32,753 nt of DNA, taken from assembly GCA_030040965.1 (NCBI GenBank), contig JASHOT010000079.1, forward strand, positions 1 through 32,753, read 5' to 3'. The position numbers and the translations under genes are program-made. The notes below the pieces were generated by a model that did no database searches, was not told the DNA's origin, and saw only the letters and a program-made list of their open reading frames with translations. Source of the stretch: Candidatus Sulfotelmatobacter sp. Lineage in GTDB: Bacteria > Acidobacteriota > Terriglobia > Terriglobales > Acidobacteriaceae. Below are positions 1 through 32,753 of this stretch, piece after piece; positions within the stretch are counted from its first letter, which is position 1, and every line of letters begins with the position of its first letter.

Positions 1-2
1 AG

Positions 3-785
3 AAAGATTTGGTGGGGCTGTTTGACACGCCGGAAAAAATCGAAGTTCCGTATGATGCGTTCACGAAGGTAGTGTTTGAAGTAACCACACACATGCGCGG
101 CGGTTTCGGCGCCGTGGCGCTTGAATTTGTGCCGATCGTCGGCTCGGTTGCCAGCAATGCTCTAGCAGGGGAGCATGTTCATGACTATTGGTTTTACTTT
201 GAGTACAAGAACGGTGCGGAAAGCGCACGAGGGCTCATTGAGATACCGAAAAAGACCTCAGCGCGAGTAATTGACAAAGTAACATCTTTATTGGGCTCGC
301 GCGCGAGTGTTGCGAACTTTCCAGCGGGAGAAGCGATCAAGCCGGACGCGTTGCCTGACATCAAATCAAAGCACTCTCTCAAGATCGACAAGCAGGATGA
401 TCCGCTTCCGGTGGTTAAGCCGGATAAAGCAACGCTCGTGGTTGTCTGTCCCCCGCTCGCGGCGCGGTATTCAGGGAAAGGGAATCAGTTTAAGCTGCAT
501 GCGAACGACCAAGTAGTGGCGGTCAACAAGGCGGGTACATACAGCTTCGCATACATGGACCCAGGCAGGTATCTGCTGGTTTCGCAGTCGGAGAATGCGA
601 ACGGATTTGAAATGGAATTGGAGGCGGGAAAAACTTATTACTTCTTGCAGAATACGTTCCAAGGAGCGTTGAAAGGCGAAACCTCACTTACGCGCAACAG
701 TCCCGAGTTGGTGAGCTATCTGATGAGCGGGACGTACTTTTCGGAGTGGGCGAGAAAGAAGAAAGCGGATGCGCGGGAGCGGTGA
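3..785 (+). CDS. DUF2846-like protein, 5' end outside the window
   Basis: The frame is open to the left edge; the first possible start inside is a TTG at 9, so the gene is probably cut. About 260 residues are visible. The C-terminal half (from about residue 138) has a KATLVVVCPP strand, a small-domain pattern with G-T-Y-x-F and a D-P-G-R-Y-L-L turn, then EAGKTYYF. This order of short beta strands is typical of DUF2846, a domain found in exported proteins of unknown function. The N-terminal part (GLFDTPEKIEVPYDAFTKV) looks like a separate small domain that I do not recognise. No signal peptide can be judged because the start is missing. The end is a lysine/arginine-rich tail. Cellular role unknown. 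Confidence 0.7.
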   Translation, partial: KDLVGLFDTPEKIEVPYDAFTKVVFEVTTHMRGGFGAVALEFVPIVGSVASNALAGEHVHDYWFYFEYKNGAESARGLIEIPKKTSARVIDKVTSLLGSRASVANFPAGEAIKPDALPDIKSKHSLKIDKQDDPLPVVKPDKATLVVVCPPLAARYSGKGNQFKLHANDQVVAVNKAGTYSFAYMDPGRYLLVSQSENANGFEMELEAGKTYYFLQNTFQGALKGETSLTRNSPELVSYLMSGTYFSEWARKKKADARER

Positions 786-872
786 TCGCGAAGGCTGTGG
801 AATAATGCTGGCGGTCCGGGATGCGGCCGTATCCTGCATTCTCTGAGGAGCATCTTCAGCGTTAGCGGGAAT

Positions 873-905
873 CCCCACTTCTGGCAAAGGCGGCCAGAAA
901 TGGGG
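873..905. repeat. REP-like stem-loop
   Basis: A 13-base arm at 873-885 pairs with 893-905 with one mismatch, around a 7-base loop (CCCCACTTCTGGC and GCCAGAAATGGGG). It lies in the gap between the first gene and rpiA and has no T-run, so it is a poor terminator. The CCCCA...TGGGG frame followed by GATCCGGGTGCC resembles short palindromic repeats I recall from acidobacterial intergenic regions. Confidence 0.5.
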
Positions 906-1038
906 GATCCGGGTGCCGCTTTGTGAGGCTGAGGGCGTTGCGTCAGAAAAAACATGAGGCATGGCGCGGCTCACCCAGATCCTTCGCTGCGCAGGCTTTC
1001 CTAAGTAAGGAGCCGGGTTGCTCAGGACATCTTATTAA

Positions 1039-1716
1039 ATGGCGAACGATCAGGAAAAAGAGGCGGCGGCGCGAGCCAGTTTGCAGTTCATTCAAGATGG
1101 AATGGTTGTGGGCCTGGGAACGGGATCGACGGCCGCATACTTCATTAAGCTGCTGGGCGAAAAGGTGAAGAATGGCCTGAGGGTGCGGGGGATTCCGACG
1201 TCGGTACGATCGCGCGAGATGGCGGAGAGTTTAGGGATTCCGCTCACAACGTTTGAGGAGTGCCAGAAGATTGATGTGACGGTGGATGGGGCGGATGAGT
1301 TCGATCCCGAGCTGCGATTGATCAAGGGTGGAGGCGGAGCGCTGCTGCGGGAAAAGATTGTGGCGTCGGCGACGCGGCAGGAAGTGATTGTGGCGGATGC
1401 GTCGAAGCAGGTGAAGAGGCTGGGGAAGTTTCCGCTGCCGGTGGAGGTGATCAAGTTTGCCGAGCCGCTGGTGGCGAAGCGAATTCGTGCGCTGGGAGCG
1501 GATGTGCGGCAGCGAACGGGCGCGGATGGGAAGCCGTACATCAGCGACGAAAATAATCACATTCTGGATTGCCGGTTTGGCGAGATCGAGGATCCGGATG
1601 GGCTGGCCCGTCAGTTGAGTGATATGCCGGGGGTGGTGGAGCACGGATTGTTTATCGGGATGGCAAGCGTGGTGGTGATGGCGAAGGGCGGCGAGGTGGT
1701 CGAGGTGCGACGATAG
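1039..1716 (+). CDS. rpiA: Ribose-5-phosphate isomerase A
   Basis: Interconverts ribose 5-phosphate and ribulose 5-phosphate in the non-oxidative pentose phosphate pathway; cytoplasmic. The 225-residue length is normal for RpiA. Diagnostic motifs are GLGTGSTA (residues 25-32, phosphate binding), DGADE (83-87, catalytic Asp region) and KGGGGALLREK (96-106, catalytic Glu/Lys region), then a C-terminal GVVEHGLF element. The ATG at 1039 is preceded by AGGA at 1023-1026, rather far upstream; the protein start MANDQEKEAAARAS fits the family. It stands alone, with unrelated neighbours on both sides. The two domains expected for the family are complete and no key residue is missing. Confidence 0.97.
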   Translation: MANDQEKEAAARASLQFIQDGMVVGLGTGSTAAYFIKLLGEKVKNGLRVRGIPTSVRSREMAESLGIPLTTFEECQKIDVTVDGADEFDPELRLIKGGGGALLREKIVASATRQEVIVADASKQVKRLGKFPLPVEVIKFAEPLVAKRIRALGADVRQRTGADGKPYISDENNHILDCRFGEIEDPDGLARQLSDMPGVVEHGLFIGMASVVVMAKGGEVVEVRR

Positions 1717-1728
1717 AGTACTGCGAGC

Positions 1729-1770
1729 GAAAAGCAGGTTCCTCGTTCGCTTCGCTCCTCGGAATGACAA
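1729..1770. repeat. Dispersed 'CHSEERS'-type intergenic repeat
   Basis: The sequence between rpiA and the next gene contains GTTCCTCGTTCGCTTCGCTC followed by CTCGGAATGACA. Read on the reverse strand it gives CHSEERSERGTCFS, close to the CHSEERSDEESLFS string that appears as a spurious peptide in many acidobacterial genomes. It is a non-coding repeat with an internal GAGCGAAGCGAACGAGG palindromic core. Confidence 0.55.
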
Positions 1771-1777
1771 ACGTGAG

Positions 1778-2713
1778 ATGGTAGCAAGCGCGCAAACTCG
1801 GGTTTGGATGGCGCCATCACGGAGGAGGGTTCCGCGGGTCGCCATGCGGGCGCCGGTGGATATCACGGTGCTCCGGTCGGGAATTCCGGATACCGTGCCG
1901 GGGCGGTCGGTGAATCTGTGCGAGCGGGGACTGGGAGCGGTGATGGCCGGAGAGTTGGTTCTCGGCGAAGCGGTGGGAATTGAAGTGCGGCTGCCGCTGG
2001 CACAGGAGTCGCTGCGCGCGCGGGCAACGGTGCGCTATCAGGACAAGCTGCGTTGCGGGCTGGAGTTTGTGGGATTGTCGGCCGAGCAGCAGGCAATGCT
2101 GCGAGACTGGGTCAAAGAGGCCAAGGCAGAGGCCATCAGCGAGATGAGCGGGAAACCGAGCGCGGCGATGGAGCGGACGGCGGCGGAGAAGCCAAGTCCG
2201 GAGACGAGCGGTGGCGGTAAGAGCGTCCGTTCGGATGGGGGCTCGGGCGGAGGGTCAAGCGGCGGCGGAACGGGAACGCCCAAGAAGAAAAGCCGGCATT
2301 GGATCGCTTGGACGATGGTGGTGATTTTGCTGGCCGCGGCGGCCGGAGGCTTGTGGTGGAGTTGGAACCGTGATTGGGAGGAACTGGAAGCGGGATTGAA
2401 GCGCGACGCTGCCAGAACCGAGGAGAAGCCACAGGCGCAGGTTCCGGCCGAGGTGATGGAAAGATTGCTGGTGCATCGAGTGGAGCCGGTGTATCCGCCG
2501 GAGGCGCGGCAGGCCAGACTCGAGGGAGTGATTGCGCTCGATGTAGTGGTGGGGCGGGATGGTTCGGTGGTGAGCATGCACCCGCTGAATGGGCCGAACG
2601 TGCTGGCGCGGGCGGCGATGGATGCGTTGCGCTGGTGGAAATTTACGCCGTATCAGATCAATGGCGAGTCGGCCGTGGTGGAGACGACGGTCGCGGTGGA
2701 GTTCAAACGGTAG
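1778..2713 (+). CDS. PilZ domain-TM-TonB C-terminal domain protein
   Basis: 311 residues in three parts. Residues about 14-110 look like a PilZ domain: an RRRVPR arginine cluster, then SVNLCERGLGAVM, matching the R-x3-R ... (D/N)-x-S-x2-G layout that binds c-di-GMP, although the usual Ser is Cys here. A Gly/Ser-rich low-complexity stretch follows (about 145-170), then one membrane helix (about 174-196, HWIAWTMVVILLAAAAGGLW). The C-terminal 85 residues are a TonB C-terminal domain: VEPVYPPEARQARLEGVIALDVVVGRDGSV ... ALRWWKFTPY. This topology puts PilZ in the cytoplasm and TonB-C in the periplasm. ExbB/ExbD are not nearby. The ATG at 1778 is used; ATG at 1808 is an alternative. The pairing could transmit second-messenger level across the inner membrane, which is inference. 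Confidence 0.85.
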   Translation: MVASAQTRVWMAPSRRRVPRVAMRAPVDITVLRSGIPDTVPGRSVNLCERGLGAVMAGELVLGEAVGIEVRLPLAQESLRARATVRYQDKLRCGLEFVGLSAEQQAMLRDWVKEAKAEAISEMSGKPSAAMERTAAEKPSPETSGGGKSVRSDGGSGGGSSGGGTGTPKKKSRHWIAWTMVVILLAAAAGGLWWSWNRDWEELEAGLKRDAARTEEKPQAQVPAEVMERLLVHRVEPVYPPEARQARLEGVIALDVVVGRDGSVVSMHPLNGPNVLARAAMDALRWWKFTPYQINGESAVVETTVAVEFKR

Positions 2714-2795
2714 GGCGTGCGAGGCCGCAGATTCCTGGCAGCACAAAGTCCCAGTGATTCATCGCTGGTCACGCTAATCTGGAATTTCCAGGTAA

Positions 2796-3521
2796 TCAGC
2801 CTCGGCCCTTCCCAACGTTGAACAAGACGCCGAAGGAAAGGTGGACATAGCCGGACGGGGCAGAATACTGTCGAGCGAAGACTTCGCCAATCCCGCCTTC
2901 CATCACGAATTGCGTGTTGTTTGAAACGCGAGCGGTTGTACCCAGCGCGCCAAGGGGCGTAAGCGCGCCGGGTGCGTGATTGATGTTGGTGCCGCAGTTG
3001 ATGCAGCCTCGTACCGCTCCCAGGCGAAGAGACGCATAGTAGTGCCAGATCTTTTCGGCATGATGCGTGCCGATGACGGCGGCAAGATCTCCGTTGAAAT
3101 TGCGGCCGTCGCCGCCATCAGCGATTCCCGCGCCGGCTTCTAACCGTAAGCCGCTCGTGACCTGGTAACGCGCGGCGAGTTTGGCAGTTCCTCCCAGAGT
3201 GGAATCGGTCTGGTTATTGGTGAGGAAGTCGAAACCAAGATCGATTCGGTCGCTGACACCGTGGCGCAGGCGCACCAGCCAATCCTCCGCGCCGGCATGG
3301 ATGCAAGGTGAGGGCAGTATTTCACCGTAGCCACCGAAGGCCAAGCCCAACTCAGTGTTCCCTGCCGAGGCGGTCGCGGGTGCGCCCAAGGTGGCCATGG
3401 GGGGAAGATAAGCGACCATCCGGCAATCGGTGGAATTCTGCGATTGAGCCCAAGTGAGGTGAGACAAGATCGCCGTAAGAAGGAAGGCGAAAACCGGCGG
3501 CGCAATGGGGAATAGCCTCAT
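2796..3521 (-). CDS. Predicted outer-membrane beta-barrel protein
   Basis: A reverse-strand protein of about 241 residues. I chose the ATG at 3521 because it begins MRLFPIAPPVFAFLLTAIL and ends the leader at WAQ, a good Sec signal peptide; the frame is open another 10 codons upstream. The mature part consists of alternating amphipathic strands (DRIDLGFDFLTN, KLAARYQVTSGLRLEAGAGIA, YYASLRLGAVRG, VHLSFGVLFNVG) and ends with an aromatic/hydrophobic strand near the C-terminus, as in beta-barrels. Two cysteines in RGCINCGTN may form a disulfide. No specific substrate can be named. It shares direction with the membrane protein upstream at 3634-4062 but is separated from it by about 110 bases. Confidence 0.6.
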   Translation of the reverse strand: MRLFPIAPPVFAFLLTAILSHLTWAQSQNSTDCRMVAYLPPMATLGAPATASAGNTELGLAFGGYGEILPSPCIHAGAEDWLVRLRHGVSDRIDLGFDFLTNNQTDSTLGGTAKLAARYQVTSGLRLEAGAGIADGGDGRNFNGDLAAVIGTHHAEKIWHYYASLRLGAVRGCINCGTNINHAPGALTPLGALGTTARVSNNTQFVMEGGIGEVFARQYSAPSGYVHLSFGVLFNVGKGRG

Positions 3522-3633
3522 GCTGTGCTTACAGCAATCGGAAGAGAGCATATTCGCCGGGCTTCTCGAGATTGTCAGCAGATTGTAAAAAAATGCGCGT
3601 GCGTCGTTCTGCGAATTTCGACAGTGGCGGAAT

Positions 3634-4062
3634 CTAGCCGGGTTTTCTGAGTGCGTGCAACACGACGCCGCTGCTGACGGCGAAGCACAAGACCGCTCCC
3701 AAGGCGGTGAACTGGGTCAGATTCGCCGCCAAGTGGAAGAAGTCGGCGAACAGGGTGGCGAACGCAAAGATGACCCCTACAACATTGAGCCAGAGGGGCG
3801 CGCGCACACGCCCGCGAATGTCTTTGGCGAAACGGATTTGCAAAAGCAAAGCCGCCAGTCCAATGGCAGCCACAACCATGAGCGCGAGCGGACTATAAAA
3901 CGCCGCGCGGCTGGTATAGATGACGACCAAGGCGAGCGCCAGCAGAAGGAAGCCGGCAGCGAGGATGGTCCAGCGACGAGGCTTGGGCGGCGGAGACGGG
4001 TTGGAAGCGGCGTCGGGCAAGGCGTCCGGACAAGTTATACAGGGGTGAGGAGAAGGTTTCAA
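3634..4062 (-). CDS. Four-helix hypothetical membrane protein
   Basis: 142 residues from a TTG start at 4062. The N-terminal 30 residues are proline-rich and carry a C-x2-C pair (CITCPD). Four hydrophobic helices follow: WTILAAGFLLLALALVVIYT, a second from about residue 56, APLWLNVVGVIFAFATLFAD and FTALGAVLCFAVSSGVVLHA. The end (LRKPG) is basic. I do not recognise a family. No ATG exists in frame near the start, so the initiation site is uncertain and the proline-rich leader may not be translated. It is probably an inner-membrane protein. It may be co-transcribed with the beta-barrel gene downstream. Confidence 0.55.
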   Translation of the reverse strand: MKPSPHPCITCPDALPDAASNPSPPPKPRRWTILAAGFLLLALALVVIYTSRAAFYSPLALMVVAAIGLAALLLQIRFAKDIRGRVRAPLWLNVVGVIFAFATLFADFFHLAANLTQFTALGAVLCFAVSSGVVLHALRKPG

Positions 4063-4192
4063 CGCTGCCGGCGGAAAAAACGGTGGCGGTCGGAGCCGTG
4101 TGTCCGAACACTCCGCTTCCGCGTGCGCAGTTTTTCAGACGGCTTTAATGTAGCGGCTGCCGTGATCATCGTGTGGAAATGCGGAAACAGGG

Positions 4193-4208
4193 AGTGACCG
4201 CTGTCACT
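4193..4208. promoter_or_regulatory. Perfect palindrome, possible operator
   Basis: AGTGACCGCTGTCACT is a perfect inverted repeat of 6-base arms around 4 bases, about 80 bases upstream of the ATG at 4287. Such a site could bind a dimeric regulator. No regulator gene is adjacent, so this is a candidate only. Confidence 0.3.
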
Positions 4209-4286
4209 GACCAGGTGTTACGCGATCTGTACACTGCCCCGTTCTGGGATGCAACACAGAGATCCCAGAGAAAGCAGGAGAAAAAG

Positions 4287-4709
4287 ATGAAAAGCGTAGT
4301 GCATCTGGGGATTCTTGCGTGCAGTGTGTTGCTGGCCGCGGGCAGTTATGCGCAGGACAGCGGAGCAGATCGATTCGGAATCGGCGTGAAAGGGTCATTG
4401 CTCGGCGGAGGCGTGGAAGCGGCGGCGCGTGTCACCTACCACAGCAATGTCCGGGCTGGTTTCAACATGTTCAGCTACAGCCGTGGATTTACTAAGGATG
4501 GCGTGAGCTACAACGGCCAGCTTAGTTTCAAGACGGTAGAAGCCCACTACGACATATTCCCGTGGGCTCGCGCTTTTCACATCAGTCCCGGCGTGCTGGT
4601 CTATGCTGCGACTCCGATTACGGCCACTGCGTCCGTTCCCGGCGGCACCAACTTCAGCCTGAACAACACACCCTACGTGAGCAGCACGGTTGTGCCGGTC
4701 ACAGGCACG
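4287..4709 (+). pseudogene. 5' part of an outer-membrane beta-barrel gene (truncated)
   Basis: Starts at ATG 4287 with AGGAG six bases upstream. The protein begins MKSVVHLGILACSVLLAAGSYA, a signal peptide, then DRFGIGVKGSLLGGGVEAAARVTYHSNVRAGFNMFSYSRGF and further strands typical of an acidobacterial beta-barrel protein. Homology-like sequence stops around PYVSSTVVPVTGT, at about 4709. The frame stays open to 5000 but the residues after that point are not barrel-like. The reverse strand of 4709-4808 instead encodes a strand that seems to belong to the same protein. The C-terminal part of the barrel is missing. The gene is therefore broken by an inversion and a deletion, or wrongly assembled. 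Confidence 0.7.
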
Positions 4710-4808
4710 CCGTCTCCCAGCATATTGAGCGTGGCCTTGGGCGAGCCCTGGAACGCGACACCCAGTTCCACCGGGACGCTGAGGTGTTTCGAAGCTTTTC
4801 GAGGAACC
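4709..4808 (-). pseudogene. Inverted internal fragment of the same beta-barrel gene
   Basis: Read on the reverse strand this stretch gives VPRKASKHL followed by SVPVELGVAFQGSPKATLN. As I recall, that is the conserved internal strand of the barrel family to which the forward gene at 4287 belongs, where it should come about 25 residues after PVTGT. Here it is turned around. The left breakpoint falls in a near-palindrome (GTGCCGGTCACAGGCAC, 4693-4709); the right one lies at about 4808-4815, where glycosyltransferase sequence begins. No start codon or independent function is implied. Confidence 0.55.
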
Positions 4809-4814
4809 CGGGAT

Positions 4815-5119
4815 CGCGCCGGGAACTGGTGCGACATGGCGAGACAGGGCTTTTGTATCGCACGGGCGATATTGGCCAGTTGGCCGAAGCGATCGCAATG
4901 CTGGAAGCGAGTCCAGAGCTGGCTGCAAGAATGGGCCGTGCCGGCTGGGAGTTTGTTCGCCAGCGGCACGCACGAGAAGAGCATTATGCCAAGCTGCTGA
5001 GTTTTTACGAGCGCCTGATTGCCGGAGCGCGGAAGAATCGAGCGCTGGTTGCAACTTCTGCGCCCGTGCCGTGGAATGGTCCAGTCCCAGAACGCAGAGA
5101 GCGTAACTGCGCAACCGCT
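4815..5119 (+). pseudogene. C-terminal fragment of a GT4 glycosyltransferase
   Basis: The frame running through 4815 gives RELVRHGETGLLYRTGDIGQ, then LAEAIAMLEASPELAARMGRAG, a typical C-terminal end of a GT-B family 4 glycosyltransferase (nucleotide-sugar side, closing helix). All of the N-terminal domain and the catalytic E-x7-E region are absent; the upstream sequence is the inverted barrel fragment. No stop separates it from the next glycosyltransferase start: the frame runs on to 5242. It is a remnant or the product of a misjoined assembly, and is unlikely to work alone. Confidence 0.7.
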
Positions 5120-5255
5120 GTGGCTCGGAGGAAGCTCAAAATAGCTTTCATCGGCGGACGCGGAGTGGTTTCGAATATAGCGGAATTGAAACCTACTACG
5201 AAGAGGTCGGCAAAAATCTGGCGCAACTCGGTCATGAAGTGACGGTCTGCCCACG
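5120..5255 (+). pseudogene. Frameshifted N-terminal part of the second GT4 glycosyltransferase
   Basis: From a possible GTG at 5120 the sequence reads VARRKLKIAFIGGRGVVS. It then continues one frame over as YSGIETYYEEVGKNLAQLGHEVTVC (all listed here: motif at about 5180-5250), and one further frame over as PTMRSKHFET, joining the long frame from 5256. The first break sits at about 5173-5180, where TCGAATATAGC would need one more A to give S-K-Y-S. The second is at about 5250, where roughly 20 residues usual between GHEVTV and the RSKHFET region are missing. Together these are the N-terminal Rossmann beta strands of a GT4 enzyme. The breaks are either true mutations or sequencing/assembly errors. 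Confidence 0.65.
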
Positions 5256-6251
5256 ATGCGTTCGAAACATTTCGAGACCGTGATCCACACGCTGCTGAGC
5301 ACGGCGCACGCCCTGACGCAGAATTATGATGTCGTGCATTATCACTGCCTGGGGCCGGCGTTGTTCTCGCTCTTACCGCGATTGTTCGGTTCGAAAACTG
5401 CGGTGACAGTGCAGGGTCTCGATTGGCAACGGAAAAAATGGGGACGGCTGGCATCGGCGGTTCTGCGGGTTGGCGAACGGGCGTCGGTGCGGTTTCCCAA
5501 CCTCACCATGATGGTGTCGCAGGTTTTGCAACAGCGTTATCGCAGCGTCCATGGGGCAGAAACCTTCTATATTCCGAACGGTGGCGTACTGAGACCGTGG
5601 CGCGAGCCGCGCCAGATACTTGAGCTCGGAGTAGAGCCTGGGAGGTATGTGCTTTTTCTCGGCCGCTTTTCACCGGGAAAGGGATGTCATCTACTGGTCG
5701 AGGCATTCCAGCAACTCACAACTGATGTCCAACTGGTGATGGCCGGAGCGTCGAGTTATTGCGACAACTACAGTCGCGAACTGCGCCAGCACGCGAGCGG
5801 TCGCATTCGAATGCTGGACTGGGTATCGGGCGAGACTTTGGATGAACTGGTGACGAATGCGATGATTTTCGTGCTGCCCTCGGATCTTGAGGGTCTGTCG
5901 CTGGCTTTACTGGATGCAATGGGGGCTGGGCTGTGCGTGCTGGCGAGCGATGTGCCGGAGAATCGAGAGGTCGTGGAAGGAGCCGGATTTACATTCGAGC
6001 GCGGAAACGCGCGCGATCTGGCGGACCGCCTGCGATTTCTCATCGCCAACCCCGCCGTCCGCGAAGCTGCGGGACGAACGGCCCGCAAGCGAATTGAAGA
6101 CCTTTATCAATGGCCCAAAGTTGCTGCCAACATCGAAAAGGCATACTACGAAATGATGGGATCGAAAACGAGAGAACCTCTGACCAGCAGGCGAGCGGTT
6201 GCGGCAGTTAGGGCGGTGGACACACCAATTCCAGTCGAGCGCACCGGCTGA
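5256..6251 (+). CDS. GT4-family glycosyltransferase, N-terminus lost by frame breaks
   Basis: 331 residues of a retaining GT-B glycosyltransferase, probably making part of a cell-surface polysaccharide. Visible: YDVVHYHCLGPALFSLLPRL and KTAVTVQGLDWQRKKW (end of the acceptor domain), PNLTMMVSQVLQQRY, IPNGG (domain linker), YVLFLGRFSPGKGCHLLVEAF (donor-domain start) and LPSDLEGLSLALLDAMGAGL, the E-x7-E-type sugar-nucleotide signature. It ends in a charged tail. ATG 5256 is the first ATG of this frame but lies inside the domain; about 50 residues of the true N-terminus are in the preceding broken frames. A strong terminator follows at 6288. The dTDP-rhamnose genes downstream suggest a rhamnosyl or related transferase, which is inference. 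Confidence 0.85.
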   Translation: MRSKHFETVIHTLLSTAHALTQNYDVVHYHCLGPALFSLLPRLFGSKTAVTVQGLDWQRKKWGRLASAVLRVGERASVRFPNLTMMVSQVLQQRYRSVHGAETFYIPNGGVLRPWREPRQILELGVEPGRYVLFLGRFSPGKGCHLLVEAFQQLTTDVQLVMAGASSYCDNYSRELRQHASGRIRMLDWVSGETLDELVTNAMIFVLPSDLEGLSLALLDAMGAGLCVLASDVPENREVVEGAGFTFERGNARDLADRLRFLIANPAVREAAGRTARKRIEDLYQWPKVAANIEKAYYEMMGSKTREPLTSRRAVAAVRAVDTPIPVERTG

Positions 6252-6287
6252 ACGCCGCCATCGGGACCACAAAAGCAGTGGCTGACC

Positions 6288-6318
6288 AAGGACGGGTTTT
6301 TGCCCGTCCTTTCTTATT
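6288..6318 (+). terminator. Intrinsic terminator after the glycosyltransferase
   Basis: AAGGACGGG (6288-6296) pairs perfectly with CCCGTCCTT (6303-6311) across a six-base loop, followed by the T-rich TCTTATTTC. It separates the glycosyltransferase from the rfb operon. Confidence 0.85.
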
Positions 6319-6319
6319 T

Positions 6320-6344
6320 CAATCAACGTTTATTACAATCAACA
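6320..6344 (+). repeat. Direct repeat CAATCAAC in the rfb leader
   Basis: CAATCAAC occurs at 6320-6327 and again at 6337-6344, a 17-base period in an AT-rich stretch just after the terminator and before rfbB. It could be a regulator half-site pair or part of the promoter. No clear -35/-10 pair can be fixed here. Confidence 0.3.
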
Positions 6345-6392
6345 TCTTGTCTCGCGAGTCCGGTGGAATCGGGCAGCGCTGACGGCACAAAC

Positions 6393-7457
6393 ATGCGCGA
6401 TACGATTCTGGTTACGGGCGGTTGCGGATTCATCGGATCGAATTTCATCCTGCAACGAATGCAGGCTGACGCGACATCGGTTGTCAATCTGGATAAGCTC
6501 ACGTATGCGGGCAATCCCCGCAATCTGGAAAGCATCGCGAATAACGGACGTTATGAGTTTGTTCACGGCGACATTGGCGATCGAACCGCCGTGAGACAGT
6601 TGCTAACCCGACATGAGCCGCGCGCGATCGTGCACTTTGCGGCCGAGAGCCATGTGGATCGCTCGATCCATGGGCCGGATGATTTTATTCGCACCAACGT
6701 AGACGGCACTTTCGCGCTGCTGGAAGAAGCTCGCGCGTATTGGTCCGGGTTTCCGGAACAAGATCGCCAGCGGTTTCGTTTCCTGCACGTATCGACCGAT
6801 GAAGTTTATGGATCGCTGGGGCCGAATGACCCGCCGTTCCGCGAGACGACGCAATATGCGCCGAACAGTCCATATGCCGCGTCCAAGGCCGCGTCCGATC
6901 ACCTGGTACGCGCTTATCATCACACCTACGGTTTGCCGACGCTGACGACGAATTGTTCCAATAATTACGGTCCATTTCAATTTCCCGAGAAGCTGATTCC
7001 GCTGATGATCCTGCACGCGCGCGACGGAAAACCGCTACCAGTCTACGGCGACGGAAAAAATGTTCGGGACTGGCTCTACGTGGAGGACCATTGCGAGGCT
7101 ATCGCAGCGGTGCTGCGCAACGGGCGGGCGAGCGAGACTTACAATATCGGCGGCTGGAACGAAAAGCCGAACATTGAAATTGTCGAGACAGTTTGCGATC
7201 TGCTGGATGAGATGACGCCATCAGGAAAAGATTCGCGGCGCAGCTTGATTACGTTTGTGAAAGACCGGCCCGGGCACGATCGCCGTTATGCCATGGATGG
7301 GCGTAAGATCGAGCGCGAATTGGGCTGGAAGCCGAAAGAAACGTTTGAAAGCGGCATCCGGAAAACAGTGCGCTGGTATCTGGAACACGAGGAATGGGTG
7401 CGCGATGTGACCAGCGGCGGCTATCGGCAATGGATCGCCATGCATTATTCGAGTTAG
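6393..7457 (+). CDS. rfbB: dTDP-glucose 4,6-dehydratase
   Basis: Second step of dTDP-L-rhamnose synthesis: NAD-dependent conversion of dTDP-glucose to dTDP-4-keto-6-deoxyglucose, in the cytoplasm. 354 residues, normal for RfbB. The extended SDR pattern is intact: [11 protein letters not shown] (NAD binding, residues 8-18), [12 protein letters not shown], the [10 protein letters not shown] active-site strand, [22 protein letters not shown] (Y-x3-K) and [17 protein letters not shown] 6393 is chosen because [10 protein letters not shown] is the family's usual beginning; the frame is open to 6300 but the extra residues read through the leader. The stop TAG at 7455 abuts the rfbA frame, so the four rfb genes form one operon. 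Confidence 0.96.
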
Positions 7458-7487
7458 TTGTTTTGCGAAGAGGATTCCGGCTTAGAC

Positions 7488-8381
7488 ATGCACGAACGAC
7501 CGAAATATAAAGGCATAATTTTGGCGGGAGGATCGGGCACGCGCCTGTATCCGGTGACCCAGGCGATGGGCAAGAGTTTGCTGCCCGTCTACAACAAGCC
7601 GATGATTTATTACCCGCTATGCACGCTGATGCTGGCGGGAATTCGCGAAATCCTGGTGATTTCCACTCCCGACGACTTGCCCAAATTTCGCGCGCTGCTC
7701 GGCGAGGGGAATCAGTACGGAATCCACCTGGACTACAAGGTGCAGCCGAAACCGGAGGGAATCGCGCAGGCGTTTTTGCTGGCCGAGAATTTTCTAAAGG
7801 GCAGCGCGTGCGCCCTGGTTCTGGGCGACAATATTTTTTACGGGCACGACCTGGTGAAAGATCTTCGCCAGGCCGCGGAAAAGGTGCATGGGGCGCGGGT
7901 TTTCGCCTATCCTGTGCACGATCCGGAGCGTTATGGTGTGGTTGAATTTGATGCGGATGGGCGGGCGCTCAGCATCGAGGAGAAGCCGCGGCAGCCGAAA
8001 TCGCGCTACGCCGTCACAGGATTGTATTTTTATGACGAGCAGGTCGTGAGTATTGCGAAATCGTTGAAACCGAGCACTCGCGGCGAACTCGAAATCACAG
8101 ACGTCAACAAGGTTTATCTGCAAAGAGGAACGCTTGAAGTTGTCGTGATGGGACGGGGCATGGCCTGGCTCGACACGGGCACACACGAATCTCTGATGGA
8201 GGCCGCGCTGTATATCCAGGCGATTGAAAAGAGGCAGGGACTGATGATTGCGTGTCCGGAAGAGATCGCGTACCGCTACGGATATGTTTCGGCCGCGCAA
8301 GTCGAGCAAATCGCGAGTGCTATGAAGAACAGCAGCTATGGAGCGTATCTGTTGCAGTTGCTGAAGGAGAAGGTATTTTGA
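7488..8381 (+). CDS. rfbA: Glucose-1-phosphate thymidylyltransferase
   Basis: First step of the rhamnose pathway: glucose 1-phosphate plus dTTP gives dTDP-glucose. 297 residues, the standard size. Motifs: [17 protein letters not shown] (nucleotide binding), the [12 protein letters not shown] segment, [13 protein letters not shown] (metal-binding Asp), [20 protein letters not shown] and [12 protein letters not shown], then [14 protein letters not shown] set the start at ATG 7488 ([15 protein letters not shown]); a TTG at 7458 directly after the rfbB stop would add ten residues. The end overlaps the rfbC Shine-Dalgarno region by design, with one base between the stop and the next ATG. Allosteric feedback by dTDP-rhamnose is known in the family. 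Confidence 0.96.
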
Positions 8382-8382
8382 G

Positions 8383-8976
8383 ATGAGAGCGAGCGCGGCC
8401 ATTCCGCCCGCTGTCGCAAAAACGATGGCGGCGTTGAATTTGCTTCCGACTGCGGTACCGGGACTGATAATTCTGGAGCCACGTGTATTTGGCGACGAGC
8501 GCGGATTTTTTCTCGAGAGCTACAACGAGCGGGCGATGGCGGAGGCCGGAATCCGCGAACGCTTCGTGCAGGATAATCACTCCTGTTCGCAGCGCAATGT
8601 TCTGCGTGGGCTGCATTACCAGACGCAACACGTGCAGGGAAAACTTGTCCGCGTGGTGGAAGGCGAGATCCTTGACGTAGCCGTTGACTTGCGCCGGAGT
8701 TCACCGACTTTTGGCAAGTGGGAAGCGGTACGGCTCTCCGGCGAGAACAAGCGCATGTTATGGATACCAGCCGGATTTGCCCACGGTTTTCGCGTGGTTT
8801 CCGATAAGGCGCATGTACTGTACAAAGCCACGGATTTTTACGCGCCCGAGTTCGAACGCACGCTGGCATGGAACGATCCGGACCTCAAAATCGACTGGCA
8901 ACTCGACGGTGAGCCAATCATCTCGGCGAAAGATCGGCGTGGCGTTTTTCTTCGCGAGGCTGAAACGTTCGATTAG
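8383..8976 (+). CDS. rfbC: dTDP-4-dehydrorhamnose 3,5-epimerase
   Basis: Third pathway step: epimerises C3 and C5 of dTDP-4-keto-6-deoxyglucose. A single cupin domain of the RmlC type: FGDERGFFLESYNERAM, FVQDNHSCSQRNVLRGLHYQ (catalytic His in RGLHYQ), GKLVRVVEGEILDVAVDLR, LWIPAGFAHGFRVVSDKAHVLYKATDFY and the DPDLKIDW end. The 197-residue form begins at ATG 8383, which has AAGGAG upstream; family members usually start near MAALNLLPTAVPG, so ATG 8425 is possible. It starts one base after the rfbA stop, indicating coupling. Confidence 0.95.
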   Translation: MRASAAIPPAVAKTMAALNLLPTAVPGLIILEPRVFGDERGFFLESYNERAMAEAGIRERFVQDNHSCSQRNVLRGLHYQTQHVQGKLVRVVEGEILDVAVDLRRSSPTFGKWEAVRLSGENKRMLWIPAGFAHGFRVVSDKAHVLYKATDFYAPEFERTLAWNDPDLKIDWQLDGEPIISAKDRRGVFLREAETFD

Positions 8977-9005
8977 CCGAAGGATTTGACCGGGACTCGT
9001 CCACA

Positions 9006-9842
9006 ATGAACGTTACCATCTTCGGCGCATCGGGGCTGCTGGGACGCGATCTCGTGCGCGAATGGAGTGGGGATCAGGTTACAGGATTATCTTCCCGCGA
9101 TGTCGACATTCGCGACGCGCATCAAGTCACGCAAGCCGTGGAGCGAACCAACCCGGATTGGATAGTGCTTGCCGCCGCATACACCGATGTCGATGGATGC
9201 GAGAGTCACCAGGAGCAGGCGTTTTCTGTAAATCGCGATGGCGCCGTCAATGTTGCTCGCGCCGCACAACACACTGGGGCTAAGCTGCTTTTTCTCAGTT
9301 CGGATTACGTCTTCGACGGAAAGAAGTCGTCTCCCTACGAGGTCGACGATGTGCGGAATCCGCAGAGCGTTTACGGCCGATCGAAGGCGGAGGCGGAAGT
9401 GCGATTGCTCGATATCCTGCCCGGGTGCTGCATTGCCCGCACGTCGTGGCTGTTTGGAGTTGGAGGCAAGTGCTTTCCCGACACGATTCTGAAGCTGGCG
9501 GCGAGCCGGCCGGCGCTCGATGTAGTTAGTGATCAGCGAGGGTGCCCAACCTATTCTCATGATCTGGCGCGAGCCATCATCCTATTATGCCGAGCGGGCG
9601 CGAACGGAATTGTGCACGTGACCAATGAAGCAGACTGCTCCTGGTTTGAATTTGCGCGGGAAATCGTACGTGAGGCCGGATACGCGACGGAGGTGCGTCC
9701 GGCCAGCACACAACAGATGGCGCGTCCGGCGCCGCGTCCTGCGTATTCGGTGCTGTCGGCAACCAGCCTGCATCGTTGGGGAAGCCAAATGCCGAATTGG
9801 AAGGACGCGCTGCGAAGATATCTGGACGAGCGGCAAGCCTAA
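9006..9842 (+). CDS. rfbD: dTDP-4-dehydrorhamnose reductase
   Basis: Last step: NAD(P)H reduction to dTDP-L-rhamnose. 278 residues. The protein opens MNVTIFGASGLLGRDLV (dinucleotide fold), carries AAAYTDVDGCESHQEQAFSVN, the LFLSSDYVFDG strand and SVYGRSKAEAE with the Tyr-x3-Lys pair, then the DQRGCPTYSHDLARAI motif typical of RmlD. ATG 9006 follows the rfbC stop by 29 bases. It completes a four-gene rfbBACD order. The next gene, in the kynurenine operon, starts 71 bases later and has no functional relation. Confidence 0.95.
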   Translation: MNVTIFGASGLLGRDLVREWSGDQVTGLSSRDVDIRDAHQVTQAVERTNPDWIVLAAAYTDVDGCESHQEQAFSVNRDGAVNVARAAQHTGAKLLFLSSDYVFDGKKSSPYEVDDVRNPQSVYGRSKAEAEVRLLDILPGCCIARTSWLFGVGGKCFPDTILKLAASRPALDVVSDQRGCPTYSHDLARAIILLCRAGANGIVHVTNEADCSWFEFAREIVREAGYATEVRPASTQQMARPAPRPAYSVLSATSLHRWGSQMPNWKDALRRYLDERQA

Positions 9843-9852
9843 GTGCGCCGGA

Positions 9853-9889
9853 TTGCGTCTTCTGCGACTCGACTGCTACGATTCGCAGA
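9853..9889 (+). promoter_or_regulatory. Possible promoter with overlapping inverted repeat for the kynurenine operon
   Basis: In the 71-base gap between rfbD and the dehydrogenase, TTGCGT (9853-9858) and TACGAT (9877-9882) are 18 bases apart, a weak sigma-70 pair. TCTGCGA (9861-9867) and TCGCAGA (9883-9889) form a perfect 7-base inverted repeat overlapping it, as an operator would. No regulator gene is adjacent, so this is tentative. Confidence 0.35.
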
Positions 9890-9913
9890 GTCAAGACGAG
9901 CAAGCAAGCCCTA

Positions 9914-11368
9914 GTGAAGTCAATTCTCAATTACGTCGGCGGAAAGTTCGTGAAAGGCAAGCGTGAATTTGCCGATGTAAATCCCGCCAACGGCAGTGTT
10001 ATCGCAGAGGTTGCAGAAGCGGACGAATCGTTGGTAGACGCGGCCGTGTCGGCGGCCCGTTCTGCTCTGCAGGGTCCATGGGGACGGTTGAGTGTGCGCG
10101 ATCGAGCGGCGCTCCTGCACAAAATTGCGGCCGGGATCGAGTCGCGCTTCGACTGTTTTGTGGCGGCCGAAGTGGCCGACACTGGAAAGCCGATTACACT
10201 CGCTTCGAAACTGGACGTTCCGCGCGCGGCTGCGAATTTTCGCGTTTTTGCTGACCTGATCAAAACGGCGGGCATGGAGTCGTTTCAGACCGAGACTCCT
10301 GACGGAAAAACGGCGTTGAACTATGCCGTACGCAAGCCTCTTGGCGTGGTTGGCATCATTACTCCGTGGAATCTCCCGATTCTTTTGCTCACCTGGAAAG
10401 TCGCGCCCGCTCTGGCCTGTGGCAATGCCGTCGTGGTCAAGCCGTCGGAAGAAACTCCGGCAAGCGCGACGCTCTTAGCAGAAGTGATGCAGCAGGCGGG
10501 CATTCCCGATGGCGTTTACAACGTTGTGCACGGCTTCGGCCCGAATTCCGCCGGCGAATTTCTCACTCGCCATCCCGACGTGAATGCTGTGACATTTACC
10601 GGTGAATCCCAGACCGGAGCTGCAATCATGAAGACGGTGGCGGCGACGGTAAAGCCCGTCTCTTTTGAACTGGGAGGGAAAAATGCCGCCATTGTTTTTG
10701 CCGACTGCGATTTCGAGGAGGCAGTCAGCGGAATCAGCGATGCGGCATTCCTGAATACTGGACAAGTGTGTTTGTGTGCGGAGCGAATTTATGTGGAACG
10801 GGGAATTTTCGAGCGTTTCGTTGAGGCGCTGAAGAAAAAAGCGGAAAGCCTGCGCATGGGCTCGCCACTGGAAAGCACGACGAATATCGGGCCACTGATT
10901 TCGAGGCAGCATCGCGAAAAAGTGCTTTCGTATTATCGGTTGGCGCGGCAGGAAGGTGCGACCACGGTGACCGGCGGAGGAGTCCCCGGGTTTGGCAATG
11001 ATCTCGACGGCGGATTCTATGTGCAACCGACGATCTATACTGGTCTGGCCGAAACCGTGCGTTGCGTAAAAGAGGAAATTTTCGGGCCTGTGTGCCACGT
11101 TGCACCGTTCGACACAGAAGAAGAGGCGGTGCGCATGGCCAACGATACGAAATATGGCCTGGCTGCATCGATCTGGACATCGAATCTGAAGCGCGGGCAT
11201 CGGGTTGCGCAACAGATGAATGTTGGCATCACGTGGGTGAATTGCTGGTTCCTGCGCGATTTGCGGACGCCGTTCGGGGGAGTGGGGCTGTCGGGGATCG
11301 GACGCGAAGGCGGAATTCACTCGCTAAATTTTTATTCCGATCTGAACAACATCTGCTTGCGGTTGTGA
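9914..11368 (+). CDS. 2-aminomuconate 6-semialdehyde dehydrogenase (ALDH family)
   Basis: Oxidises 2-aminomuconate semialdehyde to 2-aminomuconate with NAD+ in the lower kynurenine pathway. From GTG 9914 the protein has about 484 residues, the usual ALDH size, and begins [15 protein letters not shown] as family members do; the frame is open to 9776 but that would overlap rfbD. Visible: [20 protein letters not shown] (coenzyme site), [24 protein letters not shown] (general-base Glu), [13 protein letters not shown] (nucleophile Cys in GQVC) and [27 protein letters not shown] near the end is typical of the aminomuconic/hydroxymuconic semialdehyde subgroup. Context decides for the amino form, since kynurenine genes follow. 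First gene of a six-gene operon. Confidence 0.88.
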
Positions 11369-11369
11369 T

Positions 11370-12333
<964 letters not shown>

Positions 12334-12334
<1 letters not shown>

Positions 12335-14187
12335 TGCCAGTCATCGACATTCACAACCACTTCTTTCCGCGGTCGTGGCCGGACTTGGCCGCGCGCTTTG
12401 GCACTCCCAACTGGCCTTGGATTAAACATACGGAACCGGGCAAGGCGGAGATCATGGTTGGCGACAAGTTTTTTCGCCACATTTATTCCGCGTGTTGGGA
12501 TCCCGAGGTGCGATTGCGCGAGATGGACCGCGACGGCGTGGATCTGCAAATCCTTTCGGCCACGCCGGTGCTGTTTGCCTATGAACGCCCGGTCGAGCAC
12601 GCGGTCGATTGCGCCATGTTATTCAACGACGCGGCACTGGAGCTTTGCGCAAAGGGAAAAGGCAGATTGAAGTCGTTCTGCCAGGTGCCGCTACAAGACC
12701 CGGACGCGGCCTGCCAAGAGCTGAGCCGCGCGATGCGCGCCGGGCATCTGGGAGTGCAAATTGGTAATCATGTTGGCGATAAGAATCTGGACGACCCTGG
12801 CATCGTCACCTTTCTTCATCACTGCGCTGCTGAGGGTGCGGCCGTTCTGGTGCATCCGTGGGACATGTTCGCGCCGCAAAGGATGCCGAAGTACATGATG
12901 CCGTGGACGGTGGGCATGCCTGCGGAGACGCAACTCGGCATCGTCGCCATGATCCTTGGAGGCGCGTTCGACAAGCTTCCAGCAACGTTGCGAATCTGCT
13001 TTGCGCATGGCGGTGGGAGTTTCGCGTTTCTTCTCGGGCGATTGCAGAATGCGTGGGAACAGCATCCGGTGGCGCACGGCGTCTGTGAGTTGGCGCCGAA
13101 GCAATATCTGAAGCGCTTCTACGTGGATTCTGCAGTGTTCAATCAGCGAGCGCTGCAGTTTTTGGTTGACACCATGGGCGCGGAGCGCGTGATGCTGGGA
13201 TCTGATTATCCCTTTCCGCTCGGCGAACATCCCGTCGGAGAACTGATTCGATCGAGCCACTTTCCGTCGAAAATGAAATCGAAGTTGTTGGGGCAAAATG
13301 CGGAAGAATTCCTGGGGCTGCCGGTTGAGATGGAGCGTGCTGTTTCGCGTGCAGCGGAATCCCCCGTCGTTCCCGAGCGGGAACAACTGACTTATAGTTC
13401 GTATCTGCAAGTGCCGGAATTGCTCGAGTTGCAGCACCCGCAATCTTCACCGCAGCACCATGACGAGATGTTGTTCATCATCGTGCATCAGACCTACGAA
13501 CTCTGGTTCAAAGAGTTGTTGCATGATCTCGATGCGGTAGTTGCCAATTTGAAAGCAGCAGCAAGAAATCCCGAATCACGCGACGAAGTGTATGAAGCGG
13601 CGCGACTGCTGCGGCGTTGCACCGAGATCACGCGAGTGCTGGTGGAGCAATTCACAATCCTGGAAACGATGCTGCCGACACATTTTCTGGCGTTTCGCGG
13701 AAAACTCGAGCCGGCCAGCGGATTTCAGTCGGAACAATTCCGCGAGCTTGAGTTTCTTTGCGGATTGAAAGACGAGAAGATGCTGAGCTATCACCGGCCT
13801 ACGCCGGAAGCTTACACGGAGTTAAAGAAACGACTGCTCGAACCCTCATTGCGCGACGTCTTCTTTGACGCGCTCCGCGCCATGGGAAAGCTGCAGCAGG
13901 ATGGGAATGCCAGTGCACACGAACAGTTCGAGGCACGGGCAAGGGCGGTGCTTTCACTCTACCGCGGCGAGCACAGTTATCGCGACTGGATCGATGTTTG
14001 CGAGCGCCTTACGGAGTTTGATGAACTGATCGTCAGCTGGCGGCTGCGCCATGTTCAGCTGGTGGAGCGTGTGATTGGCGCGCGCATGGGAACCGGAGGC
14101 AGCGCTGGTTCGTCATATCTAAAACTCACGCTCGATAAGAAATTTTTTCCGGAGCTCTGGGAAGCGCGCACACTGCTGACCGAATGA
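12334..14187 (+). CDS. Fusion: ACMS decarboxylase (ACMSD) + tryptophan 2,3-dioxygenase (TDO)
   Basis: One uninterrupted 617-codon frame. Residues 1-332 are a complete ACMS decarboxylase: Zn ligands in VIDIHNHFFP (His7, His9), VHPWDMF (His), CFAHGGGSFAF (His) and the GSDYPFPLGE Asp, ending NAEEFLGLP. After a short link of about 20 residues comes a complete TDO (about 350-617): LTYSSYLQVPELLELQHP, HDEMLFIIVHQTYELWFKELL (substrate-binding segment), FRGKLEPASGFQSEQFRELE, the heme-ligand region SWRLRHVQLVERVIGA and GTGGSAGSSYLKLTL. ACMSD removes CO2 from ACMS; TDO makes N-formylkynurenine from tryptophan, so the fusion joins the first and a late step. ATG 13330 (residue 333) has no clear Shine-Dalgarno, and no stop ends the ACMSD part, so a fused product is the simplest reading. 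Confidence 0.92.
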
Positions 14188-14223
14188 GTGCGCTCAGAAT
14201 GTAATTACATCTTCGCTTTCACC

Positions 14224-15588
14224 ATGGCTAAAGGCGAGACTGTCACATTAATTGGCGCGGGACTGAATGGGCCGTTGCTGGCGATTGGCCTGGCCGAGCG
14301 CGGCTTTCGGGTCGAGATTTACGAGCGGCGCGAGGACATGCGGCGTGTCTCGATCAGCGCCGGGCGTTCGATCAATCTGGCTCTTTCCACTCGCGGCATT
14401 CACGCCTTGTCCCAAGCGTCTCTGTGGGAGGAGATGAAGAAGATCATCATCGCGATGAAGGGGCGCATGATTCACTCGGTTTCGTCCGAGCTGACATTTC
14501 AACCGTATGGGAAGAATGACGCGGAAGTCATCAATTCGATCTCGCGGGCCGCGCTGAACGTTGCGCTCATGAACGCAGCCGAGGCTCGGGGAGTAACAAT
14601 TCATTTCCAGAGACGCTGCACAGGAATCGATTTGCGGACTGGTGCGATGCGCTTGCGCAATGAGCGTACTGGAGAAAGTGAAACCATCGACTCCAAAGTC
14701 GCGATTGGATGTGACGGATCGGCGTCCGCGATGCGAATGGGAATGCTCAAACTAGGCCGGTTCAATTTCTCGCAGCAATATCTCGATTACGGCTACAAAG
14801 AGCTGACGATCCCAGCCGGAGCCCGCGGCGAGCATGTTATTGAGACTCATGCGCTGCACATCTGGCCGCGGGGCAATTATATGCTGATCGCGTTGCCCAA
14901 TGTGGACGGCACATTCGCTTGCATTTTGTTTTTGCCCTTTGAGGGCGCCGACAGCTTTGCAACTCTGAATACGCATTTGGAGGTCGCAAAGTTTTTCGAC
15001 GCCGGATTTCCCGACACTGTCCCCATCATGCCGAATCTAGCGGAAAATTTCTTTGCCAATCCGACCGGAGCGATGGTCACGATTAAATCTGCGCCGTGGC
15101 ATTTCGAGGGCCGTGCCTTGCTTCTGGGCGATGCGGCGCATGCGATCGTTCCATTTTTCGGGCAGGGCATAAACTGCGGATTCGAAGATTGCACATGCCT
15201 TCTCGAATTGCTTGACCGTCATGGCGCCAACTGGCCGTACGTTTTTGCGGAGTTTGAAAAAGCGCGAAAATTAAATACGGATGCCATCGCGGATCTCGCG
15301 ATCGAGAACTTCGCGGAGATGCGCGATCGCGTGGGCGATGCACGCTTTCTTTTCCGCAAGAAAGTTGAGCTGGCTCTGGAAGCGCGATTCCCGCAGCGAT
15401 TTGTGCCCAAATATTCTATGGTAACGTTTCACCGCATTCCCTATGCCACCGCCCTGGAGCGCGGGCGGGTCCAGGATCGCATGCTCGGCGAGCTGTGCGA
15501 TGGGATCGACCGCATCGAAGAACTCGACTGGCGCAAAGCGGAACGGCTGGTTACGAATCAACTCACTCCGCTGGAGCTCGCCTCTTGA
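14224..15588 (+). CDS. kmo: Kynurenine 3-monooxygenase
   Basis: FAD enzyme that hydroxylates L-kynurenine to 3-hydroxykynurenine with NADPH and O2. 454 residues from ATG 14224 (MAKGETVTLIGAGLNGP), near the bacterial norm; the frame is open to 14188. Landmarks: the FAD-binding GAGLNGPLLAIGLAERGF and YERR end of the second strand, SAGRSINLALSTRG (substrate/flavin region), IGCDGSASAMR, and GDAAHAIVPFFGQGINCGFED, the second FAD motif. The C-terminal membrane anchor of the eukaryotic enzyme is absent. Its stop overlaps the likely TTG start of kynU (TTGA). Confidence 0.96.
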   Translation: MAKGETVTLIGAGLNGPLLAIGLAERGFRVEIYERREDMRRVSISAGRSINLALSTRGIHALSQASLWEEMKKIIIAMKGRMIHSVSSELTFQPYGKNDAEVINSISRAALNVALMNAAEARGVTIHFQRRCTGIDLRTGAMRLRNERTGESETIDSKVAIGCDGSASAMRMGMLKLGRFNFSQQYLDYGYKELTIPAGARGEHVIETHALHIWPRGNYMLIALPNVDGTFACILFLPFEGADSFATLNTHLEVAKFFDAGFPDTVPIMPNLAENFFANPTGAMVTIKSAPWHFEGRALLLGDAAHAIVPFFGQGINCGFEDCTCLLELLDRHGANWPYVFAEFEKARKLNTDAIADLAIENFAEMRDRVGDARFLFRKKVELALEARFPQRFVPKYSMVTFHRIPYATALERGRVQDRMLGELCDGIDRIEELDWRKAERLVTNQLTPLELAS

Positions 15589-16859
15589 TCGGCGCTTCAT
15601 ATCAAACCGATGCGGATTTCGCGGCGGCGATGGATGCCCGGGATCCTCTGGCGCACTTTCGCTCGCGTTTCTTCTTTCCCAAAGCAAAAGATGGATCGGA
15701 GTATCTTTATTTGTGCGGGCACTCGCTCGGTTTGCAGCCGAAAACGGTCGCTTCTTATATCGAGGAGGAGTTACGCGCGTGGGCGGATCTCGGCGTCGAG
15801 GGCCACTTCCACGCCAAAAATCCGTGGATGCCTTATCACCGATTCCTGACCGAACAAACGGCGGAGCTAGTCGGAGCGAACCCCTCCGAAGTTGTGGTGA
15901 TGAACTCGCTGACGGTGAATCTGCATTTGATGATGGCGTCTTTCTACCGTCCGACTGCCGACCGGCACAAGATTCTGATTGAAGGTTCCGCGTTTCCGTC
16001 GGATCAGTACGCGGTGAAGTCGCAGATTTTATTTCACGGATTCAATCCAGCTGATTCGTTGCTGGAACTCAAGCCTCGTGTCGGCGAGTCGTGCATGCGC
16101 GATGACGACATTGAATCGTTGATCGCACGCGAAGGTGACTCGATTGCGTTGATCATGCTTGGAGGCGTTAACTACGCTACCGGGCAGCTCTTCGATATGA
16201 AGGGCATTGCTGCAGCGGGGCACCGCAAAGGCTGCATGGTTGCGTTTGACCTGGCACACGCAGCGGGAAATATTCCGCTTCATCTGCACGACTGGGGGCC
16301 TGATTTTGCCGCGTGGTGCACCTACAAATATCTGAATGGCGGACCGGGATGCGTAGCCGCAAGTTTCGTGCACGAACGTCATGCACGCGCCTTCGATCTG
16401 CCACGCTTTGCAGGATGGTGGGGCCACAATGAGAAAATTCGTTTTCGTATGGGTCCGGAGTTTCAGCCCATGGAAGGAGCTGAAGGCTGGCAACTGAGCA
16501 ACCCTCCCATTCTGGCGCTGGCGCCTCTGCGCGCCTCCGTGGAAATTTTTCATGAGGCAGGGATGAAAAATCTGCGCGCAAAAAGTATCTCCCTCACCGG
16601 ATATCTTGAGTTTCTGCTCGACCAGCAACTTGCCGGCAAATTCGCGATCATCACGCCGCGCGAGCCGCAACATCGAGGAGCACAAATTTCGATTCGCATT
16701 CCCAACCGCGGGCGGGAGTTGTGCGATCGTCTTGCTGCCGATGGGGTGATTGGAGACTGGCGCGAGCCGGACACCTACCGCATCGCCCCAGTGCCGCTAT
16801 ATAACTCATATCAGGATGTTTATCGATTCGTGCAGCGATTCTCGAAGGCCGTCCTCTGA
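15585..16859 (+). CDS. kynU: Kynureninase
   Basis: PLP enzyme that cuts 3-hydroxykynurenine to 3-hydroxyanthranilate and alanine. From TTG 15585, overlapping the kmo stop by four bases, it is 424 residues, the standard length; the next in-frame ATG (15630) would still leave DPLAHFRSRFFFP. Landmarks: FYLCGHSLG-like YLCGHSLGLQPK, HFHAKNPWMPYHRF, VVVMNSLTVNLHLMMASFY, VAFDLAHAAGNIPL (Asp to the pyridine N) and CTYKYLNGGPGC, where Lys248 forms the PLP Schiff base, then FAGWWGHNEKIRF. It is the last gene of the operon; a small hairpin at 16879-16898 follows. Confidence 0.96.
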   Translation: MIGASYQTDADFAAAMDARDPLAHFRSRFFFPKAKDGSEYLYLCGHSLGLQPKTVASYIEEELRAWADLGVEGHFHAKNPWMPYHRFLTEQTAELVGANPSEVVVMNSLTVNLHLMMASFYRPTADRHKILIEGSAFPSDQYAVKSQILFHGFNPADSLLELKPRVGESCMRDDDIESLIAREGDSIALIMLGGVNYATGQLFDMKGIAAAGHRKGCMVAFDLAHAAGNIPLHLHDWGPDFAAWCTYKYLNGGPGCVAASFVHERHARAFDLPRFAGWWGHNEKIRFRMGPEFQPMEGAEGWQLSNPPILALAPLRASVEIFHEAGMKNLRAKSISLTGYLEFLLDQQLAGKFAIITPREPQHRGAQISIRIPNRGRELCDRLAADGVIGDWREPDTYRIAPVPLYNSYQDVYRFVQRFSKAVL

Positions 16860-16878
16860 CCCTGGCTCGGGTGTCGCC

Positions 16879-16898
16879 TGGTTACATTGGTAACACCA
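16879..16898. other. Short stem-loop after kynU
   Basis: TGGTTAC (16879-16885) pairs with GTAACACCA (16890-16898) around ATTG, with one bulged A. There is no T-run, so it is at best a weak terminator or an mRNA 3' structure before the diguanylate cyclase gene. Confidence 0.3.
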
Positions 16899-16929
16899 AA
16901 GCAGCCATTTTGAGACTTACAATGCCAGC

Positions 16930-18744
16930 GTGGGGAAGTCTCCGCTTCAGCATCGTTGGAAGTGGACCACCGTGGTGTGCCTGGTGGTGTGCGTCCATGT
17001 TTTCTTATCTCTATTCGTACGGCGATGCTTTGCCCTCACCGCCTTTGGCGACATTTTGCAGAACACTATCCTTTTTTGTGCGGTCGTAGCTTTTCTCGCC
17101 AACGCAAAAAACGCAACTTCCAAAGGACGCCTGTTCTGGGGATTGATGAGTCTTGGCCTGGGAATGTGGGTAATTTCGCAGGTGATGTGGACGTATATCG
17201 AAGTCTACCTGCGCCACGAGGCTCCTAATCCTTTCGTTGGCGATGTCATCCTGTTTCTGCATATTGTTCCCATGACCGCAGCGGTGGCGATCCAGCCGCA
17301 CGTTCAGCAGGATGATCGCGTCATACGCGCGGGGACTCTCGACTTCGCGCTTCTTTTCACGTGGTGGTTGTTTCTCTATCTGTTTGTGGTGATCCCGTGG
17401 CAGTACGTTCATCCCATTGAGTCCACGTATGGCAGAAGTTTTGACCTGCTCTATGTGAGCGAAGAACTCGTTCTCGCCGCAGGGCTATTTCTGGTTTGGA
17501 GGCGCAGCCAGGGCGTGTGGCGACGAATTTACCTGCAGCTGTTCGGCGCCACTTTGTCGTACTGCGTTGCCTCGCTGGCAGCGAGCGAAGCCATTGATCT
17601 CCACCTTTATTACACCGGGAGCCTGTTCGATGTTCCGCTGGTGGCGTCGATGCTGTGGTTTGTTCGCATCGGGTTCTTACCGCGCGAGTCTGTGGTGGAA
17701 GCACCGGAGGCCCCCGGGCATGGCCATGGTATATGGAAAGCGCGGCTCGCCATGGTGGCCGTATTCGTTACACCGATGATGATTGCCTGGGCGCAGTTTG
17801 GCGGAAATGTTCCGCAGAGCGTTCGGACCTATCGCTTGCTGCTCACCGTTGCGGTCATGATCGTGATGGGAGCCTTGGTATTTCTGAAGCAACATCTGCT
17901 GGATCGCGAACTGTTGGGTCTGCTGCGCCTCTCCCGTTACAACCTTGAAGAAATGCGCCGGCTCAAGGATGAACTGGAGAACAAAGAGCATTCGCTGCGA
18001 TGGCACAGTCTGGAGTTACAGCGCAAAAATCTGGAGTTGCAGGAAATCTCGTTCACCGACGTACTCACTGGAATCTGGAATCGCCGCTATCTGGAAGAAA
18101 TTCTGACTGCGGAAGCGCAGCAGGTCCTGCGCAATTATCAGCGGGCGCGGGGAAACGACATTCGCAAGCTGGATCACCGCGATCTGGTTTTCATCATGGT
18201 CGACATTGATTTCTTCAAGGAGGTCAACGATCTCCACGGACATCCCGTCGGCGATCGCCTGCTGCAGCTTGTGGCGCAGCGCCTCTCGACTGTGGTGCGC
18301 AAATCCGATGTGCTGGTGCGCTGGGGCGGAGAAGAGTTTCTTATCATGAGTCGCTCAACCGATCCTGCCGGCACACCCCAGTTTTGCAGCCGTGTTCTTG
18401 AGGTTGTTTCATCCGAGCCATTCGATCTTGGACAGGGAATCAAGATTCGAAAAACCTGTTCGATCGGTTGGGCGCCCTATCCGTGGAGTCGCACTGCCTA
18501 TGAATCGATCTGCGCCGAAGAAATCATTGGCTTGGCCGATACGGCCCTGTATCGTGCGAAAGCTCTGGGAAGAAATCAGGGTGTTGGAGTTCTGCCCAGC
18601 GACACCGCGATCGCAATGCCGGAGGCGGTAAACCTCGTGGCGGTGCAGCAGACAGACTCGACGCTAGCCAATATCATCCGAACGCCGTGTCCGGGCCGCA
18701 GCGCGGTCGCAGATGGGGAAATCGCAAATAAGGCTCACGGCTAG
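16930..18744 (+). CDS. Membrane-bound diguanylate cyclase (GGDEF)
   Basis: Makes c-di-GMP from two GTP. From GTG 16930 the protein has 604 residues. The N-terminal half (to about 320) is hydrophobic with roughly nine membrane helices, a sensor region I cannot match to a named MASE domain. A coiled-coil-like stretch (LSRYNLEEMRRLKDELENKEHSLRWHSLELQRKNLEL by parts, about 335-375) links to the GGDEF domain: FTDVLTGIWNRRYLEE, VDIDFFKEVNDLHGHPVGDRLLQ and RWGGEEF (residues 466-470, active site). An RKSD (457-460) lies five residues before it, the inhibitory I-site. A variable tail follows LADTALYRAKALGRN. The HD-GYP gene that follows faces it. Confidence 0.94.
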   Translation: MGKSPLQHRWKWTTVVCLVVCVHVFLSLFVRRCFALTAFGDILQNTILFCAVVAFLANAKNATSKGRLFWGLMSLGLGMWVISQVMWTYIEVYLRHEAPNPFVGDVILFLHIVPMTAAVAIQPHVQQDDRVIRAGTLDFALLFTWWLFLYLFVVIPWQYVHPIESTYGRSFDLLYVSEELVLAAGLFLVWRRSQGVWRRIYLQLFGATLSYCVASLAASEAIDLHLYYTGSLFDVPLVASMLWFVRIGFLPRESVVEAPEAPGHGHGIWKARLAMVAVFVTPMMIAWAQFGGNVPQSVRTYRLLLTVAVMIVMGALVFLKQHLLDRELLGLLRLSRYNLEEMRRLKDELENKEHSLRWHSLELQRKNLELQEISFTDVLTGIWNRRYLEEILTAEAQQVLRNYQRARGNDIRKLDHRDLVFIMVDIDFFKEVNDLHGHPVGDRLLQLVAQRLSTVVRKSDVLVRWGGEEFLIMSRSTDPAGTPQFCSRVLEVVSSEPFDLGQGIKIRKTCSIGWAPYPWSRTAYESICAEEIIGLADTALYRAKALGRNQGVGVLPSDTAIAMPEAVNLVAVQQTDSTLANIIRTPCPGRSAVADGEIANKAHG

Positions 18745-18893
18745 TGGATGCGAGAGATTTCACGAGATGTTGCGCGCAGACGTCTTTTGGGCTGATCAGA
18801 CATTTGGCACTTCAGATAACGATCGGCCAACGCGATAAGGGCGACAGATCCGGAAATTCCACCGCGCTGGTGGCTATCGTGAGATGGGCGGGA

Positions 18894-20834
18894 CTACCTT
18901 TTCCCCGACGCAACGCTGGCCGCTTTCGGCTTAGAAACTTGCTCCAGTGCAAGTCCCATGCCCGTTGCCATCGCTTCCGCAATTGGAAGGTCGTCCGATG
19001 AGAACGCGTCTGCATTGGTGCGATACAGAGCCAACACCGCGGCGACTCCGGCGCTGCCTTCGAGCGGCAGAGCCAAGGCGGACCGCAGGGTGCTGAATTT
19101 CTTTGCGTCGTTCAGATAGCCAGGCTCAACCGTGGGATTTCCATTCAGGATCGGCTTGTGATTCTGCGCGACCCATCCTGATAGTCCTTCTCCCAGCGGA
19201 ATCCGGAGAGAAGAAAACAGCTGACAATTTTCTCCACTCACAAATTCGGGAATCAAGAAGTCGTCGATCAGGCGGTAGATGGCAAATGAATCGTATGGCA
19301 GCAACGTTTTGATGCGCACAGCGAGTAAAGATGCAAGATCGGCTGCTCTGAGGGACGGCATCAGACGGCTGAAATCCGAAATTTCCTGAGCGTGGCTGCG
19401 GGCGGCGGAAATTAACGCGGCTGAATCTCCTGAGATTCGTGAATGCGCGATGCCTGACTCGACAGATTCTGCAAAACCTGCATCGGGCGCGGCTCCCCGC
19501 GCCACCTTGATATCGGTGGAAAGTTTTGGAGGCGACTGCATCGGCTGTTCATTGGCCATTTTTTCCAGCTCGATATAACGCCGGTGAAGGATCGCGACCA
19601 CGCTCGGATCGAAGGCCTTCCCGGATTCCGAAACGACCTTGGCCATGGCCTCGTCGAGCGGCAGAGCCTTGCGGTACTGACGATCCGACGCGAGCGCATC
19701 GAGGCAGTCGACCGCTGCCAGAATTCTTGCGCCCATTGGAATGGCGTCACCCACTAATCCGTTGGGATATCCGCTGCCATCCCATTTTTCGTGGTGGGCG
19801 CGCACGATGGGCACGACCGGATACGGAAAATCGACCTGCTCCAGAATTTCTGCTCCGACAATGGGATGAATCTTCATCTTGTCGAATTCTTCCGGCGTCA
19901 ACTTGCCGGGCTTCGAGATGATGTGCTCGGGCACTGCCAGCTTGCCAATATCGTGCAAGACCGACGCCGCGCGGAGTGCCTCGGTCTCGTCTTCGCTCAG
20001 GCCCAGATTCTTGGCCAGTTCCATCGCGTACACGCGCACCCGTTGCAGGTGTTCACCCGTAGTCTGATCTTTCGCCTCGATCGCCAGCGCCAGCGCCTCG
20101 ATGGTCCGCAAATGCAGGTTCGAAACCTGTTCGGCATGTTTTTTCTCGGTTTCGAGCTTGCCCAGATACAGATGATACGAGCGATACATCAGATAAATCG
20201 GAGGAAGAACGAGCAATGACGATTGCCAACCAACATGGGCGTTGAGAAAGTGAACCAATCCAGCCGCGGCCGCACCCACCATGTAATAGGGGAACGACCA
20301 GAAATAGCAGTCGTTCCAGATCTTCGAGATCGCCTTATCTTCAGTCAGCCCAATGATGGTAGACATCGCGGCCGTATTGCATCCGAACAACGTGACGGCA
20401 GCCACGAGGAGAGCCAGCGGTCCAGGTGCATGAAGAACGTAAATGGCGATCAGCTTGTAGGCGCCATACGCGACGGCAGCAGATACCGTCAGTTGCGCCC
20501 AGTTAAAGGCAAACTGGACGAACTTCAGTTGATGTCTCCGCGGTCCCAGAAAAGCCTGCCCGACCGTGCACGCGAGAACAATCAACAGTGTCTCGGGCAA
20601 ACCCAGTTCCAGAATGCCGAGCAGCGTAAACAGAAAGTTGACCGACAGCGTGGCATCGATACCGGGAAGAGTGACCTTGAGCGGAGACGCCAGCAGCGCG
20701 GCAATCAGATAACAGGCGAATTTAACGGGGTCGCTCGCTTGCCAGTGTGAAAACCCGATCCAAAATGGAACGAAGCCAGCCAGACACATAGCCGCAATGA
20801 ACACACGAGCGCCAATGGATCGAACCCACGACAT
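18894..20834 (-). CDS. Membrane HD-GYP protein with C-terminal GAF domain
   Basis: Predicted c-di-GMP phosphodiesterase, 646 residues from the ATG at 20834. The first 220 residues have about seven membrane helices. The HD-GYP domain (about 240-420) has the HD pair in SVLHDIGKLAVPEH (His294-Asp295), HPIVGAEILEQ, and RAHHEKWDGSGYPNGL carrying the GYP motif near 355, then ILAAVDCLDALASDRQYR. The C-terminal 150 residues, LLPYDSFAIYRL ... IPLGEGLSGWVAQNHKP, form a GAF domain. Phosphodiesterase plus GAF after the catalytic domain is less usual than GAF before it. It is convergent with the cyclase (149 bases between), and divergent from the subtilisin gene. Confidence 0.93.
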   Translation of the reverse strand: MSWVRSIGARVFIAAMCLAGFVPFWIGFSHWQASDPVKFACYLIAALLASPLKVTLPGIDATLSVNFLFTLLGILELGLPETLLIVLACTVGQAFLGPRRHQLKFVQFAFNWAQLTVSAAVAYGAYKLIAIYVLHAPGPLALLVAAVTLFGCNTAAMSTIIGLTEDKAISKIWNDCYFWSFPYYMVGAAAAGLVHFLNAHVGWQSSLLVLPPIYLMYRSYHLYLGKLETEKKHAEQVSNLHLRTIEALALAIEAKDQTTGEHLQRVRVYAMELAKNLGLSEDETEALRAASVLHDIGKLAVPEHIISKPGKLTPEEFDKMKIHPIVGAEILEQVDFPYPVVPIVRAHHEKWDGSGYPNGLVGDAIPMGARILAAVDCLDALASDRQYRKALPLDEAMAKVVSESGKAFDPSVVAILHRRYIELEKMANEQPMQSPPKLSTDIKVARGAAPDAGFAESVESGIAHSRISGDSAALISAARSHAQEISDFSRLMPSLRAADLASLLAVRIKTLLPYDSFAIYRLIDDFLIPEFVSGENCQLFSSLRIPLGEGLSGWVAQNHKPILNGNPTVEPGYLNDAKKFSTLRSALALPLEGSAGVAAVLALYRTNADAFSSDDLPIAEAMATGMGLALEQVSKPKAASVASGKR

Positions 20835-20997
20835 GCGAAGTGCTTAAATTTTCAACGATTTGCGTCCCCATGTCCGCCCAAAAAAGGAAGCGGGGATTAC
20901 CAAGGTTTGTCTTTGCTAAAACGTTTAAAATCAGCGATTTATTTGCCGCTTCGCTTCGCACAAGTCCGGCGTGCCGCGCATCGAAGTTTGAGCCAAC

Positions 20998-21026
20998 TTG
21001 TCCCACGGCCCAACCACGTGGGACAA
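20998..21026. promoter_or_regulatory. 10-base inverted repeat in the subtilisin leader
   Basis: TTGTCCCACG (20998-21007) and CGTGGGACAA (21017-21026) are perfectly complementary around a nine-base loop, and the stem can continue with ACTT against AAGT past a bulged A. No U-tract follows, so it is more likely an operator or an mRNA structure than a terminator. Confidence 0.5.
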
Positions 21027-21126
21027 AGTGCCCGCTGGATTTCGCAACACTTGCCTTTAAGTTGCTGATAATAAAGCATCAACTGATCCCGATTTGGAAC
21101 TCCATCTGCACAGTTACAGGTTACTT

Positions 21127-21185
21127 GGGGGGCGCGCTGAGCGCATTGGGGATCTTTTGGGGACCTTTGGGGGATATTGGGGGGG
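21127..21185 (+). promoter_or_regulatory. G-quadruplex-type motif at the ribosome-binding site of the subtilisin gene
   Basis: Five G-runs: 21127-21132 (6 G), 21148-21151 (4), 21159-21162 (4), 21169-21173 (5) and 21179-21185 (7). The last four are spaced by loops of 7, 6 and 5 bases, so they meet the G4-plus, loop 1-7 rule for a four-tetrad quadruplex. The last run ends two bases before the ATG at 21188 and is the only Shine-Dalgarno-like sequence there. Confidence 0.65.
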
Positions 21186-21187
21186 CT

Positions 21188-22951
21188 ATGAAGAAGTTTG
21201 TGATCTTGTTGTTGCTGTCTGCCACGGTGATGTTGCAGGCACAAGCCAACAACTCAAAAATCTCGCCGGAACTGCAAAATTACCCGGCCAACCAACAAGT
21301 GAACGTGATCGTGCAGTACGCGCCCGGCACTCAGGTGAACTGCAACAGTTTGCTGGGAATTGTAACTTGTCTGGTGAATGACATTGTCAAGCTGGGTGGC
21401 ACGCTGCTGGCCGATCTGCCCATTGTAAACGGCGTCCTGGCCACGCTCGATGGCAATGGCATCGCGAGCCTCTCAAATCAGTCGAATGTCGTCTACATCA
21501 GCTCGGACCGTCCTATTGCCCCAACGCTTAGTAACGCTGCGCCTGCCATTAATGCGTTCGCGGCTTGGCAGGCGGGGTATACGGGTGAAGGAATTGGAGT
21601 CGCACTGATCGATAGCGGCGTGTACGCGCATCCTGACCTTAATGGCGGATTGCTCGGAATGTCGCGTGTCGTCTGGAATCAAAGTTTCGTTCCCAGCAAC
21701 TCGAGCGCGGTTGATCAGTACGGTCATGGAACACACGTCGCGGGATTGATTGCTGGCGACGGAGCCAGCTCTGCCGGTGCACAATACACTCGCCAGTTCA
21801 AAGGCATCGCCCCGCAGGCCAATATCGTCAACCTGCGCGTTCTCGATCAAAATGGCGAGGGCACCGACAGTGCCGTGATCGCCGCTATCAACGAAGCGAT
21901 CAGTCTCAAGTCGCTGTTCAACATCCGCGTCATCAATCTTTCGCTGGGACGCGCCATCTACGAAAGCTACAAGCTCGATCCGGTCTGCCAGGCAGCCGAA
22001 GCTGCGTGGAAAAATGGAATCGTGGTTGTGGTCGCGGCCGGCAATAACGGACGTTATCTGCCGACCGAAGGCTATGGAACGATCACCTCGCCCGGCAACG
22101 ATCCGTATGTCATTACCGTTGGCGACATGAAGCCGATGGGAACGCCTACGCGTCTGGACGACCTGATCGCGAGTTACAGCTCGAAGGGTCCGACGGCGCT
22201 GGATGCTGTCACAAAGCCAGACCTTGTTGCTCCCGGCAATCTCCTAGTCTCGCTGGAAGATCCGAACTCGACGCTTTACAACCAATATCCGGGCAACGAC
22301 GTGCCGTACGGTTACTACGTAAACGGCGGCAGTTCGGCCTCCTCATCGACCTACTTCACGCTGAGCGGCACCAGTATGGCCGCTGGCGTGGTAAGCGGAG
22401 TCGTCGCCGATCTTCTGCAGAAGAGCCCCAGCCTCACGCCGGATCAGGTAAAAGCGCGGCTGATGAAGACAGCGTGGAAGTCTCTGCCCGCATTCAGCAG
22501 CACGACCGACCCGACCACCGGCATCACTTATACCGACCAGTACGATGTGTTCACGGTCGGCGCGGGTTACGTTGACGTGGAAGCGGCTCTTTCCAACACT
22601 GACGTGGCCAATGGAACCGCGATGTCTCCCATCGCAACCTTCAACGGCACCTCGGACACGGTAACTCTGCTGCCGAATCCCTCATCGGTGTGGAACACAT
22701 CCGCCACATGGTCGTACGCGCTGGTTTGGGGAACTTCCCAGTTCGTTACCGGCACCACCTCGGCAGCGGTCACCGCGACGTCGAGCTCCTCTTCCGGCAG
22801 TAGTCCGCTCTGGGGCAACAACGCCATGTGGGGTAGCAATGCCATGTGGGGTAGTAACGCGATGTGGGGCAGCAACGCCATGTGGGGCAGTAATGCCATG
22901 TGGGGTAGCAATGCGATGTGGGGAAGCAGCTTTCCAGAAGGCGAGCAGTAA
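21188..22951 (+). CDS. Secreted subtilisin-like serine protease (S8) with NAMWGS repeats
   Basis: 587 residues from ATG 21188. A signal peptide MKKFVILLLLSATVMLQAQA is followed by an inhibitor-I9-like prodomain (VNVIVQYAPGTQ to VVYIS). The peptidase domain has the full triad: Asp in GVALIDSGVYAHPDL, His in DQYGHGTHVAGLIAGDG and Ser in TLSGTSMAAGVVSGVVADLL, with Asn in VVVAAGNNGRY for the oxyanion hole. After PNPSSVWNTSATWSYALVWG comes a Ser-rich linker and six exact NAMWGS repeats (22820-22927), then SFPEGEQ. The frame is open another 116 codons upstream but the leader there is not protein-like. It is probably exported and matured by prodomain removal; the substrate is unknown. A terminator follows. 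Confidence 0.93.
   Translation: MKKFVILLLLSATVMLQAQANNSKISPELQNYPANQQVNVIVQYAPGTQVNCNSLLGIVTCLVNDIVKLGGTLLADLPIVNGVLATLDGNGIASLSNQSNVVYISSDRPIAPTLSNAAPAINAFAAWQAGYTGEGIGVALIDSGVYAHPDLNGGLLGMSRVVWNQSFVPSNSSAVDQYGHGTHVAGLIAGDGASSAGAQYTRQFKGIAPQANIVNLRVLDQNGEGTDSAVIAAINEAISLKSLFNIRVINLSLGRAIYESYKLDPVCQAAEAAWKNGIVVVVAAGNNGRYLPTEGYGTITSPGNDPYVITVGDMKPMGTPTRLDDLIASYSSKGPTALDAVTKPDLVAPGNLLVSLEDPNSTLYNQYPGNDVPYGYYVNGGSSASSSTYFTLSGTSMAAGVVSGVVADLLQKSPSLTPDQVKARLMKTAWKSLPAFSSTTDPTTGITYTDQYDVFTVGAGYVDVEAALSNTDVANGTAMSPIATFNGTSDTVTLLPNPSSVWNTSATWSYALVWGTSQFVTGTTSAAVTATSSSSSGSSPLWGNNAMWGSNAMWGSNAMWGSNAMWGSNAMWGSNAMWGSSFPEGEQ
22820..22927 (+). repeat. Six tandem 18-base units coding for NAMWGS
   Basis: Six in-frame units at the 3' end of the protease gene. 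Units differ almost only at synonymous positions (AAC/AAT, GCC/GCG, GGT/GGC/GGA, AGC/AGT), so the peptide rather than the DNA is conserved. A degenerate unit (PLWGN) precedes them. Confidence 0.9.
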
Positions 22952-22966
22952 ACACCCCGGTTAGTG

Positions 22967-23003
22967 CGAAAAAGGCTGCGATGCCCTCGTGGCCTTTTTT
23001 ATT
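22967..23003 (+). terminator. Intrinsic terminator after the subtilisin gene
   Basis: AAAAAGGC (22969-22976) pairs with GCCTTTTT (22992-22999), followed by more T's. The A-run on the other side means it can act in both directions, also for the reverse-strand gene ending at 23112. Confidence 0.75.
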
Positions 23004-23111
23004 TTCCTTCTCTCTGAGCGTGCCTGGATATCGCACTGCGCCGCCGAACGTTGCCAGCACAGTCTTTGCCTGATCGGCTCGCGCACGTGCTCAAAAAATC
23101 TTGAGAGCCAG

Positions 23112-23843
23112 CTATTTCGCTGGAATGAGCGTCGCCAGCGCACTTTTCAATTCATCCGGCTTGAAACCGAATGGCCCGGGGCGGCTTTTGTAGACAATGT
23201 GGCCTGCAGCATCGATCAGAAAGAGCCGATCCGGCCATGCCGTGTAGGCAGCTTCGGTTGAGTTACCAAACTCGTCAAGCACCGCCGGAATTTCGATTCC
23301 CAGCTTTCGCACGCAGGTTCCTGCAATCGCGCCACGTTGTTCCTCATCGCGCGGGCTGGCGAATACCACATTGTCTTTGATATTGCTCTGCATCTGCCAG
23401 ACGTCGCTCGGATGCGCCTCAGAGATATAAACCACCAGAAATCCCACGCGATCGCTGTACTGATGGTAGAGCCGGTTGAGGGCGGGAACCTCCCGCCGGA
23501 AAGGCGGTCACGTGTAGCTGCCGAAAACGAGCACCACAGGCCGTCCCTGAGCTGCGAACGACGACAGCTGTACTTGCCCGCTCTTGTCGACTTTCGTCAA
23601 GGTGAAATCTGGAGCGGAGTCGCCCACGTGGAGAGTGCCGCTGCGCGCATGCAGCCACATGGTCTCAAAAGGAAGGACAAGAAAGGCGACGGGCGTGGGA
23701 ATCTTCGACATCACGCGGCCAAAATACTCAGGTGGTTGCCGCATCACCTCATAGATAGAGGCCGAAGCGAGAAGCCATGCTACGGCAATGACGCAGATCG
23801 CCCTGAGGGCAATCCTTTTCACAGACCGGGATAGAAGCTGCAC
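23112..23843 (-). CDS. Deiodinase-family thioredoxin-fold protein with in-frame TGA (predicted selenoprotein)
   Basis: The reverse-strand frame reads through one TGA at 23510-23508 and stays in register on both sides. One membrane helix comes first (RIALRAICVIAVAWLLASASIYEV), then VGDSAPDFTLTKVDKSGQVQLS, a redoxin start. The active site is FGSYT-[TGA]-PPFRREVPALN, followed by GFLVVYISEAHPSDVWQ and later AWPDRLFLIDAAGHIVYKSRPGPFGF. FGSxT-U/C-PPF and VYI-x-EAHxxDxW are the signature of iodothyronine deiodinases and their bacterial relatives. The TGA sits exactly where Cys or Sec is expected, and a SECIS-like hairpin follows. Sec would be residue 112 from GTG 23843, a weak start; GTG 23822 is the alternative. 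It has its own promoter. Substrate unknown; probably a membrane-anchored thiol/selenol redox enzyme. Confidence 0.85.
23481..23497 (-). promoter_or_regulatory. Bacterial SECIS-type hairpin
   Basis: On the reverse strand, 10 bases after the TGA, GGCGGGAGGTTCCCGCC forms a 6-7 bp stem with an AGGTT (GGT) loop. Its 17-base size, the GGU loop and the distance (17 bases from TGA to the loop G) closely match the SelB-binding hairpin of E. coli fdhF as I recall it. The hairpin lies inside the coding sequence, as in bacteria. Confidence 0.8.
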
Positions 23844-23874
23844 TGGATTCCGAGAACCCCAAAAGAGTGCACGG

Positions 23875-23902
23875 ATTATAAGTATTTGAAACGAGAAATC
23901 AA
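23875..23902 (-). promoter_or_regulatory. Sigma-70 type promoter of the deiodinase-like gene
   Basis: On the reverse strand TTGATT (23902-23897) and TATAAT (23880-23875) are 16 bases apart. Transcription would start near 23868, about 25 bases before the GTG at 23843. The site is in the gap after the DUF2207 stop (23926), so the selenoprotein candidate can be expressed separately. Confidence 0.65.
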
Positions 23903-23925
23903 TAGTAGAGAAATAGTATTGAAAC

Positions 23926-25677
23926 TCAAAACGCGCTTCCTCCGCCGCCGCCAAATCCGCCGCCGGAAAATCCGCCGCCACCCCCGCCGAATCCACCGCC
24001 GCTCCACCCCGATCCGCTCGCGCTCGCTCGCGGCGCGGAGACGAAGACCTGATGCATGTCGCCAGCCATGCTGGTCATCGAGTTGGAAAAGAAAATGGGA
24101 TTGAACATCATGCCGGGATAATAACCGCCCGGCGCCACGTACCAACTGGGCGGATCTTTCACAATTCCGGAAAATGCCTGGGCCCAGTGATGCTCAACCC
24201 CGAGCGCCATCGCGTACGCAAGGTATTTTTCAAAGGTGTCGGGAGGCATGGTCTTGAGACGGTCGGCATCTACGCGATTCATGAATTCCTGGAATCCGAG
24301 CACAGCGATGCGAACGCGTCCGCCTTTTACGGTTTTCGCCGTCATCACACGCGCAAACAGCCACCAGATGACCGCCGACGCAAGTACACATACTACCATC
24401 AATGGAATGGAATTGAAGAAATTAGCCCAGTTCATGTATTGAGCGAAGGCAAAAACAATCAGGATCACGATGGCCGCGGCGATGCTGTAACCGTTAGCGG
24501 ATTCAGGATCGAGCAGATAGAGACCCTTATTTCTTAGCGACGACATAATGTCTTCGCGAATGATCGGAACAGCGGTATAGAAGCGATTCTTCAGGCGGGA
24601 GAGCCGCGTTTCGCGTCCGCCGTCAAAAATATTCTCGAGCATCACGCGCTCATGCGCCGCGAGGCTCTTGTCGGTCCACTCCGATTCCGGCTTGAGCGAG
24701 TGAAAAATGTAATCCTTGTGGGTGAAGACCAGCGCTTTCTCGGCGACTTCTTCGATCTTGATGTATCCACGTACGGCAAGATCGATAATTGTCGATGTGA
24801 TGTCACGGGGATGGATCGAGTCTTCAAGCAGCGTTCCTGCCTCGGCTGGAGATATTCCCGGAGGCGGTTCGTACATGGGCGCGACCGACATGCCGGGGTC
24901 GGGATCACGGCCCTTGACCCCCCACAGGCTGAACATCACTGCCGCCGTAACCAGCGGCAGAATCAGAATGGGATTTCCGCCGAGCACCCAGAAGAAGCGG
25001 CGTAGCGCGCTCGGTTCGGTGAGAATATCTTTCGGAATATAAATGTCGATGGTCAGGCCGCCGCGCATGGGCAACGGACTGCTGGTCTCGAATTGCGCTT
25101 CGGAGCCGTTAACCGTGGCGGTTGCGTTGCGCTCGCTCGATCCATAAACGCCGGTGAAGGCCTGGGCGCGCAGCGATCCGGCGGCGTAATCAGGGAAGCG
25201 GACGGTCGCAGCCGCATGGTCGACCGGCACCGGCCAGTCGTTGCCGATCACATTCCAATAGAACTCGTCGTAATCTTTGAAGAAGCGCGTTCCGTTGCGG
25301 ACTTCGTAGGTGATCTCGACTACGCGCGTCGTATCAATCGCACTGGGAATGTAAATCTTCAGATCGCGAAAACCGTTCGAAGTGGAAGACTCATAGCGCA
25401 GATTTTGTCCGTTGCCGTCGGTCAGGCTGATGACCTTGACGTACAGTTCGTAATTCGTTCCGTTGGGAAGGGGGTATTCGACTGGGATAGTGCGGTGAAT
25501 ACCGTTAAACTGGCCGGTGAACGCGAGGGTGATACGCTCGGTGATTACCGCGCTTCCATCGCGTGAAACCGCAATCGAGTCCTGAAAATCGGAAACCCGC
25601 CACGATCGGGCCGCCGCAACGCCCGCGCAAGAACTGAGAAGCAGCGCGAGAAGGACGGTCTTCGTCAGGTTTTTCAA
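23926..25677 (-). CDS. DUF2207 membrane protein
   Basis: 583 residues from a TTG at 25677 with GAGGA upstream on the reverse strand. A signal peptide MKNLTKTVLLALLLSSCAGVAAA is followed by an extracytoplasmic N-domain with the DUF2207 marks SWRVSDFQDSIAVSRDGSAVITERITLAF and HRTIPVEYPLP. Membrane helices are at about 228-250 (NPILILPLVTAAVMFSLWG) and in the 398-443 pair (SIAAAIVILIVFAFAQYM, LMVVCVLASAVIWWLFARV). The cytoplasmic part holds ISPAEAGTLLEDSIHPRDITSTIIDLAVRGYIKIEE, a winged-helix-like region seen in the family. It ends in a Gly-rich GGGFGGGGGGFSGGGF tail, also a family habit. Function unknown; LemA lies just upstream, the usual partner. Confidence 0.92.
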   Translation of the reverse strand: MKNLTKTVLLALLLSSCAGVAAARSWRVSDFQDSIAVSRDGSAVITERITLAFTGQFNGIHRTIPVEYPLPNGTNYELYVKVISLTDGNGQNLRYESSTSNGFRDLKIYIPSAIDTTRVVEITYEVRNGTRFFKDYDEFYWNVIGNDWPVPVDHAAATVRFPDYAAGSLRAQAFTGVYGSSERNATATVNGSEAQFETSSPLPMRGGLTIDIYIPKDILTEPSALRRFFWVLGGNPILILPLVTAAVMFSLWGVKGRDPDPGMSVAPMYEPPPGISPAEAGTLLEDSIHPRDITSTIIDLAVRGYIKIEEVAEKALVFTHKDYIFHSLKPESEWTDKSLAAHERVMLENIFDGGRETRLSRLKNRFYTAVPIIREDIMSSLRNKGLYLLDPESANGYSIAAAIVILIVFAFAQYMNWANFFNSIPLMVVCVLASAVIWWLFARVMTAKTVKGGRVRIAVLGFQEFMNRVDADRLKTMPPDTFEKYLAYAMALGVEHHWAQAFSGIVKDPPSWYVAPGGYYPGMMFNPIFFSNSMTSMAGDMHQVFVSAPRASASGSGWSGGGFGGGGGGFSGGGFGGGGGSAF

Positions 25678-25712
25678 TTACCCAGTTCCTCAATCACCCA
25701 ATCACGCAAATG

Positions 25713-26264
25713 TCAGAACTTCACCTGCACGGGTTCGCGGTCGGTAGGCTCGGCGATCTCGAAGAATTGCCGCGGCGTAAAGTTGAACATGCCGGCCAGA
25801 ATGTTCGTGGGAAACGATTGAATCTTCGTGTTCAGGTCCCGCACCACCGCGTTGTAATAGCGCCGCGAGTTCTGAATGGAATCTTCTGTCTGGCTTAGCG
25901 ATCCCTGCAGTTGCGTGAACTCATCGGAGGCCTTGAGTTCGGGATAATTCTCCGCAACCGCGAACAGGCTCTTCAGCGCCCCGGTGAGCTGATTTTCTGC
26001 CGCTGCCTTATCGGCTGGTGAGGTCGCCTGCATCGCCTGCGAGCGAAATTTGGCGATGTTCTCGAACGTGCCCTTCTCGTGCGCGGCGTATCCTTTGACG
26101 GTCTCAACCAGGTTGGGGATGAGATCGTGCCGCCGCTTCAGTTGTACATCGATGTCGGACCACGCTGAATCGCAGCGCACACGCAGCTGTACCAGCCCGT
26201 TGTACATGGAAACCAGCATGACCACGATGACAACAAGGATTGCCAGGACGATGAAACCTGCCAT
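25713..26264 (-). CDS. lemA: LemA family protein
   Basis: 183 residues from the ATG at 26264, preceded by AGGAG on the reverse strand. One N-terminal membrane helix (GFIVLAILVVIVVMLVSMY) is followed by a helical bundle with the family pattern YNGLVQLRVRCDSAWSDIDVQLKRRHDLIPNLVETVKGYAAHEKGTFENI, read in parts, and later LTGALKSLFAVAENYPELKAS and SRRYYNAVVRDLNTKIQSFP. Its stop is 35 bases before the DUF2207 start, so the two form an operon. LemA-DUF2207 pairs are common; the molecular role is not established. Confidence 0.95.
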   Translation of the reverse strand: MAGFIVLAILVVIVVMLVSMYNGLVQLRVRCDSAWSDIDVQLKRRHDLIPNLVETVKGYAAHEKGTFENIAKFRSQAMQATSPADKAAAENQLTGALKSLFAVAENYPELKASDEFTQLQGSLSQTEDSIQNSRRYYNAVVRDLNTKIQSFPTNILAGMFNFTPRQFFEIAEPTDREPVQVKF

Positions 26265-26356
26265 GAGATCTCCTGTGTCTGGAAAACTCAATCGCGAGTT
26301 AGATGGGACGTTAACACAGCGGGAGAACCCCCGCAATGATCGCCGCGATGACCGGC

Positions 26357-27391
26357 TTATTGCTGCGGCGCGAAGTAACCCTTGCGGGCTCTTACCTGCA
26401 GGTCTTTCTTGGAGGAGGAGATTTCGATGGTGCGGTAGCGGCCGTCAGCGTCAAAATCGGCGGGCTTGTACGAGACGATGTACTGGCTGCGCAGCTCGTC
26501 TTCGATGGCCGCGAATGAGTGCGTGATGTCTTTCATCTTGAACGGGAAAAAGGCGCGTCCGCCGGTCGCTTCGGCTAGCTGCTCGAGCACCTTGTCACCG
26601 CGCATGACCAGCCCGCTGTCATCCGTCGAGATCGCGTAAATGATCACTTCGGCACGCTGCGCCATTTCGATCGCCTGCGCCCGGGAAATTTCGCTCTGAT
26701 TATCTTCGCCATCACTGATGATGATGATCGCCTTGCGAACCGGATGCTCCGGGTGGTCGTTCAGAAGCTTTTCCTTGCAGGCATGGTAAATCGCGTCATA
26801 GAGGGCAGTTCCGCCGCCACTGTGGAGCCGGTGCACGGCCCAGTACAGACGCGCATAACTATCAGTAAAGTCCTGCGCCAACTGGGTGTGATTGTTGAAG
26901 CCGATCACGAAAGCTTCGTCAAAACCCGTCCGCAAAGAGTGCTGCAGGAAACTCGTGGCCGCTTCCTGCTCAAACTCAAACCGGCTGTCGACCGAACCGC
27001 TCACATCCACCAATAATCCGAGGTGGAGCGGAAGATCGGTTTCACGCCGGAAGTTCAAAATTGCCTGCGGCGGCTTGTGGTCGTCAAGAATGCTGAAATC
27101 GGTCTGGTTCAGATCGCGCACGAACCGGCCGTGCTTGTCGGTCGCGATAAAGAGAAGGTTGACCTCGTTGACGCGGGAGTGAATCGTAATCAGCGCATTC
27201 TGATCGTCAGTGTCGGTGGCCGTACTTCCGGTTGTAGAGCTCACCGTGGGCGCATTTGAACTGGCCAGGCTGGAGGTCGAAAGATTTGGAGCCGCCGATC
27301 CGAACTCAGATTGCGCCCGGGCCGAGGCAACCAATGCAAAGGTTGCCAGCAAGAGCGATAGAGCCCAAGAATTTGGCCTCGTGTACTTCAT
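26357..27391 (-). CDS. Secreted VWA-domain protein of the VWFA-related acidobacterial type
   Basis: 344 residues from the ATG at 27391. A signal peptide MKYTRPNSWALSLLLATFALVASARAQ is followed by a Ser/Thr-rich linker, then VNEVNLLFIATDKHGRFVRDLNQTDFSILDD, an entry strand typical of this group. The von Willebrand A fold carries an intact metal site: DVSGSVDS (DxSxS), GGGTALYDAIYHA (Thr) and IIISDGEDNQSE (Asp). The end RTIEISSSKKDLQVRARKGYFAP is the usual closing strand of the VWFA-related acidobacterial family. Role: probably protein-protein interaction at the cell surface or periplasm. It is the first gene of a reverse-strand run with LemA 92 bases downstream, and divergent from the SYLF gene. 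Confidence 0.93.
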   Translation of the reverse strand: MKYTRPNSWALSLLLATFALVASARAQSEFGSAAPNLSTSSLASSNAPTVSSTTGSTATDTDDQNALITIHSRVNEVNLLFIATDKHGRFVRDLNQTDFSILDDHKPPQAILNFRRETDLPLHLGLLVDVSGSVDSRFEFEQEAATSFLQHSLRTGFDEAFVIGFNNHTQLAQDFTDSYARLYWAVHRLHSGGGTALYDAIYHACKEKLLNDHPEHPVRKAIIIISDGEDNQSEISRAQAIEMAQRAEVIIYAISTDDSGLVMRGDKVLEQLAEATGGRAFFPFKMKDITHSFAAIEDELRSQYIVSYKPADFDADGRYRTIEISSSKKDLQVRARKGYFAPQQ

Positions 27392-27722
27392 GCCAGGAAA
27401 ATCCAAATTTTTCACTCCCACATCAATAAAAACACACTTCCAAGCTTCTGGTTGCACGCAGAATGCCGAAATCTTGCCGTTCCCGGATGCCCGCGTCTGA
27501 TTGAATTTAGGAGCCCGCCGCCAATGTGCCAAGTTACAAAAGGAGCACACGTTTGGTCATGGCCTTAACATTAGTGCAACACGCGCCATTTCTTGCATTT
27601 GCGCGTCCAGCAAGGCATTTCGGCCGATCCCGCGCCCCTGACCATTGTCCAACTCGATTCAGGGCTCAAAGATAGTATCCCAACTTAAGGCGCTTTTCAT
27701 AGAATCGTCGTGGAGGGCATTG
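27392..27722. other. Divergent intergenic region, 331 bases
   Basis: Lies between the VWA gene (reverse) and the SYLF gene (forward), so it must hold two promoters. I could not place either one firmly. A GGAGGG Shine-Dalgarno at 27712-27717 serves the SYLF ATG. No repeat, RNA gene or clear operator was recognised. Confidence 0.4.
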
Positions 27723-28433
27723 ATGAAGAAATTTATCGCATTTTTTCTTGTGTTCTTGACCGCCATAGCTGCTTTTGGTGCTGACGACGAAAAAGAACAG
27801 GAGCGGGTCAAGAACTCCGGAATCGTGCTCAAGGAGATTCTGAACATCCCGGATGACATTCCCCAGGATCTGCTCGACAAGGCCGAGTGCGTGATCATTA
27901 TGCCGAATGTGGTGAAGGCGGCGCTGGGAGTGGGTGGAAGCTTTGGCCGCGGCATCATGATCTGCCGCAGTGGCGAACACTACAAAGGCAAATGGGGCGC
28001 GCCCGCACTCTACGCGCTTGAAGGCGCGAGCATCGGATTTCAGCTGGGCGGCCAGGCCACGGATTTTGTTCTGCTGGTGATGAATCCCAAAGGCGCCGAG
28101 TCGCTGCTCTACAGCAAGGTGAAGTTGGGCGTCGATGCCTCGGCGGCAGCTGGTCCCAAGGGGCGCACCGCAGAAGGTGCGACCGATATTGTCATGCAGG
28201 CCGAGATTCTTTCCTACTCGCGGAACAAGGGCCTGTTCGCGGGGATTTCTCTGGAGGGTTCGACCTTGCGCTCCGACGGCAGCGCTAACGAAAAACTCTA
28301 TGGCCGAAAGCTGAGCGCGAAGGAAATTATTCGTGAAGGGAAGGTCGCCATTCCGCCGTGTGCGCATGAGCTGGTATCGCTGCTCGACACGAAATCTCCG
28401 GTGAACAAATCCGATCCGAAATCCCTGGAATAG
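27723..28433 (+). CDS. SYLF-domain (Ysc84-like) exported lipid-binding protein
   Basis: 236 residues from ATG 27723 with a GGAGGG ribosome site. A signal peptide MKKFIAFFLVFLTAIAAFGA precedes the SYLF domain: VLKEILNIPDDIPQDLLDKAECVIIMPNVVKAALGVGGSFGRG read in parts, RSGEHYKGKWGAPALYALEGASIGFQLGGQATDFVLLVMN, then SAAAGPKGRTAEGATD and SYSRNKGLFAGISLEGSTLRSD. This matches the Ysc84/SH3YL1 group, which binds phosphoinositides in eukaryotes; the bacterial role is not known. The tail contains LDTKSPVNKSDPKSLE. It stands alone on the forward strand between divergent genes. Confidence 0.93.
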   Translation: MKKFIAFFLVFLTAIAAFGADDEKEQERVKNSGIVLKEILNIPDDIPQDLLDKAECVIIMPNVVKAALGVGGSFGRGIMICRSGEHYKGKWGAPALYALEGASIGFQLGGQATDFVLLVMNPKGAESLLYSKVKLGVDASAAAGPKGRTAEGATDIVMQAEILSYSRNKGLFAGISLEGSTLRSDGSANEKLYGRKLSAKEIIREGKVAIPPCAHELVSLLDTKSPVNKSDPKSLE

Positions 28434-28478
28434 GCCGACTCTTCAGAGAATGCTTTGATCTGTGTCTAGGGATTCTCC

Positions 28479-29078
28479 GTGAAAAACTCTGGCCAGCCAG
28501 TTCGTTGCGGATGGGCGAGCAACGAACTTTCCATTCTCTATCACGATGAAGAGTGGGGCAGGCCGGCCCACGACGATCACACGCTCTTCGAATTTCTCAT
28601 TCTCGAGGGAGCGCAGGCGGGACTGAGCTGGAACACGATTCTTAACAAGCGTGAAAACTATAGCCGTGCTTTCGACGGATTCGATCCCTTCCTTGTAGCG
28701 CAATACGACCGACGCAAGATAATGCAGCTGCTGCGCGATCCAGGCATCGTGCGAAACCGGCTGAAGATCGGCGCGGCGGTGGAGAATGCGAAGGCGTTCC
28801 TGCGCGTGCAAAAAGAGTTCGGCAGCTTCGATCGCTACGTCTGGCAGTTCGTAGGCGGCAAGCCGCGGGTCAATCAGCGGAGATCGCTGAAGCAAATCCC
28901 GGCCCGAACTGCCGAATCCGATGCCATGAGCAAAGACCTGAAGAAACGCGGATTCAAATTTGTTGGCACGACGATCTGCTACGCCTTCATGCAGGCCGTG
29001 GGGATGGTAAACGACCACGTCGTCGATTGCTTCTGTTACAGCGCTCTCACGGGTGAGAGCCGACCTCAGGGTCGCTGA
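28479..29078 (+). CDS. tag: DNA-3-methyladenine glycosylase I
   Basis: Removes 3-methyladenine from alkylated DNA, first step of base excision repair. 199 residues from GTG 28479, near the usual 187-200. Landmarks: RCGWASNELSILYHDEEWG (Cys and His of the zinc site), FEFLILEGAQAGLSWNTILNKR (the catalytic Glu region and the LSW motif), YDRRKIMQLLRDPGIVRNRLKI (helix-hairpin-helix area), FKFVGTTICYAFMQAVGMVNDHVVDCFCY (His and Cys completing the zinc site). The C-terminal 13 bases overlap the tail of the DUF4149 gene on the other strand. No repair genes adjoin it. Confidence 0.95.
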   Translation: MKNSGQPVRCGWASNELSILYHDEEWGRPAHDDHTLFEFLILEGAQAGLSWNTILNKRENYSRAFDGFDPFLVAQYDRRKIMQLLRDPGIVRNRLKIGAAVENAKAFLRVQKEFGSFDRYVWQFVGGKPRVNQRRSLKQIPARTAESDAMSKDLKKRGFKFVGTTICYAFMQAVGMVNDHVVDCFCYSALTGESRPQGR

Positions 29079-29548
29079 ATTGCGCTGGCCGTCAAATAAA
29101 TCGCAATCAATCCCAGCAGCAGCACTCCGCCTTCGACGCGCGTCGACCACACATGCAACGCATCGAATTGCATGCGCAGAGGATTGTCGATCGGAACAGT
29201 GCCAAAGTCTGCGACCTGCGCACGCAGCGCGTCCATGCGCGGAATGATCCAGAACTGCGAGAAAAGCGTGAGCGCCAGCATCAGGCAGATCAGAACATGG
29301 CGCACAGCGAAAACGTGCGCCGTTCCCTCCCTGAGGCGGCTGTAGGCGAGCGAACAGAGCAGGAAAATAATTCCGGAAAAAATGGCGATCCAGTGCAGCT
29401 TGTTGAGCGAGCGTCCGACCACATTTCCTGCGAGATGCGTGCTGGGCAGAACCTGAAACGCGGTCGGCGCCATCACGAACGCGAAGAAGATCAGCCCGCC
29501 AATCCAGACGACGAGCGAAAGCAGCATGAGATAGCGAAGGAAGGACAT
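29066..29548 (-). CDS. DUF4149 membrane protein
   Basis: 160 residues. Four membrane helices: LRYLMLLSLVVWIGGLIFFAFVMAP, LHWIAIFSGIIFLLCSLAY, VRHVLICLMLALTLFSQFWIIP and VEGGVLLLGLIAIYLTA. The first helix has W-I-G-G and VMAPTAF, and PRMDALR follows the third, the pattern of DUF4149 (TMEM205-like) proteins. Function unknown. The ATG at 29548 is used. Tail-to-tail overlap of 13 bases with tag. Confidence 0.88.
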   Translation of the reverse strand: MSFLRYLMLLSLVVWIGGLIFFAFVMAPTAFQVLPSTHLAGNVVGRSLNKLHWIAIFSGIIFLLCSLAYSRLREGTAHVFAVRHVLICLMLALTLFSQFWIIPRMDALRAQVADFGTVPIDNPLRMQFDALHVWSTRVEGGVLLLGLIAIYLTASAIQRP

Positions 29549-29581
29549 GACGGGAGAGATTATAGCCGTGCGGCGCGCATC

Positions 29582-30226
29582 TTATCGGCCCGGCTTTCGA
29601 AAGAGCCTTCTCGATAGAAGATAGGGAACCCTCGCCCAATACCATCCCCAAATCCCAAGCCACTCCGGAGCCATCCCGGCGAGACTCCCCCAGCGAGGGC
29701 GGGGATTATTCCGGGAGTGGGCATAGTAGGCTAGGCCATCGCCGGTCCATGCCACGGAGAATTTCGGCTCGTAAGCCAGAGTTGAAAGGCGGGGCAGGTG
29801 GAGTCCGATCCCCCGGGCTTGTGGTTCGAAGAGGAAGCATTTGCCATCTTGAAAGAACTCGACCCACGCATGCCCGATTCCATACCGTCCATGCCTGCCG
29901 AACACAATTCTTGCGTCGAACCCCAGGTCCATCAGTTGACGCCAGGCCCAGAAAGAGAAGTCTTCGCAATCCCCTGCTTTTCGTTTCTCGAATTCGTCGG
30001 GTGGTTGCCAGTAATCTCGCTTGCCGAAGAGCTTCTCATCAGTCATGCCGCGACATCCGAGCAGGAACTGTCTCATTTCCTCCAGGGAACTGCAGTGCGT
30101 GGTCAGCGGTTGGCTGACATAGCGGCCCATAGGAAATGACGGGTGGAGCCCTTTGCGTCCGTGAAAAGGCTGCGACACTTGCTTTCCGATGGCGTCGTAT
30201 GCTTCCGGGATGATTTCGGCAATCAC
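29582..30226 (-). CDS. Transglutaminase-like cysteine-protease fold protein
   Basis: 214 residues from a GTG at 30226. The core has KAGDCEDFSFWAWRQLMDLGFDARIVFGRHG and GHAWVEFFQDGKCFLFEPQA: Cys in GDCEDF, His in GHAWVE, and a third acidic residue at the end of the following strand, the transglutaminase-like triad order. No signal peptide is seen; a membrane-like aromatic stretch GIWGWYWARVPYLL lies near the C-terminus. Substrate unknown. MoxR ATPase genes often have a transglutaminase-like neighbour, as here 80 bases upstream, but the DUF58 gene normally between them is absent. The start is uncertain. Confidence 0.78.
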   Translation of the reverse strand: MIAEIIPEAYDAIGKQVSQPFHGRKGLHPSFPMGRYVSQPLTTHCSSLEEMRQFLLGCRGMTDEKLFGKRDYWQPPDEFEKRKAGDCEDFSFWAWRQLMDLGFDARIVFGRHGRYGIGHAWVEFFQDGKCFLFEPQARGIGLHLPRLSTLAYEPKFSVAWTGDGLAYYAHSRNNPRPRWGSLAGMAPEWLGIWGWYWARVPYLLSRRLFRKPGR

Positions 30227-30306
30227 CGCAAGGGGATTCTCTCACGGAAATAAACAGCTCGCGGAGGGGGAAGACTCGATGCTGCCCTCTCAACGGTGAG
30301 CGAATT

Positions 30307-31311
30307 TCACACCGGCACGGCGACGTTTTCGACAATCTCTTTCAGCACCTGGTCCGACTGTTCGGACTTCTTGAGTGTCGAAGCGTACAAACCGTTCACT
30401 AGCACCCGGTGGGCGAAGACGGAAACGACCAGCGGCTTGAAATCTTCGGGCGTGCAGAAGTTGCGGCCGCGGAGAAACGCCATCGCCTGGGCGGCACGGT
30501 AAAGCGCCTGCGATCCGCGCGGCGAAACTCCCAGCGAGAGAAACTCCGAACTCCGCGTGCGGCGCACGATTTCTAGCGCATAGCTCACCAGGGATTCATC
30601 CACGCGAACCTGCTTCACGGCGTCCTGCATTTCGATCACTTCCGCGCCGGTAAGCACGGGACGAAGATCTTCCAATTTCGAGGCACCCGCTTCGGAGCGC
30701 AGAATTTCGCGCTCAGCCTGGGCATCGGGATATCCCATGCGCACGCGCAACAGGAAACGGTCGAGCTGTGACTCGGGCAGGGGATAGGTTCCGTGATGTT
30801 CCACCGGATTCTGAGTCGCGATGACGAGGAACGGCTGCGGCAATTCGTAGGAGTGCGCGTCGACGGTAACCTGCCCCTCGTTCATCGCTTCAAGAAGCGC
30901 CGACTGCGTTTTGGGAGTTGTGCGGTTGATCTCGTCGGCGAGAAGAACATTGGTGAAAACCGGTCCGCGCTTGAATTCGAATTGCTGCTCGAGCGCGGAA
31001 TAGACGGAAATGCCGAGCACGTCAGAGGGCAGCATGTCGCTGGTGAACTGCACGCGCTGGAAGGTGCAGTCGATGGCACGGGCCAGCGCTTGTCCCAGCG
31101 TGGTTTTACCAACTCCAGGGACACCCTCAATCAGAAGATGCCCGCGGGCGAAAATGCTGACCAGCGCCAGGCGAACAATGTCATCTTTGCCGCGAATCAC
31201 GCGGCAGAGCGCCTGTTCCAGCTTTCCGGCTGTCTGGGACAATGCCTTCAGCGATGAAGCGTTCTGGGACGCGGCCTGTGGAGAGGCAGTGCTGGCAGTT
31301 TCGGGCGACAT
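30307..31311 (-). CDS. MoxR-family AAA+ ATPase
   Basis: 334 residues from the ATG at 31311. Walker A GVPGVGKTTLGQALA (near residue 62), an FTSDMLPSDVLG loop, Walker B VLLADEINRTTPKTQSALLEAM, sensor 1 VIATQNPVEHHGTYPLPESQLDRFLLRV (with the arginine finger area) and the RVRMGYPDAQAEREIL continuation are all intact. SPRGSQALYRAAQAMAFLRGR is the sensor-2 helix. MoxR proteins act as chaperones, usually with a VWA protein and DUF58. Here only a transglutaminase-like protein lies downstream on the same strand, and a VWA gene lies about 4 kb away. The N-terminal 25 residues are low-complexity. Confidence 0.95.
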   Translation of the reverse strand: MSPETASTASPQAASQNASSLKALSQTAGKLEQALCRVIRGKDDIVRLALVSIFARGHLLIEGVPGVGKTTLGQALARAIDCTFQRVQFTSDMLPSDVLGISVYSALEQQFEFKRGPVFTNVLLADEINRTTPKTQSALLEAMNEGQVTVDAHSYELPQPFLVIATQNPVEHHGTYPLPESQLDRFLLRVRMGYPDAQAEREILRSEAGASKLEDLRPVLTGAEVIEMQDAVKQVRVDESLVSYALEIVRRTRSSEFLSLGVSPRGSQALYRAAQAMAFLRGRNFCTPEDFKPLVVSVFAHRVLVNGLYASTLKKSEQSDQVLKEIVENVAVPV

Positions 31312-31376
31312 TATTTCGATTTTACTATCGGGCCGTAAGGGCGACCGAGTTACCTACGTCATGGGACTAGCCATGG

Positions 31377-31410
31377 GCTATGAGCCGTGAGCTATGAGTT
31401 CTGAGCAGTT
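31377..31410. repeat. Short direct repeats of GCTATGAG type
   Basis: GCTATGAG at 31377-31384 and 31391-31398 lies within GAGCCGTGAGC-type half-copies, upstream of the MoxR gene. Seen on the reverse strand it is AGCTCATAGCTCACGGCTC, a pattern common in non-coding DNA of acidobacterial genomes as I recall. The rest of the 208-base gap from 31312 holds no clear signal. Confidence 0.35.
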
Positions 31411-31519
31411 AGCCGCAGCCCTCATTTGGAACGCCTGGAATTGGATACCTTGCACGCGTCTCGATATACCATAAAAGTCAGGATCGTTCCCTGCTTCTTG
31501 CTCACAGCTCATCGTCCCG

Positions 31520-32383
31520 CTATTGCATAAATTCCGCCGGCCGTCCCGTCAGCCGCTCGATGCGCTTGGCGATGGGCGGATGCGTCGAGAACAAATTGGA
31601 AAAGCTGATCCCCAGGAAGGGCTGGATGATGAACAGGTGCGCCGTCGAGGGACTGGCCTGAAGCGGCATGCGCCGCGAATAAGCGTCGAGCTTCTGCAGG
31701 GCGCTGGCGAGCGCATAAGGATTGCCGGTGAAATGCGCGCCCGTGGCATCGGCCTGATACTCACGCGAGCGTGAGACCGCGAGTTGAATCAGAGATGCCG
31801 CAATCGGCGCGACGATCAGCATGAAGAGGGCAGCCAACCCACCGCCGCCGCGATCCTCGCGATCCCGGCCTCCGAAACCGCCAAAGATCATCGCCCAACG
31901 TCCCATACTGGCAAGCATGGTAATTGCACCGGCAAGCGTTGCCGCTACAGAACTGATCAGGATGTCCCGATTATTGACATGGCCAAGTTCGTGCGCCAGC
32001 ACACCTTCGAGTTCTTCATCGTTCAGCAGCCCGAGAATTCCGTGTGTGACCGCGACCGACGCGTGTTGCGGATTGCGTCCTGTGGCGAAGGCATTTGGCG
32101 ATTCAGTTGGAATCACGTAGATCTTCGGCATCGGGATGCCGATCTTTTGTGTAAGACGCTCGACCGCGGCGTAGGCGCGTGGCAGTTCCTCGCGCGTAAC
32201 CGGCTGCGCGCGATACATGGCCAGAGCGATCTTGTCCGAATAAAAATAGGAGACGAAGTTCATGACGGCAGCAAACGCCAGCGCCAGGATCATCCCGTTG
32301 TGGCCGCCGAAGGCGCGGCCGATAAACATCAACAGCAGCGTCATTGCGGTCAGCAGAAACGCAGTCTTGAATGTGTTTCCCAT
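31520..32383 (-). CDS. htpX: HtpX-type membrane metalloprotease (M48)
   Basis: 287 residues from the ATG at 32383, with AGGAAAAAAAC upstream. Two N-terminal helices (TAFLLTAMTLLLMFIG, NGMILALAFAAVMNFV) anchor it. The zinc site is HELGH at 131-135 with Glu208 in SREYQAD as third ligand; the segment NAFATGRNPQHASVAVTHGILG is the usual substrate-cleft strand. Helices LISSVAATLAGAITMLAS and LFMLIVAPIAASLIQLAV follow. Size and motif order match HtpX, a quality-control protease of inner-membrane proteins. The tail THPPIAKRIERL is the family ending. It is not close to stress-sensor genes here. Confidence 0.96.
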   Translation of the reverse strand: MGNTFKTAFLLTAMTLLLMFIGRAFGGHNGMILALAFAAVMNFVSYFYSDKIALAMYRAQPVTREELPRAYAAVERLTQKIGIPMPKIYVIPTESPNAFATGRNPQHASVAVTHGILGLLNDEELEGVLAHELGHVNNRDILISSVAATLAGAITMLASMGRWAMIFGGFGGRDREDRGGGGLAALFMLIVAPIAASLIQLAVSRSREYQADATGAHFTGNPYALASALQKLDAYSRRMPLQASPSTAHLFIIQPFLGISFSNLFSTHPPIAKRIERLTGRPAEFMQ

Positions 32384-32562
32384 GTTTTTTTCCTAACTGA
32401 AAACGACATATTATTAGATGAAATATCGGTCGTGGAGATGCGCCGGCGGACGCATCTTCCCGTTGCATGTGCTGAAACTGCGATCTCGCCCGAATTCCCC
32501 AAGTCTATCAATCGCTTAGACGCGAGGCGGATGCGATTTCAGCATCGTTGCCGTTCATGTCA
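32384..32562. other. Gap between htpX and tRNA-Arg
   Basis: About 180 bases. An AT-rich block (CATATTATTAGATGAAATAT, 32407-32426) upstream of htpX probably holds its promoter on the reverse strand. Nothing else was recognised. Confidence 0.4.
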
Positions 32563-32639
32563 TGGTAGGCCCGGCAGGAATCGAACCTGCAACCCTCGGA
32601 TTAGAAATCCGATGCTCTATCCGTTTGAGCTACGGGCCC
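32563..32639 (-). tRNA. tRNA-Arg (anticodon UCU), CCA encoded
   Basis: Reverse-strand cloverleaf. Acceptor GGGCCCG pairs with CGGGCCT (one G-U), D-arm GCTC/GAGC, anticodon arm TCGGA-TTTCTAA-TCCGA with anticodon TCT, T-arm GCAGG-TTCGATT-CCTGC, discriminator A and encoded CCA. It reads AGA codons. All arms are intact. Confidence 0.96.
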
Positions 32640-32651
32640 TCAGGTGCAAAT

Positions 32652-32753
32652 TCATTGTACCCTGAGGTGCTGCGATGGCTGGTTCGGAGTCGGTACCGAG
32701 TCCAACCCTGGGATTAAACTCAGTTCCTGGTGTCCCAGCATTTCGGCAGCTAA
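32652..32753 (-). CDS. C-terminal end of an unidentified reading frame, cut at the window edge
   Basis: A reverse-strand frame enters from the right edge and stops at 32652-32654 after 33 residues. It contains AAEMLGHQELS, which resembles the LGH-x-x-(I/L)-S core of tyrosine recombinases, but the residues after it (LIPGLDSVPTPNQ) do not show the R-Y-x-H ending. It may be the tail of a degraded integrase next to the tRNA, or chance. Confidence 0.25.
   Translation of the reverse strand, partial: LAAEMLGHQELSLIPGLDSVPTPNQPSQHLRVQ

Follow-up and report, generated by a model that had tools for sequence, protein, structure and literature searches.

Deiodinase-like selenoproteins have been known in bacteria since 2005, when they were found in Sargasso Sea reads (Zhang et al. 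2005, PMC1088965), and they were described again from the GOS data in 2008 (PMC2398784). This lowers the novelty of the gene presented here but not the correctness of its assignment. The proteins of both studies share with ours the PF00837 domain, an active-site selenocysteine (Sec), a SECIS element just past the UGA, the existence of Cys homologs, and a proposed redox role, but they were marine metagenome reads, whereas the lineage described here is found in Acidobacteriota genomes. Reviews from 2022 and 2026 list the motif of bacterial deiodinase-like selenoproteins as UxxC. The Acidobacteriota lineage instead has UPPF, and UxxC was seen in just one of the distant Sec homologs that we inspected (L194, UPYC). 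With the vertebrate deiodinases DIO1-3 (mouse DIO3, 4tr3; DIO2, 9h48), the protein has in common the TUPPF motif, an E-A-H-P-S-D-x-W segment, a single N-terminal membrane helix, and the thioredoxin fold. For Occallatibacter riparius, a tool published in 2025 gave a count of three known selenoproteins, which are not named in the passage concerned (PMC12013277). In the open-licence papers covered by our search, we found no discussion of the Acidobacteriota form or of the cassette of selenium genes that accompanies it, and this widespread lineage with its cassette is poorly described.

The window, meaning the whole stretch of 32,753 nucleotides that was analyzed, carries the deiodinase-like gene at 23112-23843 on the reverse strand (243 codons plus stop). 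The gene starts with GTG at 23843 and ends with TAG at 23112-23114, and its sole internal in-frame stop is a TGA at 23508-23510 (-), which becomes residue 112 of 243 when it is read as an amino acid. The original prediction of one reverse-strand frame, FGSYT-TGA-PPFRREVPALN, running without a frameshift on both sides of the TGA was borne out, and the motifs that it had named (VYISEAHPSDVW, AWPDRLFLI, and GPFGF) are all present in the translation. Standard annotation had been expected to split the gene into two short ones, and ORF calling with Table 11 does exactly this, giving ORFs of 162 amino acids (23508-23996) and 111 amino acids (23112-23447). GTG 23843 is a plausible start and is preferred over the possible alternative GTG 23822 because the start position was compared among relatives, many of which likewise show a start codon 111 codons ahead of the TGA. 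The source assembly (5.87 Mb, 93.6% complete) is fragmented, and the closest relatives that bear a name belong to Candidatus Sulfotelmatobacter and other Acidobacteriota, with soil and peat as the source of many. Near this genus, the gene has LemA, DUF2207, VWA protein, and subtilase genes as neighbors; this neighborhood is kept among close relatives only and gave no clue to function.

We predict with near certainty that the active-site TGA is a Sec codon. In a survey of 200 relatives, the close homologs cross exactly one TGA in nearly all cases, and relatives whose frame likewise continues through this TGA are mostly 51 to 74% identical. TGA occupies this codon in 51/51 close homologs used for codon counts and in all 79 readable matches among 80 matches in named genomes; TUPPFR could be read in 78 of these 79, and in the last one, a base call following the first Pro is ambiguous. 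Eight other homologs have TGC or TGT instead, and the in-frame UGA is therefore aligned with Sec or Cys of homologs, as had been claimed for this position. One of the Cys forms, in the near-complete genome G099, nests inside a Sec clade with support of 99/96, and in this genome, SelB matches do not rise above the EF-Tu-like background. Since the C-terminal part matches PF00837 and relatives read through the same TGA, the open frame is not a chance one.

The selenium machinery is present in the same genome, where a search for selA, selB, selC, and selD had been proposed as a check and returned all four. selA is on contig C12 (527 bits joined), selB on C343 (363 bits, above the cut-off), and the tRNA-Sec gene on C263 (69 bits; ARAGORN anticodon tca). 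The selD gene (G000:C275:10764-11780, L018) has an in-frame TGA of its own (KAAG-U-ASK), and SelD is therefore probably itself a selenoprotein. A formate-dehydrogenase-like gene (G000:C77:18832-19566, L195) also has an in-frame TGA (RI-U-HSSTVPG), behind which lies a hairpin whose loop is GGUCU, and is likely to encode a third selenoprotein of this genome. Within the window, the tRNA-Sec model gave a weak match at 32565-32641 (-) of 36 bits, under the cut-off, which is probably an ordinary tRNA.

Among genomes at least 90% complete, the TGA form of the gene was found in 0/22 genomes without SelB, while SelB was present in 48/48 genomes with the TGA form. SelB was scored as present at a best E-value of <1e-70, a threshold of our own that was chosen because values near 1e-31 to 1e-58 look EF-Tu-type. 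Depending on the total, zero TGA forms in 22 SelB-less genomes would be expected by chance with a probability of about 2e-5 to 9e-5, although the tallies were counted by hand and the relatedness of the genomes makes these P values optimistic. One SelB-less near-complete relative, G099, has the Cys form.

The original prediction had not looked for a SECIS element. A hairpin at 23481-23497 (-), GGCGGGA-GGU-UCCCGCC, lies 11 to 27 nucleotides past the TGA, with nucleotides 11-17 pairing with 21-27 in 7 bp around a GGU apical loop at 23488-23490. Published rules for bacterial SECIS elements (PMC13188914) call for an apical loop of 3 to 9 nucleotides with a G in its first two positions, a stem of 4 to 16 bp, a distance of 16 to 37 nucleotides from the UGA, and a minimum free energy of ≤-7.5. 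With its 3-nucleotide GGU loop, 7 bp, 17-nucleotide spacing, and -16.5 kcal/mol, the hairpin conforms to these rules and is a predicted bacterial SECIS element. In an alignment of 24 sequences, the stem has 91.1% standard pairs and 15 double-changed cells compared to a mean of 3.3 after shuffling. Its covariation of 0.360 compares to 0.133 for shuffled alignments (0/500) and to at most 0.211 when the stem was slid along the alignment. Compensatory changes turn G-C into C-G at two pairs, and one pair each shows U-A or A-U in place of G-C. The bias in synonymous codons past the TGA is also extreme in the 51 close homologs, with CGG in 44/51 and 50/51 cases in the hairpin stretch (compared to 0.21 in the rest of these genes), GAG in 51/51 (0.49), GTT in 46/46 (0.17), and CCC or CCT in 50/50 (0.51); since the homologs are related, the P values for this bias overstate independence. 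On both strands of the window, this is the sole perfect 7-bp hairpin with a 3-nucleotide GGN loop, and it is absent from three Cys homologs (L053-L055) that were folded alongside the Sec forms. An Rfam search of the region gave nothing beyond sub-threshold chance matches. Folding of the single sequence gave a z-score of -1.2, which we judged insufficient, and the claim of a SECIS element therefore rests on covariation and codon bias. The putative element lies within the coding frame, in contrast to the SECIS of vertebrate DIO1-3, which is in the 3' UTR.

A reading of the TGA as a normal stop, as the scar of a pseudogene, or as an error of sequencing, with a decaying downstream half, could draw on the fragmented assembly, on the split by standard ORF calling, and on a score below the cut-off of the NCBI deiodinase model. 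It is nevertheless very improbable and already contradicted by the computations: independent assemblies have TGA at this very codon, the downstream frames are intact, the hairpin covaries, and among near-complete genomes the TGA form occurs only together with SelB. The possibility that close relatives would show TGA as nothing but a random stop had been raised, and the homologs keep it at exactly this codon; a misread TGC or TGT is likewise excluded because all independent assemblies have TGA. For a general recoding of TGA, such as to Trp or Gly, in this organism, we found no supporting evidence, and the adjoining DUF2207 gene terminates with TGA at 23926, homologs have Cys at the site, and selA, selB, selC, and selD are present together with the SECIS hairpin, which leaves this explanation a vanishingly small probability. 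The initial suggestion of a likely bacterial selenoprotein is thus supported by the conserved TGA, the four sel genes, and the covarying SECIS.

The assignment to the deiodinase family, also part of that suggestion, was upheld. The C-terminal domain matches T4_deiodinase (PF00837) with an E-value of 3.5e-34 and 118.6 bits compared to a gathering cut-off of 27, and among solved structures, those closest in sequence are mouse DIO3 (6.8e-24) and DIO2 (1.8e-23). The AlphaFold model (pLDDT 83.5, pTM 0.81) has a long N-terminal helix, and the top Foldseek matches of this predicted structure are DIO2 and DIO3, with ResA/TlpA-type and peroxiredoxin (Prx) folds coming next. The NCBIfam model NF038285 (deiodinase_rel) matches over its C-terminal half (model positions 177-343) at 4.5e-57; the score of 194.1 bits is below the curated cut-off of 250, and nothing in our protein corresponds to the N-terminal half of the model. 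In a tree that included mouse DIO2 and DIO3, both fell among the bacterial Sec forms, and we make no claim on the origin of deiodinases because this placement is weakly supported (84/58) and the branches are long; the root was placed at the midpoint. Deiodinase-family Cys domains with a CPNF motif were seen in L053, L055, and L187, and those of L053 and L055 each close a long frame of repeat-like (TPR-looking) character; in L056 and L057, a deiodinase-family domain with TUGPF stands behind a different upstream domain and the hairpin position is shifted.

The active-site network of DIO3, for which residue roles have been described (PMC7506546), is matched residue by residue: Ser109, Thr111, Sec112, Tyr139, Glu142, His144, Trp149, and Arg170 correspond to DIO3 Ser167, Thr169, Sec170, Tyr197, Glu200, His202, Trp207, and Arg225. 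The residues of the thyroxine pocket are changed, with DIO3 His219, Tyr257, Phe258, and Arg275 aligning with Pro, Trp, Pro, and Pro; one place before the Pro aligned to Arg275 is a basic residue, as has been stated for DIO1. The proximal Cys168 of DIO3 is a Tyr in our protein, and a different Cys on a later helix is conserved compared to DIO1-3. No Cys is found three residues past the Sec, where UxxC would have its resolving Cys, since our protein and its close relatives have UPPF. The conserved residue is Cys177 (23313-23315, -), equivalent to C170 of P0002, which is invariant in the 37-sequence alignment A5 and lies on the predicted helix 160-174 of P0002. We hypothesize a resolving role for this Cys. 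A counterpart is missing in one divergent clade, and Cys177 is therefore not essential family-wide. In DIO1, the selenenylsulfide is formed by the proximal Cys and not by the distal one (PMC9141512), and re-reduction in our protein must therefore differ from that in DIO1.

With moderate confidence, we propose that the gene encodes a membrane-anchored deiodinase-family selenoprotein with SECIS-directed Sec112 that acts as a periplasmic, Prx-like selenol redox enzyme. Of this, computation shows that the frame is open, that the TGA is conserved, that the SECIS covaries, that the genome has the Sec machinery, and that the fold is that of deiodinases. SelB with Sec-tRNA-Sec would bind the hairpin just past the UGA and the ribosome would insert Sec at residue 112. 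An approximate N-terminal transmembrane anchor at residues 11 to 31 (about 23751-23813, -) is predicted from hydropathy (maximum of 2.08 at residues 12 to 30) and from the long helix of the model. Together with the basic residues that precede it, this helix would place the catalytic domain in the periplasm, a topology that we infer from hydropathy only. The selenolate may then attack a small substrate that is oxidized or halogenated, with a peroxide-type oxidant as the most likely candidate, and the conserved Thr111, Glu142, and His144 (DIO3 Thr169, Glu200, and His202) would assist in this. The oxidized selenium would probably be resolved by Cys177 and re-reduced by a thioredoxin-like partner or, in some relatives, by an AhpD-like one. 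For the redox role, we count the ResA/TlpA and Prx folds that follow the deiodinases in Foldseek and the AhpD-like CxxU selenoprotein gene that adjoins the deiodinase-like gene in some relatives.

The main rival for the function is a reductive dehalogenase whose selenolate strips iodine, bromine, or chlorine from halogenated aromatics of soil organic matter by the chemistry of the animal deiodinases. The matched DIO3 network, the TUPPF motif identical to that of mouse DIO2 and DIO3, and the fact that deiodinases are the best solved relatives all speak for it. We nevertheless consider it rather unlikely, as the pocket residues corresponding to Tyr257, Phe258, His219, and Arg275 differ from DIO3, no dehalogenation genes were seen in the neighborhood, and Zhang et al. 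expected another, redox function in bacteria (PMC1088965). Less likely still is a periplasmic TlpA/ResA-type thiol-disulfide oxidoreductase in which Sec replaces the first Cys. The membrane anchor would suit such an enzyme, and ResA, DsbE, and TlpA-type domains rank behind the deiodinases in the Foldseek and NCBIfam matches, but the deiodinase profile scores 194 bits compared to 40 bits for ResA, and the U-P-P-F motif, found here and in all close relatives, is neither CxxC nor UxxC, so that the second residue of the TlpA/ResA type is missing.

In some Terriglobia, the gene closes a larger selenium cassette. The order selD-selA-selB followed by the deiodinase-like gene is kept in seven loci (L073, L074, L139, L143, L148, L156, and L160), a divergent tRNA-Sec gene lies upstream of selD in 5/7 of them, and three further loci have a partial cassette including selB. 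The selB genes of L073 and L074 were confirmed by TIGR00475, while the remaining selB genes, as well as selA and selD, were recognized from sequence within the clusters. Between selB and the deiodinase-like gene, all five loci read (L148, L160, L139, L156, and L073) have a gene for an AhpD-like selenoprotein (RCPY-U-LDSH), whose CxxU protein matches TIGR01926 and Pfam CMD. The arrangement, in which an AhpD-like CPYU gene precedes the deiodinase-like gene in some relatives, resembles AhpC/AhpD and the AhpD-like selenoproteins (TIGR01926, CxxU), and a linked pair of Prx-like and AhpD-like selenoproteins was seen in the GOS reads (PMC2398784); in our case, the Prx-like partner is a deiodinase-family protein. 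The deiodinase-like gene also occurs in 9/12 genomes with the TGA form of the AhpD-like gene (P of about 5e-4 to 2e-3, with relatedness ignored). It is tempting, if doubtful, to see in the two proteins a selenoprotein relay whose genes stand together with those of the entire Sec machinery (selC divergent, selD-selA-selB-ahpD-like-dio), a selenol pathway of the periplasm that would counter oxidants or organohalogens and might be a main reason why these soil bacteria keep selenocysteine. The AhpD-like selenoprotein gene is absent from the Sulfotelmatobacter genome studied here, which rules it out as a partner in this organism, and the AhpD-like protein is therefore not a required partner of the deiodinase-like protein.

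Formerly represented by a few marine reads, the deiodinase-like selenoproteins now include a gene that is conserved across Acidobacteriota and occurs in the named sequenced strains Acidicapsa dinghuensis 4GSKX and Occallatibacter savannae AB23, and the role of a bacterial deiodinase homolog thereby becomes testable. The results also supply bacterial relatives for the question of animal deiodinase origin and demonstrate that standard ORF calling splits genes of this type. Elsewhere in the window, an ORF at 12295-14187 (+) encodes an Amidohydro_2 (ACMSD-like) domain fused to tryptophan 2,3-dioxygenase. With a 3-HAO match at 11795-12334 and other members recognized by eye, the run of genes around it resembles the kynurenine pathway.
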